Positions 1-64,000 are shown, counted from the stretch's first letter. The stretch is 64,000 nucleotides of DNA from Methanoculleus horonobensis (GCF_001602375.1 NZ_BCNY01000015.1:248001-312000), one strand, 5' to 3'. Made by a program: numbers and translations. The notes: a model not told the origin generated them from the sequence alone.

Positions 1-1
1 G

Positions 2-169
2 TGGCTCACCCAGGAGAAGGGGTTTGCCGAGGAACTCCAGGCGTTCGTGAAGGGCGAGGAGCCGGACTTCGCCGGAAGCGTCGCGACGACGCTCGCTACA
101 TTTGCTGCATGGGAGTCGATCGATACCGGGGCGGCGCAGGAGATCGATCTCGGGCGGGTGGGGTTGTAG
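2..169 (+). CDS. C-terminal end of a Gfo/Idh/MocA-type oxidoreductase (partial)
   Basis: An open frame runs in from the left edge and stops with TAG at 167-169, giving about 55 residues. The segment EELQAFVKGEEPDFAGSV followed by ATTLATFAAWESIDTG matches the usual tail of Gfo/Idh/MocA sugar oxidoreductases, in which an 'ELxAF...G' helix is followed by 'A..ES...G..V.L'. Tails of this kind are common in the two-domain dehydrogenase/Gfo-Idh proteins of surface polysaccharide clusters, which would fit the CapK/CapA genes downstream. Family placement rests on this short tail only; the catalytic part lies outside the window. Confidence 0.5.
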   Translation, partial: WLTQEKGFAEELQAFVKGEEPDFAGSVATTLATFAAWESIDTGAAQEIDLGRVGL

Positions 170-602
170 GACTGTCCCGGAGGGGCCCCCCACCGACCCC
201 TTCGTCAGGCTCTGTTGAACTGTTACCCCTGCTCACTTTCGTATACGTCCACCAACCAATCTCTACCCGGCTGCATCATCCGCACGTAACGATGCATAAT
301 TCCTGTTCTATGACATTCCGTGCATCACACCAACCAAATCGTGTTAATTGCGCCCGGTGTATAGTGTCACGTTATTTTAGAGTTTGATGCATGAGACGTA
401 ACGCCAATAACCGCACGCGCAGAGGGCCAGGAGATCTCTAAATTCAAGATGGCGAAAAGCACTAGCACGGATGTATTGGGAGTATCACCGCACCTCGCAC
501 CTGGCGGTGCTCCCGCTCCGGCCGCTCGCTACGCTCACGCCCGTCGCGCAAAAAAAACACCCGGGGAGAGCCCGGGCCCCCCGCCTGATACCGGCTCAGC
601 GT
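170..602. other. Intergenic region with a mini-hairpin array
   Basis: No convincing gene is seen in this 430-bp stretch. The left half is comparatively AT-rich. The right half holds a mini-hairpin array (488-549, listed separately) and a GC-rich palindromic stretch around 560-590 (CCCGGGGAGAGCCCGGG) next to a run of A residues at 550-557. That could terminate transcription of the leftward radical SAM gene, which ends at 603. Confidence 0.5.
488..549. repeat. Mini-hairpin array, copy 1
   Basis: Contains the hairpin GCACC-TGGC-GGTGC at 497-510 in the context CTCGCACC...GGTGCTCC, followed by further short stems (CCGCTCCGG, CCGCTCGC, GCGAC-like spacers). The flank at 478-488 (TTGGGAGTATCACCG) resembles the flank of the copy near 54.68 kb (GTGGGAGTATCGCC). 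The same consensus recurs at 30.4-30.7, 54.55-55.06, 57.49 and 58.12-58.2 kb. Confidence 0.55.
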
Positions 603-1811
603 TTACAGAGACGAAATCCGGGTGTTCTGGATATACGCCAGCTGTTCGCTGATTCGCTCCGGGATCGTGCGGGCATCCTGCCCCATAACGGCCTCATGCC
701 ACTCCTCCCGGCACGAGCAGTCCAGTCCGTCGAACTCCGACGTATCGAAATGGGAGTTGTAGCGCTGGATCGCTTCGGTGATCTCGGTATCGCACTTCCC
801 GCAGTTCCGGGCCCAGTCGAGCGACTCGACCGAGTAGTTCCAGGGGCTGACGTAGACGTGGGCACGATCCCCGAACCGCTCCCGGCACTGCTGCAGGAGT
901 TCGACGAGCGTCCAGAGCCACGGCGGGCGGTAGAGATCGTTCTTCCAGAGTTCGTGCACGACGGTGTTCTTCTCGACCGTCGTCACCTCGAGGTCGACGG
1001 AGTCGATCCCGCGGGAGACGCAGTAGGAGATGGTCTGCAGGATATCGTCTATCGCCTCGCCTTCGGCGAGGAACGGCGGTTTCACCAGGAGAAGCGGTTT
1101 CGTCAGCACGCCCATCCCTCGCATCCTCGAATGGAAGACGTCGAAGTTGTTCGCCGAGAACCCCTTGTTGATGCAGAGGTTCATCACCTGGGCGTTTGCA
1201 GACTCGAACCCGAACGCCACCTCGAGCTGCCGCCCGTTTAAGGCTTTCTTCATCCTTGCCACGTGCTCGTCGGGGGAATAATCGATCCTCGATTCGACGA
1301 CCACCCTCTTGATGTTTTTGTAGCCGTCGATGTACGAGCAGATCTTCTCGATGGCGGCAACCGGCATCTCTCGTTCGTTAAAGATATTGCCGTCGTTGTA
1401 GATCGAGACGATCGGGTAATCCCCGAGATCGACGGCGTCCATCACGTGCTCGAACTGCGCAACGTATTCGTCCGCCGAGACCTCCCTGCCCCGGGAGGTT
1501 GCACAGTAGAATCCGCACATGGTGCACCCCCCCGTCTTCTCGACCCACTCGCACCCCGTGGAGCGAAGGAAGATGATCAGTCTTCGTATGGGCTGATCGT
1601 CGAGATGTCCGATCCGCTCCTCCCACCCGATGGGAACCGTAAAATCGAGGTCTTGTGGAGCGTTTCCATTCCGCTTGCGCAGGCCCCCGGCCAGTGCCCG
1701 GATCTCGTTTAAAATGTCATTCTCCGATGAGTGACCCGTGAAGGTCTCTGCGCTGCTACTGCTATCAGGTACGGCCCGATCTAGAATAATTATCCCCCCT
1801 GCTCCGGGCAT
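603..1811 (-). CDS. Radical SAM protein, archaeosine biosynthesis RaSEA type
   Basis: A 402-residue protein. Around residues 85-105 it has LRSTGCEWVEKTGGCTMCGF, the 'GC.W...GGC.MCG' signature of the TIGR01210 radical SAM family, whose cysteines bind the 4Fe-4S cluster. A radical SAM barrel follows (YPIVSIYNDGNIFN; VVVESRIDY; EVAFGFESAN), then a C-terminal cysteine set (NCGKCD; LDCSCREEW). RaSEA works with ArcS to turn preQ0-modified G15 of archaeal tRNA into archaeosine; that role is family knowledge. The start used is an ATG preceded by GAGGGCGC. A TATA-like CTTTAAATATG lies near 1890-1900 on this strand, giving a leader of about 60 nt. No ArcS or TGT gene is in the window. Another member of the Elp3-like radical SAM group is the main alternative. 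Confidence 0.72.
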   Translation of the reverse strand: MPGAGGIIILDRAVPDSSSSAETFTGHSSENDILNEIRALAGGLRKRNGNAPQDLDFTVPIGWEERIGHLDDQPIRRLIIFLRSTGCEWVEKTGGCTMCGFYCATSRGREVSADEYVAQFEHVMDAVDLGDYPIVSIYNDGNIFNEREMPVAAIEKICSYIDGYKNIKRVVVESRIDYSPDEHVARMKKALNGRQLEVAFGFESANAQVMNLCINKGFSANNFDVFHSRMRGMGVLTKPLLLVKPPFLAEGEAIDDILQTISYCVSRGIDSVDLEVTTVEKNTVVHELWKNDLYRPPWLWTLVELLQQCRERFGDRAHVYVSPWNYSVESLDWARNCGKCDTEITEAIQRYNSHFDTSEFDGLDCSCREEWHEAVMGQDARTIPERISEQLAYIQNTRISSL

Positions 1812-1925
1812 GCGCCCTCATGCCGACGGCACACGTTCCCGGTGACTGTCGCCTTATCTTACCAAGACATACCCCTGATAGGCTTTCGCATATTTAAAGT
1901 TTGTCCAATTCGCCAGATTATCGGG

Positions 1926-2042
1926 TCATGTTTCGGAAAAGGTATTCTCTGACAGGAAATCCAGGAAATCAGGCAGTTCGTTGAGAAGAACCGGATCCCG
2001 GCGCCCGCCGTATTTCATCCGGAGGGCGATCCGCTCATCCAT
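1926..2042 (-). CDS. Small ORF, unknown protein (38 aa)
   Basis: A short frame beginning MDERIALRMKYGG and ending FLDFLSENTFSET, with alternating charged and hydrophobic residues as in a small helical protein. Upstream on this strand lies TATATAAAAATTGG near 2080-2092, a plausible TATA box 40-45 nt before the ATG. No ribosome binding site is obvious. The same TATA-like stretch could instead serve the rightward gene at 2270. I do not recognise the product, and it may not be a gene. Confidence 0.22.
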   Translation of the reverse strand: MDERIALRMKYGGRRDPVLLNELPDFLDFLSENTFSET

Positions 2043-2082
2043 AGAACCCTGATCCCGAAGGGGAGAGGTGACAGCATGCCAA

Positions 2083-2100
2083 TTTTTATATACGTTGTTT
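2083..2100 (+). promoter_or_regulatory. TATA-like element upstream of the CapK cluster
   Basis: The AT-rich stretch TTTTTATATACGTTG lies in GC-rich DNA between the leftward small ORF and the first CapK-like gene. It is the best promoter candidate for the rightward cluster, but it lies about 180 nt before the ATG at 2270, implying a long leader. It reads as a TATA box on either strand. Confidence 0.4.
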
Positions 2101-2269
2101 GGGGGTATACTATCCCGATGCACCGGTGGACGGCCGTCCGGGGAATCTCCCCGGGAAACAGCCGGAAAGAGCCCGGTGAAGACCGGAAAGCAGCGGGGAG
2201 AAGAGGCGGGATGACCGTGCGTTTTCGGTACATACGGCAGAAGACCGCACGAGATGGAGAACAACGAGT

Positions 2270-3697
2270 ATGATTCGTCTGGGAGAAAGGATCTGCGGCA
2301 GGGAATCGTTCACTACAAAAGCTCTCGGGCTTCTCCCGGCTTACAGCGTCTATCGAAGAACCTACGCCTTACTCCAGGAGTCCCAGAGGTGGAGCCGGGA
2401 AGAACTCGCGGCCTACCAGGCCCGGGCGCTCTCGCGCCTGCTCGACCACGCCTACGAGAATGTCCCCTACTACCGCCGGGTCTTTCGGGAGCGCGGTCTC
2501 GTCCCGGAGGACATCCAAAGCCCGGAGGATCTCGGACTCCTCCCGTTCCTGACCCGTGAAGACCTCCAGACCAACCTCCCCGACTTAAAAGCCCGGAACT
2601 ACCCCGACTCTGCGTTCGAGTACGTCACCACCGGCGGCTCCACCGGGATCCCGGTCGGCTTCTACTACGAGAAAGGCGTCTCCCGCGCCCGGGAATGGGC
2701 GTTCATGAAGACCCAGTGGGACCGCGTCGGCTACCGGTTCACCGACCGCTGCGTCGTCCTCCGGGGCTACACCATCGAGTCCGCCCGAGACGGTGTCTAC
2801 TGGAAGAAGACCCTCTGCGGCCGGTGGCTGCTGATGTCCTCCCATCACATGACCGAGGAGACGCTGCCCGCCTACATCGACCGGATCAAGAGGTTCAAAC
2901 CCCGGTTCATCCAGGGATACCCCTCCACGGCCGTGATACTCGCTCGGTATATGCGGGAGCACGGCATCGAACCGTTCCCGACCGTCAAAGCCATCCTCTG
3001 CGGGTCGGAGAACCTCTACCCCTGGCAGCGCGACCTCCTCACCGGGGTCTTCGGGTGCCGCGTCTTCTCCTGGTACGGCAACTCCGAGCAGACGGTGCTT
3101 GCCGGCGAGTGCGAGGAGAGCACCCACTACCACATCTTCCCCGAATACGGGATCGTCGAACTGATCGGCAGGAACGGACAGCCCGTCCAGGGCACAGGAG
3201 CCATGGGCGAGGTGGTCGCGACCAACCTCACCAACTTCATCTGCCCCCTCATCCGCTACCGCACCATGGATCTTGCCACGGCGGCCGGGGGGCCCTGTTC
3301 CTGCGGGCGGAGTTACCCGATACTCGAACGCGTGGAAGGAAGGGTCCAGGACTTCATCGTGACGGGCAAAGGCGAACTCCTCTCCGGGATCGCCATGAAC
3401 ATCGATACCGACGCGTTCGATAACGTTAAACAATTTCAGTTCTACCAGGAGAAGGTCGGAGAGGTCATACTGAATATCGTGAGAAAACCAGCGTTCAGCA
3501 AGCAGGACGCGGAGTACCTCTACCAGGAGGTGAGCAGGAGTTGCGGCGACGACGTTCGTATCGCCATCAGGTACGTCGACAACATACCGCTCACCGCTCG
3601 CGGCAAGTACCGCTACTTTGTTCAGGATCTGCCGATAAACTTCAGCGACCGCGAAGGGGGGATCGTCGAACATGTCTCTCCCGACCTGCTCGCCTGA
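2270..3697 (+). CDS. CapK/PaaK-like adenylate-forming enzyme, copy 1
   Basis: A 475-residue member of the phenylacetate-CoA ligase-like (CapK) branch of the ANL superfamily, which activates carboxylic acids with ATP. Seen: the nucleotide loop TTGGSTGIPVGFYYEK near residue 118, the core SWYGNSEQTVLAGECEE near residue 265, the YRTMD hinge region near residue 330, and a cysteine pair (CSCGRSYP) just after it. In capsule and lipopolysaccharide loci such proteins are thought to activate an acyl or amino-acid group for sugar decoration; the substrate here is unknown. Copy 2 follows at once and overlaps it, and copy 3 is at 8092. The central region is nearly identical at DNA level to copy 3, whereas the last 130 residues differ. 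Confidence 0.8.
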   Translation: MIRLGERICGRESFTTKALGLLPAYSVYRRTYALLQESQRWSREELAAYQARALSRLLDHAYENVPYYRRVFRERGLVPEDIQSPEDLGLLPFLTREDLQTNLPDLKARNYPDSAFEYVTTGGSTGIPVGFYYEKGVSRAREWAFMKTQWDRVGYRFTDRCVVLRGYTIESARDGVYWKKTLCGRWLLMSSHHMTEETLPAYIDRIKRFKPRFIQGYPSTAVILARYMREHGIEPFPTVKAILCGSENLYPWQRDLLTGVFGCRVFSWYGNSEQTVLAGECEESTHYHIFPEYGIVELIGRNGQPVQGTGAMGEVVATNLTNFICPLIRYRTMDLATAAGGPCSCGRSYPILERVEGRVQDFIVTGKGELLSGIAMNIDTDAFDNVKQFQFYQEKVGEVILNIVRKPAFSKQDAEYLYQEVSRSCGDDVRIAIRYVDNIPLTARGKYRYFVQDLPINFSDREGGIVEHVSPDLLA

Positions 3698-5102
3698 CCA
3701 GGGAGGTATGCATACGAAGACAGGGCTTCATCGATGGGTGTCGCGTGCAAACCCGCTCACCGTCAAAGCACTCAGTCTGGTGCCGTCTTACCACACCTAC
3801 CGGCAGATGTATGCGCTCCTCCAGCGGTCACAGTGGTGGAGCCGGGAAGAACTCGCGGCCTACCAGTCCCGGGCGCTCTCGCGCCTGCTCGACCACGCCT
3901 ACGAGAATGTCCCCTACTACCGCCGGGTCTTTCGGGAGCGCGGTCTCGTGCCCGGGGACATCCGGAGTCCTGAAGATCTCGGACTCCTCCCGTTCCTGAC
4001 CAAGGAGATCGTCCAGGCCAATCTCCCCGACCTGAAGGCCAGAAACTACCCCGAGTCCGCCTTCGAGTACGTGCGGACGTCCGGCTCAACCGGCACCCCC
4101 ATGGGGTTCTACTACGAGAAAGGTGTCTCCCGCGCCCAGGAATGGGCGTTCATGAAGACCCAGTGGGACCGCGTCGGTTACCGGTTCGGCGACCGTTGCA
4201 TCGTCCTCCGGGGGCATGTCGTGGACGCAGCGGCGAGCGGCAACTACTGGAGGCGTGCGCTCTTCGGCCGGTGGCTGATCATGTCCTCCCACCAGATGAC
4301 CGAGGAGACGCTGCCGGACTACGTCAACCGGATCCAGAGGTTCAAACCCCGGTTCATCCACGCCTACCCTTCCACGGCCGTGATACTCGCCCGGCATATG
4401 CGGGAGCACGGCATCGAGCCGTTCCCGACCGTCAAAGCCATCCTCTGCGGGTCGGAGAACCTCTACCCCTGGCAGCGCGACCTGCTTACCGAGGTCTTCG
4501 GGTGTCGCGTCTTCTCCTGGTACGGCAACTCCGAGCAGACGGTGCTTGCCGGCGAGTGCGAGGAGAGCACCCACTACCATATCTTCCCCGAGTATGGGAT
4601 CGTCGAACTGATCGGCAGGAACGGACAGCCCGTCCAGGGCACAGGAGCGATGGGCGAGGTGGTCGCGACCAGCCTCACCAACTTCGTCTGCCCCCTCATC
4701 CGCTACCGCACCATGGACGTCGCGGTTCTCGGGAAGGACTCCTGCACCTGCGGAAGACAGTATCCCTTGCTCGATAAGGTGGAGGGGAGGCTCCAGGAGT
4801 TCATCGTAACCCGGAGCGGGCACCTGATCTCCGTCACCCCCATCAACTACGAATCCGAAGCGTTCGAGAATATACGGCAGTTCCAGATGTACCAGGAGGA
4901 GGTTGGCGAGCTCATCATGAAAGTCGTCAGGAAACCGGCTTACACCGAGAAGGACACCCGGCAGCTGACCGCTGAACTCCGGTGCCAGCTCGGTGACGGG
5001 GTGAACGTCCACGTCCGGTTCGTCGACGAGATCCCCCGCACCCAGGGCGGGAAGTTCCGGTACCTCATCCAGAAACTCCCCATCTCGCTCGGCGACCTCT
5101 GA
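3672..5102 (+). CDS. CapK/PaaK-like adenylate-forming enzyme, copy 2
   Basis: A 476-residue paralogue of the preceding gene with the same signatures: TSGSTGTPMGFYYEK, SWYGNSEQTVLAGECEE, YRTMDVAV and CTCGRQYP. With the ATG at 3672 it overlaps copy 1 by 26 nt. An internal ATG at 3708 is preceded directly by GGGAGGT and gives an N-terminus closer in length to copy 1, so it is a real alternative. From about 4377 to 4690 the DNA is almost the same as copy 1 (about 2930-3240), including silent sites, while the C-terminal domain is distinct. This suggests different substrates or acceptors with a homogenised core. It converges with the leftward FemAB-like gene, 4 bp away. Confidence 0.8.
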   Translation: MSLPTCSPDQGGMHTKTGLHRWVSRANPLTVKALSLVPSYHTYRQMYALLQRSQWWSREELAAYQSRALSRLLDHAYENVPYYRRVFRERGLVPGDIRSPEDLGLLPFLTKEIVQANLPDLKARNYPESAFEYVRTSGSTGTPMGFYYEKGVSRAQEWAFMKTQWDRVGYRFGDRCIVLRGHVVDAAASGNYWRRALFGRWLIMSSHQMTEETLPDYVNRIQRFKPRFIHAYPSTAVILARHMREHGIEPFPTVKAILCGSENLYPWQRDLLTEVFGCRVFSWYGNSEQTVLAGECEESTHYHIFPEYGIVELIGRNGQPVQGTGAMGEVVATSLTNFVCPLIRYRTMDVAVLGKDSCTCGRQYPLLDKVEGRLQEFIVTRSGHLISVTPINYESEAFENIRQFQMYQEEVGELIMKVVRKPAYTEKDTRQLTAELRCQLGDGVNVHVRFVDEIPRTQGGKFRYLIQKLPISLGDL

Positions 5103-5106
5103 CTGT

Positions 5107-6165
5107 TCAGTCGATGTAGGAGACGAACCGGCGTTTCAGCCAGGGTTTATTGATGACGTTGCTGTATGCCCATTCCGCCAGCGTCCCGACAGCATCCTTC
5201 TGAAAGACCTCCATATACATGCCGAGACTCGAACAGAACTTGGATTTGAAGAAGTTTAGATCCGGTGTGTTCGCTCCGATGTTCTCCAGGTACGAGTAGC
5301 CTTCGGCCTTTGCACGCTGGATCAGGAGCCACTGGAGATACTCGTTCCCGGCATGAGCCCCTTCGAACCGCGGCGTCCCGATCCAGAGCAGGAACCGCTT
5401 GTACTCCTGCGTGGCGACGGCTCCCGTGAGGGCGCCTTCCCGGTCGTAGAGGTAATAGGCCGCGAGATTCTCCGGGTACGCCCGGAAGAGCTCCTTGAAG
5501 TAGCGCCGGCTGATCATCGGGATCTTCATCTCCGGCTGACTGAACCGCTCGGCGAGCGACGCATACAGCGCTGAAACATCGGCGCTTCGCACGAGATCCA
5601 TCCCGGCCTTCTCGGCCTTCCGGAGCTTGTTGCGAAGTTTGTAGTGAAAATCGCTCCAGATCGTCTCGGCCGGCCGCGAGATGTCGACAACGTAGGTGTA
5701 GTGAATCTTCGGGTCGTATCCGCGCCAGAGGAACTGCCTGACGTCGGTGAGGCCGGGGACGAGGGTCAGGGAGAAGTAGTGCGGCGAGATAGCATCGATC
5801 TCCGCGGAGAGATCCCCCGCGATGAGATCCATGATCTCCTCCTTCTTGCCCAGTTTCAGCGTATCGAATGACTTCGCCGGGACGAATCCCTGGTAGGGGA
5901 CGACCGCCTGCATGGGCGGCGGAGAGAAGAGCATCTTCACGCCATGTGTGCTCTTTACGTAGAGCGGAGCGAGGCAGACCAGTTCCTCCCCCTTGTAGAT
6001 CCCGTAGGGGAGGAGCCGGTAGCCTGCGTGCTCTGCGGTGATCGTTATGTAGTCCCACCTGTGGAAAAGCAAACCATACGTGCTTGCATCTACGAAAGAA
6101 TCCCACAATTCCCGGTCTTTGATGATCTCGAGCACCATAGAGCCTGCCATCCGGCGATCGGCCAT
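5107..6165 (-). CDS. FemAB/BioF2-like GNAT-fold transferase, copy 1
   Basis: A 352-residue protein with the layout of FemAB-like peptidyl/acyl transferases: an N-terminal substrate half (LLFHRWDYITITAEHAGY; LAPLYVK) and a C-terminal acetyltransferase-like half (NEYLQWLLIQRAKAEGY; YLENIGANTPDLNFFKSKF). In bacteria relatives add amino acids to peptidoglycan bridges. Methanogens of this group lack murein, so the acceptor here is probably a surface glycan or glycolipid (inference). A TATA box (AGATATAAATATCC, about 6203-6214) sits 38-50 nt before the ATG. A paralogue lies at 6602-7630 with a broken copy between. Together with the CapK genes it could form an activate-then-transfer pair. Confidence 0.72.
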   Translation of the reverse strand: MADRRMAGSMVLEIIKDRELWDSFVDASTYGLLFHRWDYITITAEHAGYRLLPYGIYKGEELVCLAPLYVKSTHGVKMLFSPPPMQAVVPYQGFVPAKSFDTLKLGKKEEIMDLIAGDLSAEIDAISPHYFSLTLVPGLTDVRQFLWRGYDPKIHYTYVVDISRPAETIWSDFHYKLRNKLRKAEKAGMDLVRSADVSALYASLAERFSQPEMKIPMISRRYFKELFRAYPENLAAYYLYDREGALTGAVATQEYKRFLLWIGTPRFEGAHAGNEYLQWLLIQRAKAEGYSYLENIGANTPDLNFFKSKFCSSLGMYMEVFQKDAVGTLAEWAYSNVINKPWLKRRFVSYID

Positions 6166-6321
6166 GCCGAACCGCGCCTGCTACTGGATACCTCAAACGG
6201 GATATTTATATCTTTCCCGGGCACTGCCGGGAGCGATGGCCTGAAGGTTTTTCGACCGGCCGGGAAGCCCCGCTGCCCCGGGAGAGCACTCTCCGGTTCG
6301 GTTGATGGAAAGGACAGACCT
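6166..6321. other. Promoter of the FemAB-like gene and non-coding spacer
   Basis: This spacer carries the leftward TATA box GATATAAATATCC (about 6203-6214) and otherwise GC-rich sequence without an open frame I can support. The pseudogene remnant at 6322-6483 and about 120 bp of unassigned sequence (6484-6601) complete the gap between the two FemAB-like genes. Confidence 0.45.
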
Positions 6322-6483
6322 CTTCTCGATCAGCGGTGCAAGGCCGATCGTATACGGGTAGTCAGTCGCGATCCGGTAGCCATCCCGGGTGAACCGGCGG
6401 ATATCGTGAAAGCCCGGGACGAGCGTCATCGAGAGATAGTTCGGCGCGAGACCCCGGATCGCCTTCCCGGAGCCCGTCGACAA
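6322..6483 (-). pseudogene. Remnant of a third FemAB-like transferase gene
   Basis: About 54 codons keep clear similarity to the middle of both neighbouring transferases: APNYLSMTLVPGFHDIRRFT here, against SPNYLSIAFVPGFDDIRHYL in the 7630 gene and SPHYFSLTLVPGLTDVRQFL in the 6165 gene, followed by a YPYTIGLAPLIEK-type segment. The frame then runs into unrelated sequence, and the flanking N- and C-terminal parts are missing. It is a deletion remnant between two intact paralogues, evidence that the family once had three members here. Confidence 0.65.
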
Positions 6484-6601
6484 CCGCCTGCAGAAGAGGG
6501 ACAGACCGCGAGCAGTTCTCCACCCCTGGAAATGCCGCAGGGAAGAAACGTATCCCCGGTATGCTGCCCTGTGCCGTGAGGCACCGGGACGGCGGTAAAC
6601 C

Positions 6602-7630
6602 CTAAACCCTGCCGGTCGCCATCATCAACCGTTTCACAAAGGAGCGATATGCCCACTCGGAGAACGCACCGAGGCCGTCTTTCTTCTCGACCTCAAAGTA
6701 CATCGTGAGATCGGGGTTGAACTTCGATTTGAAGAAGGCCAGATCGGGGTTGTTCGCACCCATATTCTCGAACGTCCGGTAGCCCTCGGCACGTGCACGC
6801 TCTATCAGGAGCCACTGGAGATACTCGTTCCCCGCGTGAGCGTTCTCAAGCCTCGGCGTCCCGATCCAGAGCAGGAACCGCTTGTACTCCTGGGCGGCCA
6901 CCACGGCCGCGACCTCGTCCTCCGCATCGTAAAGGGTGTAGATCCCGATCCGGTCCGGATAGGCACGCACGAGATCTTCGAGGTAGTCGTGCTTGATCGG
7001 CGGGATGTCGAGCGACGGGTCACGGAAACGCTCGGAGATGAGCGCATAAAGCGTGGAGATATCGCCGGACCTCTCCAGCCGGAGACCCGCTTTCGACTCC
7101 TTCTTCAGTTTGTTGCGGAGTTTATAGTGGAGGTTGTTCCAGATCTCCTCGAGTGGCCGCTCCAGGTCGATGGTGTAGGTGTACCTGACCCGTGCATCGC
7201 ACCGGTCCCAGAGGTAGTGGCGTATATCGTCGAATCCCGGGACAAAAGCGATCGAGAGGTAGTTCGGCGATATCTCCTGGAGTTCCCGGCGAACCTCACC
7301 TGCGATCAGCGCGAGAAGGGATTCTTTCTTGCTCCGTTTGAGCGATCCGAACTTCCCGCTCATCACGCACCCGAGGTGGGGGATCACCGTGAGGGGCGGG
7401 GGTGAGAAGACGGCGTTGATCCCATGCATCCGCTTCCAGAAGAGTGGGAATACGCAGAGCGGTTCGTCGCCGTGATAGATCGCGTACGGAAGAAGCGTGC
7501 TATTCGTATGATTTGCCGTCAGGTGCAGGTAGTCCCACCTGTGAAAGAGAAGGCCCGATGGGCTCTCGTCGATGAAGGTATCCCATGTATCTCTGTCCTC
7601 GACCCTGATCGCTGTCATCCCTTCCGTCAC
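6602..7630 (-). CDS. FemAB/BioF2-like GNAT-fold transferase, copy 2
   Basis: A 342-residue paralogue of the 5107-6165 gene with the same landmarks: LLFHRWDYLHLTANHTN, PPPLTVIPHLG, NYLSIAFVPGFDDIRHYLWD, LHYKLRNKLKKE and NEYLQWLLIERARAEGY. The start given is GTG. An ATG four codons later (7618) follows GGAAGGG directly and is equally possible. A TATA box, GGTTTATATGAG, lies near 7684-7693. Presumed role: transfer of an activated amino acid or acyl group to an envelope polymer. The leftward orientation against the rightward CapK genes means the block is at least two transcripts. Confidence 0.72.
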   Translation of the reverse strand: MTEGMTAIRVEDRDTWDTFIDESPSGLLFHRWDYLHLTANHTNSTLLPYAIYHGDEPLCVFPLFWKRMHGINAVFSPPPLTVIPHLGCVMSGKFGSLKRSKKESLLALIAGEVRRELQEISPNYLSIAFVPGFDDIRHYLWDRCDARVRYTYTIDLERPLEEIWNNLHYKLRNKLKKESKAGLRLERSGDISTLYALISERFRDPSLDIPPIKHDYLEDLVRAYPDRIGIYTLYDAEDEVAAVVAAQEYKRFLLWIGTPRLENAHAGNEYLQWLLIERARAEGYRTFENMGANNPDLAFFKSKFNPDLTMYFEVEKKDGLGAFSEWAYRSFVKRLMMATGRV

Positions 7631-7790
7631 TCCGGTGCTGTCATGCAGTCTGCGGCTCGGTGACCTCTAATCATCTCCCGGACTCATATAAACCTTTCCA
7701 AGGCTCTGCCGGATCGCGCAGCCGGTTGCCGCGAGGCCGGGCACAGCAACCCCGCCCGGTCGGCGAGCCCGGCCTCGCAGGCAGGAATCA

Positions 7791-7798
7791 TTATATAC
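7791..7798 (+). promoter_or_regulatory. TATA box of the small ORF at 7820
   Basis: TTATATAC is centred about 25 nt before the ATG at 7820, the normal archaeal TATA-to-start distance. GAGGTAGGGG (about 7809-7818) lies between TATA and ATG and could pair with 16S rRNA if the transcript starts a little upstream. Confidence 0.45.
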
Positions 7799-7819
7799 CG
7801 GAGCACGTGAGGTAGGGGC

Positions 7820-8011
7820 ATGGTCGCACTCCGCCTCCTCGCCATGGACGATGTTTCGTTCCGCTCGTGGGAAGGCAACGGTTCCGATGCATACGGCGAC
7901 ATCTGGGTGCTCATCCCGGAAAACAGCCTTTTTCCGGAGTTCCTGAAGCATTTTTCTCGTGCATCCGGCCGGGATCTGATCTCAATACCCTACTCTGAGA
8001 ACTTCTTCTGA
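7820..8011 (+). CDS. Small protein of unknown function (63 aa)
   Basis: A 63-codon frame starting MVALRLLAMDDVSFRSWEG and ending SIPYSENFF. It is acidic and aromatic-rich, with no membrane segment or cysteine motif. The support is its promoter: TTATATAC at 7791-7798 and a purine-rich GAGGTAGGGG just before the ATG. It lies alone between the leftward FemAB-like gene and the third CapK-like gene. I do not recognise a family. A spurious frame cannot be excluded. Confidence 0.4.
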   Translation: MVALRLLAMDDVSFRSWEGNGSDAYGDIWVLIPENSLFPEFLKHFSRASGRDLISIPYSENFF

Positions 8012-8091
8012 ACGCTCCCGGTCTCCGGGCATGCCGGTCGCCTTCACCGTGCTGCCGGTGTGATCCAACCGTACCGGGAGCAAAACGTTTA

Positions 8092-9525
8092 ATGCCGAGT
8101 ATAGATATGAGCACTTCGATGGGTGTGCGGATGAACTATCGGGGGTTGCGGCCTCTCCGGCTTGAAAATTCTGTGACGGCGAGGGCACTCCGGATCCTCC
8201 CCGCATACTCTGCATACATAAAGACCTACACCCTCCTCCGGGAGTCCCGGAGATGGAGCCGGGAAGAACACGCGGCCCACCAGGCCCGGGCGCTCTCGCG
8301 CCTGCTCGACCACGCCTACGAGAACGTTCCCTATTACCGCCGGGTCTTTCAGGAGCGCGGTCTCGTCCCGGAGGACATCCAAAGCCCGGATGATCTCGGA
8401 CTCCTCCCGTTCCTGACCCGTGAAGACCTCCAGACCAACCTCCCCGACTTAAAAGCCCGGAACTACCCCGACTCTGCGTTCGAGTACGTCACTACCGGCG
8501 GCTCCACCGGGATCCCGGTCGGCTTCTACTACGAGAAAGGCGTCTCCCGCGCCCGGGAATGGGCGTTCATGAAGACCCAGTGGGACCGCGTCGGCTACCG
8601 GTTCACCGACCGCTGCGTCGTCCTCCGGGGCTACACCATCGAGTCCGCCCGAGACGGTGTCTACTGGAAGAAGACCCTCTGCGGCCGGTGGCTGCTGATG
8701 TCCTCCCACCACATGACCGAGGAGACGCTGCCCGCCTACATCGACCGGATCAAGAGGTTCAAACCCCGGTTCATCCAGGCGTACCCCTCGGTGGCGACGA
8801 TACTCGCCCGCTACATGCGGGAGCACGGCATCGAGCCGTTCCCGACCGTCAAAGCCATCCTCTGCGGGTCGGAGAACCTCTACCCCTGGCAGCGCGACCT
8901 GCTTACCGAGGTCTTCGGCTGCCGCGTCTTCTCCTGGTACGGCAACTCCGAGCAGACAGTGCTTGCCGGCGAGTGCGAGGAGAGCACCCACTACCACATC
9001 TTCCCCGAATACGGGATCGTCGAACTGATCGGGCGGAACGGACAGCCCGTCCAGGACCCGGGAGCCATGGGGGAGGTGGTCACGACCAGCCTCATAAACC
9101 CCATCTGCCCCCTCATCCGCTACCGCACCATGGACGTCGCGGTTCGCGGGACGGACTCCTGCACCTGCGACCGTGCCTACCCGCTCCTCGAGCGGGTCGA
9201 GGGGAGGCTCCAGGAGTTCATCGTGACGAAGAACCGCCGGTTCATATCGATGACCGCGGTGAACATGCACTCCGACATCTTCGACAACGTTGCACAGTTC
9301 CAGTTCCACCAGGAGAAGGAAGGCGAGGCCCTGCTTCGAATCGTGAAAAAAACCGGATACGGCGACCGCGACACGGAACGCATTCTCCGGGAGCTCGACA
9401 GAAAATTCGACGGCGACGTGGATGTGACCATCCGCTTCGTCGATGAGATTCCCCGCACCCAGCGCGGTAAATACCAGTTCTTGACACAGGAACTCCCGCT
9501 GGATCAGTGGGGCATTTCGGTGTGA
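8092..9525 (+). CDS. CapK/PaaK-like adenylate-forming enzyme, copy 3
   Basis: A 477-residue paralogue of the 2270 and 3672 genes, with TTGGSTGIPVGFYYEK, SWYGNSEQTVLAGECEE, YRTMDVAV and CTCDRAYP. About 8400-8775 differs from copy 1 (about 2540-2915) by only a few bases, silent sites included, whereas the C-terminal 130 residues (FISMTAVNMHSDIFDNVAQF onward) have diverged. Possible starts are ATG 8092, 8107 and 8128; the last gives an N-terminus of similar length to copy 1. The stop is 5 nt before the CapA-like gene, so the two are probably co-transcribed and act in the same envelope pathway. Confidence 0.8.
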   Translation: MPSIDMSTSMGVRMNYRGLRPLRLENSVTARALRILPAYSAYIKTYTLLRESRRWSREEHAAHQARALSRLLDHAYENVPYYRRVFQERGLVPEDIQSPDDLGLLPFLTREDLQTNLPDLKARNYPDSAFEYVTTGGSTGIPVGFYYEKGVSRAREWAFMKTQWDRVGYRFTDRCVVLRGYTIESARDGVYWKKTLCGRWLLMSSHHMTEETLPAYIDRIKRFKPRFIQAYPSVATILARYMREHGIEPFPTVKAILCGSENLYPWQRDLLTEVFGCRVFSWYGNSEQTVLAGECEESTHYHIFPEYGIVELIGRNGQPVQDPGAMGEVVTTSLINPICPLIRYRTMDVAVRGTDSCTCDRAYPLLERVEGRLQEFIVTKNRRFISMTAVNMHSDIFDNVAQFQFHQEKEGEALLRIVKKTGYGDRDTERILRELDRKFDGDVDVTIRFVDEIPRTQRGKYQFLTQELPLDQWGISV

Positions 9526-9530
9526 GAACC

Positions 9531-10640
9531 ATGCAAAAACTCAGGCTAATTGCAGTAGGAGACATATGGGTTCGGACGGCGAACCATCGATACCCGTTCG
9601 GGGAGGTCGGCCATCTTCTCGAGGGCAAGGACGTCCTCTTCGGGAACCTGGAGACCACCCTCTCGGATACGGGCGAGCCGGCAGAGAAGCACCACGTGAT
9701 CTTCACATGTCCGGATGCGGCCCGGTACCTGAAGGAGGCGGGGTTCGACGTCATGAGCGTTGCAAACAACCACTCCGGCGACCTCGGGCCCCAGGGGTTC
9801 AAGAACACCCTGAGCGCACTCGAACGACGGGGGATTCTCGCCGTCGGCGGATCGGCGACCGAAGACCGGCAGGGGCCGGTCATCCTCGAGAGGAACGGCG
9901 TCTCGATCGGGTTTGCGGGCTATACGATCGGCAAACTCGCCATCTCGCGCGAGGTCTCGGTCAACCGGCTGGTCGAGGAGGATGTCCTCAAGGATATCGC
10001 CTCCCTCAAAGGCCGGTGCGACCATATCGCCGTCTCGCTGCACTGGGGAACGGAGATGGCCTACTACCCGTCTCCCGAGCAGATCGACCTCGCGCACCGG
10101 TTCATCGATGCAGGGGCCACCCTGATCCTCGGGCACCACCCCCATACCATGCAGGCGATCGAACGCTACCACGGCGGGCTCATCGCCTACTCGCTCGGCA
10201 TGTTCCAGTTCGAGCCGCGCTGGCCCCACAACATCTCGCGGGAGGCGATCATGCTCTCGGTCGACCTGCAGAAGAACGGCGTCGTCGGGGCGCATGAGAC
10301 GGTGCCGCTCATCATCGACGACGATTACATACCCCGTCCGGCGGAAGGGGCGATGGCCGAGGAGATCCAGAACTTCCTATCCGAGATCTCGCGGCCGGTC
10401 GCCGAGGGGAGGCTCACCAGGAGCAGGTGGTTTGAGGAGATCGCGCCGGTCTACATGAAGATGAACCTCGAGAGTTACCGCTACCGGATACGCCGCAAAG
10501 GCCTCTTCCCGCTCCTGGAGATGGGGGCCTGGTTCTTCACGCCGTTCTGCCTGAAATGCTGCGCCGGCCTCGTCCGGCGGTTATTTCGCCCGGAACTTGC
10601 GCGCAGGAGGCGCGCCCCGGGACAGAACGCCGGGAACTGA
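9531..10640 (+). CDS. CapA-like metallophosphatase-fold protein (poly-glutamate/capsule type)
   Basis: About 369 residues with all landmarks of the CapA family: VGDIWVRT at the N-terminus, FGNLETTLSD, VANNHSGDLGPQGF near residue 78, VSLHWGTEMAYYP and LGHHPHTMQAIE. The C-terminus is basic and hydrophobic (LEMGAWFFTPFCLKCCAGLV) and could associate with the membrane. In Bacillus, CapA takes part in making or exporting poly-gamma-glutamate; elsewhere the family accompanies diverse surface polymers. I chose the ATG at 9531, five bases after the CapK copy 3 stop; a GTG at 9507 is possible. No CapB or CapC ligase is in the window, so a true poly-glutamate pathway is not shown. Confidence 0.82.
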   Translation: MQKLRLIAVGDIWVRTANHRYPFGEVGHLLEGKDVLFGNLETTLSDTGEPAEKHHVIFTCPDAARYLKEAGFDVMSVANNHSGDLGPQGFKNTLSALERRGILAVGGSATEDRQGPVILERNGVSIGFAGYTIGKLAISREVSVNRLVEEDVLKDIASLKGRCDHIAVSLHWGTEMAYYPSPEQIDLAHRFIDAGATLILGHHPHTMQAIERYHGGLIAYSLGMFQFEPRWPHNISREAIMLSVDLQKNGVVGAHETVPLIIDDDYIPRPAEGAMAEEIQNFLSEISRPVAEGRLTRSRWFEEIAPVYMKMNLESYRYRIRRKGLFPLLEMGAWFFTPFCLKCCAGLVRRLFRPELARRRRAPGQNAGN

Positions 10641-10668
10641 GCGAAGGTGAATACGGGGGCGCAGAGGA

Positions 10669-10685
10669 GTCCGGTTTAACCGGAC
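10669..10685. terminator. Perfect palindrome downstream of the CapA-like gene
   Basis: GTCCGGTTTAACCGGAC is a perfect 17-bp palindrome 29 nt after the CapA-like stop, followed at about 10697 by GGCCTTTTCTTC. It may end the CapK-CapA transcript. A protein-binding operator for the oxidoreductase operon downstream is the alternative. Confidence 0.35.
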
Positions 10686-10791
10686 ACCGCCCCGGGCCTT
10701 TTCTTCACCGCATCCCTCATTGCAGCCGGCCGTTTCCGGGGAAGACCATCGGGCGCCCGGCGCCCGGATCGCAAAACCCTCATTACAATTG

Positions 10792-11706
10792 ATGACAGAT
10801 ATAAACGCGAGGAGTGTAACCAATTTGTCAGCGATTCCAAAGGAAGAGTATCTCTATAAGTGCACGTCCGCCTGCGCGGGGTGCAGCTCTTCCCTATGTC
10901 TGCGTTACGTGCTCAAAGCCGCCGGATCCGACTCCGTCCTGGTCGTACCCGCCTGCTGCACCAGCGTCATCCAGGGGATCTACCCCGGCACCGCGATGAA
11001 CGTCCCCGTCTACAACGTGGCGTTTGCTGCAGCTGCGGCCTGCGCATCCGGCATGAGCGAGGCGTTTGCGGCAATGGGGAGAGAGACCAACGTCATCGTC
11101 TACGCGGGCGACGGTGGAACGGTCGATATCGGGATTCAGGCCCTCTCCGGAGCTTTCGAGCGCGGCACCAATTTCCTGTACATCTGCTACGACAACGAGG
11201 CATACGGCAACACCGGCATGCAGCGGTCGGGTTCGACACCGCTCGGGGCGCGCACCACCACGACTCCCGGCGGCAAGCCCACGACCAAGAAAGACCTCGA
11301 CAGGATCGTCGAGGCGCACAACCCGCCCTACATGGCGACCGCCTGCAGCGCCTACCCCCTCGATCTCTACAAGAAGGTCGAGAAGGCGCTCTCGATCGAG
11401 GGGCCCAAGTTCATCCACATCCTCGCACCGTGCCCGCCGGGGTGGCGCTACCCCACGGAGAAGACGGTCGAGATGGGGAAACTCGCCGTGAAGACCGGGA
11501 CATGGATCCTCTACGAGCGCGAGTTCGGGAAACTCTCGATCAGCGGCCCGTCGAAGGCTGCCATGAAGCGGCCCGCCCTGCTTGAGGACTACATCAAGGG
11601 CCAGGGCCGGTTCAAGAACGTGAGCCCCGAGACCCTCGATCTGATGCGCCAGCAGGTGCAGCAGAACATCCAGCGGCTCGCCCGCGAGGAGGCAGGCGTA
11701 TGCTGA
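10792..11706 (+). CDS. porB: 2-oxoacid (pyruvate) ferredoxin oxidoreductase, beta subunit
   Basis: About 304 residues. The thiamine diphosphate site is clear: VIVYAGDGGTVDIGIQALSG and DNEAYGNTGMQRSGSTP. The N-terminal cysteines YKCTSACAGCSSSLC, with CC in VPACCTS, resemble the 4Fe-4S ligands of PorB-type beta subunits. With the next three genes it forms a complete four-subunit enzyme that, in methanogens, makes pyruvate from acetyl-CoA, CO2 and reduced ferredoxin. Pyruvate is the likeliest substrate, but 2-ketoisovalerate enzymes look alike. The ATG at 10792 has no ribosome binding site, whereas the TTG at 10825 follows GAGGAG by about ten bases. The TATA-like AGATATAAAC at 10797-10806 would put transcription start near 10826, so the later start is attractive. 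It overlaps the next gene by 7 nt. Confidence 0.82.
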   Translation: MTDINARSVTNLSAIPKEEYLYKCTSACAGCSSSLCLRYVLKAAGSDSVLVVPACCTSVIQGIYPGTAMNVPVYNVAFAAAAACASGMSEAFAAMGRETNVIVYAGDGGTVDIGIQALSGAFERGTNFLYICYDNEAYGNTGMQRSGSTPLGARTTTTPGGKPTTKKDLDRIVEAHNPPYMATACSAYPLDLYKKVEKALSIEGPKFIHILAPCPPGWRYPTEKTVEMGKLAVKTGTWILYEREFGKLSISGPSKAAMKRPALLEDYIKGQGRFKNVSPETLDLMRQQVQQNIQRLAREEAGVC

Positions 11707-12812
11707 CGATCGCGACCGGCAACAGGGCGGTGGCCGACGCGGTGAAGGCCGCGAAACCCGGCGTCATCGCCGCATACCCGATCACCCCCCAGACCGAGAT
11801 CGTTGAGCAGATCGCCGAGTACGTTACCGCCGGCGACCTTTCAAGCCGCTACATCCCGGTGGAGAGCGAGCACTCGGCGATGGCGGCCTGCATCGGGGCG
11901 AGCGTCGGGGGCGTTCGGACGTTCACGGCGACGAGTTCCCACGGCCTCCTCTACATGCACGAGATGGTTCACTGGGCCGCGGGCGCGCGTCTCCCCATTG
12001 TGATGGCGAACGTCAACCGCGCCCTCGGGCCCGGGTGGAACACCTGGGCGGAGCATACCGACGCCTTCTCCCAGCGCGACACGGGCTGGCTCCAGGTCTT
12101 CGTCGGCACCGTCCAGGAGGCCTACGACGCCACCCTGATGGCGTTCAAGATCGCCGAGGACGAGAGGGTTCTTCTCCCGGTGATGGTCAACCTGGACGGG
12201 TTCACGCTCAGCCACATCACGCAGTCGCTCGATACGGTGGAGATCGGCGACTTCCTGCCGCCCTTCCATCTCCCGCACGCCATCGACACGGCAAACCCCC
12301 TCGGCTACGGCCCCATGACCGGCCCGGCCGACCACTTCCGGTTCCGGTGGGACATTGAGCGGTCGATGCGCGACTCCCGGGGCGTTATCACGGAGGTCGA
12401 GCACGAGTTTGCTGAGCGGTTCGGCCGCTCTTACGGCCCCACCGAGGACTACCGGTGCGAGGATGCCGACGTCGTCGTCGTCGCGATGGGAACCCTCGGC
12501 AAAGAGGCGGAGGTGGCGATCGACCGTCTCCGCGACGAGGGGATCAAAGCAGGATCCATGCGCCTGCGCTGGTTCCGCCCCTTCCCCGACCTCGATCTTG
12601 CCGGGCGGGAGGTCGTCGTCATCGACCGCGACTACTCCTTCGGCTTCGGCGGCGTGGTGGCGCACTCGATCAAATCGAAGACCGGCATCCAGCCCTACAG
12701 CGTCATCGCCGGCCTCGGCGGCCAGGAAGTCACCTACAACGATATCGCAGACTTTGTTCGGAACCGGCATCCCGGCGAGGAGATGTGGTTCGGGGTGAAC
12801 GACCATGTATGA
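11700..12812 (+). CDS. porA: 2-oxoacid (pyruvate) ferredoxin oxidoreductase, alpha subunit
   Basis: A 370-residue alpha subunit. Near residue 15-40 it has KPGVIAAYPITPQTEIVEQI, followed by VESEHSAMAACIGASVGGVR, with the active-site region FTATSSHGLLYMHEMVHWAA, all typical of PorA. The C-terminal half has the transketolase-like YSFGFGGVVAHSI segment. It supplies the domains that bind and orient the 2-oxoacid opposite the thiamine cofactor of the beta subunit. It overlaps both neighbours by a few bases, indicating translational coupling. The order beta-alpha-gamma-delta is the reverse of the gamma-delta-alpha-beta order often described for methanogen por operons. Confidence 0.85.
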   Translation: MLTIATGNRAVADAVKAAKPGVIAAYPITPQTEIVEQIAEYVTAGDLSSRYIPVESEHSAMAACIGASVGGVRTFTATSSHGLLYMHEMVHWAAGARLPIVMANVNRALGPGWNTWAEHTDAFSQRDTGWLQVFVGTVQEAYDATLMAFKIAEDERVLLPVMVNLDGFTLSHITQSLDTVEIGDFLPPFHLPHAIDTANPLGYGPMTGPADHFRFRWDIERSMRDSRGVITEVEHEFAERFGRSYGPTEDYRCEDADVVVVAMGTLGKEAEVAIDRLRDEGIKAGSMRLRWFRPFPDLDLAGREVVVIDRDYSFGFGGVVAHSIKSKTGIQPYSVIAGLGGQEVTYNDIADFVRNRHPGEEMWFGVNDHV

Positions 12813-13332
12813 GATCAGGATCCACTCCCGGGGCGGGCAGGGCGGCGTCACCGCCGCGAAACTCCTCGCTCTCGCGGCATTCAGGGACGGCAGGCACGCA
12901 ACCGCCTGCCCGTTCTACGGGGCGGAGCGGCGCGGGGCGCCGGTCGTCTCGTTCGTCAGGATCGACGACGAACCGATCAAGGTATACAGCCAGATCCACG
13001 AGCCGGATCTCGTGATAGTCCTCGATACGAGCATCATGGACGTGGTGGACGTCCTGGACGGCCTCAAGGCCGACGGGACGGTTCTCTTGAACAGCGCCCA
13101 TCAGGTTGCCGGGTACAACGGAACCTGCCGTCACGTCGACCTGACGGGGATCGCGCTCGCGCAGAACCTGGTGGTCGCGGGAAGCCCGATCCTGAACACC
13201 CCGGTGCTCGGGGCGCTCGCGAAGATGGGGATCGTCACCCTCCCCTCGGCGGAGCAGGCGATCCGCGAGATGTTTGCCGACGAACGGAACGTAAAGGCTG
13301 CCAGAGCGGCATACGAGGAGCTGAAGGTATGA
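12805..13332 (+). CDS. porC: 2-oxoacid (pyruvate) ferredoxin oxidoreductase, gamma subunit
   Basis: A 175-residue gamma subunit starting MYEIRIHSRGGQGGVTAAKL, the hallmark glycine-rich start of the CoA-binding gamma domain, followed by CPFYGAERRGAPVVSFVRI and AGSPILNTPVLGALAKMG. Family knowledge assigns CoA handling to this domain. It overlaps the alpha subunit gene by 8 nt and the delta subunit gene by 4 nt (ATGA), so all four subunits are probably made from one message. Confidence 0.85.
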   Translation: MYEIRIHSRGGQGGVTAAKLLALAAFRDGRHATACPFYGAERRGAPVVSFVRIDDEPIKVYSQIHEPDLVIVLDTSIMDVVDVLDGLKADGTVLLNSAHQVAGYNGTCRHVDLTGIALAQNLVVAGSPILNTPVLGALAKMGIVTLPSAEQAIREMFADERNVKAARAAYEELKV

Positions 13333-13574
13333 GAGAGAGACTTGCGCTCAGCAGGCCGAAAGAGGCCGCGTCGGGGAAGACCGGGACGTGGCGGACGTTC
13401 CGGCCCGTCGTAGACAGGGAGACGTGCAACGCCTGCGGGCTCTGTGCCCAGTACTGCCCGGACGGGGTCATCGACGAGGAACTGAACATCGACCTCGACT
13501 ACTGCAAGGGGTGCGGCATCTGCGCGAACGAGTGCCCCAAAGGGGCGATCGCTATGGTGCGGGAGGAGCGCTGA
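13329..13574 (+). CDS. porD: 2-oxoacid (pyruvate) ferredoxin oxidoreductase, delta subunit (ferredoxin-like)
   Basis: An 81-residue ferredoxin-type subunit with two 4Fe-4S motifs, CNACGLCAQYCP and CKGCGICANECP, near residues 34-66. It passes electrons between the thiamine site and external ferredoxin. The ATG overlaps the gamma stop. Its 3' end overlaps the 3' end of the leftward zinc-ribbon gene by 23 bp, an unusually tight tail-to-tail arrangement leaving no room for a terminator between them. Confidence 0.86.
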   Translation: MRERLALSRPKEAASGKTGTWRTFRPVVDRETCNACGLCAQYCPDGVIDEELNIDLDYCKGCGICANECPKGAIAMVREER

Positions 13575-13938
13575 CCTCCTCGTCGATAGGACACCGTGCC
13601 ATATACTCCAGGTTGAACCGGTAGAAGTGGGTGTAATTGCAGTTGCGGCACCGGGTCGTGAACTGGTTGCACCCGATCGCGAGGGCGTGCGGGCCCGTGA
13701 CCCCACAATTTTTGCATCGCCCGTCGTCCTCGAACGTCCAGAGATCGTAACGCCCGATCGGGGTGCAGGTTCCGACCGCCCCGGTGTTCTCGAACCGCGG
13801 AATGAATATCCGGGTCGCTCCGCAGGCTGAGCAGATCACCTGAGCCTGCGCGGAGACCGCTTTTACGATCTGGTCGGCCTCCTCCCCGCAGTGGTAGCAG
13901 CGGGTGCGATTCCGGGTGAAGATGAACCGCTCGCTCAT
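13552..13938 (-). CDS. Zinc-ribbon protein of unknown function
   Basis: A 128-residue protein (start MSERFIFTRNRTRCYHCGEE) with four CxxC knuckles: CYHC, CSAC, CKNC and CRNC, spaced as two zinc ribbons. The C-terminal part HFYRFNLEYMARCPIDEE ends in a short proline/alanine tail. No catalytic motif is visible; such proteins may bind nucleic acid or act as protein adaptors. It is single, with its tail overlapping porD. Upstream on its strand is AGTAGG close to the ATG. Function unknown. Confidence 0.65.
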   Translation of the reverse strand: MSERFIFTRNRTRCYHCGEEADQIVKAVSAQAQVICSACGATRIFIPRFENTGAVGTCTPIGRYDLWTFEDDGRCKNCGVTGPHALAIGCNQFTTRCRNCNYTHFYRFNLEYMARCPIDEEVSAPPAP

Positions 13939-14050
13939 GCATCCTACTTGAGGAGCGCAAGATAAAACCTCCGCTCCGGGGTACGGCCGCCCCCGCTCCG
14001 GGACGGCAGGTCGGTGTCGCGTTCGGGCCGGGTCACGGGGAGAGGGAAAC

Positions 14051-14060
14051 GTTAAATAGC
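14051..14060 (+). promoter_or_regulatory. Promoter element of the Hsp20 gene
   Basis: GTTAAATAGC preceded by GGGAAAC resembles a BRE/TATA pair and lies about 45 nt before the ATG. AGGAGG at 14085-14090 gives a strong ribosome binding site, so the message should have a leader of roughly 20 nt. No inverted repeat of a known heat-shock operator stands out. Confidence 0.45.
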
Positions 14061-14097
14061 ACACCCGTACCTCTGTTGCCGAATAGGAGGTTATGAG

Positions 14098-14400
14098 ATG
14101 GCAGCGTTGAGAGTTGCACCCTATGTCTGCGCTTACTCGGATGAGAACGAAGAGAACTTGCACATCGAGATAGAGCTACCCGGGGTCGATAAGAAGGACA
14201 TCACGTTCAAGATGCAGGAGACCAGTTTTTCCATCGATGCGACCCGCGGTGACGTCCGCTACGTCGGCACCTATGCGATCGGATGCCCGGTCGACACCAG
14301 CGGGGCGAAGGCGACATTCCGAAACGGCCTCCTCGCCGTGGATGTCCCCTACGTGCAGCCGGCCGCGGAGGAGACAAAGGAGATCCCCATCGCGGAGTGA
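14098..14400 (+). CDS. Small heat-shock protein, Hsp20/alpha-crystallin family
   Basis: A 100-residue protein that is essentially a bare alpha-crystallin domain: IEIELPGVDKKDITFKMQE near residue 25 and the A-x-x-x-N-G-L signature ATFRNGLLAVDVPY near residue 77, then an acidic tail (EETKEIPIAE). N-terminal and C-terminal extensions, including the usual I-x-I motif region, are very short, so it may form small oligomers. Expected role: ATP-independent holdase for unfolding proteins. It is transcribed alone from its own promoter. Confidence 0.8.
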   Translation: MAALRVAPYVCAYSDENEENLHIEIELPGVDKKDITFKMQETSFSIDATRGDVRYVGTYAIGCPVDTSGAKATFRNGLLAVDVPYVQPAAEETKEIPIAE

Positions 14401-14527
14401 GGGGCGCACTATTTTTTACCGCCGGTGCTCTCCGCCCCGGTAGCGGGAGAGAGGTGTCTGCACCCCGTGGCCCCTACGTCCGCCGGGAGGAGTCACCTTT
14501 ATTAGCCTGCATCCGCACGTCAGGGAT

Positions 14528-16693
14528 ATGAACCCGGCACGCGGATACGACCCGGAAGCACCGGAAGCATCGGTGCGGGAACGATCACCACCGAACCGGC
14601 TGGCGAGCGAACAGAGTCCGTACCTGCTCCAGCACGCCCATAACCCCGTTGACTGGTACCCCTGGGGCGAGGAGGCCTTTCTTCGGGCGCGGGAGGAGGG
14701 GAGACCGATATTCCTCTCCATCGGCTACTCGGCCTGCCACTGGTGCCACGTCATGGAGGAGGAGTCGTTTGCCGACCCGCAGGTCGCGAAACTCTTAAAC
14801 GATGTCTTCGTCTGCATCAAGGTGGATCGCGAGGAGCGGCCGGATATCGACCAGGTCTACATGGCGGCCGCCCACGCCCTGACCGGGACAGGAGGATGGC
14901 CGCTCACCATCTTCATGACCGCCGATAAAAAACCCTTCTTTGCCGCGAGTTACATCCCGAAAGAGAGCCGCTACGGGATGACCGGCCTTTTAGACCTCGT
15001 CCCCCGGATCAGCAAGGTCTGGCAGACCCAGCGGCAGGAGCTCGAGAACGCCGGCGACCAGGTGCTGGAGGCGCTGCAGAGCGCGGCGAAGACCCCGCCC
15101 AAGGAGGGCGAACTCGGCGAGGCGGCCCTCGACGATGCCTATAACACCTTCTTCCGGGTCTTCGACGGGGAGAACGGGGGGTTCGGGGACGCGCCCAAGT
15201 TCCCTACCCCGCACAACCTCATCTTCCTGCTCCGGTACGGGAACCGGACCGGGAAGGAGCCGGCATACACGATGGTCGAGAAGACGCTGCACGCCATGCG
15301 CCGGGGCGGGATCTTCGACCAGGTCGGCTATGGGTTCCATCGTTACTCGACGGACGCGGAGTGGTTCGTTCCGCACTTCGAGAAGATGCTCTACGACCAG
15401 GCGCTCCTCGTCATGGCGTATACGGAGGCTTACCTCGCGACGGGGAGGGAAGAGTTCGCGAGAACCGCACGGGAGACGATCGCCTACGTCCTGCGCGACA
15501 TGACCGATCCGGATGGAGGCTTCTACTCGGCGGAGGATGCCGACAGCGAGGGCGAGGAGGGGAAGTTCTACCTCTGGACGAAGGATGAGATCCTCGGCGT
15601 CCTCGGGGAAGAGGACGGCGAACGGTTCTCCCGGATCTTCAACGTCATGGAGCCCGGGAACTACCGGGAGCAGCCCGGCGGGAGGAGAACCGGCAAAAAC
15701 ATCCTTCGCCTGCGCCGGCCCCTCGCATCCTGGGCGCACGAGTTCGCAACCTCGGAGGAGGATCTGGCGTGGTTCGTGGAGGAGGGCCGGCAGAAACTCC
15801 TTGCGGCCCGCGACCGGCGTGTCCGCCCGGGCAAGGACGACAAGATCCTCACCGACTGGAACGGCCTCATGATCGCCGCCCTCGCGAAAGCCGCCCGGGC
15901 CTTCGACGAACCGGACTACCTGGCGGCAGCGGAGAGAGCGGCCGCGTTCGTCCTCACGCATCTTCGCCGGCAGGACGGACGGCTCCTCCATCGCTATCGG
16001 GGCGGCGAGGCCGCCCTCGCGGCAACCCTCGACGACTACGCGTTCATGCTGTGGGCGCTCATCGAGGTCTACGAGGCGTCGTTCGCCCCCCGCCACCTCA
16101 AGACCGCCGTCGACCTCTCCCGGGATCTCATCGCCCGCTACTGGGACTGCAACGAAGGAGGGTTCTTCTTCGTGCCGGACGATGCGGACGTCCCCGTCCG
16201 CCAGAAACCGGTCTACGACGGGGCGATCCCTTCCGGAAACAGCGCCGCCATGTACGCCCTCTTCATCCTCGGCCGGATGACGGCGAACCTCGAACTCGAG
16301 GAGACGGCGGAGCGCATACGCCGCGTCTTTGCCGGAACCGTCAGCGAGTCTCCCACCGCCTGCTCCCACTTCCTGACCGGCCTCGAGTTCATGCTGGGGC
16401 CGAACTTCGAGGTGATCATATCCGGCGTTCCGGGGGCGGAGGATACGAAAGCGCTGATCGACGCCATCCGTTCGCACTACGCACCCGACGCCATCGTCAT
16501 CTTCCGCCCTTCCAACGAAGAGGAACCGGAGATCGTGAGAGTTGCCGGGTTTACCCGGGATGTCGTGACGATCGAGGAGAAGGCGACGGCATACGTCTGC
16601 ACCAACTACGCCTGCGACATCCCGACGACCGATCCCGGCGAGATGGTGCAGCTCGTGAGAACGACGGGACGGTCGCCGGAACCGATCGTCTGA
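14528..16693 (+). CDS. YyaL/spermatogenesis-associated protein 20 family, thioredoxin domain plus six-hairpin domain
   Basis: A 721-residue protein. The N-terminal DUF255 thioredoxin-like domain begins [20 protein letters not shown] and carries the [14 protein letters not shown] redox-type motif near residue 75, followed by [15 protein letters not shown]. The rest ([32 protein letters not shown]) is the alpha/alpha-barrel part seen in sugar-modifying enzymes. The family is widespread, but the biochemical role is not established. Length fits the family. A ribosome binding site is not obvious before the ATG at 14528 (CAGGGAT precedes). Downstream OsmC starts 14 nt later, so a joint redox/stress transcript is likely. 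Confidence 0.85.
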
Positions 16694-16707
16694 TGCAGGG
16701 GGAGACC

Positions 16708-17250
16708 ATGAACGGGCGAAACGGGGTCGATATGGAGCGGGTGAAGACCCTCAAAGCAGTGATGCAGGAGAACCCGGCGGCGGGCAGAAGAACCCTCTCC
16801 GGTATCACGAGCTGGAATGGCGGCGCCCATTCCACCACGATCGTCCGGAACTTCGCCGTCCCGGCCGACGAACCGGCAGTCCTCGGCGGAACCGGCCGTG
16901 GAGCAAGCCCGACGGAACTGATGCTCACGGCGCTCTCCGCCTGCATCACGATCGGTATCGCCTATAGCGCGGCGGAAGACGGGATCGAGGTCGATTCAAT
17001 CGAGATCGATGTTGCGGGCGACCTCGATCTCAGGGGGTTCCTCAACATCGGCGATCTCCGACCGGGACTCGCGGAGATCCGTCTGGCCGTCCGGGTGGAT
17101 GCCGACGCGCCGCAGGAGTTGATCGAGGAACTCGTCGACCGCGGCTACCGGCGATCGCCGGTCGCGGCCTCGCTTGAAGGCAGGGTGCCGGTCAGGGTCT
17201 GCATCGGGCGGGAGGAAGCGACCCTCTCCGAACCGCGATCCGGGGCCTGA
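16708..17250 (+). CDS. OsmC-family protein
   Basis: A 180-residue OsmC/Ohr fold protein. The first conserved cysteine is present in LMLTALSACITIGIAYSAA near residue 75. Where peroxidase members have the second cysteine (a C-P-V-S type motif), this protein reads RGYRRSPVAASLEG, with serine at that place, so classic dithiol hydroperoxide reduction looks doubtful. I chose the ATG at 16708, preceded by GGGGGAGACC; an in-frame ATG at 16693 lies five codons earlier. It follows the YyaL-like gene closely, which suggests a stress-linked pair. Confidence 0.8.
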   Translation: MNGRNGVDMERVKTLKAVMQENPAAGRRTLSGITSWNGGAHSTTIVRNFAVPADEPAVLGGTGRGASPTELMLTALSACITIGIAYSAAEDGIEVDSIEIDVAGDLDLRGFLNIGDLRPGLAEIRLAVRVDADAPQELIEELVDRGYRRSPVAASLEGRVPVRVCIGREEATLSEPRSGA

Positions 17251-17269
17251 TCGCCTCCCGACCCCGCCT

Positions 17270-18673
17270 CTACGGCGCCGGAGAGGTGGACAGCGGTTTC
17301 TTCTCGTCCTTGAGGAGCGGGTAGTTCGCCGCGTTCCACCCGAACGTACCGCCGAGCAGGTTTATGACGTTTCTAAACCCGTAATTCTCGAGGATGCTCG
17401 CCGCAAGACTCCCCTTGTACCCGGCGTCGCAATGGACGACGATCTGCTTATCCTCCGGGATCTCCTCGATATGCTCCTCGAGATGCCCGACATAGATGTG
17501 GTGCGAACCCTGGATGTAGCCATCCCTCTCCCGGTGATTGACGTTCCTGACGTCGAGCACCCAGACGGACGGGTCGTCCAGGTTCTCGGCGAGATCGGGA
17601 GGAGACCAGGTACCGGAGCGCCCGACGATCTCCCCCTGCTTGAACCAGGCCGCAAACCCGCCGGCGAGGTATCCGGCGATGTTGTCGTAGCCGAGCCGGA
17701 CAAAGTGGCGCACCACGTGATCCAGGTCCAGGTTGAAGTCGTCCACGAGGACGATCGGGTCCTCGTAGTTCAGGTAGTAGCCCATGTAGAGCGGAAGACC
17801 CTCCCGCCAGATGCTGAGCGCCCCGGGGATGTGCCCGCCGGCGAAACTCGTCGGGGACCGAATATCGACGATCTGTGCGCCTCGGTCCATCAATGAGCGG
17901 ATCTCCCGGGCGGAGTATGCCTGCAGGTGCGGCAGGTTGTAGATCAGGGGCGGCCCTTCCCGGTTGAGTTTACGCATCATCCCGAAATACTGCGGCTCGT
18001 AGAGCCGCTCGTTCACCTTCTGCTCGACGAACTCTCCCTTCGAGAGGGAGAGCAGCCCGTTCGCCGCCTTCTCGAAACCGATGGTCGTGTACTCCCGGTC
18101 GCCGATGTTCCCGCCGCAGACGGATCCCGCGCCGTGGGCGGGGCAGACGATCGTGCTGTCGGGGAGCGGGAGGATCTTCTGGTGCAGGCTCGCATACAAC
18201 ATCTCGGACATCTCCCGCCGCTTATCCTCGCCGGCAAGATCGGTTCTCCCCACATCCCCGGCAAAGAGCGCATCGCCGGTAAAGATCATCAGGGGTTTGT
18301 CGGAGACCGATCGGTCGCGGAGCAGGAGCGATATGCTCTCTACGGTATGGCCGGGCGTCTCCAGAACCTCGAGCTCGAGCGAACCGATCGAGAACGTCTC
18401 CCCTTCCCGGACGCCGGTGCCGAACCCGAACTCCTCCCGGGCGCCGTGCAGGATCTCCGCCCCGGTCGGGCGAGCGAGCTCACGGGAGCCGATGACGTAA
18501 TCCTCGTTCTTATGGGTCTCAAAAATCTTCGTGATCTTCATGCCCTCGCGCCCGGCGATGGCCGCGTAGACCAGGCAGTCGCGCCTCGGATCGATGACCG
18601 CCGCCTCCCCGCCCGCCCCGACGATGTATGAGTTGTGAGCAAGGAGATCGGACTTAATCTTCTCAAACAGCAT
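17270..18673 (-). CDS. MBL-fold hydrolase fused to two rhodanese domains
   Basis: A 467-residue fusion: beta-lactamase-fold domain (residues about 1-245), then two rhodanese domains (about 255-350 and 365-455). The metal motif THxHxDH is altered to ETHKNEDYVIGS, leaving one of three histidines, although later ligands (PGHTVESIS, FTGDALF, CPAHGAGS) are kept. The second rhodanese domain has the catalytic cysteine (VVHCDAGYKGSLAA); in the first the matching position reads VLVDDFNLDLD, without cysteine. Related fusions handle persulfides or polysulfide, but the altered metal site makes activity uncertain. It is leftward and divergent from nothing close; the OsmC gene converges on it. Confidence 0.8.
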   Translation of the reverse strand: MLFEKIKSDLLAHNSYIVGAGGEAAVIDPRRDCLVYAAIAGREGMKITKIFETHKNEDYVIGSRELARPTGAEILHGAREEFGFGTGVREGETFSIGSLELEVLETPGHTVESISLLLRDRSVSDKPLMIFTGDALFAGDVGRTDLAGEDKRREMSEMLYASLHQKILPLPDSTIVCPAHGAGSVCGGNIGDREYTTIGFEKAANGLLSLSKGEFVEQKVNERLYEPQYFGMMRKLNREGPPLIYNLPHLQAYSAREIRSLMDRGAQIVDIRSPTSFAGGHIPGALSIWREGLPLYMGYYLNYEDPIVLVDDFNLDLDHVVRHFVRLGYDNIAGYLAGGFAAWFKQGEIVGRSGTWSPPDLAENLDDPSVWVLDVRNVNHRERDGYIQGSHHIYVGHLEEHIEEIPEDKQIVVHCDAGYKGSLAASILENYGFRNVINLLGGTFGWNAANYPLLKDEKKPLSTSPAP

Positions 18674-18803
18674 CCGTATTCATCTCCCGGGTGGTGGAAC
18701 CCGTTCCGATAAGCCGGGATACGGGGCGGTTGTATAAAAGGTTTCCGGGAGATACGGGGAGAGAGCGGGCGCTGTCTGCCGGCGAACGGGGAGCGCAGCC
18801 CGT

Positions 18804-20852
18804 TCACTCCTGTCGGGCTCCCCTGACCTCAAGGATACTGCCCACCGCCTTGAACGCGTCCTCAAGCTCCGAGAAGTTCGGGATCCGGGAGGCCCGCAGG
18901 ATGCGCAGACCGCTCCTGATGCTGTCGCCGCCGAGCATGCAGCCCACCACCATCTTCTCCGTGTTCCGGGAGAACCGGACGATCTCGTTCGCGACGTGCG
19001 CCGGATCGACGAGTGTGGTCGGCACGGCGATCACGAACGCGATATCCCAGAACTCCTGGTGGCGTATCAGCATGTCGAAGAGAGCGGCGAACCGGGTGGC
19101 GTCGGCATCGCCGAGGATGTCCATGGGGTTTGAGTGGTTCCAGAACGGCGGGAGGAATGCATTGAGCTCGCGGAGCACCTCGTCGGGGAGGTCGACCATA
19201 TCGACCCCGTAGGCCTCGGCGTAGTCGGAGGCGAGGACGGCGAAACCTCCCGCACTGGTGACGGCGATCGCGCGACTCCCCTTCGGGTAGCCCTCGGAGG
19301 CCAGGAGTTCCGCGAGGTTGAAGGCGTCCCGCAGGCTCCGGGCCACAATCACCCCCGCCTGCCTGAACGCCGCGACGTAGACCTCGTAGCTTCCGGCAAG
19401 CGACCCGGTGTGGGAGGACGCCGCGGCCTTCCCCTTCCGGGACGAACCGGACTTCACCGCCACCACCGGCTTTCTTCCGGCGACCTCGCCGACGATCTGC
19501 ATGAACCCGTGTCCGTCCTGGATCTCCTCGATGTACAGGGTGACCGATCGGGTCATGGTGTCCTGCTCGGCGAACCGAAGAAAATGCTCGAACCCGAGAT
19601 CCGCCTGGTTGCCGACGCTGATGACGGTCGAGAACCCGAACTCCTCGGGGAGGCTCCAGTCGACGACGGTGGTGATGATCGCGCCGCTCTGGGAGATGAA
19701 GGCGACGTCTCCCGCTCTCGGCGAGACGGGGTCGAACGTGGCATTGATCCCCATATGAGGCATCATGATCCCGAGACAGTTCGGGCCGATGATCCTGATG
19801 GAGTGCCGCTTTGCGATCGCCGTGACCTTCTCTTCGAGCGCTGTGCCTTCCCCGCCGGTCTCGCGGAACCCGGCGGTGACGATGATCGCGAGACGGACGC
19901 CTTTCTCCCCGCACTCCTCCATCACCTCCGGGACGATGCGGGCGGGCACGGCGACGACCGCCCAGTCGACCGGGCCCGGGATATCAAGAACGGAGGGGTA
20001 GGTCTTTCGTCCGAAGAGCTCCGTTCGGGACGGGTTGACCGGGTAGAGGTTTCCGGGGAACGAGAGCAGGTTCCGGAGCACCGAGTAGCCCACCTTGTTC
20101 GGGCTTCCGGAGGCGCCGATCACGGCGATGGATTCCGGGTAGAAGAGATCCGGGGGCGCCCGGACCCTGAGCCGGGCAGCCGCGCCCCCGGCGGTATCCC
20201 CGACGATGATCCGTGCATCGACGACGCTGACCCCTTTCTCGTAGACGATCACCGGGTTCAGGTCGAACTCCCTGATACGGGGATCCGCGACGAAGGCCTG
20301 TGCCATCGCGGCGATGATGCGGACGAGCGCCTCCTCATCCTTCGGGGGCTCTCCACGGTATCCCCGGATGAGCCGGTAGCCCTCGATCTCGCGGATCATC
20401 GTGCGGATCTCGCCGTCGGTGACGGGCAGCACCCGGACGGAGACATCCGCGAGAAGTTCCACCAGTTTCCCCCCGAGACCGAACGTGATCACCTTCCCAA
20501 ACGACGGATCGGTCTTTCCGCCGATCAGCACCTCGAGCCCCGCGGTCATCTCCTTCTCGACGATGATCCCGGTGATCGGCGCCTCCGGGGCACGGGCGGC
20601 TGCGTTCCGCATGATCGTCCCAAACGCCTCTTCGGCCCCTTCAGGGCTCTCGATCCCGGTGATGACTCCGCCGACATCGCTTTTGTGAACGATCTCCGGG
20701 GAGACGACCTTCATGACGACGGGGTAGCCTATTCGCCCGGCGGCCGCCCGTGCCTCCCCGGCGCTGGTAGCAAGGTGATGGGGGGGCACCGGTATCCCGC
20801 ATGACTCGAGCAGGTGGTAGCCCTCAGATTCGGTTAACATCCTCTCCGGCAT
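18804..20852 (-). CDS. ADP-forming acetyl/acyl-CoA synthetase, fused subunits
   Basis: About 682 residues. An ATP-grasp domain comes first (residues about 1-220; GYPVVMKVVSPEIVHKSDVGGV), followed by the CoA-binding and ligase part (FYPESIAVIGASGSPNKVGYS; RIIGPNCLGIM; FISQSGAIIT) with the phospho-histidine loop AASSHTGSLAGS. This is the order of fused Acd enzymes, which convert acyl-CoA, ADP and phosphate to acid and ATP or the reverse. In a CO2-reducing methanogen it could capture acetate. I chose the ATG at 20852, which has GAGGA six bases upstream; longer starts at 20927 and 20966 exist. ATAATTATTATGG near 20927-20940 may be its promoter. Confidence 0.85.
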   Translation of the reverse strand: MPERMLTESEGYHLLESCGIPVPPHHLATSAGEARAAAGRIGYPVVMKVVSPEIVHKSDVGGVITGIESPEGAEEAFGTIMRNAAARAPEAPITGIIVEKEMTAGLEVLIGGKTDPSFGKVITFGLGGKLVELLADVSVRVLPVTDGEIRTMIREIEGYRLIRGYRGEPPKDEEALVRIIAAMAQAFVADPRIREFDLNPVIVYEKGVSVVDARIIVGDTAGGAAARLRVRAPPDLFYPESIAVIGASGSPNKVGYSVLRNLLSFPGNLYPVNPSRTELFGRKTYPSVLDIPGPVDWAVVAVPARIVPEVMEECGEKGVRLAIIVTAGFRETGGEGTALEEKVTAIAKRHSIRIIGPNCLGIMMPHMGINATFDPVSPRAGDVAFISQSGAIITTVVDWSLPEEFGFSTVISVGNQADLGFEHFLRFAEQDTMTRSVTLYIEEIQDGHGFMQIVGEVAGRKPVVAVKSGSSRKGKAAASSHTGSLAGSYEVYVAAFRQAGVIVARSLRDAFNLAELLASEGYPKGSRAIAVTSAGGFAVLASDYAEAYGVDMVDLPDEVLRELNAFLPPFWNHSNPMDILGDADATRFAALFDMLIRHQEFWDIAFVIAVPTTLVDPAHVANEIVRFSRNTEKMVVGCMLGGDSIRSGLRILRASRIPNFSELEDAFKAVGSILEVRGARQE

Positions 20853-21152
20853 GGGTATTCCTCGCGGTAGGCCGATCCTGCCAGGCATGCCCGGCGTCCT
20901 GTTGCACCGGTTGGTCGGGTCTTCCATAATAATTATCCGTCCCGGGAGGGGAGAGCAGGATCTCACGGGAGAAAACGACGGAAGACGCGTTTAACCTGCC
21001 CGATGCCGTGAGAAGGCAACTGCCGGTCAGACCCGCCCCCAAACCCGCCGGGATCTGCGATCCATCACTCCGAACTATTGCAAATATATTCACACCCAAT
21101 AATCAAAATTTAGAAAGACATAATAATGATTGCTACTACGATCCCTGATCGT
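20853..21152. promoter_or_regulatory. Divergent control region between acyl-CoA synthetase and ABC importer
   Basis: This 300-bp region between divergent genes holds AT-rich ATAATTATTATGG (about 20927-20940) for the leftward gene. For the rightward lipoprotein gene it holds CAAATATATT (21081-21090), TCACACCC (21090-21097), AATCAAAATTTA (21101-21112) and CATAATAAT (about 21119-21127). The two middle motifs recur, in swapped order, before the second binding-protein gene (22481-22501), pointing to a shared regulator such as a metal-responsive repressor. No coding sequence is supported here. Confidence 0.45.
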
Positions 21153-22307
21153 ATGCACCACTCAAGATACACCGGATTGCTCACGGCCGCGGTCGTTGCG
21201 GCCGTCGTTCTTACCATGCTCGCCGCCGGGTGCACCGGCACCGGGATCGCACGGGGCGGTTCCGACCAGACCGCCATGATCACCGACGGGTTCGGCAGAA
21301 CCGTCACCATCCCGTCGCCGCCGGAGAGTGTCGTCTGCTCGGGTTCCGGGTGCCTCCGCTACCTCGTCTACCTGCAGAGCCAGAACCTCGCCGTCGGCGT
21401 CGATGACATCGAGAAGGAGGGGCGGGCAATCGAAGGCCGGCCTTACGCCCTCGCCTACGGGTCGCAGTTCAAGAATCTCCCCCTGATCGGTGAGTTCCGC
21501 GGCAAGGACGACCCCGAGAAGATCCTCGGGATCGGTCCTGCAGTCATCCTCAAGACCGGCTCCACCGGAACGGCATACGCGACCAGTGCCGACGATGCCG
21601 ACAAACTCGAGGCGAAGACCGGCATCCCGGTCGTGGCCTTCCCCTACGGCTCGCTCAGAAACGACGCCGAAAAAGCCGAGATGTACACCGGGCTCCGCAC
21701 GATGGGCGAGGTGCTCGGGAAACAGGACCGGGCCGAAGAGGTGATCGCCTACATCGAGGCGACGATCGCCGACCTTGAAGCCCGGACCGCCGACATCCCC
21801 CAGAACGAACAGAAGACGGCCTACATCGGCGGCGTCTCCTCGGCAGGCGCCCACGGCATCATCTCGACCGAACCCGCCTACCCGCCATTCCTCTGGATCA
21901 ACGCAAAGAACGCCGCGGCCGGACTCGGCACCGCCCACGCCGACGTCGCGAAAGAGGCGCTCGTCGACTGGGACCCCGGGTACATCTTCATCGATGTCGG
22001 CACGATCCAGATGGAGAGCGACGGGGCGATCGGGGAACTGAAGAGCGACCCCGCGCTCCAGGGGCTCTCCGCCGTGAAGGAAAGCCGGGTCTACGGCGTT
22101 CTCCCGTACAACTTCTACAACACGAACTACGGGACCGTGCTCGCCGACGCCTACTTCATCGGCAAGACCCTGTATCCCGACCGGTTTGCCGACATCGACC
22201 CGGAGGAGAAGGCGGACGAGATCTACACCTTCTTCATCGGGAAACCAGTCTTCGGCGACCTGAACGGCCAGTACAGAAACCTCGGCTTTGTGGAGATCCC
22301 GCTGTAA
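21153..22307 (+). CDS. ABC importer substrate-binding lipoprotein (iron/cobalamin type), copy 1
   Basis: About 384 residues. The signal peptide ends in the lipobox VLTMLAAGC, so the mature protein is lipid-anchored outside the membrane. A helical-backbone binding domain of the BtuF/FecB type follows: DGFGRTVTIPSPPESVVCSG, SGCLRYLVYL and VPLIG-like LPLIGEFRGKDDPEKILGIG. It probably binds an iron chelate, corrinoid or similar metal compound; the ligand cannot be read from sequence. I chose the ATG at 21153 because the second copy starts at the equivalent place; an ATG at 21126 is possible. It is nearly the same protein as the 22557 gene, and permease and ATPase follow. Confidence 0.83.
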   Translation: MHHSRYTGLLTAAVVAAVVLTMLAAGCTGTGIARGGSDQTAMITDGFGRTVTIPSPPESVVCSGSGCLRYLVYLQSQNLAVGVDDIEKEGRAIEGRPYALAYGSQFKNLPLIGEFRGKDDPEKILGIGPAVILKTGSTGTAYATSADDADKLEAKTGIPVVAFPYGSLRNDAEKAEMYTGLRTMGEVLGKQDRAEEVIAYIEATIADLEARTADIPQNEQKTAYIGGVSSAGAHGIISTEPAYPPFLWINAKNAAAGLGTAHADVAKEALVDWDPGYIFIDVGTIQMESDGAIGELKSDPALQGLSAVKESRVYGVLPYNFYNTNYGTVLADAYFIGKTLYPDRFADIDPEEKADEIYTFFIGKPVFGDLNGQYRNLGFVEIPL

Positions 22308-22480
22308 CCCGGGATCGAACACGCCCGGTGGAAGAGAAAAAACGCGTGTGCAGCAGATAGAAACTCACTTCTTTTCCCCCGGCCGGAGCCCGGGGCATGG
22401 GATTCTCCTCCCACGCTCCGGGCATGCAGACCGGAGGGAGAACTGCACCCATTCGGCTGATTGTCGGTGCACGTATTACG

Positions 22481-22529
22481 AATCAAAATTAAGTCACACC
22501 CGATAGAGGGTATTTCGATAACTATAATA
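22481..22529 (+). promoter_or_regulatory. Promoter and repeated motif before the second binding protein
   Basis: AATCAAAATTAA (22481-22492) and TCACACCC (22494-22501) match the motifs upstream of the first copy. CTATAATA (22522-22529) lies about 30 nt before the ATG at 22557 and is the likely TATA box, giving a very short leader. The second binding-protein gene therefore probably has its own regulated promoter rather than relying only on read-through. Confidence 0.45.
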
Positions 22530-22556
22530 CACAATGTTACTACTACAGATATTAGT

Positions 22557-23711
22557 ATGCCGCCGTTCCGATACAGAGGAGTCCTCGTGGCCGCAGTGCT
22601 TGCGGCCCTCGTTCTTGTCATGCTTGCCGCAGGATGCACCGGCACCGAATCCGTCCAGGGCGGCACCGGCGAGACCGTCACGATCACCGACGGATTCGGC
22701 CGGTCGGTCGCCGTCCCCTCGCCCCCGGAGAGCGTCGTCTGCTCGGGCTCCGGATGCCTCCGCTACCTCGTCTACCTGCAGAGCCAGGATCTCGCCGCAG
22801 GCGTCGACGACCAGGAGAAGAGAGATCAGGTGATGGAAGGCCGTCCCTACGCCCTCGCCTACGGGGCGCAGTTCAAGGATCTCCCCCTGATCGGTGAGTT
22901 CCGCGGCAAGGACGACCCGGAGAAGATCCTCGGGATCGGTCCCGCGGTCATCTTCAAGACCGGCTCCACCGGAACGGCGTACAGCACCAGCGGCCCCGAG
23001 GCCGATAAACTCGAGGCAAGAACCGGCATCCCGGTCGTGGCCTTCCCCTACGGATCGCTCAGAAACGACGCCGAACAGGCCGAGATGTATGCCGGGCTTC
23101 GCACGATGAGCGAGGTGCTCGAGAAAGAGGATCGAGCCGAAGAGGTGATCGCCTACATCGAGGCGACGATCGCCGACCTCGAAGCCCGGACGGCCGACAT
23201 CCCCGAGAGCGAACAGAAGACGGCCTACATCGGCGGCGTCTCCTCGGCGGGTGCCCACGGCATCATCTCCACCGAGCCCGCCTACCCGCCGTTCACCTGG
23301 GTGAACGCAAAGAACCCCGCCGCAGGACTCGGCACCGCGCATGCCGATGTCGCGAAGGAGGCGCTCGTCGACTGGGATCCGGAGTACATCTTCGTCGACC
23401 TCGGGACGACCCAGCTCGAGAACGACGGCGCGATCGGGGAACTGAAGAACGATCCCGCACTCCAGGGGCTCACTGCCGCAAAGGAAGGCAGGGTCTACGG
23501 CGTCCTCCCGTACAACTTCTACAACGTGAACTACGAGACCATCCTTGCCGACGCCTACTTCGTCGGCAAGACCCTCTACCCCGACCGGTTCGCCGACATC
23601 GATCCCGAGGAGAAGGCGGACGAGATCTACACGTTCTTCGTCGGCAAACCGGTCTTTTGCGAGCACAACAATGAGTACCGGAACCTCGGGTTTCGGGAGA
23701 TCCCGCTCTGA
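22557..23711 (+). CDS. ABC importer substrate-binding lipoprotein (iron/cobalamin type), copy 2
   Basis: About 384 residues, a close paralogue of the 21153 protein along its whole length. It has the lipobox VLVMLAAGC and the segments DGFGRSVAVPSPPESVVCSG, GSTGTAYSTSG and TAYIGGVSSAGAHGIISTEP. Differences are scattered, many in surface positions, as expected after a tandem duplication with later divergence in ligand specificity or expression. The permease gene starts 30 nt after its stop, with GGAGG before it, so this copy is the one directly coupled to the transporter. Confidence 0.85.
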   Translation: MPPFRYRGVLVAAVLAALVLVMLAAGCTGTESVQGGTGETVTITDGFGRSVAVPSPPESVVCSGSGCLRYLVYLQSQDLAAGVDDQEKRDQVMEGRPYALAYGAQFKDLPLIGEFRGKDDPEKILGIGPAVIFKTGSTGTAYSTSGPEADKLEARTGIPVVAFPYGSLRNDAEQAEMYAGLRTMSEVLEKEDRAEEVIAYIEATIADLEARTADIPESEQKTAYIGGVSSAGAHGIISTEPAYPPFTWVNAKNPAAGLGTAHADVAKEALVDWDPEYIFVDLGTTQLENDGAIGELKNDPALQGLTAAKEGRVYGVLPYNFYNVNYETILADAYFVGKTLYPDRFADIDPEEKADEIYTFFVGKPVFCEHNNEYRNLGFREIPL

Positions 23712-23741
23712 TGTCGGACCTTTACAGGAGGAGATAACGAG

Positions 23742-24854
23742 ATGCACTTTGCAGACGGGGCCATCCCCGCCGACTATATGGGCTATGTCCGCCGAAAGCA
23801 CATCTGGATACTCGGGGGCGTGGTTCTCCTCGTTCTCCTCCTGATCGTATCCATATCGGTCGGTGCGGTGAGCATCCCCCCGTACGAGGTCTTCCTCTCC
23901 ATCGTGAACGGTATCGTCGACCGGATTAACCTGCTCCTCCATCCCGGCACCACCCTCTCCGTCTCCAGCACCGACAGGATCGTCTGGAACATCCGTCTCC
24001 CGCAGGCGCTTGCCGCGGTCGTCGCCGGGGTAGGGCTCTCGGTGGCAGGCGTCGCCATGCAGTCGATCCTTCGTAACCCGCTCGGCTCGCCGTTCACGCT
24101 CGGCATCTCGAACGCCGGGGCATTCGGGGCGGCCGTCTCGGTCATCGTCCTCGGCACCGGACAGATGCATTCCTCGGTCGCCGACGCCGTCACCTTAAAC
24201 AACCCCTACGTGACGACGCTGGTGGCGTTCATCTTCTGTCTCCTTGCGACGGCCGTGATCCTCCTCATATCCCGGATACGCGGGGCGTCGCCCGAGGTGA
24301 TGGTGCTCGCCGGCGTCGCCCTCTCCTCGCTCTTCACGGCGGGGACGATGTTTCTGCAGTACTTCGCCGACGACACCCAGCTCGCCGCCGTCGTCTTCTG
24401 GACGTTCGGCGACGTCGGCCGGGCGGGCTGGCAGGAACTCGGGATCATGGCCTTCGTCACGATAGCGGCCTTGCTCTACTTCATCGCGAACCGCTGGAAC
24501 TACAACGCGATCGACGCCGGCGACGAGACCGCAAAGGGCCTCGGCGTCAGCGTCGAGAGGGTTCGCGACGTCGGGATGGTCGTCGCGGCGCTCGTATCCG
24601 CCGTGATCGTCTCGTTCCTCGGGGTCATCGGCTTCGTCGGGCTCGTCTGCCCGCACATGGTGAGGAGGCTCATCGGCGACGACCAGCGCTTCCTGATCCC
24701 GGGTTCATGCGTCATGGGGGGGATCCTCCTTCTCGCCTCGGACACGGTCGCCAGGATCATCGTGGCTCCCTACATCCTCCCGGTAGCCGTGCTCACGGCA
24801 TTTTTAGGCGCACCGGTCTTCATCTACCTGCTCTTACGGGGGTACCGGCGATGA
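23742..24854 (+). CDS. ABC importer permease, FecCD/BtuC family
   Basis: A 370-residue integral membrane protein with about ten hydrophobic segments. FecCD signatures include RLPQALAAVVAGVGLSVAG near residue 85, RNPLGSPFTLGISNAGAFGA, and the coupling region GFVGLVCPHMVRRLIGDDQR near residue 290. The N-terminus is extended (HFADGAIPADYMGYVRRK) ahead of the first membrane helix. It forms the transmembrane channel with the ATPase encoded next, whose start overlaps its stop (ATGA). GGAGGAG lies before the ATG. Confidence 0.88.
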   Translation: MHFADGAIPADYMGYVRRKHIWILGGVVLLVLLLIVSISVGAVSIPPYEVFLSIVNGIVDRINLLLHPGTTLSVSSTDRIVWNIRLPQALAAVVAGVGLSVAGVAMQSILRNPLGSPFTLGISNAGAFGAAVSVIVLGTGQMHSSVADAVTLNNPYVTTLVAFIFCLLATAVILLISRIRGASPEVMVLAGVALSSLFTAGTMFLQYFADDTQLAAVVFWTFGDVGRAGWQELGIMAFVTIAALLYFIANRWNYNAIDAGDETAKGLGVSVERVRDVGMVVAALVSAVIVSFLGVIGFVGLVCPHMVRRLIGDDQRFLIPGSCVMGGILLLASDTVARIIVAPYILPVAVLTAFLGAPVFIYLLLRGYRR

Positions 24855-25618
24855 TCCTCGACGTCGACGGCGTGGCGTTCAATTACCGGAGCGCTCCGGT
24901 CATCCGGGATATCACGTTCGACCTCTCGCCGCACCAGATTCTCGCGATCCTGGGGCCGAACGGTGTCGGGAAGACGACGCTCTTGAAGTGCATGAACGCA
25001 ATCCTGCGGCCGAAGGCCGGATCCGTCCTCATCGAGGGGGCGGACCTCCTCACCGCAGACAGAATGGAGATCGCCCGGAAGGTAGGCTACGTCCCGCAGC
25101 GGTGCGAAGCCGGCCGGATGACCGTCTTCGACGCCGTCCTCCTCGGCCGCCGGCCGCATATCGGGTGGGACGTGACGGATAAGGATATCCGGATCGTCGA
25201 GGCGGCAGTCCGGATGCTCCACCTCGAAGACCTGGCGCTGCGCTACATCGACGAGATGAGCGGCGGGGAACTCCAGAAGGTGAGCATCGCGAGAGCGCTC
25301 GTGCAGGAACCCCGGGTGCTCCTCCTCGACGAACCGACGAGCAGCCTCGACCTCAAGAACCAGATCGAGATCCTCGGGCTCGTCAGGCATGTGACGGCGG
25401 AGCACGACGTCGCCGCGGTGATGACGATGCACGACCTGAACATGGCGCTCCGCTACGCCGACCGGTTCATTCTCTTAAAAGACGGCGTCATCCATGCCGC
25501 AGGGGGCCCCGACGTGGTGACGCCGGAGATCATCGAGGCGGTCTACGGCGTCCCGGTGACGGTCGAACGCTACAACGGGTTCCGCTTCGTCGTGCCCCTG
25601 GAACCGGAAACCGCCTGA
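24851..25618 (+). CDS. ABC importer ATPase, FecE/BtuD type
   Basis: A 255-residue ATPase with Walker A GPNGVGKTTL near residue 37, Q-loop YVPQR, signature MSGGELQKVSIARAL near residue 140, Walker B LLLDEPTSSLD and the switch histidine in MTMHDL. It powers the importer made with the 23742 permease and one or both binding lipoproteins. The ATG overlaps the permease stop by 4 nt. The gene ends the transporter operon; DUF1622 begins about 70 bp later behind its own TATA-like element. Confidence 0.9.
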   Translation: MILDVDGVAFNYRSAPVIRDITFDLSPHQILAILGPNGVGKTTLLKCMNAILRPKAGSVLIEGADLLTADRMEIARKVGYVPQRCEAGRMTVFDAVLLGRRPHIGWDVTDKDIRIVEAAVRMLHLEDLALRYIDEMSGGELQKVSIARALVQEPRVLLLDEPTSSLDLKNQIEILGLVRHVTAEHDVAAVMTMHDLNMALRYADRFILLKDGVIHAAGGPDVVTPEIIEAVYGVPVTVERYNGFRFVVPLEPETA

Positions 25619-25686
25619 GAGCCCGGGGGCGCCTCTCCGGGGTAACGTATAAGCCCGTCGTCACCGATATGCCCGGCCGGGGGCAT

Positions 25687-26019
25687 ATGGTGCTCGAGAC
25701 GTTCGTCGGGATCACCGGGACAGTTCTTGGGGTGTTCGGGGCGCTCTTCATCGTCTATGGAGCGGCGATCGCGATCGTCGAACTCCTGGCGCGTGAGATG
25801 CGCATCCAGAAGCGGAGTTACCGCGACATCCGGTGGGTCTTCACGACGCGTATCCTGATCGGCCTCGAGTTCTTCGTTGCCGCCGACGTCATCAAGACGA
25901 TCCTCGAACCGACGTTCCAGGACCTGATCATCCTCGGGTCGCTCGTCACGATCAGGACGGTCGTGAGTTACTTCCTCGGAAAAGAGGTGAGCGAACTCCC
26001 GGAGGCACGAAAGATGTAG
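25687..26019 (+). CDS. DUF1622 membrane protein
   Basis: About 110 residues with three hydrophobic stretches: TVLGVFGALFIVYGAAIAIV, ILIGLEFFVAADVIKTIL and DLIILGSLVTIRTVVSYFLG. The GLEF..AADVIKTI..P segment is the DUF1622 signature. The family is of unknown function and probably sits in the cytoplasmic membrane. GTATAAGC near 25647 looks like the TATA box, making the ATG at 25687 more likely than the one at 25669. Confidence 0.75.
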   Translation: MVLETFVGITGTVLGVFGALFIVYGAAIAIVELLAREMRIQKRSYRDIRWVFTTRILIGLEFFVAADVIKTILEPTFQDLIILGSLVTIRTVVSYFLGKEVSELPEARKM

Positions 26020-26032
26020 CGATAGGCGGGGC

Positions 26033-26464
26033 TCACGCGCTCTCCGGGTTCCGACGCGCCTTCAGGTGCTCGTGCGCCCCCTCGACGACCCGTCTTGAGT
26101 TCGCGAAGGTGATCGTCTGCAGCGCCTCGGCGTAGGGGAGCCACCGGTAGTCGATATGCTCGTCCGAGAGCGTCACCTTCTCCTCCGGCGTCTCGATCAG
26201 GTAGTAGACGACCTCCTTGTAGACCGTATGCGCCCGGCGCTGGAAGAAGTAATGAACCTCCTCGCGGAACCCGGGAACGAACTCTGCGCGGGTTATCCCG
26301 GTCTCCTCCTCAAGTTCGCGGAGCACCGTCTCCTCTTCGCTCTCGCCGCGTATGCCGTGCCCCTTCACCAGATCCCAGTGACCGGCACCATACTGCAGGA
26401 TGAGGTACTGGAGATCCGCATCCCCTCGGACGACGACTGCCCCGCATGAACGCTCTTTTGCCAT
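26033..26464 (-). CDS. Nudix hydrolase, diadenosine tetraphosphatase-like
   Basis: A 143-residue protein with a complete Nudix box, GHGIRGESEEETVLRELEEE followed by TGI, starting near residue 35. The N-terminus SCGAVVVRGD and the size match bis(5'-nucleosyl)-tetraphosphatases, which remove Ap4A-type dinucleotides. Substrate is inferred from overall resemblance. It lies 7 bp after the uracil-DNA glycosylase gene on the same strand, so the two are probably one housecleaning/repair operon. Confidence 0.82.
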   Translation of the reverse strand: MAKERSCGAVVVRGDADLQYLILQYGAGHWDLVKGHGIRGESEEETVLRELEEETGITRAEFVPGFREEVHYFFQRRAHTVYKEVVYYLIETPEEKVTLSDEHIDYRWLPYAEALQTITFANSRRVVEGAHEHLKARRNPESA

Positions 26465-26471
26465 AATATCT

Positions 26472-27089
26472 TCAATCCTGTCTCGTGGAATCTCCGGCCG
26501 CCGCGAGTTCGCGCCCGATGATCCGGAAGTCCTCTTCCAGGGCCTCCCGGTATCGGGGGTTGTAGAGCGCGGCGGCGGGGTGGAGGGTGGGGATGAGGCG
26601 GACCGGATGGTCGAAGAGGACGCCGGGGTAGACCGTCCCCCGGATCTCCGTGATCCGGTCGAACTCGACCGGCAGGAAGGAGAGGATATACCTGCTCGAG
26701 TGCCGGCCGAGCATCACGATCACCTTCGGCCCGATGATCCGGATCTGCTCCTCGAGGTACGGGGTGCAGGCCCGGATCTCCTCGTCCCGGGGGTCGCGGT
26801 TCCCGGGCGGCCGGTGCTTGACGATGTTCGCGATGAAGACGTCGTCGCGCGATAAGCCGATACCCGATAGGAGGCCTTCGAGGAGTTTTCCCGCCCGGCC
26901 GACGAACGGTCTCCCGGTGAGGTCTTCCTGCTTTCCCGGCGCTTCGCCGATGAGCATGAGGTCGGCTCCGGGGTTCCCATCACCCGGAACCGCATGATGC
27001 GTGTTCTCCCAGAGGGGGCATTTCCGGCATTCGCCGATGACGGCGGCAAGGTTCTCTATCGCCGCCTCCCCCCTCGCATCCTGTAGCAT
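26472..27089 (-). CDS. Uracil-DNA glycosylase, family 4-like
   Basis: About 205 residues. Motif A reads MLIGEAPGKQEDLTGRPFVG and motif B PTLHPAAALYNP, as in family 4 (iron-sulfur) uracil-DNA glycosylases. The N-terminal CRKC and a later cysteine (RACTPYLEEQ) are expected cluster ligands. It removes uracil formed by cytosine deamination, important at high GC. I chose the ATG at 27089 over 27131 because a TATA-like GGTTATAC lies between them. Confidence 0.82.
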   Translation of the reverse strand: MLQDARGEAAIENLAAVIGECRKCPLWENTHHAVPGDGNPGADLMLIGEAPGKQEDLTGRPFVGRAGKLLEGLLSGIGLSRDDVFIANIVKHRPPGNRDPRDEEIRACTPYLEEQIRIIGPKVIVMLGRHSSRYILSFLPVEFDRITEIRGTVYPGVLFDHPVRLIPTLHPAAALYNPRYREALEEDFRIIGRELAAAGDSTRQD

Positions 27090-27407
27090 GCCCACACTAT
27101 TGAGGATAACTCGTATAACCTTCTTATGCATTGTGTTTTGGCGCCGGACCTTATCTTGCCCACGACGGAACGGCCTGCGAGGAGGCGGGAGGGGGCGGCG
27201 GCAGGGATGTGATCGAGCACGGCACCACCAGGCCGGAGAGCCGTCATACAGGCCTGGGACGATCCGGAACTGTGAAACACTACCATGCCGCGCGGCCCCG
27301 ACTAGCAGCCTGTTACGGTAGATTTCAGGTAAGGATTCTACCCGGCAGTCTCAACGTGTAGACGTGTGAGACAGAAATCGTTTATAGAGGAACGCCGAGT
27401 CTCAATC
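27090..27407. other. Intergenic region with two promoters
   Basis: A 318-bp region between the leftward glycosylase and the rightward lipoprotein array. It contains the leftward GGTTATAC element near 27110 and a rightward TATA box, CGTTTATAGAGG (about 27379-27390). I looked for a tRNA in the GCGCGGCCCC...AGTCTCAACG stretch (27290-27360) but could not fold one with a normal T-arm. No other gene is supported. Confidence 0.4.
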
Positions 27408-27521
27408 ATGACGTACAGCCTCCGACAGCCGTCCCCGCACGGATCGGGTACTACCGGCAGGCGGAGACCGGCCAGAACCCCTCATGGGCACGACTCCACG
27501 CCCGCGGAGAGAGCCGGATGA
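27408..27521 (+). CDS. Possible 37-aa leader ORF coupled to the first lipoprotein
   Basis: A 37-codon frame (MTYSLRQPSPHGSGTTGRRR...) begins about 25 nt after the TATA box near 27382, where transcription should start, so it would be leaderless. It ends in TGA overlapping the lipoprotein ATG as ATGA. It is rich in arginine, proline and threonine, with no recognisable fold. It could be a translated leader that couples ribosomes into the lipoprotein gene, or a chance frame. Confidence 0.25.
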   Translation: MTYSLRQPSPHGSGTTGRRRPARTPHGHDSTPAERAG

Positions 27522-28102
27522 GACAGAACTCCGTTCTCCTTGTTGCACTGCTGCTCCTGGCGCTCGGGGCAGGATGCACCAGCACACCGGAAAACGTCAC
27601 CCCCGCCCCGGTCCTCCATTACGAGCAGGGAGACACCTCGATCCCGATCAACGTCTCCGAGATCCCGGTGAGAAGGTTCGATGTCAACGCAACAGAGGTG
27701 ATCGGGATTGTCCTCGCCGACCAGCGGGCCGGGATCCTGCTTGAGGGCGGCTGGAAGATCGCTTCGATCCGGGCGGGCTTTGAGGAGGAGGACCCGAACC
27801 GGGAGCACATCGACGTGGAGTTCAGGAACGATGAACTGTCGCTGTCGTTCTTCATCGAAGTGGACGAACGGGAGAGGCAGACCGGCAGAGGGCGTTGCAG
27901 CGCCACGATCTGGATGGGACACCCGTGGACATCGGAACCCTTCCCCGAGGAGGAGGACTACTACCAGACGGGAGACCCGCACAGGGACCAACTCTATGTC
28001 CTCGATCATCACAACGAGAGGCTGGTGATGGTCTATAATGAAACAACGATCTTCTACCTCTACCCCTCGTATGGGGATGTGACTAAATGGATGGGGGATT
28101 GA
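27518..28102 (+). CDS. Small lipoprotein of the tandem family, copy 1
   Basis: 194 residues. A signal peptide with lipobox LLALGAGC is followed by a short threonine/proline linker and a domain starting PVLHYEQGDTSIPINVSEIP. Family landmarks are ATEVIGIVLADQRAGILLEG near residue 65, FRNDELSLSFFIEVDERERQ, and the end ERLVMVYNETTIFYLYPSYG. N-x-S/T sites suggest possible N-glycosylation outside the cell. I do not recognise the domain. The middle (FEEEDPNREHIDVEFRND...SATIW.GHPW) is almost identical to copy 4 and unlike copies 2 and 3. Confidence 0.65.
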   Translation: MRQNSVLLVALLLLALGAGCTSTPENVTPAPVLHYEQGDTSIPINVSEIPVRRFDVNATEVIGIVLADQRAGILLEGGWKIASIRAGFEEEDPNREHIDVEFRNDELSLSFFIEVDERERQTGRGRCSATIWMGHPWTSEPFPEEEDYYQTGDPHRDQLYVLDHHNERLVMVYNETTIFYLYPSYGDVTKWMGD

Positions 28103-28208
28103 AGCGAAACCGGCGCACCTCTCCCCTCTCATACAGGGCAGAGCGGCGTAAATGCACAGGAAAGCGCGATCAGAAAAAATGTGGATAAAACCACAGGAGG
28201 AAAACAAG

Positions 28209-28901
28209 ATGGACAAAAATACAGGAAGGCGCCCCCCCTGCTTCGGGCTATGTTACCGGCAGACGCAAGCCATACCTCTCCTTTCCCTTGTGCTGCTGCT
28301 CCTGGCGTTCGGGGCCGGGTGTACCGACTCCCCGGAGACGAACACAACGGAAAACGTTACCTCTCCCCCGGTCCTCCACTACGAGCGAGGGGATGTCTCG
28401 ATCCCCATCAACACCTCCGAGATTCCGGTGAGGGGTTTCGACGCCAACGCAACAGAGGTGATCGAGATCCTCCTCGCCGACCAGCGAGCCGGGGCCCTGC
28501 TTGAAAACGGGTGGAAGATCGCTTCAATCAGGACGAACTTTGAGGGGGTCTACTCGGTCGACCCGGCCAGGACGTATGTCGACGTTGAGTTCCGGGGCGA
28601 TGAACAGTCACCGTCGTTCTTCATCGAAGTGGACGACCAGGAGGGGCACACGGGAAGAGGTTTCTGCAACGTCCCACGCTGGCGCGGGGGGCCGTTTGCA
28701 GGTCCACGTCCCGAGGACTACCACAAAGACGAGGCGGTGAGAGATGGCACAAACTGGTGGTATGTTTACGATCACCACAACGACAGGGTGGCAATGGTCT
28801 ATAATGGAACGACGATCATCTACCTCTACCCATCGTACGGGACACAGTGGTACGAAACCGTAGGGAAAACAGGCGACACGCGCCATCTGGGGGCATTGTA
28901 A
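28209..28901 (+). CDS. Small lipoprotein of the tandem family, copy 2
   Basis: About 230 residues. The N-terminus is extended (MDKNTGRRPPCFGLCYRQTQ) before the hydrophobic signal and lipobox LLAFGAGC. The mature domain follows the family pattern: PVLHYERGDVSIPINTSEIP, LLADQRAGALLENGWKIASI, and the CNVPRWRGGPFAGPRPEDYH block shared with copy 3. It ends NDRVAMVYNGTTIIYLYPSYG with an extra tail. I chose the ATG at 28209 because AGGAGG lies about eight bases upstream. A degenerate relative of this long N-terminus is found at 30290. Function unknown; an exported, membrane-anchored protein. Confidence 0.6.
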   Translation: MDKNTGRRPPCFGLCYRQTQAIPLLSLVLLLLAFGAGCTDSPETNTTENVTSPPVLHYERGDVSIPINTSEIPVRGFDANATEVIEILLADQRAGALLENGWKIASIRTNFEGVYSVDPARTYVDVEFRGDEQSPSFFIEVDDQEGHTGRGFCNVPRWRGGPFAGPRPEDYHKDEAVRDGTNWWYVYDHHNDRVAMVYNGTTIIYLYPSYGTQWYETVGKTGDTRHLGAL

Positions 28902-28993
28902 TGTTCCGGAATGGACAGAGGGGCGCGACAATCATCTATCTCTACCCCTCATACGGGAGAGAGTGGTATGAAAGCGTGGAGGCGTCAGGATGA
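28901..28993 (+). pseudogene. C-terminal remnant of a lipoprotein family member
   Basis: About 30 codons: a short lead-in, then TIIYLYPSYGREWYESVEAS and stop, which is the C-terminal end of the family (compare TIFYLYPSYGREWYERVEVS at the end of copy 3). Everything upstream of this tail is missing. Its stop overlaps the ATG of copy 3 as ATGA, the same joint found between copies 3 and 4, so it is the scar of a deleted copy or of an unequal crossover. Confidence 0.65.
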
Positions 28994-29577
28994 AGCGAAT
29001 CTTCATTCTCTCCCTTGCGCTGCTGCTCCTGGCGTTCGGGGCCGGATGCATCGGCTCCCCGGAGATGAATGCAACGGAGAACGTCACCCCCGCCCCGGTC
29101 CTCCACTACGAGCAGGGGGATGTCTCGATCCCGATCAACACTTCCGAGATCCCGGTGAGAAGGTTTGATGTCAACGTCACGGAGGTGATCGAGATCGTTC
29201 TTGCCGACCAGCGGGCCGGGGCTCTGCTTGAGGGCGGGTGGAAGATCGCCTCGGTCCGGACAGGCTTTGATTACGACTTGAGGACGCATGTCGACGTAGA
29301 GTTCCGAAGCGACGAGCCGTCACCGTCGTTCTTCATTGAAGTGGACGAACAGGAGGGGCAGACCGGCTGGGGACGCTGCAACGTCCCACGCTGGCTTGGG
29401 GGGCCGTTTGCAGGCCCCTATCCTGAAGACTACCACCAGAACCGGACATTCTACCACACCTATGTCTTCGATCACCACAACGATCGGGTGACGATGGTCT
29501 ACAACGATACGACGATCTTCTACCTCTACCCCTCATACGGGAGAGAGTGGTATGAAAGGGTGGAGGTGTCAGGATGA
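28990..29577 (+). CDS. Small lipoprotein of the tandem family, copy 3
   Basis: 195 residues. The signal peptide MKRIFILSLALLLLAFGAGC includes the lipobox. The mature part has PVLHYEQGDVSIPINTSEIP, IVLADQRAGALLEGGWKIAS, a shortened FDYDLRTHVDVEFRSDEPSP and the CNVPRWLGGPFAGPYPEDYH block shared with copy 2. It ends NDTTIFYLYPSYGREWYERV. The start overlaps the remnant upstream and the stop overlaps copy 4 (ATGA), so translation is coupled along the array. Unknown function. Confidence 0.65.
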   Translation: MKRIFILSLALLLLAFGAGCIGSPEMNATENVTPAPVLHYEQGDVSIPINTSEIPVRRFDVNVTEVIEIVLADQRAGALLEGGWKIASVRTGFDYDLRTHVDVEFRSDEPSPSFFIEVDEQEGQTGWGRCNVPRWLGGPFAGPYPEDYHQNRTFYHTYVFDHHNDRVTMVYNDTTIFYLYPSYGREWYERVEVSG

Positions 29578-30167
29578 AGCAGGTCTTCATTCTCTCCCTT
29601 GTGCTGCTGCTTCTGGCGTTCGGGGCCGGTTGCATCGACTTTCCGGAGACGAACACCACGAAAACTGCCGCGTCGACCCCGATCCTTCACTACGAGCGGG
29701 GGAACATCTTAATCCCGATCAATACTTCCGAGATCCCGGTGAGAACGTTCGATGTCAACGCGACAGAGGTGATCGAGATCGTCCTTGCCGACCCGCGGGC
29801 CGGGATTCTGCTTGAGGGGGGCTGGAAGATCACTTCGATCCGGACGGGCTTTGAGGAGGAGGACCCGAACCGGGAGCACATCGACGTGGAGTTCAGGAAC
29901 GATGAACTGTCACTCTCGTTCTTCATCGAAGTGGACGAACGGGAGAGGCAAACCGGCAGAGGGCGTTGCAGCGCCACGATCTGGAGGGGACACCCGTGGA
30001 CATCGGAACCCTTCCCTGAAGAGGAGGACTATCACCAGGCAGTAAACCCGTATATGGGCCTGTTTGTGGTCGTCGATCATCACAACGAGCGGGTGATGAT
30101 GGCCTATGACGACACGACGATCTTCTACCTCTACCCATCATACGGGGATGTAACTGAATGGGAGTGA
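29574..30167 (+). CDS. Small lipoprotein of the tandem family, copy 4
   Basis: 197 residues. The signal MKQVFILSLVLLLLAFGAGC is almost identical to that of copy 3, whereas the middle and 3' half (FEEEDPNREHIDVEFRNDEL, CSATIWRGHPWTSEPFPEEE) match copy 1 nearly base for base. The protein is therefore a mosaic of two subtypes, best explained by recombination within the array. It ends DDTTIFYLYPSYGDVTEWE. Unknown function; an exported lipoprotein. Confidence 0.65.
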   Translation: MKQVFILSLVLLLLAFGAGCIDFPETNTTKTAASTPILHYERGNILIPINTSEIPVRTFDVNATEVIEIVLADPRAGILLEGGWKITSIRTGFEEEDPNREHIDVEFRNDELSLSFFIEVDERERQTGRGRCSATIWRGHPWTSEPFPEEEDYHQAVNPYMGLFVVVDHHNERVMMAYDDTTIFYLYPSYGDVTEWE

Positions 30168-30289
30168 TCGAAGCGGAACCGGCGCCCCTCTCACACGGAA
30201 CAGGGCGATATGAAAGCGTAGGGGAGGGCGATCCGGGAAAATACAGGTTGCCGGAACGATCATGGAACCACCAATAGGAGGGAAGCAAA

Positions 30290-30397
30290 ATGAACCAAAA
30301 AGCGGGAAGGCAGGCGCAAGCCGTACCTGCAACCGGCGGGAGCAATTACGTGAAGCAGATCGCCATTCTCTCCCTTGCGCTGCTGCTCCTGGGCGCG
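30290..30397 (+). pseudogene. N-terminal remnant of a lipoprotein copy, cut by a hairpin array
   Basis: TAGGAGGGAAGCAAA precedes an ATG starting MNQKAGRQAQAVPATGG and a signal-like KQIAILSLALLLLGA. This parallels both the ribosome binding site and N-terminus of copy 2. Where the lipobox and mature domain should follow, the sequence changes abruptly into the mini-hairpin array. The frame stays open to about 30730 by chance, but the encoded sequence is repeat-derived. Confidence 0.6.
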
Positions 30398-30705
30398 CTG
30401 TCTCTCCTGCACGGATCTGGCCCTGCGGCCAGTCGCACTACGCTCCTCCCACCAGATGGTGCTCAAACTCCGGCCGCTCGTAGTCGCACCTCTGGTGCTC
30501 TTGCTCCGCTCCTGCGGAGCATCGCACTCCACCCCCGCCCGTCGTTCGTCGCCACTCGCGCCTTACGGTGCTTCGGCTCCTGCTCGAAGACGCTTCCGCG
30601 TCTTCTCAAGCTCCTGCCGTTCCGGCAGTCGCACCCTTCGGCCAGTCGACCACTCGCACCTGCGGTGCTCGGGCTCCGCTCCTCACGGAGCGTCGCCAAT
30701 TTAAT
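30398..30705. repeat. Mini-hairpin array, copy 2 (largest, about 300 bp)
   Basis: A run of about ten short stem-loops, each with a 4-7 bp stem and 3-4 nt loop, separated by AGTCGCAC-like spacers: GGCC-CTGC-GGCC, GCACC-TCT-GGTGC, GCTCC-TGC-GGAGC, GACGC-TTCC-GCGTC, GCCG-TTC-CGGC, GCACC-TGC-GGTGC and CGCTCC-TCA-CGGAGCG. No transposase, coding potential or long terminal repeats are visible. It follows the signal-peptide remnant at 30290 directly and ends about 125 bp before lysS. Confidence 0.65.
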
Positions 30706-30830
30706 ACCCCCAGAGATGAACACTATATAGAATTTCCCGGCGACTTCACCGCCCGGTCTCGCCGGAGCGGCGCCTGACCCGGATTTCCGGCCGGGTTCCG
30801 GGCTGCAGGACGAATGGAGCGATTTGTACA

Positions 30831-32357
30831 ATGAGCGATATAGATCACACCTGTTTTGACACGGCAAAGATCGACAAGATACAGGAACTGCGCGAACGCG
30901 GGGTGACGATCTACCCCTACACCTTCGACCGCAGGGATACCGTCACCGAGATCAAGGAGCGGTTCTCCACGATCGAGCACGAGAAGAGCGAGGAGGAGGT
31001 CAGCACCGCCGGCCGTGTCTACATCGTCCGCCAGCACGGCAAGACGATCTTCGCGGATATCGGTGACTCGACCGGCAGGATCCAGCTCTACCTTCGCAAG
31101 AACGACCTTGGGGAGGAGCAGTTCGACCTCTTCCGCCAGTACGTCGACGCCGGGGATATCATCGGCGTCGTCGGCCACGTCTTTCGGACGAAGATGGGAG
31201 AGATCACCGTCTGGGTCGACCGGTTCGAACTCCTGACGAAATCGGTCTGCCCGCTTCCCGAGAAGTTCCACGGGCTCAAGAACGTCGAGACCCGCTACCG
31301 GCAGCGTTACCTCGACCTGATCATGAACGAGGAGAGCCGCGAGACCTTCCGGGCGCGGAGCAGGATCATCTCCCTTCTCCGCCAGTTCCTCTTCGAGCGG
31401 GACTACCTGGAGTTCGAGACGCCGACCCTGCAGCCGATCTACGGCGGCGCAAACGCCCGGCCGTTCACCACCCACCACAACGCCCTCGACCAGAAACTCT
31501 ACCTCCGGATCGCGCCGGAACTCTACCTCAAGCGCCTAGTCGTCGGCGGGTTCGAGAAGGTCTTCGAGATCGCGAAGAACTTCAGGAACGAGGATATCGA
31601 CACCAACCACAACCCCGAGTTCACGATGGTGGAGGTCTACGAGGCCTACCGCGACTACAACGACATGATGAACCTCACCGAGGAGATCCTCTCCCACCTC
31701 GCGGAGAAGGTGCTCGGGACGACCACCTGCTCGTTTGCCGGGCACGATCTCGACTTCTCCCGCCCCTGGCGCCGCCTCACGATGGAGGAGGCGGTGCGCG
31801 AGTACGCCGGGATCGACTTCCCGGCCATGAGCCTCGAGGAACTCCGCGCCTTCGGCCTTACCCACTGCGTCGAGGGCTGCGAGAGCGCAACGACCCGGGG
31901 CGAGTACCTGGTGCTCTTCTTCGAGCACTTCGGCGAGAAGCACCTCATCCAGCCGACGTTCGTCTACGACTTCCCGATCGAGAACTCGCCGCTTGCAAAG
32001 AAGCACCGCACGAAGGAAGGGCTGACGGAGCGGTTCGAACTCTTCATCGCCGGGATGGAGATGGCGAACGGCTTCTCGGAGTTAAACGACCCGCTCGACC
32101 AGAAGGCCCGACTCGAACTGCAGGACGCAAAACGTCGGAAGGGCGACCTCGAGGCGCAGATGATCGACTACGACTTCATCAACGCGCTCGGCTACGGGAT
32201 GCCGCCGACGGGCGGGGTCGGCATCGGGATCGACCGCCTGGTGATGCTCCTCACCGGCAAGGACTCGATCAAGGAAGTTCTCCTCTTCCCGCAGATGAAG
32301 ACCGCCGTTCCCGGGCAGAACGGGGACGGAGCGGAAGAGAGCGGCGGGGAAGAGTGA
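30831..32357 (+). CDS. lysS: Lysyl-tRNA synthetase, class II
   Basis: A 508-residue class II synthetase. The N-terminal OB-fold anticodon-binding domain (TAGRVYIVRQHGKTIFADIG) is followed by the catalytic core, with motif 2 FRNEDIDTNHNPEFTMVEVY near residue 245 and motif 3 TGGVGIGIDRLVMLLTG near residue 465. It charges tRNA-Lys with lysine. Many euryarchaeal methanogens use the unrelated class I LysRS, so the class II form probably reflects lateral gene transfer or retention of both; whether class I is also encoded elsewhere cannot be seen. The short YwbE gene follows 19 nt after. Confidence 0.93.
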   Translation: MSDIDHTCFDTAKIDKIQELRERGVTIYPYTFDRRDTVTEIKERFSTIEHEKSEEEVSTAGRVYIVRQHGKTIFADIGDSTGRIQLYLRKNDLGEEQFDLFRQYVDAGDIIGVVGHVFRTKMGEITVWVDRFELLTKSVCPLPEKFHGLKNVETRYRQRYLDLIMNEESRETFRARSRIISLLRQFLFERDYLEFETPTLQPIYGGANARPFTTHHNALDQKLYLRIAPELYLKRLVVGGFEKVFEIAKNFRNEDIDTNHNPEFTMVEVYEAYRDYNDMMNLTEEILSHLAEKVLGTTTCSFAGHDLDFSRPWRRLTMEEAVREYAGIDFPAMSLEELRAFGLTHCVEGCESATTRGEYLVLFFEHFGEKHLIQPTFVYDFPIENSPLAKKHRTKEGLTERFELFIAGMEMANGFSELNDPLDQKARLELQDAKRRKGDLEAQMIDYDFINALGYGMPPTGGVGIGIDRLVMLLTGKDSIKEVLLFPQMKTAVPGQNGDGAEESGGEE

Positions 32358-32376
32358 TCCCCCACAATTTTTCGCC

Positions 32377-32571
32377 ATGAACGGACAGAACAGGGCCGCC
32401 ATCAAACCCGGGATGACGGTGGATATCGTGCTCAAGCGCGACCAGAAGACGGGAAAGCGCACCCGGGGCGTCGTCGCCGAGATCCTGACGAACTCATCGT
32501 TTCACCCCCACGGGATCAAGGTCCGGCTCCAGGATGGTCAGGTCGGGCGGGTGCAGGAGATCGTCGGGTAA
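32377..32571 (+). CDS. YwbE-family small protein
   Basis: A 64-residue basic protein: IKPGMTVDIVLKRDQKTGKR, then TRGVVAEILTNSSFHPHGIK and VRLQDGQVGRVQEIV. This is the whole YwbE (DUF2196) domain, a small beta-barrel-like family of unknown function. It follows lysS closely and is probably co-transcribed. Its stop lies 3 bp from the stop of the convergent histidine kinase gene. Confidence 0.85.
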   Translation: MNGQNRAAIKPGMTVDIVLKRDQKTGKRTRGVVAEILTNSSFHPHGIKVRLQDGQVGRVQEIVG

Positions 32572-32573
32572 GG

Positions 32574-34454
32574 TCAGGCAGCTTTGCGGAGGGCGAACCG
32601 GATGACCGTCCCCTCCTCCGGCCGGCCTTCCACCCGGTCGTCCGCCCATATCCCTCCACCATACCGTTCGACGAGCATCCGGCAGATGTAGAGCCCAAGC
32701 CCTGCTCCGGCACGCGGCCCCTCCCCACCGCCGGAGCGGGTGAAGAGGCGTTGCTTCATCTCATCGGGGATGCCCGGCCCGGTGTCCTCGACCGAGACCA
32801 GCACCTCCTCCCCGCGGTTTTCGACCCGGACGGCGATCTCGACCGCCGGATCGCCGAACTTCACCGCGTTGCCGATGAGGTTCGTGAAGACCTCGGAGAG
32901 GAGGTCGTCCGCGACCACCCGGGCGGCCGTCCCCGCATAGGCAATCCGCAGATCGGGGTAGTCCTCGATCTCCGCCCGGATGACCGGGTCGAGAGCGACC
33001 GGGCGGAGAACGGCGGCCTCTTCCCGGATCTGCCGGATGGTACTGACGTTTCTGATGATCTCGATACTCTTGTTGAGACTTCTCTGCACCTTCTCGGTGT
33101 GGCTCCGCGGTTCGCCCTCGAGCTCTTCCGTGAGGAGGTCGGTGTAGAGTGTGGCGGTGCTGATGGCGTTCTTGATGTCGTGCGTCATGATGTCCAGGTA
33201 AAGGTTCGCCCGCTCGGTCGAGTCCTGGAGTTCCGCCGTGCGTGCCGCAACCTGCTCCTCCAGGTGCCCGCTATATTCCCGGATCGTCTCTTCCGATTCC
33301 CTGAGGTTCTTCATCCCGGCCTTGAGGGCCGCAACCATCTTGTTGATGCTCCGCTCGAGTTTCATCACCTCGCGGGTTGCCGAGACACGGATCGTGTGGT
33401 CGAGGTCTCCCCGGGCAATGACGTCGACGTCGTCGATGATCTCCTCGATAGGCCGCGTGAGACGGCGGGCCACAAGAAAGATGACCGCGCTGCAGAGGAC
33501 GATGGCGAGAGTTGCAGCGGCAGCACGTTCGACGAGCATCCGGTCGAGCTGATCCTGCACGAGTCCCGTGTCGTACGTCAACTCGACGACGACGCTTGGA
33601 TCGGACGGATAGTCGGGGTCTTTGAGGTCGACGAAGAGATAGTGGATTCGCGTTTCACGCTCCGCATCCTGCACCTCGTGATCGGTTCGGCCGGGGATGA
33701 CCGTCCCGGTGACGAACTCCCGCGTTCGGGCATCGGCAGAGCCGTCCGGCATCCCGACGGGGTTGCCGAAGATGTCGTAGACGCGGATCGAGTCGAGATA
33801 GGGATTCAGGGCGACGAACTCCTGCGTGCTCTCCTGCGAGCGCAACCGGTTCCGCTCGACCACAAACGCATCCGGGACAAGACCGAGCTCGAGGAGATAC
33901 CGGTGATCCGGTGTGGGCATATAGGCGAATTTCCGGACCCGCCCGGTTGCGGGCTCGTAGACAACGCGGTCGGGAGAGAATTCGTCCCCGAGACGCATCC
34001 GGGTGATCTCGTCATAGAAACCCGGGACGTTCCTGAAATCAAGGCCCTGATCGGGGAGATAAGTCGTGTACTCGATGACACCACTCTCGTTGATGACGTA
34101 AAGGTCTATCCTGCCCCCGAGCCGTTCTTTAAGCGCCAGAAGATCCATCCGCGACGGATCGCTCTCCACCCGCTCGTACTCCCGGAGAAAGAGCGAAAAC
34201 CCTTCCCGCATCCTCTCGTTGAGGGAGTCGTCGAAGAGTTTGAGGCCGGTATCCACGTCCACGATCGATTCTCTGACGCTCTTCTCGGTGACGTCCTGCA
34301 GGGTCTCGAGGTCCGAGGTCAGCCTCTCTTCCGCCAGCATGTAGTCGTGGACCGCGAGGAGGCCGATGGCGGTGATGACGATGAGAAGGATGGCTACGAT
34401 GAGGAGATAGACAAGCGGCCAGTCTTCCGGGTAAGGTATGCGCTCGCTCTTCAT
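32574..34454 (-). CDS. Membrane sensor histidine kinase, tandem copy 3
   Basis: 626 residues. One membrane helix near residues 12-34, a large external sensor region (about 35-310; Cache-like, with ESGVIEYTTYLPDQGLDFRN), a second helix (about 315-335), a HAMP linker (RRLTRPIEEIIDDVDVIARG), then the kinase core. The phosphate-accepting histidine is in DIMTHDIKNAI near residue 420; N box NLIGNAVKFG, G1 DTGPGIPDEMKQRLF, G2 GAGLGLYICRML. It is the last of three same-strand paralogues. No response regulator is adjacent, so the output is unknown. The sensor half differs most between the three. Confidence 0.85.
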   Translation of the reverse strand: MKSERIPYPEDWPLVYLLIVAILLIVITAIGLLAVHDYMLAEERLTSDLETLQDVTEKSVRESIVDVDTGLKLFDDSLNERMREGFSLFLREYERVESDPSRMDLLALKERLGGRIDLYVINESGVIEYTTYLPDQGLDFRNVPGFYDEITRMRLGDEFSPDRVVYEPATGRVRKFAYMPTPDHRYLLELGLVPDAFVVERNRLRSQESTQEFVALNPYLDSIRVYDIFGNPVGMPDGSADARTREFVTGTVIPGRTDHEVQDAERETRIHYLFVDLKDPDYPSDPSVVVELTYDTGLVQDQLDRMLVERAAAATLAIVLCSAVIFLVARRLTRPIEEIIDDVDVIARGDLDHTIRVSATREVMKLERSINKMVAALKAGMKNLRESEETIREYSGHLEEQVAARTAELQDSTERANLYLDIMTHDIKNAISTATLYTDLLTEELEGEPRSHTEKVQRSLNKSIEIIRNVSTIRQIREEAAVLRPVALDPVIRAEIEDYPDLRIAYAGTAARVVADDLLSEVFTNLIGNAVKFGDPAVEIAVRVENRGEEVLVSVEDTGPGIPDEMKQRLFTRSGGGEGPRAGAGLGLYICRMLVERYGGGIWADDRVEGRPEEGTVIRFALRKAA

Positions 34455-34568
34455 GGGTCTCAGTTGTGCCGGGGATGCGTCGGAGCGTTAACCAGTAGAC
34501 ATCACCTCCACAAAACCTTTCGCGATCGGGGCAGGACTGCCGGGCAGGGGACGAGGAGGTAGCGAGTG

Positions 34569-36461
34569 CTACCCCTCCCAGACCTTCCGGAGCGAGAAGC
34601 GAACTGCCGCTCCCTCCTCCGGGTGGCCCTCCACCCGGTCTTCCGCCCGGATCCATCCGCCGTACCGCGTAATAAGCATCCGGCAGATGTAGAGCCCGAG
34701 ACCCAGGCCGCTCATCTCGTTCTCCCCGCCGCCGAAACGGGTAAAGAGGCGTTGCTTCATCTCGTCGGGGATGCCCGGCCCGGTGTCCTCGACCGAGACC
34801 AGGATATCCTCCCCGTGGTCTTCGACCCGGACGGCGATCTCGACCGCCGGATCGCCGAACTTCACCGCGTTGCCGATGAGGTTTGCGAAGACCTCGGAGA
34901 GGAGGTCGTCAGCGAGAACCGCAAACGGCTGCCCCTCATATCGGATCCGGGCTGCGGGATGGTTCGCGATCTCTGAACGGATCACACGGTCGAGATCCAC
35001 CCGCGTCAACGTGCTCTCGCTCTCCACGGCCTGTCGGAACGTGGCGACACATCTGGTTATCGCGGAACTCTGTTCGAGCCGGGAGAGCATCTTCTCGGCC
35101 ATCTCCCGCCGTTCTCCCTCGAGCGCATCGACGAGAAACCGCGTATACCCGATGGCAATGGTGTTTGCGTTGTTGATGTCGTGGACCATGATGTCCAGGA
35201 AGAGGTTTGCCGCACGGTTCGACTCCTCGAGGTCGACGGTCCGTTCCCGAACCAGGTCTTCAAGTCGAGTGCTGTAATCTCGTGCCGTCTCCTTTGAAGC
35301 GCGGAGGCGCCGGATGCTCTCTTTGAGCGAGTCGACCATGGCACCGATGCTCTCCTCAAGACGGATGAACTCCGCTCCCGCTGAGATCCGGATCGGGTGA
35401 TCGAGATCTCCCCGGGCTATGGTATCGACGTCGTCGACGATATCCTGCACCGGGCGGGTTATCTGCCGCGAGACCGGAACCGCAATGCAGCAGGCGACGA
35501 GACCGGCGGAGAGTGCTAGGAGAATGTGTGTGAGGAGCATCTGTGTGAGCCGGGCATCGAGAGGAGCGGTGCTATAGGTCAACTCAACGACCCGACTCAC
35601 GTCCGAGGGGGATCCGGCAGCAGAGATGTCGACAAGGATGTACCGGATGATTCGCCCTGCTGCCGGATCGGCTAGTGTCCGGCTCTGCTTCTCCTCATAG
35701 ACCGCCCGGGCAACGAGATCGACGGCGGCGGGATCGGCCGGGCTCTCCGACTCGGTCGCGTTGACGAGCCTGCCGTAACAGTCGAAGATCCGGATCTCTT
35801 TGAGCGCGGGGTTCAACGGCACCAGATCGTCTTTGAGGGCCAGGTATTTCGGATCGAACCGGTTGGTTTCGACGGAACTGCAGACGAGCCCGAGTTCAAA
35901 GAGGTAGCGGTGATCCGGAGAGGGCATGTAGGCATACTTTCTCAACCGCCCGCTCGCCGGCTCCGCCACGATCCGGTCGGCCGTGAACGTGTCACCGAGC
36001 CGGATCTCCGTTATCCGGTCGTAAAAGTCGGGCATATGCCTGAAATCAAGGCCCATATCCGGCTGATAGGTCGTGTACTCGATGACACCGGATTCGTTGA
36101 TGACATAGACGTCCATCCCCTCTCCGAGGTGCTCTTTGATGCCGGCGAGATCCATCTCTTCCGGATCCCCTCCCGCCCGTCTGTATTCTGCCAGAACCGG
36201 GACGAACGCCTCCTGCATCTGCCCATCAAGCGTGCAGTCGAAGAGGTTCAGGCCCGCGTCCATAAGGCATAGCGACTGGATGACGCTCCTCTCCGTCTGC
36301 TCCCAGAGCCGATTCTCCTCGGCGATCAGGTTCTCCTCGACCTGCCGGTAGTCCAGAGCCGAGATCAGCCCGATCGTCGGGAGCGTGATCAGGATCATGA
36401 CGAGAACCAGGTGCGTGCTGAATCCACGCAGCCTCCTCCCGCCGGCCGCCGTCACAAGCAA
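34569..36461 (-). CDS. Membrane sensor histidine kinase, tandem copy 2
   Basis: 630 residues with the same plan as its neighbours: an N-terminal helix, an external Cache-like sensor (DVYVINESGVIEYTTYQPDM), a second helix, HAMP (RQITRPVQDIVDDVDTIARG), and a kinase core with DIMVHDINNANTIA, NLIGNAVKFG and DTGPGIPDEMKQRLF. In the H box the residue after the aliphatic position is asparagine (HDINN) instead of the commoner lysine/arginine (H[DE]xKN), while the acceptor histidine is kept. It overlaps copy 1 by 10 nt, so they are translated together. Confidence 0.85.
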   Translation of the reverse strand: MLVTAAGGRRLRGFSTHLVLVMILITLPTIGLISALDYRQVEENLIAEENRLWEQTERSVIQSLCLMDAGLNLFDCTLDGQMQEAFVPVLAEYRRAGGDPEEMDLAGIKEHLGEGMDVYVINESGVIEYTTYQPDMGLDFRHMPDFYDRITEIRLGDTFTADRIVAEPASGRLRKYAYMPSPDHRYLFELGLVCSSVETNRFDPKYLALKDDLVPLNPALKEIRIFDCYGRLVNATESESPADPAAVDLVARAVYEEKQSRTLADPAAGRIIRYILVDISAAGSPSDVSRVVELTYSTAPLDARLTQMLLTHILLALSAGLVACCIAVPVSRQITRPVQDIVDDVDTIARGDLDHPIRISAGAEFIRLEESIGAMVDSLKESIRRLRASKETARDYSTRLEDLVRERTVDLEESNRAANLFLDIMVHDINNANTIAIGYTRFLVDALEGERREMAEKMLSRLEQSSAITRCVATFRQAVESESTLTRVDLDRVIRSEIANHPAARIRYEGQPFAVLADDLLSEVFANLIGNAVKFGDPAVEIAVRVEDHGEDILVSVEDTGPGIPDEMKQRLFTRFGGGENEMSGLGLGLYICRMLITRYGGWIRAEDRVEGHPEEGAAVRFSLRKVWEG

Positions 36462-38341
36462 CCCTCCTCTCTAACCTTCTGGAGCGTAAACCTGATGGCC
36501 GCTCCCTCCTCCGGGCGGCCCTCCACCCGGTCGTCCGCCCATATCCTTCCACCGTAGCGTTCGGCGAGCATCCGGCAGATGTAGAGCCCGAGCCCCGTTC
36601 CCGCCGTGCTGTTGGTTCCTCTGACCATCCGTTCAAAGAGGTGCTCCTTTACTGCATCCGGGACACCCGGCCCTGTATCCTCGACCGATACCAGCACCTC
36701 CTCCCCGCGGTCTTCGACACGGACGGCGATCTCGACCGCCGGCCCGCCGTGCTTCACCGCATTGCCGATGAGGTTCACGAAGACTTCGGAGAGGAGATCG
36801 TCAGCGAGGATGGTGACCGTGGTGCCGGCGTAGGTTATTGGGGCGGGATAACGCTCGATCTCGGCTCTGATAACGGCATCGAGGTCGATCGGACGGAGCA
36901 ACGGCACGCCCCCCTGAACCTGCTGGATGGTGTTGACGTCGTGGACGATCGCGATACTCTTCGTAAGCCCCTTCCTCGCCTTCTCAAGCAACTCGGCCCC
37001 GGGCTCCCCCGCGAGTTCGGCCTGGAGCAGGTCGGCATAGAGGTTTGCGACATTGTTCGCGTTGTTGATGTCGTGTCCCATGATGTCCAGGTAGAGGTTT
37101 GCCGCACGATTCGACTCCTCCAGCGCGGCAGTCCGTACCCGAACCTGCTCTTCGAGGACATGGCTGTATCGGACGATCTCTTCCTCCGACTCCCGGGTCT
37201 TCCGGATAGTCTCCCTTAAGGATCCGACCATCGCCGAGACGCTCTCCGCAAGGTGTACGAACTCTCTATCTCCGCTCACCCGTATGGGATGATCCAGATC
37301 GCCGCAAGCGATGGCATCGGCGTCCTCGATGAGGGTCCGTATCGGCCGCGTCAGGTGGTGCGCGCCGAGAGCCGAGAGAGAGCCGATGCAGAAGAACGCA
37401 ATGAGCAGGACACCCATGTGCCGGTCGAGCATTCCGGCAAGTTTCGCCTCCGCTCTCCTCGTGGTATAGGTCAGTTCGACGACCAGGCTCATGTCCGATG
37501 CGTAATCAAGGTCTGCCATATCGATGAAGACGTAGCGCGTCAGTTCGCCTGCAGTGGCGTTCTCCACCTCAACCACGGTCTTCTCCCGGTAAGCCTGGCG
37601 AACCATCTCCAGCCGCCGGCCGTCATCGGGATGCGTCTCGCCGACGATCATCTCCCCGAGACAGTCGAAGATCCGGATCTCGACGACGTCCGGGTTTTCG
37701 TCCACAAGTTCCCGGGCGGCCTCCCGGTACTTCAGCGCCGTGCGATACTGCTGAAACTCGGATCCCGCGAGGCCGAGTTCGAAGAGGTAGCGGTGATCCG
37801 GAGAGGGCATATACGCGTACTTCCGGAGTTCCCCGGACGATATCCCGCAGACGACCCTGTCGGCAGCAAACGAATCCCCAAGACGGATCTCCGTTATCCG
37901 ATCGTAAAAATCAGGCATCTGCCTGAAATCGAGGCCGAGGTCGGGAGGATAGGTGGTGTTGACGATGACGCCGTCTTCATCGATGATATAGAGGTCCATC
38001 CCGCCCCCGAGTTCCTCCCTGACCCGGAAGAGATCCATCTCTCCCGGATCCCTTCCCGCCCGTTCGTACTCGGCGATAACGAGATCGAACTCATCCTCCA
38101 TCTCGCGGTCCAACGTCTTGTCAAAGAGTTTCAACCCGGCATCCACCAGATTCACGGCAAGGATAATTCCGGACTCGGTCTGGTTCCGGGACGCTTCGGC
38201 ATTCGCCTCAAGTTCCTGCCGAACCACCGCCGAGTCGACGACCGAGAGCAGGCAGATGATGGGGGCCGTCGCGAGGAGAATCGCAAGCAAAAGATAGACG
38301 CTGAGCGGAAGCGACGGCCGGACGGGACTCTTCGTCTTCAT
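36452..38341 (-). CDS. Membrane sensor histidine kinase, tandem copy 1 (first in operon)
   Basis: 629 residues: two membrane helices enclosing an external sensor (DLYIIDEDGVIVNTTYPPDL), HAMP (HHLTRPIRTLIEDADAIACG), and a kinase core with DIMGHDINNANNVA, NLIGNAVKHG, DTGPGVPDAVKEHLFERM and GTGLGLYICRML. It heads the three-gene leftward operon. A TATA-like AGATATATCTC near 38404-38414 lies upstream, with a pair of AACGATTTTGA repeats behind it. Ligand and partner are unknown. It could integrate external signals with its two paralogues by hetero-dimerisation (speculative). Confidence 0.85.
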   Translation of the reverse strand: MKTKSPVRPSLPLSVYLLLAILLATAPIICLLSVVDSAVVRQELEANAEASRNQTESGIILAVNLVDAGLKLFDKTLDREMEDEFDLVIAEYERAGRDPGEMDLFRVREELGGGMDLYIIDEDGVIVNTTYPPDLGLDFRQMPDFYDRITEIRLGDSFAADRVVCGISSGELRKYAYMPSPDHRYLFELGLAGSEFQQYRTALKYREAARELVDENPDVVEIRIFDCLGEMIVGETHPDDGRRLEMVRQAYREKTVVEVENATAGELTRYVFIDMADLDYASDMSLVVELTYTTRRAEAKLAGMLDRHMGVLLIAFFCIGSLSALGAHHLTRPIRTLIEDADAIACGDLDHPIRVSGDREFVHLAESVSAMVGSLRETIRKTRESEEEIVRYSHVLEEQVRVRTAALEESNRAANLYLDIMGHDINNANNVANLYADLLQAELAGEPGAELLEKARKGLTKSIAIVHDVNTIQQVQGGVPLLRPIDLDAVIRAEIERYPAPITYAGTTVTILADDLLSEVFVNLIGNAVKHGGPAVEIAVRVEDRGEEVLVSVEDTGPGVPDAVKEHLFERMVRGTNSTAGTGLGLYICRMLAERYGGRIWADDRVEGRPEEGAAIRFTLQKVREEGCL

Positions 38342-38431
38342 TCACGCATACACTCCGCTCCTCATGCAAAACCACCCCGGGGGACGGGATTAATTTCTTA
38401 CGGAGAGATATATCTGTAACTATTTAGTTTG

Positions 38432-38462
38432 AACGATTTTGACGCACCATAAACGATTTTGA
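38432..38462. promoter_or_regulatory. Direct repeat AACGATTTTGA x2 upstream of the kinase operon
   Basis: AACGATTTTGA occurs at 38432-38442 and again at 38452-38462, exactly 20 bp apart (two helical turns), on the far side of the leftward TATA-like element (about 38404-38414) of the histidine kinase operon. The position suits an activator site. The remaining gap to the thermosome gene (38463-38669) shows no gene. Confidence 0.4.
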
Positions 38463-38669
38463 AGGAAAACCCGCGATCCGGGAAGATTATTTCGCCAAAG
38501 AGCGCCTGGGAGAACTGTAGCGCACTCTCCCGTAAACATCTATCGAGGCTGCTACCTGATCGCCGGACGGACGACTGCGAGTGCAACTCGATGGCGGAAA
38601 CCAGGCGCGAAAAAAAGAGAATGCGGGACCGGATTGGCCCCAAACGTATCGTGGAACGGTACGGTGATC

Positions 38670-40325
38670 TTACATCGGGGGCATGCCCATGCCGCCCATG
38701 CCGCCGCCCATGGCTGCCATCTCCTCAGGAGAGGGGCCGGCAGACTTGGACGAGGCGATGACGTCGTCGATCCGGAGGATCATGACGGCTGCCTCGGCGG
38801 CGCTTGCGATCGCCTGGGTCTTCACCCGCAGGGGTTCGACGACACCGGCTTTGAGCATGTCGCCGGAGGCGGCGTTGAAGACGTCGAGGCCCATGTACTT
38901 TCCGTTCTTACCGCCCTTCTCGTGGGAGGCACGCAGCGCAACGAGCATGTCGATCGGGTCGAGGCCCGCGTTCTCGGCAAGCGTCCTCGGGATGATCTCA
39001 AGCGCGTTCGCAAACGCCTCGATGGCGAGCTGGGCGCGGCCGCCGACACTTGCGGCGTACTCGCGGAGCCGGAGCGAGAGCTCGATCTCGGGCGCACCGC
39101 CGCCGGCGACGAACTTCTTGTCCTCGACGGCAACGCTGACGACCCGGAGCGCGTCCTCGATGGCGCGGTCGAGTTCGTCGACGACGTGCTCGGTGCCGCC
39201 GCGGATGATGATCGAGACCGCCTTGGGGTTCTCGCACTCGGTGACGAAGATCATCTCTTCGCCGGAGACCTTCTTCTCCTCGACGCTGCCGGCCTTTCCG
39301 AGTTCCTCGGGGGCGATTGCGTCGATGGAGCTGACGACGGCCGCACCGGTGGCACGGGCGAGTTTCTCCATGTCGCTCTTCTTGACACGGCGGACGGCAA
39401 AGATGCCGGCCTTGGCAAGATAGTGCTGGGCGATGTCGTCGATGCCCTTCTGGCAGAAGAGGACGTTTGCACCGGAGGCAACGACCTTGTCGACGATGCC
39501 CTTGATCATCCGTTCCTCTTCATCGAGGAACATCTGGAGCTGGTCGGGGCTCGTGATGCTGATCTCGGCGTCGACCTCGGTCTTCTTGAACTCGACGGCA
39601 GCGTTCAGGAGCAGGATCTTCGCGTTCTTGACGGCACGGGGCATCGCAGGGTGGACACGCTCCTTGTCGATGATCATGCCCTCGACGATCTCGGACTCCT
39701 CGATGGATCCGCCGACCTTCTTCTCGACCTTCACGAACTCGGTGTCGACGGTTCCGTCGGCGTCGGCGACCATCGTGATGGCCTTGACGACGAGTTCGGT
39801 AAGTTTCTCCTTTGCAGCCTCGGCGCCCTTGCCGGTCATGGCGGTGTCGGCAAGCTTCCTGAGCATCACCATGTCGTCGGGCTTGACGTCGACGGCGATC
39901 TCGTCGAGGATATCCTGGGCCCTGTCGGCGGCCATGCGGTAGCCGTGGGCGATGACCGTGGGGTGCACGTCCTGGTCAAGGAGGTCCTCGGCACGCTTCA
40001 GGAGCTCGCCCGCGATCACCACAGCGGTCGTGGTACCGTCGCCGACCTCGTCGTCCTGGGTCTTGGCGATCTCGACCATCATCTTCGCGGCGGGGTGCTC
40101 GATGTCCATCTCTTTTAAGATGGTCACGCCGTCGTTCGTGATGACGACGTCACCGATGGTGTCGACGAGCATCTTGTCCATGCCTTTGGGTCCAAGCGTA
40201 GTCCGTACAGCGCTCGCGACGGCCTTTGCGGCAGCGATGTTGCCCGACTGTGCGTCACGACCGCGGGTACGCTGGCTACCCTCTTTCAGAATAAAGATTG
40301 GTTGTCCTCCAAGATTTGCAGACAT
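38670..40325 (-). CDS. Thermosome subunit (group II chaperonin)
   Basis: 551 residues. The group II chaperonin signatures are present: [20 protein letters not shown] near residue 35, [20 protein letters not shown], the ATPase loop [15 protein letters not shown] near residue 90 and the [16 protein letters not shown] region near residue 400. The C-terminus ends in the chaperonin repeat [12 protein letters not shown]. It assembles into double rings that fold proteins. I chose the ATG at 40325 ([16 protein letters not shown]), three codons after the longest possible start. A TATA box (GGTTTATATAG) lies about 40-50 nt upstream. Transcribed alone. Confidence 0.95.
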
Positions 40326-40361
40326 AGGTATCACCGTTGTTAAGCGATAGAAAGGTAGGTT

Positions 40362-40378
40362 TGTGGTTCTATATAAAC
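40362..40378 (-). promoter_or_regulatory. TATA box of the thermosome gene
   Basis: On the minus strand this reads AGGTTTATATAGAACC. It is an excellent BRE/TATA match about 40 nt before the thermosome ATG, giving a leader of roughly 15-20 nt. It abuts the 3' end of the upstream regulator gene (40383). Confidence 0.6.
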
Positions 40379-40382
40379 CTAT

Positions 40383-41297
40383 TCACTCATTTATCATATC
40401 TATGAGTTCCGAGCCGTCTTCGAGGGAGTGGAGATGTTCTTCTCCGATAAGAAGCGTTTTGCCGATCTTTTTCTGCTTTTTGTAATCGGTGATGACGCAC
40501 ATCGCAAATGTTTTCGTGATCTGCGAGATGTTGCCGATGAGCGAAGCGCGCTTCACGACCTTCTGGGATGTGCCGTACGCCGTCAGGATTGTGTGCTTAT
40601 CAAAGAGCGCCAGCGCCTGGAACGGGGCCTGCCGCATCGCGTGGATCTCCATCCCGATACGTTCGAGGTTGACCAGAACGTCACCGGGCGTAGATTCGGC
40701 GGGCTTCTCGGGCTCGGGAGTACGGTAACCGATCAGCTCGATCGTCTCGACGAGCGGGGCGTTGAAGAACTCTTCGAGCCTGATGGCGACATCGAGCGTG
40801 GTACCCATCCCGCCCTCGTACTTGCTTATCGTCCGACGGGAGACCCCGAGGTGCGACGCGAGGTCTCCAAGCGACATCCTGGAGCGCTCCCGCACCTCAC
40901 GGAGAAGATCGCCCTTGATCTTCACGTAGAGACCGCCGGGGGAGGCATAGACCATCGGCGAGAGCCCTTCGACGAAGTAGTCGTAGAGCGTCTCGGGGCT
41001 GAGGGCAAAGAGCCCGTAGCGGATGTAGACGACACCGCGTTCGAGATCCGTATCGCGTGCCCGCTCCCCGACGATGAGGGGGGTGGCCTCCAGGTGCCGG
41101 GCGATCTGGTTGAGATCCCAGGCGATATCGGCGCTCACGCTGTCGATGTGAGAGGCGACTTTGATAATGACGAGGTTGTCTCCCTTCTTCGCGATAAGGT
41201 CAAAACTCCGCGGACGGATGTTGCATCGCTCCGAGACGTCAAAGTTCGCGAGGAGCATGATGCTGATGACCATCTGAGGGAGGCGATCCTGCGACAT
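40383..41297 (-). CDS. COG1395-type transcriptional regulator with HTH domain
   Basis: 304 residues. The N-terminal third (FDLIAKKGDNLVIIKVASHI) resembles the nuclease-fold-like domain of the archaeal COG1395 family. A Cro/cI-type helix-turn-helix sits near residue 140 (MSLGDLASHLGVSRRTISKY). A C-terminal domain of about 110 residues follows. Targets are unknown; the adjacent thermosome gene downstream on the same strand is one candidate. It is divergent from tiaS, and the two promoters (AGTTTATATCG leftward, CGATATAGCC rightward) overlap in about 45 bp. Confidence 0.82.
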   Translation of the reverse strand: MSQDRLPQMVISIMLLANFDVSERCNIRPRSFDLIAKKGDNLVIIKVASHIDSVSADIAWDLNQIARHLEATPLIVGERARDTDLERGVVYIRYGLFALSPETLYDYFVEGLSPMVYASPGGLYVKIKGDLLREVRERSRMSLGDLASHLGVSRRTISKYEGGMGTTLDVAIRLEEFFNAPLVETIELIGYRTPEPEKPAESTPGDVLVNLERIGMEIHAMRQAPFQALALFDKHTILTAYGTSQKVVKRASLIGNISQITKTFAMCVITDYKKQKKIGKTLLIGEEHLHSLEDGSELIDMINE

Positions 41298-41344
41298 AAC
41301 CCGTAAGAATCGATATAGCCGGAGACGATATAAACTAGAGGGTT

Positions 41345-42628
41345 ATGTGGATCGGGATCGACGACACGGACTCGCCTGCAGGGATGTGTACCACCTACCT
41401 CGGTGCGGTCGTGGTGCGGCGTCTCGCGCAGGCGGGGCTCCGTGTCGTCGGCGCCCGCCTGGTCAGGCTGAACCCAAACGTCATCTACAAGACCCGGGGG
41501 AACGCGGCGATCGCCATCGAGGCGGACGGCGATCCGGAGACGGCCTTCGCGCTCGCCACCGCGTGCGTCGAAGAACTCGCGGAGTTCGACGACGAAAAGA
41601 CCAACCCCGGCGTGGTGGTGGCGAGCGTCCGTCCGCCGCCTGACTTCTACTACGCGGCGCTCCGGGACTACTGCACCGTGGACGAGGCCGTCACGGTGCT
41701 CGAGGCGGCAGGGGCCCGCTACCGGGGCTACAAGAATCGGCGCGGGCTCATCGGCGCAACGGCGGCTATTGCAAGCGATTTTCTCGACCTGACCTACGAA
41801 CTCCTCGCCTACCGGAAGCGCCCGGCGTGGGGGACGCCCCGGCAGGTGGACGCGGCGAGCCTCTTTCGCGCCGAGGAGGAGACCTACCCCCACACCTGGG
41901 ACACGGTCGACCGGGAGAACGGCGTGGTGGTCGGGGTTCCCCATACCCCCGACCCCGTCCTCTTCGGCATTCGGGGGGAGAGCCCGGCATGGGTGAAGGA
42001 GGCGCGTTCATACGTGCGCTCGGAAGAGCCTGCCTGCGAGCAGGTCTACGCCACCAACCAGGGAACCGACGCTCACCTGATCCCGGGCTCGATCGCAACC
42101 CTCCGGGAGGGGCGGTCGTACCTGGTGCAGGGCACGGTCGCAGAGGCCGCGGCCACCGGGCCCGGCGGCCACGTCTCGTTTCTCCTCGAAGGCTGCGGCG
42201 CCGATGTCCGCTGTATGGCCTACGAGCCGACCAAGGGGTTCCGGGGCGTCGTGAGGACGCTCGTCCCGGGGGACGTGGTGGCCGCGGCCGGGAGTTACAA
42301 AGGCGGGAGCCTCAACCTCGAGAAGCTCGGCGTCGCCCGTCTCGCCGACGCGGCCCGGATCCGCCCGCCGGTCTGCCCTGCCTGCGGGAAACGGATGACG
42401 AGCGCCGGATCCGGCAAAGGCTACAAATGCAGGGTCTGCAGCGAGCGCAGCCGCGAGCCCGAGACCGAGCGGATCGAGCGGCAGCTCGAGCCCGGATGGT
42501 ATGAGGTGCCCCCCACCGCCCGCCGGCACCTCGCACGACCGCTGGTGCGCGGTGTCCCCGTATGGGAAGAGATCGTGCTCCAATCCGGCCGGGAGTGCGA
42601 TCCATCCTCCACCACGTCAATTAAATGA
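41345..42628 (+). CDS. tiaS: tRNA(Ile2) 2-agmatinylcytidine synthetase TiaS
   Basis: 427 residues. The start MWIGIDDTDSPAGMCTTYLG is the TiaS kinase-like signature, followed by VRLNPNVIYKTRGNAAIAIE. An OB-like domain (HVSFLLEGCGADVRCMAYEP) and a C-terminal zinc ribbon (CPACGK...CRVCS) near residues 345-370 complete the family layout. TiaS attaches agmatine to C34 of tRNA-Ile so that it reads AUA. The tail (ARPLVRGVPVWEEIVLQSGR) ends 16 bp before the strong promoter at 42644. Divergent from the COG1395 regulator. Confidence 0.92.
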   Translation: MWIGIDDTDSPAGMCTTYLGAVVVRRLAQAGLRVVGARLVRLNPNVIYKTRGNAAIAIEADGDPETAFALATACVEELAEFDDEKTNPGVVVASVRPPPDFYYAALRDYCTVDEAVTVLEAAGARYRGYKNRRGLIGATAAIASDFLDLTYELLAYRKRPAWGTPRQVDAASLFRAEEETYPHTWDTVDRENGVVVGVPHTPDPVLFGIRGESPAWVKEARSYVRSEEPACEQVYATNQGTDAHLIPGSIATLREGRSYLVQGTVAEAAATGPGGHVSFLLEGCGADVRCMAYEPTKGFRGVVRTLVPGDVVAAAGSYKGGSLNLEKLGVARLADAARIRPPVCPACGKRMTSAGSGKGYKCRVCSERSREPETERIERQLEPGWYEVPPTARRHLARPLVRGVPVWEEIVLQSGRECDPSSTTSIK

Positions 42629-42643
42629 GGTTTACAAAAAAAG

Positions 42644-42652
42644 GTTTATAAC
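42644..42652 (+). promoter_or_regulatory. Strong BRE/TATA promoter in front of the candidate RNA
   Basis: GTTTATAAC preceded by an A-run (ACAAAAAAAG at 42634-42643) is one of the best archaeal BRE/TATA matches in the window. It predicts transcription start near 42672, inside sequence with no supportable protein. Confidence 0.55.
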
Positions 42653-42671
42653 GTTTGTGAGTTAACTTACA

Positions 42672-42996
42672 CCCTGGTGATCCCGTGCCGACTATCTGCG
42701 GCGAAAGTACGTATGCCCTGACCTCTCCGTCCGCGACGGTGCCACCCCTTGCGGACGGGGTTTTGCGGCAGGCTGTACGGGTTCGCGGCTGAGTATGCAC
42801 GGAACGAAGACGAAGGTAGCCTTCCGGGCGCCTTTCCGTTTCCGGCCCGAAAGTCCGCTCTCTAGAGAGATTGTCCGGAGATACCGGACCCCGACACGGT
42901 GGGACGAGTGGGATCATCCCGTGTCGAATAACCAGTCATCCCCTGTCTGGCAGCGGGGGCCCGACCACCGGACCCCCGCAATATCATGGCATTTTT
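42672..42996 (+). ncRNA. Candidate structured non-coding RNA or long 5' leader
   Basis: About 320 nt between a strong promoter (42644-42652) and a T-run (42992-42996), upstream of deoxyhypusine synthase. It is GC-rich and rich in inverted repeats: CCGTCCGC/GCGGACGG (42727-42734 with 42751-42758), a CGACAC..GGGA/TCCC..GTGTCG stem near 42890-42926, and GCGGGGG/CCCCCGC (42953-42959 with 42973-42979). GATCCCGTGCCGACTA near 42680 is echoed by GATCATCCCGTGTCGAATA near 42913. I looked for SRP RNA (GGAAGG-type helix 8) and RNase P RNA conserved regions and did not find them. It may be a novel RNA or the leader of the next gene. Confidence 0.42.
42953..42996 (+). terminator. Hairpin and T-run at the 3' end of the candidate RNA
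   Basis: A perfect 7-bp stem GCGGGGG/CCCCCGC with a 13-nt loop is followed 12 nt later by ATTTTTA. Archaeal termination mainly needs the T-run; the stem may instead be part of the RNA fold. Confidence 0.4.
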
Positions 42997-43107
42997 AGCA
43001 GGACACTCCTTTCAGCCGACGGATACTTCCCGGCGGCCCGGCGAAAAGACGATCCATTATCGTGCATGAATGCCAATACCTCGTACAGAAGCTGGTGTAA
43101 CAGTATC

Positions 43108-44043
43108 ATGACCTTCAAGTACGGGGAAGCGGTTCAGCAGGCACGGGTGTACCCCGGGATGACGGTCGGCGAACTCGTCGACGAACTCGGAAAAGCCGGT
43201 GCCTACAACGGAGGATCGTTGTGGCAGGCGGTCAACATCTACGAACGGATGCTCCGCGACGAGAAAGCGCTGAAGTTCTTCGGGCTCTCGGGCGCGATGG
43301 TGCCCGGCGGCATGGGAGGCATCGTCGCCGACCTCATCTCGAGAGGGCATATCGACGTGCTCGTCTCGACGGGAGCGAACCTCACCCACGACGTCATCGA
43401 GGCGATCGGCTGCCACCACTACCACGGGACCGCTCAGGTCTCCGATACCGAACTCTGCGAGGAGGGGGTAAACCGGATCTACGATATCTTCCTCCCGAAC
43501 GAGGCGTTCATCCGGTTCGAGGAGTTCCTGCAGGACGTCTACTCCTCCCTCCCGGAAGGCTCGACGGTCTCGATCTCCGATCTCCTCGGCCGGATAGGGA
43601 GCAGGCTCGATACCGGGATCCTTTCGGCGGCGGCAAAGGCCGGGGTGCCGGTCTACTGCCCGGCCATCCAGGACTCGATGATCGGGCTGCAGTACTGGCT
43701 TTTTGCCCAGACGCACAAGGTCACGGTCAGCGCGTTTGCCGACATGCCCGGGCTCCTCGACCGGTGCTTTGAGGCCGAACGGGCCGGCACCATCCTGGTC
43801 GGCGGCGGCGTCCCGAAGAACTACATCCTGCAGAGCAAACTGATGACCGAGACCGGGTTCGATTACGCGGTGCAGCTCACCGGCGACCGGCCGGACCTCG
43901 GCGGTCTCTCGGGAGCGACGCTCGACGAGGCCCGGTCGTGGGGCAAACTCACCGGGGAGGCCACCGCCGCAACGGTCTACGGCGATGCGACCATCAACCT
44001 GCCGCTCCTGGTTGCGGCAACCCTCGAGAGGCTGGGGTCATGA
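43108..44043 (+). CDS. dhs: Deoxyhypusine synthase
   Basis: About 311 residues. The NAD/spermidine-binding core includes VLVSTGANLTHDVIEAIGCH near residue 90, HYHGTAQVSD and VGGGVPKNYILQSKLMTETG near residue 230, and the catalytic-lysine region EARSWGKLTGEA near residue 285. The enzyme moves an aminobutyl group from spermidine to a lysine of archaeal initiation factor 5A. I chose the ATG at 43108 (MTFKYGEAVQQARVYPG); an upstream in-frame ATG at 43066 gives an N-terminus without family character. Its stop overlaps the pyrF start (ATGA). The odd pairing with pyrF is probably transcriptional convenience. Confidence 0.87.
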   Translation: MTFKYGEAVQQARVYPGMTVGELVDELGKAGAYNGGSLWQAVNIYERMLRDEKALKFFGLSGAMVPGGMGGIVADLISRGHIDVLVSTGANLTHDVIEAIGCHHYHGTAQVSDTELCEEGVNRIYDIFLPNEAFIRFEEFLQDVYSSLPEGSTVSISDLLGRIGSRLDTGILSAAAKAGVPVYCPAIQDSMIGLQYWLFAQTHKVTVSAFADMPGLLDRCFEAERAGTILVGGGVPKNYILQSKLMTETGFDYAVQLTGDRPDLGGLSGATLDEARSWGKLTGEATAATVYGDATINLPLLVAATLERLGS

Positions 44044-44675
44044 CCGAGCTGATCCTCTCTCTCGACGTCCTCGACCGGAGACAGGCGGTGAAGATCGCGG
44101 AGTCGTGTGCACCCCATATCGATGCCATCAAGATCGGCTACCCCCTTGTCCTCTCGACAGGTCTCTCGATCGTCAGCGACCTCGCCGATCTCGCCCTCCC
44201 GCTCATCGCCGACTTCAAGGTCGCGGACATCCCGAACACCAACCGCCTCATCTGCGAAGCGGTCTTTGACGCCGGGTTCGACGCCGTCATCGCCCACGGA
44301 TTCGTGGGAGCCGACGCCGCGAGAACCTGCGTCGAGGTGGCGCACAGCCACAGCGGGGCGGCCTACATCGTCGCCGAGATGAGCCATCCCGGGGCGACCG
44401 AGTTCTTCCACGGCGGCGTGGCCGAACACCTCGCGGAACTCGCCGTCTCCTGCCGGGCCGACGGCATCATCGCCCCGGCCACCCGCCCCGAACGGATCGC
44501 CCGGCTCCGGGATATCGTCGGGAGCAAGGCGATCTACTCGCCGGGCGTGGGGGCGCAGGGCGGCGACCCCGACGCGGTGGCCCGGCTGGTCGACGGGGTC
44601 ATCGTGGGAAGGAGCATCTACGAAGCGGAGGACCCGGGCGCCGAAGCCGAACGCTTCTCCCGCATCCGCCGGTGA
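44040..44675 (+). CDS. pyrF: Orotidine 5'-phosphate decarboxylase
   Basis: 211 residues. The catalytic tetrad motif DFKVADIPNTN (D-x-K-x-x-D) lies near residue 60. LILSLDVLDRRQA at the start, IKIGYPLVLS, and PGVGAQGGDPDAV with VIVGRSIYEAEDP at the C-terminus bind the phosphate. It makes UMP in pyrimidine synthesis. Length is typical of archaeal PyrF. It overlaps the deoxyhypusine synthase stop by 4 nt, so translation is coupled. Confidence 0.93.
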   Translation: MTELILSLDVLDRRQAVKIAESCAPHIDAIKIGYPLVLSTGLSIVSDLADLALPLIADFKVADIPNTNRLICEAVFDAGFDAVIAHGFVGADAARTCVEVAHSHSGAAYIVAEMSHPGATEFFHGGVAEHLAELAVSCRADGIIAPATRPERIARLRDIVGSKAIYSPGVGAQGGDPDAVARLVDGVIVGRSIYEAEDPGAEAERFSRIRR

Positions 44676-44761
44676 TGAGTTCTCCGTTCCGATCCCCGTC
44701 AGGGGAGATGACGAACCCTATGAGTGATCTGAGGCGGATGCGGCCTATCCCGCATCTGAAG

Positions 44762-44771
44762 GGTTATATAT
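44762..44771 (+). promoter_or_regulatory. TATA box of the NrdD-tail-like gene
   Basis: GTTATATATT lies about 25-30 nt before the ATG at 44793, so the message should have almost no leader. No strong ribosome binding site is present. Confidence 0.5.
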
Positions 44772-44792
44772 TCTCCCGCAGATACTGGTATC

Positions 44793-45155
44793 ATGAACTG
44801 GAGCCCTGAACAACTTAAACTGGCGGAGAAGTATCCGAGCCTCGATAAAATCCCTGCAGGAGAGCGGCGGTACAAGTGCCACACCTGCCACTTCGTCGTG
44901 GACGAGAGCCCCTGTCCTCACTGCGGCGAGACGTCGCTTGAGATCATGTGTCCGCTCGACCACTGTGACTGCCACCACTCCATCATCGAGAGCATCGAGT
45001 ACTGTCCGCTCTGCGGCAAGGCCGTCTGTCCGGAGTGCGGGAGCCACGACGTCGTCCAGATCAGCAGGGTCACCGGTTACCTCCAGGACGTTGCGGGCTG
45101 GAACGCGGGCAAGCAGCAGGAACTGAAAGACCGGGTCCGCTACTCTGTCGTATGA
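44793..45155 (+). CDS. Stand-alone protein resembling the zinc/glycyl-radical tail of anaerobic ribonucleotide reductase
   Basis: 120 residues. The N-terminal half holds zinc-type cysteines (CHTC, CPHC, CPLDHCDCHH). The C-terminal half, CPLCGKAVCPECGS, then SRVTGYLQDVAGWNAGKQQE and LKDRVRY, mirrors the C-terminus of class III reductase NrdD, where the zinc site is followed by the R-V-x-G-Y glycyl-radical loop and a 'W..GK..E..DR.RY' end. It lacks the catalytic barrel. It might be a detached radical domain that repairs or completes a partner, or a redox/regulatory relative. The next gene, cbiZ, overlaps its stop. No NrdG activase is in view. Confidence 0.65.
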   Translation: MNWSPEQLKLAEKYPSLDKIPAGERRYKCHTCHFVVDESPCPHCGETSLEIMCPLDHCDCHHSIIESIEYCPLCGKAVCPECGSHDVVQISRVTGYLQDVAGWNAGKQQELKDRVRYSVV

Positions 45156-46045
45156 GGCATTTCGTCAGGGACGAGACTCTTTTTCTTCGCGGCCGGTTCA
45201 GGGCAGCGAGCACCGGGGTTCACGGCGGTATCGCCGATGTCACGACGATCCTGAACCACACGGTGCCCCACGACTTTGAGGACGAACCGGGCCGGCACCT
45301 CGAACTTCTTGCCGCCCGGCACGGCGTCTTCCGCGACTACTTCGGCCTCATGACCGCTGTAGGGATGCACCACCTCTGCGTGCTCCAGTATGACTTCGTC
45401 ACGGTCTTCATCACCGCCGGGGTGACCAACCCGACGGGGAGGGGCGAGAGCGCCGACGCCCCGCACACCATCAATATCATCGTCCACAGCCGGGAGGGGA
45501 TGGTTGATTCGGCGCTCCTTGAGACGATCGTCACTGCAACAGGGGCGAAGGCCCAGGCACTCCACGACCTCGGCTACGACTTCCCCGGAACCACGACGGA
45601 CGCGGTCGTCGTCGCCTGCGAACGCGACGTTCCCCGTGTACACACCTACGCCGGAACCCTGACCGAGATCGGGAGCAGGGTTCACGCGGCGATTCTCTAC
45701 GGCCTCCCGGAGGCCCTCGCGCGGCAGCAGGGCGGGATCCGGCGGAGCGAGCCGTCGTTCTTCATCTACAGCCGCTACGGCGGGGATCACTGGGTGGAGT
45801 GGCAGAAGGAGAACTGCCCCTACTACCCCTGCCACTTTCCGGGACAACGGTGCGACTACTGCTACTGTCCCTGCTACCCCTGTGCGGACGAAGAACTCGG
45901 CGAGTGGATCGATAGTTCGAACGGCGGCAAGGTCTGGGGGTGCGCCGGCTGTACGCTCCTGCACGTCCCGGGGATTGCAGATTACATGAAAAGGAACCCG
46001 GAGGCCGCTCTCGCCGAACTCAAGCGCCTCCGGGAACGATTATAA
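45152..46045 (+). CDS. cbiZ: Adenosylcobinamide amidohydrolase CbiZ with C-terminal cysteine-rich domain
   Basis: 297 residues. The first 200 residues form the CbiZ domain (GGIADVTTILNHTVPHDFED; VTVFITAGVTNPTGRGESAD; INIIVHSREGMVDSALLETI), which hydrolyses adenosylcobinamide to adenosylcobyric acid so archaea can salvage corrinoids. The last 90 residues are cysteine-rich (CPYYPCHFPGQRCDYCYCPC, then YPC and GCAGCTLLH), matching the small metal-binding domain often fused to it. The ATG overlaps the previous stop. Corrinoid salvage suits a methanogen, and the ABC importer at 21-25.6 kb could supply substrate (inference). Confidence 0.85.
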   Translation: MRHFVRDETLFLRGRFRAASTGVHGGIADVTTILNHTVPHDFEDEPGRHLELLAARHGVFRDYFGLMTAVGMHHLCVLQYDFVTVFITAGVTNPTGRGESADAPHTINIIVHSREGMVDSALLETIVTATGAKAQALHDLGYDFPGTTTDAVVVACERDVPRVHTYAGTLTEIGSRVHAAILYGLPEALARQQGGIRRSEPSFFIYSRYGGDHWVEWQKENCPYYPCHFPGQRCDYCYCPCYPCADEELGEWIDSSNGGKVWGCAGCTLLHVPGIADYMKRNPEAALAELKRLRERL

Positions 46046-46049
46046 TCGG

Positions 46050-46244
46050 TTACGCCTCGGCGACGCCGAGGGCGGTGAGCATCTCTTCGAGGGGGACGCC
46101 GTGCGCCTGGGCGGCTTCCCGGATCGTCTCGTTGTTTGCGATGGCGCAGCCAAGGCAACCCATGCCGAACCGGAAGAGTACCTGTGCCGATTCGGGCTTC
46201 TCCCGAAGGAGTTCCGCGATTGTACTGTCCGCAGTCAATGCCAT
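46050..46244 (-). CDS. DUF1858 protein
   Basis: 64 residues: ALTADSTIAELLREKPESAQ, then VLFRFGMGCLGCAIANNETI and a helical end. The G-C-x-x-C motif inside a small four-helix fold is typical of DUF1858, related to the N-terminal domain of di-iron repair proteins; it may bind a metal or a redox group. A strong TATA box (GTATATATAGG on this strand, about 46262-46272) lies 18-28 nt before the ATG. Convergent with cbiZ, 4 bp apart. Confidence 0.85.
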   Translation of the reverse strand: MALTADSTIAELLREKPESAQVLFRFGMGCLGCAIANNETIREAAQAHGVPLEEMLTALGVAEA

Positions 46245-46562
46245 GCATCAGCTGTATGGCCTTGCCCCTATATATACATTCAAGTATCGGGTGCAGAGGT
46301 GCCCCGATTTGCTCGCGGACACTTAAACGGCGCATTCGCCCACCCCGGTAGGTGCGAGCAACCAGCGACCCGCATGGATACCGCCCCCTCCGGTCAACGG
46401 GGACATGTGCGTCGTGTGATAATCGGGACGACCGGCTCCTGCCGTGCTCTCTTCCGGAACGGGCGCACGGCGGGCGTTCAGGGTAGACCCCGAACTTACT
46501 TTCACATCGCGGGCCGAGTCTTAATACCCTCGCGAGGTGAAGTACAGACCGGAGATGTAAGT
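46245..46562. promoter_or_regulatory. Divergent promoter region between DUF1858 and RPA genes
   Basis: 318 bp. The leftward TATA box is near 46262-46272. The rightward element GTCTTAATAC (46518-46527) plus GGAGATG (46551-46557) serve the RPA gene. Between them is GC-rich sequence with a small hairpin (ATCGGG...CCCGAT near 46287-46307). No gene is supported. Confidence 0.4.
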
Positions 46563-47837
46563 ATGACCCTATCAGAGGTAACAGAGAGAATCTCCCGGAA
46601 ACTTGAAGCAAAAGGCGCACAGCCCGATCGGCAGAAGATCGAATCACGCCTCCGCCGTCTCGTCGAGGAGTTCGGCGTCAACGCCGACGAGGCCGAACGA
46701 ACCGTGACGGCCGATCTCGCCCGTGAGTACAATGTCACCGGTGTCGGAAGCTCCTCCACCGAGCTCCGCCCGATACACGAGATCGTCCCCGGCGAGTGGG
46801 TCACGATCGAGGGAAAGATCGTTGCACTGACCCCGCCCGTCTCGCCCTCGATCGCACAGACCGGGATCATCGCCGACTCGAGCGGCGCCATGCGTTTTGT
46901 CACCTGGGCACGGGGGAACCCCCCGGCGATGGAATACGGCCACTGGTACCGGCTTGAGTCCGCGGTCGTCGACGAGTACAAGGGTGCGCCGAACCTGAAG
47001 ATCCACTCCGGCACCACGATATCCCGGGTGGAGGAAGATACCCCGCTTCTCCCCTCGATCACGCCGATCGCCGAGCTGAAGCCCGGTGTCGGGAGCGTGC
47101 GGGCTAAGTTCATCCAGGAATGGGAGGCCTCGCACGACCGGATGCTCCAGACGGGGCTCCTCGGCGACGAGACCGGCACCATCAAGTTCGTCATCTGGAA
47201 GGAAGAGGGAGCCGGCTCCTCCGGAACCGGCCCGGCGGCTCCAAAGGAGACGCTCGGAAAAGATAAACTGGAGCTCGATGTCGTCTACAACGTCTTCTAC
47301 GCCACCGTCGACGAGTACAACGGCAGGCTCTCCCTCGCCCTGAACACCGCGATGTACATCGCCGACGAGGGCGATATCGAGGTCGGGCGAGCCGAGACCG
47401 AGATCCAGGGCGCTCTCGTCCACGTCGCCCCCGGCTCGGGCCTGATCAAGCGCTGCCCGGTCGAGGGCTGCAACCGGACGCTCTCCCGGCAGAACTACTG
47501 TCCGGTGCACGAGATCCAGCCCGAGTTCCGTTACGACCTCCGCCTGAAAGGAGTTCTGGACGACGGCGTGCGTGCCAGGAATGTCCTGATGCAGCGCGAG
47601 GTCGTCGAGGCCCTCACGGGAATCACCCTTGAAGAGGCCGTCCAGATCGCCGAGACGAATCCGCTCGGCATGGACGAGATCTTCTATCGGATCAGGAACG
47701 CGGTGCTCGGGCGCTACTACACCTGCGGCGGGAACGAGTTCGGCGGCAGGCTGCTCGTCAACTCCTGCAATCCGATCGTCTTCGAGCCCGCGGAACTGGC
47801 TGGCCTGCTGAACCGCGCCGGGGGTGAGCCGGCATGA
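46563..47837 (+). CDS. Replication protein A (single-stranded DNA-binding), zinc-finger type
   Basis: 424 residues. A short helical N-terminus is followed by at least two OB folds (WVTIEGKIVALTPPVSPSIA near residue 80; GSVRAKFIQEW...TGLLGDETGTIKFVIW near residue 180) and a zinc finger (KRCPVEGCNRTLSRQNYCPV, ending with H) near residue 300. This is the euryarchaeal RPA41-type layout. It coats single-stranded DNA in replication and repair. The ATG at 46563 has GGAGATG upstream. The next gene encodes its usual partner and overlaps by 4 nt. Confidence 0.88.
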   Translation: MTLSEVTERISRKLEAKGAQPDRQKIESRLRRLVEEFGVNADEAERTVTADLAREYNVTGVGSSSTELRPIHEIVPGEWVTIEGKIVALTPPVSPSIAQTGIIADSSGAMRFVTWARGNPPAMEYGHWYRLESAVVDEYKGAPNLKIHSGTTISRVEEDTPLLPSITPIAELKPGVGSVRAKFIQEWEASHDRMLQTGLLGDETGTIKFVIWKEEGAGSSGTGPAAPKETLGKDKLELDVVYNVFYATVDEYNGRLSLALNTAMYIADEGDIEVGRAETEIQGALVHVAPGSGLIKRCPVEGCNRTLSRQNYCPVHEIQPEFRYDLRLKGVLDDGVRARNVLMQREVVEALTGITLEEAVQIAETNPLGMDEIFYRIRNAVLGRYYTCGGNEFGGRLLVNSCNPIVFEPAELAGLLNRAGGEPA

Positions 47838-48400
47838 AGCCCCAGGGCACGTTCGAGCGCGAACCGGCTCGCAGGGTCTTTGCATCCGAGCTCCGCGAGA
47901 CCCGCTACCAGTTCAAGGACGGCGAGGACGAAAAGAGCCCGACCTACGTCATCCTCCCGAGCGGGATCCGGAGCAACCGGATCTTCATCGTCGGGACGCT
48001 GACGGAGAAGCAGCGGCAGGGCGACCAGAATATCTTCTACCGCGGAAGGGTGGTCGACCCGACGGGCACCTTCTTCATCATGGCGGGCTCCTACCAGCCC
48101 GAGGCGATGCAGCAACTTGCCCGGATAGAGCCGCCGGCCTTCGTCGCCGTCGTCGGGAAACCGAACCTCTACACGACCCCGGACGGGAACTGCCTGGTCT
48201 CGGTCCGCGTGGAGTCGATCACGGTCGTGGACCGCGAGACCCGCGACCTCTGGGTGCTCGATACCGCTCGCGAGACCCTTGACCGGCTCGACGCGTTCGG
48301 CACCACCGACGACTCGAAGAAGGCCCAGGAGGAGTACGGGACGCAGCCCGACCTCTACCGGAAGATCGTCTACGACGCTCTCTCCCAGGTGCAGTTGTAG
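47834..48400 (+). CDS. RPA-associated protein
   Basis: 188 residues with a single OB-fold-like domain: FERE..RRVFASELRETRYQ near the start, then FIVGTLTEKQRQGDQNIFYR, GRVVDPTGTFFIMAGSYQPE and VAVVGKPNLYTT. This is the COG3390-type protein encoded next to RPA in many euryarchaea. It probably forms a complex with the RPA made from the preceding gene (family knowledge). The ATG overlaps the RPA stop (ATGA). Confidence 0.87.
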   Translation: MKPQGTFEREPARRVFASELRETRYQFKDGEDEKSPTYVILPSGIRSNRIFIVGTLTEKQRQGDQNIFYRGRVVDPTGTFFIMAGSYQPEAMQQLARIEPPAFVAVVGKPNLYTTPDGNCLVSVRVESITVVDRETRDLWVLDTARETLDRLDAFGTTDDSKKAQEEYGTQPDLYRKIVYDALSQVQL

Positions 48401-48668
48401 GGCCGCGCTCTACCTCCGAAAACTCTTTTTTTGGCGGGCAACTGCCATTCTTTCGTGGGGATGCTCCCGAACGCTGCCGCATCTGTTGCGTGATCCCTTG
48501 TCCCCGGTTACAGCAGCTCTTTTCCATGAAGGGCGGTATGAAAGCGCCAATCTGTAAAGAGACTGGACAGAAAGAGTATATAGCAAAAGACTCGATTCTT
48601 ACGCTGGCGATGCAGTCCCGGTTCCGATGCGAGGAACACGGGCGGAACAGTCTGAAGACACCTTCATC
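48401..48668. other. Intergenic region upstream of a small membrane protein
   Basis: Holds a T-rich stretch just after the RPA-partner stop (CTCTTTTTTTGG, 48422-48433), likely a terminator, and a TATA-like GAGTATATAGC near 48572-48582 for the next gene. Nothing else is seen. Confidence 0.4.
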
Positions 48669-48884
48669 ATGAACCGAAAAAAGATACTCACCTTCATCCT
48701 GGTCTTTGGAACCCTCTCTCTCATCTCGGCAATCTCTTACCTCGTAGACGTCTGGGAGGAGGGAGCGAAGAGCGGTTACGCCCAGGTCGTCTTCATGATA
48801 GGCGTGGTGCTGGGCATAATAGCGAGCCTCGCTCTCACCCGGATCGAGCCATGGATAACGGAGAGATACAACGGTCAGGAGTAG
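48669..48884 (+). CDS. Small membrane protein of unknown function (71 aa)
   Basis: Two predicted membrane helices (ILTFILVFGTLSLISAISYL and YAQVVFMIGVVLGIIASLAL) joined by an acidic/basic loop (VDVWEEGAKSG), with a charged tail (WITERYNGQE). I chose the ATG at 48669; an in-frame ATG at 48627 is possible. No family is recognised. It is transcribed alone and converges with the resolvase-like gene. Confidence 0.6.
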   Translation: MNRKKILTFILVFGTLSLISAISYLVDVWEEGAKSGYAQVVFMIGVVLGIIASLALTRIEPWITERYNGQE

Positions 48885-48911
48885 CCGGAACAGAGGATTT
48901 TCCGGGAGGAA

Positions 48912-49550
48912 TCACTCCTCCGGTTCCTGCCGGGCGCCCTTCCACTCCCCCTTCAGTTCAGGGTAGTCCGCGAGGATCTTGCTGACCGTGCTCCTGCTGA
49001 CGTCGAACATCCGGCAGATCTGGCTGATGCTCGTCCCGGCCTGCCGCACCGTGAGGAGAGCCTCGACCTGCCCCTCGTTGAGCGCTTTCGGCCTCCCGAT
49101 GGGCCGCCCGTCATCCTTCTTCGTCTTCTTCGAGACGACCGGGGCGGCTTTCCGGGCACTCTCGCGGTACTGCTCCATGTACTCGATGAAGTTGCCGATC
49201 GCCGCTCTCCTCTGGTCCGGCTCGTCCCGGAATCCGAAGAAGTCGTTGTTCACGCAGTAGACGGTGTACTGCTCGTTTAGGGTCTTGAGTGCGGCAAGTC
49301 CGGCGTCTGGATCCCTTGCGAGGCCCGCAAGGTCGTGGATGATGATATCGGGACAGTTATTGGCGCCGCAATACTCCAGCATCTCCATAAATCCCTTCCG
49401 CTTCTCCGGGGGCGTTGCATTTGCCCGGTGATCGTGGAAGATTTCAACAATCTGGAACCGATACTTGCAAAAGTCCTCGACTTCCCCCTTTTGTGCTGCG
49501 AAATCCCCCTTCTTTCTCGTATTTAAGTATGCCACAGCATCTCTTTTCAT
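48912..49550 (-). CDS. Resolvase/invertase-like protein with C-terminal HTH, catalytic serine apparently missing
   Basis: About 212 residues. The N-terminal domain has the resolvase fold pattern (AVAYLNTRKKGDFAAQKGEV; DIIIHDLAGLARDPDAGLAA). The usual Y-x-R-V-S-T with its nucleophilic serine reads YLNTRKK. A serine- and lysine-rich linker and an HTH_7-like domain follow (GRPKALNEGQVEALLTVRQA; ISQICRMFDVSRSTVSKILA). It may be inactive for strand exchange and act as a DNA-binding regulator. AATATATACG (about 49571-49580) is its TATA box. No inverted repeats or cargo mark a mobile element here. Confidence 0.72.
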   Translation of the reverse strand: MKRDAVAYLNTRKKGDFAAQKGEVEDFCKYRFQIVEIFHDHRANATPPEKRKGFMEMLEYCGANNCPDIIIHDLAGLARDPDAGLAALKTLNEQYTVYCVNNDFFGFRDEPDQRRAAIGNFIEYMEQYRESARKAAPVVSKKTKKDDGRPIGRPKALNEGQVEALLTVRQAGTSISQICRMFDVSRSTVSKILADYPELKGEWKGARQEPEE

Positions 49551-49721
49551 CCGATTATGGTGCCGTATAATCGTATATATTGTTTTTGAAAACACACGCA
49601 CCGTGCCGTTTTGCGGCGCAGCCGGAGAGCCCGGGGAGGTTGCAGGCGATGTGCTAAAAGGTCGGCGGGAATACTTTTCGGGCGGTACACCCTGCCGGAT
49701 GGATGGAAAAAGAGGTGAGCA
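49551..49721. other. Spacer with the resolvase-like gene's promoter
   Basis: The AT-rich stretch TCGTATATATTG (about 49571-49582) is the leftward TATA box. The rest is GC-rich and has no gene. Confidence 0.4.
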
Positions 49722-50399
49722 TTACCCCTGTTGTTTCAGGGATTCCCACCGGTCAAGAACGTCCTGCCCCTCGATGAAGACGAGCCCGTGCTTCCTCGCA
49801 TACTCCATCGCACCTTCTTTCGTGAGGGCAAACCCCGTCTCGTCGTCCAGCATCTCGCAGATCGTGACCGCCGGGGTGACGTCGGCCATGGTCGCGAGCG
49901 CGATCGAGAGCTCGGTCTGCCCCCGCCGCTCATCGAGCAGCCGTTCGGCGGCCCGGAGAAGCGCCATGTGCCCCGGCGTCCGGAAGTGCGCCGCAAAGTC
50001 GTGCCCGCCGCCGTTGAGCGACTTCTTCACCTCGTCCGCGATGGCGGTGACCGTCAGCGCCCGGTCACGGTCCGTCACCCCGGTATAGGTCTCGCGGTGG
50101 TTCACCCAGAGGGAGAACGAGGAGTGGTTCTTCGGGTCGTACGGGACTTCCCCGTCCCTCTCAACGAGGCTGCAGGCCCGCAGGACCTCGTGCGCAAACG
50201 GGAGCCCGAGCCTCTTTGCAGCCTCGGGGTGAACCGCCGTGCAGATCAGCCCGCCTCCGTCTTTACGCATCTGTCGGATGTGGGCAGGCGTGACGGCGTC
50301 CGAGCGGATTGCGAAATCCGTCTCGCGCTCGCGGTTGTCAAAGTCGTATAGCAGGACGAATTCGCCCCTGGCAAGGGCCTGTATGGCTGCATCAATCAT
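49722..50399 (-). CDS. ribB: 3,4-dihydroxy-2-butanone 4-phosphate synthase
   Basis: 225 residues. Near the start is the acidic substrate/metal loop LLYDFDNRERETDF, followed by DGGGLICTAVHPEAAKRLGL, SSFSLWVNHRETYTGVTDRD and GGGHDFAAHFRTPGHMALLR. The expected H-T-E motif reads GQTELSIALATMADVTPA. The enzyme turns ribulose 5-phosphate into the four-carbon riboflavin precursor. The gene overlaps ribK by 8 nt, forming a flavin operon. No FMN riboswitch is seen; control may lie with the HTH domain of RibK. Confidence 0.9.
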   Translation of the reverse strand: MIDAAIQALARGEFVLLYDFDNRERETDFAIRSDAVTPAHIRQMRKDGGGLICTAVHPEAAKRLGLPFAHEVLRACSLVERDGEVPYDPKNHSSFSLWVNHRETYTGVTDRDRALTVTAIADEVKKSLNGGGHDFAAHFRTPGHMALLRAAERLLDERRGQTELSIALATMADVTPAVTICEMLDDETGFALTKEGAMEYARKHGLVFIEGQDVLDRWESLKQQG

Positions 50400-51063
50400 G
50401 GGTAATCTCCACCTCGATCGTATCGTTATCGTTCAGGTTCAGGGCTTTGCGGAGTTCGCACCCGGCGATGACCTCGATGATATCCTCCGGGTAATGGGTT
50501 CGGGAAGGGACGACGATCGCGCATTTGTGCCCCCCGATACGGCAGGGGATCACACTGGCGCCGCCGAACGTCCGCTCGTTTGCAGTAAATCCGGGGATAT
50601 CGATCCAGCCGGCGTGATCGAGTTGTTTGCGGGCCTCGATGCTCGCCGCATCGAGCCTGATGTTCAGGGTTCCCGGGAAGGGTTCGAACCCGAGACACCC
50701 GCCGAACTTCTCCTTGTAATGAGGGATGCTCATGTAGTAGCGGCCTTCCCCGAGCCCGCTGATCACGGTTCCTGTCAGGGTATACCGCCTCTGATCCGGG
50801 TTGAAGATCCGGACGTAATCCGTGTATTCCCGCTTCAGGGTCTGCTCGCCCTCGCGAGTGACGGCGACGTACTGGCCGTCGGACTTCATCGTTCGGACGA
50901 CGAACTGCTGCCGCTCAAGCGCAATCAGCCTCCGCGAAGCGGTCTGGGGGCTGATACCCAGAACGCTGCCGAGCGACTGCGACGAGAGCCAGATCGGTCC
51001 CCGGCACCCGCCGAGCAGGGCGATCGTCTTCAAGGACTGCAGATCTTCCGCTTCAACCATCAT
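50392..51063 (-). CDS. ribK: CTP-dependent riboflavin kinase with N-terminal HTH domain
   Basis: About 223 residues. The N-terminal winged-helix domain (LSSQSLGSVLGISPQTASRR) is followed by the archaeal CTP-dependent riboflavin kinase domain: LTGTVISGLGEGRYYMSIPH, YKEKFGGCLGFEPFPGTLNI and a C-terminal IEVIAGCELRKALNLNDNDT. It makes FMN. The fused HTH suggests autoregulation by flavin (known for the RbkR-type relatives). The TATA box at 51081-51090 puts transcription start near 51060, so translation probably begins leaderless at one of two adjacent ATGs (51063 or 51060), not at 51081. Confidence 0.88.
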   Translation of the reverse strand: MMVEAEDLQSLKTIALLGGCRGPIWLSSQSLGSVLGISPQTASRRLIALERQQFVVRTMKSDGQYVAVTREGEQTLKREYTDYVRIFNPDQRRYTLTGTVISGLGEGRYYMSIPHYKEKFGGCLGFEPFPGTLNIRLDAASIEARKQLDHAGWIDIPGFTANERTFGGASVIPCRIGGHKCAIVVPSRTHYPEDIIEVIAGCELRKALNLNDNDTIEVEITHD

Positions 51064-51080
51064 ACCATAATTGAGATGCA

Positions 51081-51090
51081 TACTATATAC
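51081..51090 (-). promoter_or_regulatory. TATA box fixing the ribK start
   Basis: On the minus strand it reads GTATATAGTA. It overlaps the longest possible ribK start codon (51081), so that start cannot be in the message. The ATG pair at 51058-51063 is at the expected distance for leaderless initiation. Confidence 0.55.
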
Positions 51091-51181
51091 GGGTTGCGCA
51101 ACGATCCCGCCCCCCGGACTTCGTGAAATGTCGATGTGCGATACGCTAATTATTTAAGTCGGGGGTGCTGACATTACCTGC

Positions 51182-51892
51182 ATGAAATCCGGGGTGCGGC
51201 ATCAACTTGCCGAGAAAATGGCAGGAGAGATCACACTCTCGGACTCACCGGGTCAGGCCCTCAAGAAGTGGCGGCAGAGCTTCAACATCCCCCAGGGATT
51301 GCTTGCCGAACGATTGGAGGTCTCTCCCTCAGTTATCAGTGATTACGAAAGCGGACGACGAAAGAGTCCGGGAACTGCCATCGTCGGTAAAATCGTCGAT
51401 ACGATCCTCTCGATCGACGAGGACAACGGCGGTCGGTTCATCAACAAATTTGCGAAAATCCTGTACAGCGAATTCGACGAAGACGTCATCTACGACATCC
51501 ACGAGTACGCGTCCCCGGTGGCCCTCTCCGACTTTGCGGAGGCCATCGGTGGCGTCATGCTCTGCGGCCCGACGGATCAGACCATCTACGGGTACACGGT
51601 GATCAACAGCCTCAATGCGATCCTCCAGCTCTCATCGAGCGAGTTCAACCGCATCTACGGCTGGAGCACGGAACGTGCCCTCATCTTCACCGAGGTCTCG
51701 ACCGGAAAGTCCCCGATGGTGGCGATCCGGGTCACGCCCTTCAAACCGCGTTGCGTGGTGCTGCAGGGCATCGGCCCGGAAGAGGTGCACCCACTGATTC
51801 CGGGTCTCGCGGAACGCGACCGGATCAGCGTACTCTGCACAAGGATGGACGTCGAGGCGATCATCGGTTCACTACGAGGAAAACTATGGTAG
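51182..51892 (+). CDS. COG1709-type HTH transcriptional regulator next to HMG-CoA synthase
   Basis: 236 residues. A Cro/cI-like HTH sits near residue 45 ([20 protein letters not shown] followed by SGRRKSPG), then a 130-residue sensory-type domain ([40 protein letters not shown]). AATTATTTAAG (about 51147-51157) is the TATA box, about 30 nt before the ATG, so the transcript is nearly leaderless. Its stop overlaps the HMG-CoA synthase start by 7 nt, making it the likely local regulator of isoprenoid synthesis (inference from position). Confidence 0.82.
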
Positions 51893-52938
51893 GCATCTAC
51901 TCATACGGCGTCTACATCCCGCGATACCGGATAAAAGTCCCGGAGATCGCGCGGGTCTGGGGCGCCAACGCAGACGACATCATGAGAGGTCTCGGGGTCT
52001 TTGAGAAGTCCGTCCCCGATCTCGATGAGGATACCGCAACGATCGCCGTCGAGGCGGCACGCGCCGCTCTTCGGCGGAGAACCGTCGACACCGAGGCCAT
52101 CGGGGCCATCTACGTGGGGAGCGAGTCGCACCCCTACGCGGTCAAGCCCACGGCCTGCACGGTCGGCGAGGCGATCGGGGCGACCCCGAACATGACCGCC
52201 GCCGACTACGAGTTCGCGTGCAAGGCGGGAACGGCAGGCATCCAGACCTGCATGGGCATGGTCAAGAGCGGGATGATCCCACTCGGAGTCGCCATCGGTG
52301 CGGACGTGGCGCAGGGCGCTCCCGGCGACGCGCTCGAGTACACGGCCGCGGCCGGCGGTGCGGCGTTCGTCATCGGCAACGAGGACGTCATCGCCGAGAT
52401 CAACCACACCTGCTCGTTCACCACCGACACGCCCGACTTCTGGCGGCGCGAAGGCCAGAACTACCCCCGCCACGGTGGGCGGTTCACCGGGGATCCCGGT
52501 TACTTCAAGCATGTTCAGGGTGCGGCGCGTCTGATGCTCGATGCGATGAAGACAAGCCCGAAAGACTACGATTACGCCGTCTTCCACCAGCCCAACGCGA
52601 AGTTCCCGCAGCGGGTGGCGAAGATGCTCGGGTTCACGGACGAGCAGATCCGGCCCGGCCTCGTCGTCCCGAAGCTCGGGAACACCTACTCGGGGGCGTC
52701 GATGATCGGGCTTGCGGCTACGCTCGACGCGGCGAAGCCGGGTGACCGGATCTTCGTCACCTCGTTCGGGTCGGGAGCCGGGAGCGACGCATTCGACATC
52801 ACGGTGACCGACGCCATCGAGTCCGCTGAGTTCGATCGGACGGCGGCGCCGAGCGTGGAGAAACTCCTCGCGAATCCGACATACCTCGACTATGCACTGT
52901 ATGCCAAACACAAGGGAAAGATCGTGATGCAGAAATGA
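51886..52938 (+). CDS. Archaeal hydroxymethylglutaryl-CoA synthase
   Basis: 350 residues. The archaeal HMGS pattern is clear: [20 protein letters not shown] at the N-terminus, catalytic cysteine in [13 protein letters not shown] near residue 111, [17 protein letters not shown] with the catalytic histidine near residue 233, and [24 protein letters not shown] toward the end. It condenses acetoacetyl-CoA with acetyl-CoA. In archaea it works in one complex with the thiolase and DUF35 protein encoded next, passing the intermediate between active sites (family knowledge). It overlaps both neighbours. Confidence 0.93.
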
Positions 52939-54095
52939 GAGACGTAGCAGTAATCGGAGTCGGGTGCACGGAGTTCGGCGAGCACTGGGGAACCTCGTTC
53001 CGCGACCTCTTCGTCAAGGCCGGGGCGCTCGCGCTCGAGGATGCCGGGGTCACCGGTGAGAAACTCGACGCTCTCTACGTCGGGAACATGAGCGCCGGCC
53101 GGTTCGTCGAGCAGGAGCATATCGGCGCCCTGATCGCGGATTACGCCGGACTGGCGACGAACAACACCCCCTCGACCCGTGTGGAGGCGGCCTGCGCCTC
53201 CGGCGGGCTCGCCTTCCGGCAGGCGGTGATCGCGGTCGCGAGCGGCATGGAGGATATCGTCGTCGCCGCGGGCGTCGAGAAGATGACCGACGTCGGGACC
53301 GGGGCGAGCGTGGACATGCTCGCGAGCGCCGCGGACCGCGAGTGGGAAGGGTTCGCCGGGGCGACCTTCCCCGGGCTGTATGCAATGATTGCAAACGACT
53401 ACATGCACCGCTACCCCCTCACCCGGGAGCAGCTTGCACAGGTCGCGGTGAAGAACCACGAGAACGGCGCGAAGAACCCGATCGCACAGTTCCGGAACCG
53501 AATCACGGTCGATACGGTTCTAAATTCGTCGCTCGTGGCCGACCCCCTGCGGCTCTTCGACTGCTCGCCGATCACCGACGGTGCGGCGGCGGTCGTGGTG
53601 GTGCCGCTCGAGCGTGCCCGCGAGTTCACCGATTCGCCGGTCAGGGTGCTTGCAAGCGCCCAGGCGAGCGACACCATCTCGCTCCATGACCGGCGGGAGA
53701 TCTCGACCCTGGACGCATCGGTCGCCGCAGGCAAACGGGCGTTCGCCCAGGCGGGCCTCACCCACAAGGACATCGACATGGTGGAGGTCCACGACTGCTT
53801 CACGATCGCGGAGATCTGCGCAATCGAGGACCTCGGGTTCTGCAAGAAGGGCGAAGCGGGAAGACTCACCGCGGACGGGGCAACCGCCCTCGGCGGGGAG
53901 ATCCCGGTGAACACGAGCGGCGGCCTGAAGGCCTGCGGCCACCCGGTCGGTGCGACCGGGATCAAGCAGATCTACGAGATCGTCAGCCAGCTCCGCGGCG
54001 AGGCCACCGGCCGGCAGGTGGACGCGGAGATCGGTATGGCGCATAACGTCGGCGGCACCGGCGCGACGGTCGTCGTGCACATCCTGGGGGCCTAA
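52935..54095 (+). CDS. Acetyl-CoA C-acetyltransferase (thiolase), HMGS partner
   Basis: 386 residues. Nucleophilic cysteine in [17 protein letters not shown] near residue 85, and the second catalytic cysteine with histidine in [15 protein letters not shown] near residue 335. It makes acetoacetyl-CoA from two acetyl-CoA, the first step of the mevalonate route. It starts within the HMGS stop (ATGA) and ends 2 bp before the DUF35 gene, consistent with a stoichiometric three-protein complex for channelling. Confidence 0.92.
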
Positions 54096-54097
54096 CC

Positions 54098-54490
54098 ATG
54101 TCGGTTTCACGGTTCTGGAGAAAGATCCCGCAGCGCTACAACCTCGTCGGGACGAAGTGCACGACCTGCGGGCGGCACTTCTTCCCGCCCCGGTCGCTCT
54201 GCCCCGACTGCCGGCGGAGCGGCAACATCGTCGACCACAAGTTCACCGGCGAAGGAGCGGTCGTCACCTACACGGTGATCCGGTCGGCAAGCGACCAGTT
54301 CGAGCACACCACTCCCTACGTCCTCGCGGTCGTGGAACTCGACGAGGGGCCGAGGCTCACCACCCAGATCGCATGTCCCATCGAGGATATTAAGATCGGG
54401 ATGCGGGTCAAAAGCGTCTTCCGCCGGATAGCGGCGGACGGCGAGAGCGGCACCATCCACTACGGCACGAAGTTCGTGCCGGTGGAGTAA
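54098..54490 (+). CDS. Zinc-ribbon/OB-fold DUF35 protein, scaffold of the HMGS-thiolase complex
   Basis: 130 residues. An N-terminal zinc rubredoxin-like knuckle (CTTCGRHFFPPRSLCPDC near residues 22-40) is followed by a DUF35 OB fold (FTGEGAVVTYTVIRSASDQF; YVLAVVELDEGPRLTTQI). In archaea the DUF35 protein bridges thiolase and HMGS and helps hold CoA. It is the last gene of the operon, before about 650 bp of repeat-rich non-coding DNA. Confidence 0.9.
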   Translation: MSVSRFWRKIPQRYNLVGTKCTTCGRHFFPPRSLCPDCRRSGNIVDHKFTGEGAVVTYTVIRSASDQFEHTTPYVLAVVELDEGPRLTTQIACPIEDIKIGMRVKSVFRRIAADGESGTIHYGTKFVPVE

Positions 54491-54554
54491 CGCTACCTCC
54501 CTTCCGGGTTGACAGGGTTTTTCCGCGCTCTGCGCGGGATTGAATCACGCCCTA

Positions 54555-54790
54555 TACTTCTTTTTTGGCTCACGCGAAGTCCGTGTGGGCGTTGGTGCTC
54601 TCTTTCGCACCTTACGATGCTCAAACTCTGCCTGCCCTTCTACCCTGCTGATGCCCTGTGGTTACACATTACACGGATTCCGTGGGAGTATCGCCATAGG
54701 GGGAACGACGTCCTGAAAGGACGGAGTTCGAGCACCGAAGGTGCGAGGCGCGAACGCAGTGAGCGTGAGCACCGTTAGGTGCGAGGTGGG
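54555..54790. repeat. Mini-hairpin array, copy 3
   Basis: Contains GTCC-TGAAA-GGAC near 54708-54721, GAGCACC-GAA-GGTGCGAG near 54733-54750, GCGAACGC-AGTGA-GCGTGAGC, and GAGCACC-GTTA-GGTGCGAG near 54768-54785. Here the consensus runs in the opposite direction (GAGCACC...GGTGCGAG) from copies 1 and 2. No coding potential. Confidence 0.6.
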
Positions 54791-54885
54791 GCTGACGGGG
54801 AGGGGGGATGCTCCCCCCTCCCCTGTCCCCTCCCCCTGCAAGATGATATCCCCACGGAATCCGTGCCAGATGTAGCCATAGGAGA
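54656..54885. repeat. Imperfect inverted repeat around a 13-bp palindrome core
   Basis: The stretch near 54656-54705 and the reverse complement of 54835-54885 align over about 50 bp. They share CCT.TGG.TACA, an identical 15-base core CACGGATTCCGTGGG (54672-54686; as CCCACGGAATCCGTG at 54851-54865) and AGGGGGA at the end. Each core contains the palindrome CACGGATTCCGTG. The arms enclose about 130 bp, including part of the hairpin array. It looks like a small non-coding element, possibly the boundary of the array. Confidence 0.45.
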
Positions 54886-54889
54886 TTCA

Positions 54890-55060
54890 AAGGATAGGAA
54901 CTCAGGGACCCCAGGTGCGAGGTGCGATGTTCCGCCAGGAACGACTGTCTGCAAGATGTGATGGCCCGCGGGGTGCGACGAACGGAACGTCCGGAGCTTG
55001 AGAAGACCAAAGGTCTTCGAGAGGAGCAGCCCCTCTCGCAATCTCGCTCTCCCATGATGC
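54890..55060. repeat. Mini-hairpin array, copy 4
   Basis: After the inverted repeat the sequence shows GGTGCGAGGTGCGATG, GTTCC-GCCA-GGAAC (about 54928-54941), GACC-AAA-GGTC (about 55005-55015) and GAGAGG-AGCAGC-CCTCTC. It sits between the DUF35 gene and the 3' end of the leftward Trm5 gene. Confidence 0.5.
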
Positions 55061-55158
55061 GATGGGCGATGGAGAGCGCGGGAGGAAAATACCAGGTCGG
55101 CAAAAAGAGCAAGATATTCGATCACTGAGGATGCAGGGGCTGCACTCCTCAAACCTCC

Positions 55159-56088
55159 TCACTCCCCTTTCTCCACGGCGATATCATACACCGCGTGCCA
55201 CTTCCCCGGCGAGTAGGTCCTGACCTGCCGCTCGACGACCTCGCCATTGGTAACCTCGCGGATCAGGGGGAGGTATTCGCCCTCCTGCTCCTCGAGGGCG
55301 TAGAGGTGAATCGTGCCGCCGTCCCGGCAGAGGGCGGCCGCCGCCGGGAGGAACTCCGGCGCGGCGAGGGGGAGGTTCATCACGACCCGGTCGAAGGGAG
55401 GAAGCCCGAGCCGGGGGAGGTGCGCGGCGTCGGCGAGCATCGGGATGACGTTACCCGCCCGATTGAGCGCGATGTTCTCGATCAGGAGGTGGACCGCGGC
55501 GGGGTTGAGGTCGGCGGCGACGACGATCCCCGCCTTCCCGGCGAGGGTGATCGCGAACGGCCCGACACCGGCGAACATATCGAGCACCTGTTCTCCCTCT
55601 CCCATCGCTCCGAGAATCCGCTGCCGCTCGGTCGAGAGCCGGGCGGAGAAGTAGGCAAGGGAGAGATCGACATCGAAGGAGTGACCATACTCCGTCACCC
55701 GGGTGCGGGTGGTGGGGACTCCTGCAAGGACGGAGAACCGGCGGGTGCGGTACTCCCCCTCGACCGCGGTCTCGGGAAAGAGCACCGTCTCAAGCGACGG
55801 CCGGGAGGCGAGCAGCCGCTCTGCGCCCCCGGAATCGTTCTCCTGCATGATGGCAATCCCGCCCACGAGCTCGTGGCGGGGGAGGTCGAGACGTTCCGGC
55901 ACCGCCTCGAACTCGCACCGGACGGCACCCGGAACCTCCTCCGTCACCGGGAAGAGGATGGCGTCACCCTCCGGACGCGGGCGGAACCGCCGGTCGAGGA
56001 GCCCCTCCTCGAGCAGCCGGCGCCGCGTCCCTTCAGCCTCTCGTCTCGGCACCGCAAGGCACCACTGTTCTTCTCCCACATCGACCAC
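55159..56088 (-). CDS. trm5: tRNA (guanine37-N1)-methyltransferase Trm5-like
   Basis: 309 residues, GTG start. The N-terminal D1-like region (residues about 1-55) is followed by the Trm5 core: YGHSFDVDLSLAYFSARLST with ERQRI, SAM-binding motif QVLDMFAGVGPFAITLAGKA near residue 170, and the catalytic N-L-P in DRVVMNLPLAAPEFLPAA near residue 240. It methylates G37 next to the anticodon to hold reading frame. Divergent from HMG-CoA reductase, only 35 bp away, with a shared palindrome between them. Confidence 0.85.
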   Translation of the reverse strand: MVDVGEEQWCLAVPRREAEGTRRRLLEEGLLDRRFRPRPEGDAILFPVTEEVPGAVRCEFEAVPERLDLPRHELVGGIAIMQENDSGGAERLLASRPSLETVLFPETAVEGEYRTRRFSVLAGVPTTRTRVTEYGHSFDVDLSLAYFSARLSTERQRILGAMGEGEQVLDMFAGVGPFAITLAGKAGIVVAADLNPAAVHLLIENIALNRAGNVIPMLADAAHLPRLGLPPFDRVVMNLPLAAPEFLPAAAALCRDGGTIHLYALEEQEGEYLPLIREVTNGEVVERQVRTYSPGKWHAVYDIAVEKGE

Positions 56089-56101
56089 CAGCCATCTTTA
56101 G

Positions 56102-56117
56102 GTATGAGTTCTCATAC
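56102..56117. promoter_or_regulatory. Perfect palindrome between trm5 and HMG-CoA reductase
   Basis: GTATGAG-TT-CTCATAC is a perfect 7+2+7 inverted repeat, 6 bp before the HMG-CoA reductase ATG and 13 bp before the trm5 GTG. It lies where both transcripts should start, an ideal place for a repressor dimer. A chance hairpin is possible, but the position makes an operator more likely. Confidence 0.45.
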
Positions 56118-56123
56118 TTATTC

Positions 56124-57332
56124 ATGGATGAGTATATCGAGAGGCTGAAAGACGGGTCTCTCAAACTCTACGCTCTCGAGAAGGAGCTCCCCCCCGAGGA
56201 GGCCGTCCGGGTGCGCCGGGCGTTCGTCGAGGGGGAGACCGGCACCGCCCTCCCGAAGGTCGGGTCGTTCACCATCGGGCTTGACCGGGTCGTGAAGCGC
56301 AACATCGAGAACATGATCGGCACGGTGCAGGTGCCGCTCGGTGTCGCGGGGCCGCTCCGGGTGAAGGGCGAGTACGCCGACGGGTCCTACTACCTCCCGC
56401 TCGCGACGACCGAAGGGGCACTCGTCGCCTCGGTGAACCGCGGCTGCTCCCTCATCACCCGGGCGGGGGGCGCGGACGTCCGGATCATGCGGGACGGGAT
56501 GACCCGGGCGCCGGTCTTCGCCGCCCGCGATGTGGGTCACGCCCACGATGTAGCGGCCTGGGTCGAGAGCCACACCAGAGAGATCCGCGAGGCTGTCGAG
56601 AGCACCACGAAGCACGGCGAGTTCCGTGAAGCCACCACCTACGTCGCCGGTACAAGCGTCTTCGTCCGGCTCGAACTCGACACAAAAGACGCCATGGGGA
56701 TGAACATGGCGACGATCGCGGGCCAGAATGTGGGTGAACTCATCGAGCGGGAGACCGGGGCCCGGCTCGTCGCCACATCCGGGAACATGTGCACCGACAA
56801 GAAACCGGCGGCGATCAACCTGGTCAGGGGCCGGGGGAAGACCGTGGTCGCGGGCGTACGGCTCACCGATGCGATGGTCGTGGATCTCCTGAAGACCGAC
56901 GCGGAGACGCTCATCGAGGTCAATTACAGGAAAAATCTGGTGGGCTCGGCGCGGGCAGCCTCGTTCGGGTTCAACGCCCACGCGGCAAACGTCGTCGCCG
57001 CCACCTTCATCGCCTGCGGGCAGGACCCCGCCCACGTCGTCGAGGGGAGCACCGCGATCACCACCGTCGACCGGGTGGACGGCGGGGTCTACGTCTCGGT
57101 CACCCTCCCGTCGCTCCCCGTGGGAACAGTCGGCGGCGGGACAGGGGTCGATACCCAGCAGGAGTGCCTCGCGATGCTCGGGGTCGCCGGGGGTGGCGAG
57201 CCGCCGGGAACCCACGCAAAGGCGCTCGGGGAGATCATCGCCGCCGGGGTGCTCGCCGGCGAGCTCTCCCTCCTCGGCGCCCTCGCGGCCCAGCACCTTG
57301 CCCGGGCACACCAGGAGCACGGGCGAGGGTGA
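56124..57332 (+). CDS. hmgA: HMG-CoA reductase, class I
   Basis: 402 residues. Catalytic glutamate in ATTEGALVASVNRG near residue 97, catalytic lysine in SGNMCTDKKPAAINL near residue 230, catalytic aspartate in CGQDPAHVVEGS near residue 297, and the C-terminal histidine region LLGALAAQHLARAHQEHG. It reduces HMG-CoA to mevalonate with NAD(P)H for archaeal lipid synthesis. It has its own promoter region 1.6 kb from the HMGS-thiolase-DUF35 operon. The message is probably leaderless, since ATCTTTAGG near 56093-56101 is the only TATA-like sequence. A strong hairpin follows the stop. Confidence 0.94.
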   Translation: MDEYIERLKDGSLKLYALEKELPPEEAVRVRRAFVEGETGTALPKVGSFTIGLDRVVKRNIENMIGTVQVPLGVAGPLRVKGEYADGSYYLPLATTEGALVASVNRGCSLITRAGGADVRIMRDGMTRAPVFAARDVGHAHDVAAWVESHTREIREAVESTTKHGEFREATTYVAGTSVFVRLELDTKDAMGMNMATIAGQNVGELIERETGARLVATSGNMCTDKKPAAINLVRGRGKTVVAGVRLTDAMVVDLLKTDAETLIEVNYRKNLVGSARAASFGFNAHAANVVAATFIACGQDPAHVVEGSTAITTVDRVDGGVYVSVTLPSLPVGTVGGGTGVDTQQECLAMLGVAGGGEPPGTHAKALGEIIAAGVLAGELSLLGALAAQHLARAHQEHGRG

Positions 57333-57342
57333 CGGCCGGGTG

Positions 57343-57371
57343 CTCCCCGGCGCTGCTGTGGTGCCGGGGAG
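57343..57371. terminator. Hairpin after HMG-CoA reductase
   Basis: CTCCCCGGC (57343-57351) pairs perfectly with GCCGGGGAG (57363-57371) around an 11-nt loop, 11 nt after the stop. No T-run follows, so it may protect the 3' end more than terminate. Confidence 0.4.
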
Positions 57372-57425
57372 TAAGGGTGCATGAGAAGATTTAAGAGGCG
57401 CGATCGTCGTAAGTACTTCTTGGGC

Positions 57426-57774
57426 ATGAATCCGGGAGCAGATATCTATACCCTTCTCATCCAGAAGCGGGATGAGATCTTATCCTCGCACCAATCGGTG
57501 CTCGCACTCCGGTTCTGATGAACCATCGTGTCTTGCGCACCGGAGGGGAGCCAGAAACGTGCGGGTGTTCGGATCCGTGGCACGAAACGAAGCCAGGGAA
57601 GACAGTGATATCGACCTCTTGATCGATCTCGATCCCGACCGGAGTCTCCTTGACGTGGGCGGTCTTGCGATGGATCTCTCGCTCCTGCTTGGTCGTTCGG
57701 TCGATGTTGTGACCGAAGCGGGACTTCGGGAGCGTATCCGATCGAGGGTCTTACAGGAAGCGCGGCTGTTATGA
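57426..57774 (+). pseudogene. MNT-type nucleotidyltransferase (of an MNT/HEPN pair), interrupted
   Basis: The first 30 codons ([20 protein letters not shown]) run into a stop at about 57518. The rest of the domain is intact in another frame: [20 protein letters not shown] with the G-S-x9-11-D-x-D catalytic motif, then [20 protein letters not shown]. The break coincides with two mini-hairpins (57488-57501 and 57511-57524) that do not align with family members. Without the roughly 60-bp insert, a normal MNT of about 95-100 residues would result. In intact pairs the nucleotidyltransferase AMPylates and silences the HEPN toxin. Confidence 0.7.
57488..57545. repeat. Mini-hairpin array, copy 5, inside the nucleotidyltransferase gene
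   Basis: GCACC-AATC-GGTGC (57488-57501) in the exact context CTCGCACC...GGTGCTCGCACTCC, then GGTTC-TGAT-GAACC (57511-57524) followed by ATCGTG. Both match the consensus of the intergenic arrays, including the TCGCACTCC spacer found in the 30.5 kb copy. Confidence 0.65.
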
Positions 57775-58102
57775 GAGATGATCGTGAACGGCTGCTGGAT
57801 GTTATCGAAGCCATCGAACGGATTGAGAGAGTATCGGCCCGAGGGCGCGAGTACTTCTACGATGACGAGATGGCGTAGCGTCTCGGGTGATCCACCACCT
57901 TCAGATCATCGGGGAAGCCGTAAGGGGGATTTCATCAGAGTTCAGGGCCGAAAACCCGGGAATCCCCTGGACGGAGATCATCGGCATGAGGAACGTCCTT
58001 ATTCACCACTATTTTGGGATCGACCGCGATGCAGTCTGGAACGTGGTCGAACACGATCTGGTGGAACTGAAAAGCCAGATCCTGTCCAGGGTCGGGGAGT
58101 AG
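57771..58102 (+). pseudogene. HEPN-domain protein of the MNT/HEPN pair, frameshifted
   Basis: [20 protein letters not shown] with GREYFYDDEM is the standard start of HEPN (DUF86) proteins, but the frame stops at TAG 57876-57878. The remaining two-thirds continue in another frame: IHHLQIIGEAVRGISSEF and the RNase motif RNVLIHHYF (R-x4-6-H). The join needs a shift of one or two bases near 57873-57890. Its ATG overlaps the MNT stop, as in intact toxin-antitoxin operons. Both partners are broken, so the system is probably dead, unless the HEPN fragment from 57887 is made. Confidence 0.68.
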
Positions 58103-58119
58103 GGGCACGTGGAGCGGTA

Positions 58120-58203
58120 GTGAGCGGCTCCGGTTCTACGAACCGTCGCAAGTCGAAAACGCTTCGCGTTTTCTCCCGCTCCGCTCCTTGCGGAGCGTCG
58201 CGT
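58120..58203. repeat. Mini-hairpin array, copy 6
   Basis: Three clean stem-loops in a row: GGTTC-TAC-GAACC (58132-58144), GAAAACGC-TTC-GCGTTTTC (58155-58173) and CGCTCC-TTGC-GGAGCG (58182-58197), separated by GTCGCAAGTC and CTCC. It ends in GTCGCG directly against the RimI stop. It could double as a terminator for the leftward RimI gene. Confidence 0.65.
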
Positions 58204-58668
58204 CTAGAACCTGAACCACTTCATCATGACCAGGGCATCTTCCTCGTTCGCGTAGTATGCGGCGACCTGGAAGACCTCGCGGTAACCGAGGCGGCGGTAG
58301 AACTCCTGCGCCCCGGTGTTCGTCACCCGGACCTCGAGCTGGACGGCGCTCGCACCTAACACAACGTACTCCCGCTCCAGGCGGCGGATGAGATTCCGTC
58401 CGATTCCCTGGCGCCGGTACCCGGGGGCGACGGCGAGGTTCATGACATGGCCGTATATCTCTTCCCCGGTGTCTTCAATGCCTCCGGCGACGAATCCGGC
58501 CACGTCACCGTTGTTTTTTGCTACGAAGAACGTCTCCGGATAGTAGGCAAGGGATTCCTGAAGTGTCCTCTCGTCCCAGGGGTCAGCGAAGGCCGTTCTC
58601 TCGACGGCGACGATCAGTGGAATGTCTGCGGGCTGTGCCCGGCGAATAATGAGTTGGAGCGGCATCAT
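58204..58668 (-). CDS. GNAT N-acetyltransferase, RimI-like
   Basis: About 154 residues. The acetyl-CoA-binding motif is clear in MNLAVAPGYRRQGIGRNLIR near residue 70, with IEDTGEEIYGHVMNLAV and FYRRLGYREVFQVAAYYAN typical of RimI, the enzyme acetylating protein N-termini (ribosomal S18 in bacteria; broader N-terminal acetylation in archaea). I chose the ATG pair at 58665-58668 because GGGAGAGG lies just upstream and a TATA box (ACTATATTA) near 58704-58712 excludes the longer start at 58734. Confidence 0.82.
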   Translation of the reverse strand: MMPLQLIIRRAQPADIPLIVAVERTAFADPWDERTLQESLAYYPETFFVAKNNGDVAGFVAGGIEDTGEEIYGHVMNLAVAPGYRRQGIGRNLIRRLEREYVVLGASAVQLEVRVTNTGAQEFYRRLGYREVFQVAAYYANEEDALVMMKWFRF

Positions 58669-58752
58669 AGTCTCGGCCTCTCCCTTCTGGAGTGCCCTAC
58701 CTAATATAGTGTCAGGAGACAAAATAGTAGGCACATACGAGTGGCGGTATTT

Positions 58753-60015
58753 ATGGTTCAGATCTATCGTTTCGCAGCGGTCCGTCCGGGGCGGCCGTAC
58801 TCCGAAAAAATCCCCTCCGTGCCCTACGATGTGGTGACGGCGGAAGAGGCCCGGGAATGCATCGAGAAGAATCCCTTAAGCTTCCTGCGGGTCAGCCGGC
58901 CGGATGCCGAACTCCCCGAAATACCCTCAAACGACGATCGGGTCTACCTGCGGTCGCGGGAGGTCTTCGACGGGATGCTCGCAGACGGCCTGATGCAGCG
59001 TGACCAGGAAGACGGGATGTACGTCTACCGGGCGATTCAGGACGGCGAGGAGTTCGTCGGGCTGGTCTGCTGCGTGGGGACAGAAGACTACGAGAACCGG
59101 ACGATCCGGCGGCACGAACTCACCCGGTACGACAAGGAGGAAGACCGGACCCGGCACATCGACGTCGTCGGTGCCAACACCGGCCTTGTATTCCTGCTCT
59201 ACCGTGACCCGGGCGAGGTCTTCTCACACCTCCACTCCCTCATCGACGGCGTCCAGCCCGACGGGAGCACCACGACCGCATCGGGCGTGCTCCACGAAGT
59301 CTACCGGATCGCCGATGAGGCCGCCCTCGCCCACCTTGAGGGCCTCTTTGCAGCGGTGCCGGAGACCTACATCGCGGACGGGCACCACCGGGCCAAATCG
59401 GCGGTGAACGTGGCGGAGAGGCGACGCAGCGTTGGCCGGTTCACCGAAGAGGCCGGGAAGTTCATGGCGGTCCTCTTCGCTCACGACCGCGTCCGCATCC
59501 ACGGCTACAGCAGGCTTGTCACCGACCTCGGCGGCTACACCCTTCCGGGGCTCATCGATGCGCTCTTAACGGCCGGCTGGACCGTCCGCCCCTACGGGAA
59601 GGTCGACGCAGCGGGCTACCAGATCCAGCCGCTCACGGCCCAGGATGCGCCGGTGCACGTCATGCACTTCTACCTGGAAGGAACCTGGTACGAGGTCTCC
59701 CGGCCGGTCGCGGACCCCGACGACCTGATCGGGTCGCTCGACGTCTCGGTCCTCCAGAAAGATGTCCTCGAAGGGATGCTCGGGATCTCCGACCCCCGGG
59801 GCGACCCCCGGCTCCACTACATGGGCGGGGCAAAACCCCTCCATGAACTCGAGCGGCTCGTGGACACCGGCAAATACGCCTTCGCGGTAGCGATGCAGCC
59901 GGTACCGGTCGAGACGGTGCTCGCGATCGCTGATAGCGACGGTGTCATGCCCCCGAAATCCACCTGGTTCGAGCCGAAACTCCTCTCGGGGCTTGTCGTC
60001 CACACCATCGACTAA
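58753..60015 (+). CDS. DUF1015 family protein
   Basis: 420 residues. It has the DUF1015 start IYRFAAVRPGRPYSEKIPSV and PYDVV, the conserved YIADGHHRAKSAVNVAERRR near residue 215, and the C-terminal GVMPPKSTWFEPKLLSGLVV. The family is widespread, often annotated as a putative HTH or kinase-like protein; its reaction is not established. GTG 58741 is an alternative start. Divergent from RimI. Followed 45 bp later by hisG, with which it may be co-transcribed. Confidence 0.85.
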   Translation: MVQIYRFAAVRPGRPYSEKIPSVPYDVVTAEEARECIEKNPLSFLRVSRPDAELPEIPSNDDRVYLRSREVFDGMLADGLMQRDQEDGMYVYRAIQDGEEFVGLVCCVGTEDYENRTIRRHELTRYDKEEDRTRHIDVVGANTGLVFLLYRDPGEVFSHLHSLIDGVQPDGSTTTASGVLHEVYRIADEAALAHLEGLFAAVPETYIADGHHRAKSAVNVAERRRSVGRFTEEAGKFMAVLFAHDRVRIHGYSRLVTDLGGYTLPGLIDALLTAGWTVRPYGKVDAAGYQIQPLTAQDAPVHVMHFYLEGTWYEVSRPVADPDDLIGSLDVSVLQKDVLEGMLGISDPRGDPRLHYMGGAKPLHELERLVDTGKYAFAVAMQPVPVETVLAIADSDGVMPPKSTWFEPKLLSGLVVHTID

Positions 60016-60060
60016 AATCCATATCACCACCTTTAACTCCTTTTTGCCCGATCATCTCTT

Positions 60061-60933
60061 ATGATCACGATTGCGCTCCCGAAGGGGAGCCTTGAGGCGC
60101 AGACGCTCCAGCTCTTCAAGGAGGCGGACCTCGAGGTCCGGCGAACCGACCGCGACTACAACCCCCGGATCAATGATCCCCGGATCGGGAAGGTGAAGAT
60201 CCTCCGGCCGCAGGAGATCCCGCTCTACGTTCAGATGGGTTACTTCGACCTCGGGATATCGGGGCTCGACTGGGTGCAGGAGAGCGGTGCCGACGTCGCC
60301 GAGGTTGCAAACCTCTCCTACAGCAAGACGGGCGACGGGAACGTCAAGATCGTGGTCGCGGTCCACCGCGACGAACCGGTAGAGGAGGTCGCCGCCATCC
60401 GCCCGGAGAGCCGGGTGACGACCGAGTACCCGCGGATCACGGAGCGGTTCTTCGCGAACCTCGGGATCCCGGTCAGCCTCTTTCCGTCCTACGGGGCATC
60501 CGAGGCGAAGGTTCCCGATCTGATGGACGTCGTCGTCGACCTCACCGAGACGGGGAGCACGCTCAAGAAGAACGGGTTGAAGATCGTCGGACAGATCATG
60601 GAGTCGCACACCGCGCTCCTCGCGAACCGCGACTCGCTCCGCGACCCCGAGAAGCGCCGGGAGATCGACGAGATCACGACCCTCCTCCTCGGGGTGATCG
60701 AGGCACGCCACCAGGTGCTCCTGACGATGAACGTGCCGTCGGCCGCGCTCGACCGCGTCATCGAGGTTCTCCCCGCGATGAAGAAGCCCACCGTCAGCAG
60801 GCTGCACGGCATCGAGTACTTCAGTATCCAGACGGTGGTGCAGAAAGGGCTCGTCAACGGCCTCATCCCGCCGCTCAAGGCCGCGGGTGCCGAAGATATC
60901 CTCGAGATCCCGATCGCGAAAATAGTGCGGTGA
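60061..60933 (+). CDS. hisG: ATP phosphoribosyltransferase, long form
   Basis: 290 residues. MITIALPKGSLEAQTLQLFK at the start, FDLGISGLDWVQESGADVAE near residue 65, and the PRPP-binding loop VVDLTETGSTLKKNGLK near residue 160. The C-terminal regulatory domain of about 75 residues (MKKPTVSRLHGIEYFSIQTV) is present, so this is the histidine-inhibited hexameric long form, catalysing the first step of histidine synthesis. No other his genes are nearby. Confidence 0.94.
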   Translation: MITIALPKGSLEAQTLQLFKEADLEVRRTDRDYNPRINDPRIGKVKILRPQEIPLYVQMGYFDLGISGLDWVQESGADVAEVANLSYSKTGDGNVKIVVAVHRDEPVEEVAAIRPESRVTTEYPRITERFFANLGIPVSLFPSYGASEAKVPDLMDVVVDLTETGSTLKKNGLKIVGQIMESHTALLANRDSLRDPEKRREIDEITTLLLGVIEARHQVLLTMNVPSAALDRVIEVLPAMKKPTVSRLHGIEYFSIQTVVQKGLVNGLIPPLKAAGAEDILEIPIAKIVR

Positions 60934-60944
60934 GGATTGGCGCC

Positions 60945-61601
60945 TCACTCACGCCGGGAATACTCCCGCGAGCAGGCGTAGCAGACGAACTTCCCGTCTT
61001 CGACCCGGACGCGGGATTCGGCGGTCATTTCGCCGCATTTCGCGCACGCCACCGACGAAAAGATCCGGGCCCGTTCGGGGATCTCGGCATCGACCTCGCG
61101 GATGATGAAGAGCTGCTCGGCGGGCGCCTTCAGGATGGCCTCGACGATCTTCTCCGTCCGCTTATGAAACTCGGCATGCTCCGCATCGGTTGCCACCCCC
61201 TGCATCACCCGCGCCCTGAGCGGCGCAAGGCCGGGGTCGAGCGAGTCGATGTTGAACGACGGGTTCGAGACCACGCGGATTGCGGCCCCGGTTTTACGAT
61301 TTATGAACGTAAACGCGTGCTTGCCGTGATCCTTAAAGAGGAGGTTTCCTTTTCCTGCGGTGCAGCCGGTGAGAACCTGGATGGCATCGACGCCGCAGGC
61401 ATCGGTCTCGGCGATGGTTACGAGTTCCTCATCCTCCGAGCGCCCGGAGCGGAGCCGCGCGAGGGCGACCTCTGCCGCCCGGTAGCCCGTCGCGAGACCG
61501 GGGCAGACGTGGCCGTGGAAGGCGGCCGCTTCGGCGAACCGGTCACCTGCTTCTCCCGGCTTGCCGGGGGGAATGGTACTACACATATGCTTACCCTGCA
61601 T
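60945..61601 (-). CDS. FmdE-family protein
   Basis: 218 residues. The FmdE domain has FHGHVCPGLATGYRAAEVAL near residue 30, TDACGVDAIQVLTGCTAGKG near residue 70 and RVVSNPSFN; a C-terminal zinc ribbon (CAKCG...CYACS) closes the protein. The family was named from a subunit that co-purifies with formylmethanofuran dehydrogenase; histidine and cysteine residues suggest a metal (molybdenum/tungsten or zinc) role. A TATA box (AACATATATCC, about 61624-61634) lies about 25 nt before the ATG at 61601. An ATG at 61586 with GGGTAA upstream is also possible. No fmd/fwd genes are adjacent. Confidence 0.85.
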   Translation of the reverse strand: MQGKHMCSTIPPGKPGEAGDRFAEAAAFHGHVCPGLATGYRAAEVALARLRSGRSEDEELVTIAETDACGVDAIQVLTGCTAGKGNLLFKDHGKHAFTFINRKTGAAIRVVSNPSFNIDSLDPGLAPLRARVMQGVATDAEHAEFHKRTEKIVEAILKAPAEQLFIIREVDAEIPERARIFSSVACAKCGEMTAESRVRVEDGKFVCYACSREYSRRE

Positions 61602-61834
61602 GAGCTGTTGTTACGAACTCGCGGATATATGTTACGATAGCGCGCCGGACCCCGCGGCCCGGTACGCCCGGCATATAAGGGCGGAACCACCCCATCCGGA
61701 GAGTCTGCGCCCGGAACGAAATATTTTTGCATTAGCCCGTCTGCACGTTTCCAATATCACGATTCGTGGGCAGATCTTTGAAGATGTAAGAGAGGTGGTT
61801 ATTTATATGCCCTCGGGTATAATGACTGCTTTAC
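61602..61834. promoter_or_regulatory. Divergent promoters: FmdE-like gene and envelope gene cluster
   Basis: Leftward TATA box AACATATATCC (about 61624-61634). Rightward TATA box TTATTTATATG (about 61799-61809), about 25 nt before the ATG at 61835. GCGCCGGACC..GGTCCG-type palindromes lie between. No gene is supported. Confidence 0.45.
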
Positions 61835-62398
61835 ATGAGAGTTCCCGGGGGAGTTCTAGCCCTGCTTGCCGCAGCCTGTATCCTCTGCACCGCGTGTGGC
61901 TGTCTCGACACATCCTCGCCGCCGCCATCGGGCGGCGGCATCACTTCCATCGATCTGCCGGAGCCGGAAGGTTACACCCTCACCGAGGCTCTCGCGGAAC
62001 TCGATATCCTCAGGGTCGAAGGCGGCCTGAACATCACCGGCACCACGATGCACCAGGTGCTCGGGAACCGCGTAACCCTCGACGGCCGGGCAGCCGCCTG
62101 GGCCATCGGCCTTAAGGACGGGGAAGAGGTGCGCTGGCTGACCTCCGGCATCACGGGCTGGAGGGAGACCTCGCTTCGTGCTCCCCTGCCCGATGACGAG
62201 GTGAATATGACCGGGATCCTCTCCCCGGAGGACTTCCTCGCAGCGCAGGAAGGTGCGATCCGGCCGGCGATGGTGCGCCTCGATGCGAGCACGGTCGATA
62301 TCATGCTCGCGGAGGGGGTCTACACCGTCACGATTCGCTCGAACGCCGGGGTAGAGGTTCTCGCGTTCCGGGCAGATAACGGGGAGGTGATCGTATAA
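61835..62398 (+). CDS. Exported lipoprotein-like protein of unknown function
   Basis: 187 residues. A hydrophobic signal (GGVLALLAAACILCTACGCL) ends in a lipobox-like cysteine cluster, followed by a proline/serine/glycine linker and a compact domain (PEGYTLTEALAELDILRVEG; NVTLDG-like RVTLDGRAAAWAIGLKDGEE). It is probably anchored outside the membrane. I do not recognise the domain. It heads a same-strand run of genes with pilin-like N-termini, so it may belong to an envelope or pilus assembly. GGGAGGTGAT at its 3' end is the ribosome binding site of the next gene. Confidence 0.65.
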   Translation: MRVPGGVLALLAAACILCTACGCLDTSSPPPSGGGITSIDLPEPEGYTLTEALAELDILRVEGGLNITGTTMHQVLGNRVTLDGRAAAWAIGLKDGEEVRWLTSGITGWRETSLRAPLPDDEVNMTGILSPEDFLAAQEGAIRPAMVRLDASTVDIMLAEGVYTVTIRSNAGVEVLAFRADNGEVIV

Positions 62399-62418
62399 AA
62401 TCGGCAACCGACGACGGC

Positions 62419-63441
62419 GTGATGTCGCTTGACTTCCTCACGGGGTTCACGATCTTCATGCTCTCCCTGATCATGGTGGTGAGCATGGTGCCGGGGCTCC
62501 TTGCGGGCCTCCAGAGCAGCGGCATCGACTACGACGCGGTCGCCTACCGCACAGGGGTGATCCTCGCCGAGGATCCCGGTTGGCCGGTCTACCCGCCGTG
62601 GGAGATGAAGACCGAGGCATATAAGGACGAGATCAATCGGATGGGGCTCGCAGTCTCGAAGGAGACCCCGAACATCCTCCTCTCGACGAAGGTCAACGCC
62701 TTCTTCAATTCCTTCTTCACCGAGGACGACTACCGCGGCAAGGCGATCTTCGGCGATATTCCTTACTCATATAACTTCTCGCTCCGGAGTGCGGACGGGA
62801 CATACAACAACACAACCGGCGGCACTCCCCCTTCCGGCCACGGCTACATCCGCCGGGCGGTGAAGATCAAGGAGCCGAGCACGGCGGTGATCAACGGCAG
62901 TTTTGCACCGCAATATACGTCGTCCACCTCAAACCAGGAGTTCATCGTCCGACTCAACTTCAGCCAGCTGCTCGACCCATCCGTCGACCCGGCCTACCGG
63001 GTCGACCCGAGAACCGAGCCGGTGAACATCACGATCACGGACTTCGATGATTACCTGAACGTGACACATTCCGCCACGAGCGCGACGCTCAAGAACGTGA
63101 CGTTCTGGAAGATGGATCCGACGGCGCCGATGCCGCGGTTCACCAGGATTCCGTTCTCCTACAACACGGAGGATCCGGATCTCTATACCCTCTTCCTCGA
63201 TGGGGGCCCTGACGACCTCGAACCGGGGGCTGAAGTCTCCAACAACATCTCCCTGGTCCTGAAACCGGCGGCCACCTCGATCTTCACCCTGGACCAGAAC
63301 AGCATCCTGGATATCCGGTTTAACTTCGAGAACAACCCCCCGCAAACCCATATCACCGGCATCCACCACTACGACTACAACCAGACAAACGTCACCCGGT
63401 TCGACCTGAAGCCGGCTGTCCTGGAGGTGGCGATATGGTGA
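62419..63441 (+). CDS. Membrane-anchored pilin-like envelope protein
   Basis: About 340 residues. The start MMSLDFLTGFTIFMLSLIMV is a single long hydrophobic helix preceded in frame by SATDDGV, giving the glycine-then-helix look of archaeal pilin-like signals (DDGVMSLDFLTGF). The exterior part is rich in N-x-S/T (YNFSL, NNTTGG, NITITD, NVTH). GTG 62419 or ATG 62422 are ordinary starts but have no ribosome binding site. A strong GGGAGGTGAT (62382-62391) points instead to ATA at 62395, overlapping the previous stop as ATAA. Function unknown; probably minor pilin or pseudopilin. Confidence 0.6.
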   Translation: MMSLDFLTGFTIFMLSLIMVVSMVPGLLAGLQSSGIDYDAVAYRTGVILAEDPGWPVYPPWEMKTEAYKDEINRMGLAVSKETPNILLSTKVNAFFNSFFTEDDYRGKAIFGDIPYSYNFSLRSADGTYNNTTGGTPPSGHGYIRRAVKIKEPSTAVINGSFAPQYTSSTSNQEFIVRLNFSQLLDPSVDPAYRVDPRTEPVNITITDFDDYLNVTHSATSATLKNVTFWKMDPTAPMPRFTRIPFSYNTEDPDLYTLFLDGGPDDLEPGAEVSNNISLVLKPAATSIFTLDQNSILDIRFNFENNPPQTHITGIHHYDYNQTNVTRFDLKPAVLEVAIW

Positions 63442-63950
63442 ACGACAGAGGCCAGCTTTACACGATGGAGGGCGTCGCGGCCGGGCTCATCATGCTGCTC
63501 ACCGTGTACATCGTCATCAGCACGACGAGCATCTACACCCCCGGCGACACGCACATCCCGGATATGCAGCTCGAACAACTCGGGAGCGACGTCCTCGCGA
63601 TGATGGATACACCGGATGCGGATGGGAGCGAGAGTCAACTGACCACGCTCGTAAAGGGGGGAGCCCCGGACGGCGATACGCTCAAGGACAGATTCCTCGA
63701 CTACTGCAAGATGCGGGCGGGAAGCGATGACGCCAACCTCAGGGCCCAGGCCTACCTCTCCTACAGGACAGCGAGCGGCAGCGTAAACACAACCCCGCTC
63801 TCTTCAGCGGACGCGGAGTTCACCGGGCGTGAGAACACCGTCCGGGTGACCCGGTGGGTGCAACTGGATGGGAGCCTCCTAGGTATGCCCGGAGACATGC
63901 GAACAGATCCTCAGGCCGTCCTCGTGGAGGTGCTGCTATGGCGTGCATGA
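63435..63950 (+). CDS. Membrane-anchored envelope protein, pilin-like N-terminus
   Basis: 171 residues. VNDRGQLYTMEGVAAGLIML then LTVYIVIST is a short charged head with a conserved 'RGQ.YT.EGV' followed by one membrane helix, a pattern found in archaeal pilus-associated protein families (DUF7288-like). The remainder is exterior and charged. GGAGGTGGCGAT lies before the ATG, which overlaps the previous stop by 7 nt. Its stop overlaps the next start (ATGA). Probable member of a type IV pilus-like operon. Confidence 0.58.
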   Translation: MVNDRGQLYTMEGVAAGLIMLLTVYIVISTTSIYTPGDTHIPDMQLEQLGSDVLAMMDTPDADGSESQLTTLVKGGAPDGDTLKDRFLDYCKMRAGSDDANLRAQAYLSYRTASGSVNTTPLSSADAEFTGRENTVRVTRWVQLDGSLLGMPGDMRTDPQAVLVEVLLWRA

Positions 63951-64000
63951 ACGAGGACGGCCAGTGGATCGTGCTGATGGGGCTTCTCGTCGCCGTGGGG
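63947..64000 (+). CDS. Envelope/pilin-like protein, start only (partial)
   Basis: Only the first 18 codons are present: MNEDGQWIVLMGLLVAVG. The 'DGQW..LMG' head leading into a hydrophobic helix resembles the two genes upstream and again suggests a pilin-like or tad-type protein. The ATG overlaps the previous stop (ATGA); an in-frame ATG at 63938 is also possible. The gene continues beyond the window. Confidence 0.5.
   Translation, partial: MNEDGQWIVLMGLLVAVG

Follow-up and report, generated by a model that had tools for sequence, protein, structure and literature searches.

The CapK-FemAB-CapA block of Methanoculleus horonobensis (positions 2270-10640) makes up the 3' half of an island of ~19.2 kb bounded by truA and porB. 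The probable role of the island is the synthesis and chemical decoration of a sugar polymer at the cell surface. We regard the block as the decorating half of this surface-glycan island, and give the model as a whole a probability of about 0.6. New are a RaSEA paralogue as an island gene, the homogenisation of the CapK cores alongside distinct tails, and a tRNA-type model for FemAB3. The window, i.e. the whole 64,000-nucleotide stretch analysed, is G000:C15:248001-312000, and window coordinates count from 248001. Computed directly, the island spans G000:C15:239456-258640, between the end of truA at C15:239455 and the end of the CapA gene at 258640. Its features in the window are as follows.

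1..169, plus strand: 3' end of BiDomOx (ADH + GFO/IDH/MocA; ORF L074:17607-19769, equal to C15:246007-248169)
603..1811, minus strand: RaSEA-like radical SAM enzyme, island-specific paralogue (TIGR01210 235 bits, cut-off 212)
2270..3697, plus strand: CapK1, predicted adenylate-forming PaaK-like enzyme
3708..5102, plus strand: CapK2, predicted adenylate-forming PaaK-like enzyme (alternative ATG start at 3672)
5107..6165, minus strand: FemAB1, FemX-like tandem GNAT transferase
~6325..6600, minus strand: FemAB2, decayed by a frameshift and 3' truncation (intact in six related species)
6602..7630, minus strand: FemAB3, FemX-like tandem GNAT transferase
8092..9525, plus strand: CapK3, predicted adenylate-forming PaaK-like enzyme (19-nt overlap with CapA)
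9507..10640, plus strand: CapA-like (PGA_cap) protein, domain from residue 18
10641..10790, no strand: right boundary of the island, ahead of porB (in G004 and G010 the junction meets truA directly)

Open reading frames and family matches agree with the earlier note on three intact CapK-like genes, two FemAB-like genes, one FemAB remnant and a CapA-like gene. The oxidoreductase tail seen at the left edge is equally real and belongs to BiDomOx, the final gene of the island's left half. The suspected leftward extension of the cluster exists just beyond the window (L074), where GT2, WecB (Epimerase_2), WecC (UDP-sugar dehydrogenase), GT4, a 402-aa alpha-toroid protein and BiDomOx (ADH+GFO/IDH) are found. 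These glycosyltransferases and nucleotide-sugar genes may be the partners elsewhere that the earlier note allowed for. The glycan genes of the left half, the homologous archaeal operons and the bacterial counterpart also support the suggestion of a surface-polymer locus. Of the genes looked for to the left, glycosyltransferases were thus found, but neither a flippase next to the block nor a heparinase among the island genes was recognised, where the toroid protein, of different sequence, occupies a comparable place. The toroid protein has no Pfam match, and its model resembles alpha-toroid enzymes (terpene cyclases, sugar epimerases and glycoside hydrolases) at TM 0.5-0.6. The absence of any recognised flippase, polymerase or export gene among the island genes counts against the surface-glycan model. 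The earlier reading overlooked that the radical SAM gene at 603-1811 is an island member and that the island ends at porB. Elsewhere in the genome, a second polysaccharide locus (L076, G000:C14:107001-127000) carries several glycosyltransferases together with a CapA paralogue of 50% identity, a FemAB of divergent sequence, RmlA/RmlB-like genes and a membrane protein resembling a flippase, with part of the L076 gene calls made by eye. A lone FemAB paralogue, ~50% identical, lies outside any obvious polysaccharide cluster (L075:9641-10669, G000:C13:174441-175469).

Co-inheritance of the island genes was likewise computed directly. With the toroid gene as marker, 20 of 22 sampled members of the genus carry the island. 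In the other two, G004 and G010, truA and porB are 74 bp and 73 bp apart, respectively, and no match to a block-type CapK, FemAB, CapA or toroid protein was found at the thresholds used. Across a 120-genome sample of the order, the toroid protein occurs in 25 genomes, 24 of which have a block-type CapK (>=42%, i.e. at least 42% identity), some of these matches being contig-end fragments. The exception is G104, in which the contig stops 0.8 kb beyond BiDomOx. The remaining genomes of this sample have no CapK above ~33% identity. Presence and absence are phylogenetically structured, hence these counts are not independent, and in several drafts contigs break at the CapK repeats, concealing parts of the block. 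Island gene content and order are shared between members of the genus, and the island genes have a dN/dS of 0.10-0.31 (pairwise Nei-Gojobori, three species pairs), which indicates that the island is not a chance assemblage. In related Methanomicrobiaceae of other genera (L112, L141) the island likewise adjoins truA, and a loss in G004 and G010 is therefore more likely than a recent gain by the others. A mobile element was considered and rejected: no tRNA was found in the window, the GC content is 60.6-62.4% in the island against 62.8-64.1% in the flanks, and truA-adjacent islands occur in related genera.

The recurrence expected of a genuine association extends from the genus to other archaeal families. 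A contiguous core operon is found at L093 and L140 (both with WecB/WecC), L094, L137 and L138. GT2-WecB-WecC-GT4-toroid-BiDomOx-CapK are contiguous in G036, G037 and G393, with CapA also in G036, while G333 and G414 carry contiguous GT2-GT4-toroid-BiDomOx-CapK-CapA, with WecB ~2 kb off in G414 (L138). Shorter forms are GT2-GT4-toroid-CapK in G330, where the other strand carries WecB and WecC some 5.5-8 kb further downstream. G236 and G310 have GT2-GT4-toroid-BiDomOx but lack CapK. The operon stretches read in all these genomes showed no FemAB. The toroid protein is a good single-copy marker for the archaeal operon (L137, L138, L093, L094, L140), and occurs also in a Thermococcus MAG (L113).

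The CapK proteins fall within the PaaK-like adenylate-forming (ANL) family. They are similar to solved PaaK-like ligases (PDB 4r1l at 1e-50, 2y4o at 3e-42), and the compared CapKs keep the ANL motifs A3 GSTG, YG, the ribose-binding D348, the hinge R372 and the catalytic K460. Among six species, the core (aa 61-345) is 95-98% identical between K1 and K3 within five of six genomes, compared to 79-92% between orthologues of different genomes. The C-terminal domain (375-470) behaves in the opposite manner, with 58-65% identity between paralogues and 77-95% between orthologues. In trees of these species the core clusters by genome, most clearly K1 with K3, and the C-terminus clusters by copy. We observe here a domain-limited gene conversion, which has homogenised the cores within each genome and preserved three distinct tails. 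Several draft contigs end within the CapK repeats. The complete single-contig genomes G092 and G040 show the same pattern, hence the homogenisation is not an artefact of draft assembly. We infer that all three CapKs use the same acid and serve different acceptors.

The FemAB proteins match the Acetyltransf_6 and PEP-CTERM FemAB models. The remnant reported at FemAB2 is a genuine frameshifted and truncated gene, with an intact orthologue at the matching position in G034, G016, G028, G040, G084 and G063. The computed FemAB3 model (pLDDT 87.3) has a FemX-like fold, with FemX, Sbb17/Sba18, FemA and MprF as top PDB neighbours, all of which we take to be aminoacyl-tRNA users; tandem acyl-CoA GNATs stand further down the list. 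The FK of the FemAB3 motif FKSKF aligns with FemX VFK, a pair with a catalytic role in FemX. A tandem GNAT fold near FemX/FemA together with the FK motif places these proteins among the FemABX family, at a sequence identity to FemX of only ~15%. The FemAB3 model is that of a transferase dependent on aminoacyl-tRNA, and by analogy the FemAB donor is most likely aminoacyl-tRNA. Species have between one and three FemABs, yet most keep three CapKs, which makes the coupling between CapK and FemAB loose. This looseness counts against the surface-glycan model, as do the low identity of FemAB to FemX and the acyl-CoA GNATs further down the fold list. A one-to-one pairing of CapK and FemAB was rejected on these varying counts.

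The radical SAM gene at 603-1811 is a second, divergent RaSEA paralogue. The canonical RaSEA lies at C13:282138, is about 29-32% identical to the island paralogue and scores 319 bits against the family, compared to 223-235 bits for the island copy. Both copies are present in all six island-bearing genomes checked. Only the canonical copy is found in the islandless G004 and G010, as well as in G036 and G037, where the operon lacks FemAB. The RaSEA-like gene is an island gene because it is found with the island and missing where the island is missing, and its absence from G036 and G037 indicates that it goes with the version of the locus that has FemAB. An unrelated bystander was rejected on this co-occurrence and on the empty truA-porB site. 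In the island copy the Cys motif is conserved, as are several blocks of the active site. Annotation of 603-1811 by models only would yield an archaeosine tRNA enzyme. RaSEA converts the lysine adduct that ArcS makes (PMC11298593), and one might speculate that the island enzyme plays a parallel role. It would be a long shot that FemAB attaches an amino acid to a uronic-acid sugar and RaSEA-like radical cleavage then strips off most of that amino acid, so that an amide or amidine stays behind. Such archaeosine-like chemistry on a polysaccharide, if true, would mean that glycans can be amidated by a so far unknown route.

The earlier note joined CapK activation and FemAB transfer into a single scheme. 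In such a relay, CapKs would activate an acid as an AMP ester or CoA thioester, and FemABs of an acyl-CoA type would transfer the same acyl group to the glycan. CapK and FemAB do occur together here and in distant clusters of other families with GT/deacetylase genes (L095, L096), and tandem GNATs that work with acyl-CoA turn up further out in the list of FemAB3 fold matches. However, the homologous operons of G036, G037, G333, G414 and G393 have CapK and no FemAB in the stretch read, and the proteins closest to FemAB in fold and in sequence use aminoacyl-tRNA, which needs no CapK. Taken together, these observations argue against a simple relay, which we consider improbable. Far less probable still is that the CapKs are ordinary aryl-CoA ligases supplying the neighbouring 2-oxoacid:ferredoxin oxidoreductase porBACD, despite their PaaK-like fold family and the adjacency of porBACD. 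The CapKs are not true PaaK (96-115 bits against NCBIfam PaaK equivalog cut-offs of 646-700), the genome has further PaaK-like genes on C14 and C15 (24-29% identity), and G004 and G010 keep porBACD beside truA without CapK. Aryl-acid catabolism with por was rejected, as the empty truA-porB site puts por outside the unit.

The island product could instead be a protein-linked glycan, on the S-layer or archaellin, decorated by CapK and FemAB, rather than a free polysaccharide. The lack of a recognised polymerase or export gene would fit such a product. Methanococcus N-glycans contain uronic-acid sugars bearing amino acids such as threonine. The gene content fits bacterial Wzx/Wzy-type capsule loci, though, and the resident species also has other glycosyltransferase loci, leaving a protein-linked glycan unlikely, if worth serious consideration. 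A poly-gamma-glutamate capsule, in turn, is suggested by the PGA_cap match of CapA (1e-59, 202 bits against a gathering score of 27). The PDB relatives of CapA include 8gq9, annotated as a poly-gamma-glutamate synthesis protein. The capsule idea is largely refuted and retains almost no probability: no Mur_ligase_M was found in the genome while control genomes were positive, hence no CapB/PgsB-type ligase was found, and CapA shows no obvious membrane anchor at its N-terminus.

For the favoured surface-glycan island, we infer all substrates and products, the order of steps and the surface location. WecB and WecC would produce UDP-ManNAcA, and the glycosyltransferases, together with the toroid protein and BiDomOx, would assemble a uronic-acid-containing glycan. 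The three CapKs might turn one carboxylic acid, presumed to be shared given the homogenised core, into an acyl-adenylate, and their three distinct C-terminal domains might pass the acyl group to glycan acceptors. Independently, the FemABs would attach amino-acid residues, for which aminoacyl-tRNA is the most likely donor. The RaSEA-like enzyme could then modify the glycan or an aminoacyl group on it.

Boundaries and gene content are now fixed for a surface-glycan island of Methanoculleus, a methanogen genus common in biogas, and the island is linked to a counterpart in bacteria as well as to operons of further archaeal families. The analysis also exposes a RaSEA paralogue that model-based naming would file under tRNA enzymes. 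Genes for some archaeal surface polymers are still unknown, such as those for methanochondroitin (PMC12369344), and it is therefore useful to have an archaeal glycan locus that is open to testing and that some relatives naturally lack.

The pathway had been proposed as undescribed, which holds only in part: its kind is known from bacterial WecB-WecC-CapK-BiDomOx-heparinase clusters, and the archaeal version has added genes. Literature searches gave nothing direct on the CapK, heparinase and WecB combination or on a Methanoculleus polysaccharide. Plasmid pl3 of Sphingobium sp. AntQ-1 carries wecB-wecC-hypothetical-CapK-BiDomOx-heparinase II/III-GT4-sugar transferase and, like the island, has WecB, WecC, GT4, BiDomOx and CapK adjacent. 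Parabacteroides distasonis plasmid 78 has a comparable polysaccharide cluster without CapK, and on Parabacteroides and Streptomyces plasmids BiDomOx adjoins an alginate-lyase-family gene. The archaeal island co-localises WecB, WecC, GT4, BiDomOx and CapK as well, and where the bacterial clusters have heparinase II/III or alginate lyase, the archaea have the ~400-aa alpha-toroid protein. The island further differs by its extra FemABs, CapA and RaSEA-like enzyme, and by missing recognised export genes. The psc1 polysaccharide cluster of Rubrivivax gelatinosus unites UDP-GlcNAc 2-epimerase, FemAB and CapK, and a biofilm screen recovered transposon hits in capK (PMC3684757). Unlike the island, psc1 is PEP-CTERM-type with export genes and a single CapK, and neither a radical SAM gene nor a toroid protein was reported (PMC3684757). 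FemX, FemA and Sbb17/Sba18 of the FemABX family share with FemAB3 the tandem GNAT fold and the FK position and are among its top structural matches, but are distant in sequence, and murein cannot be the acceptor here. Finally, the island radical SAM enzyme passes the TIGR01210 cut-off as RaSEA does and retains its motifs, yet differs from RaSEA in being a second, lower-scoring copy confined to island carriers.
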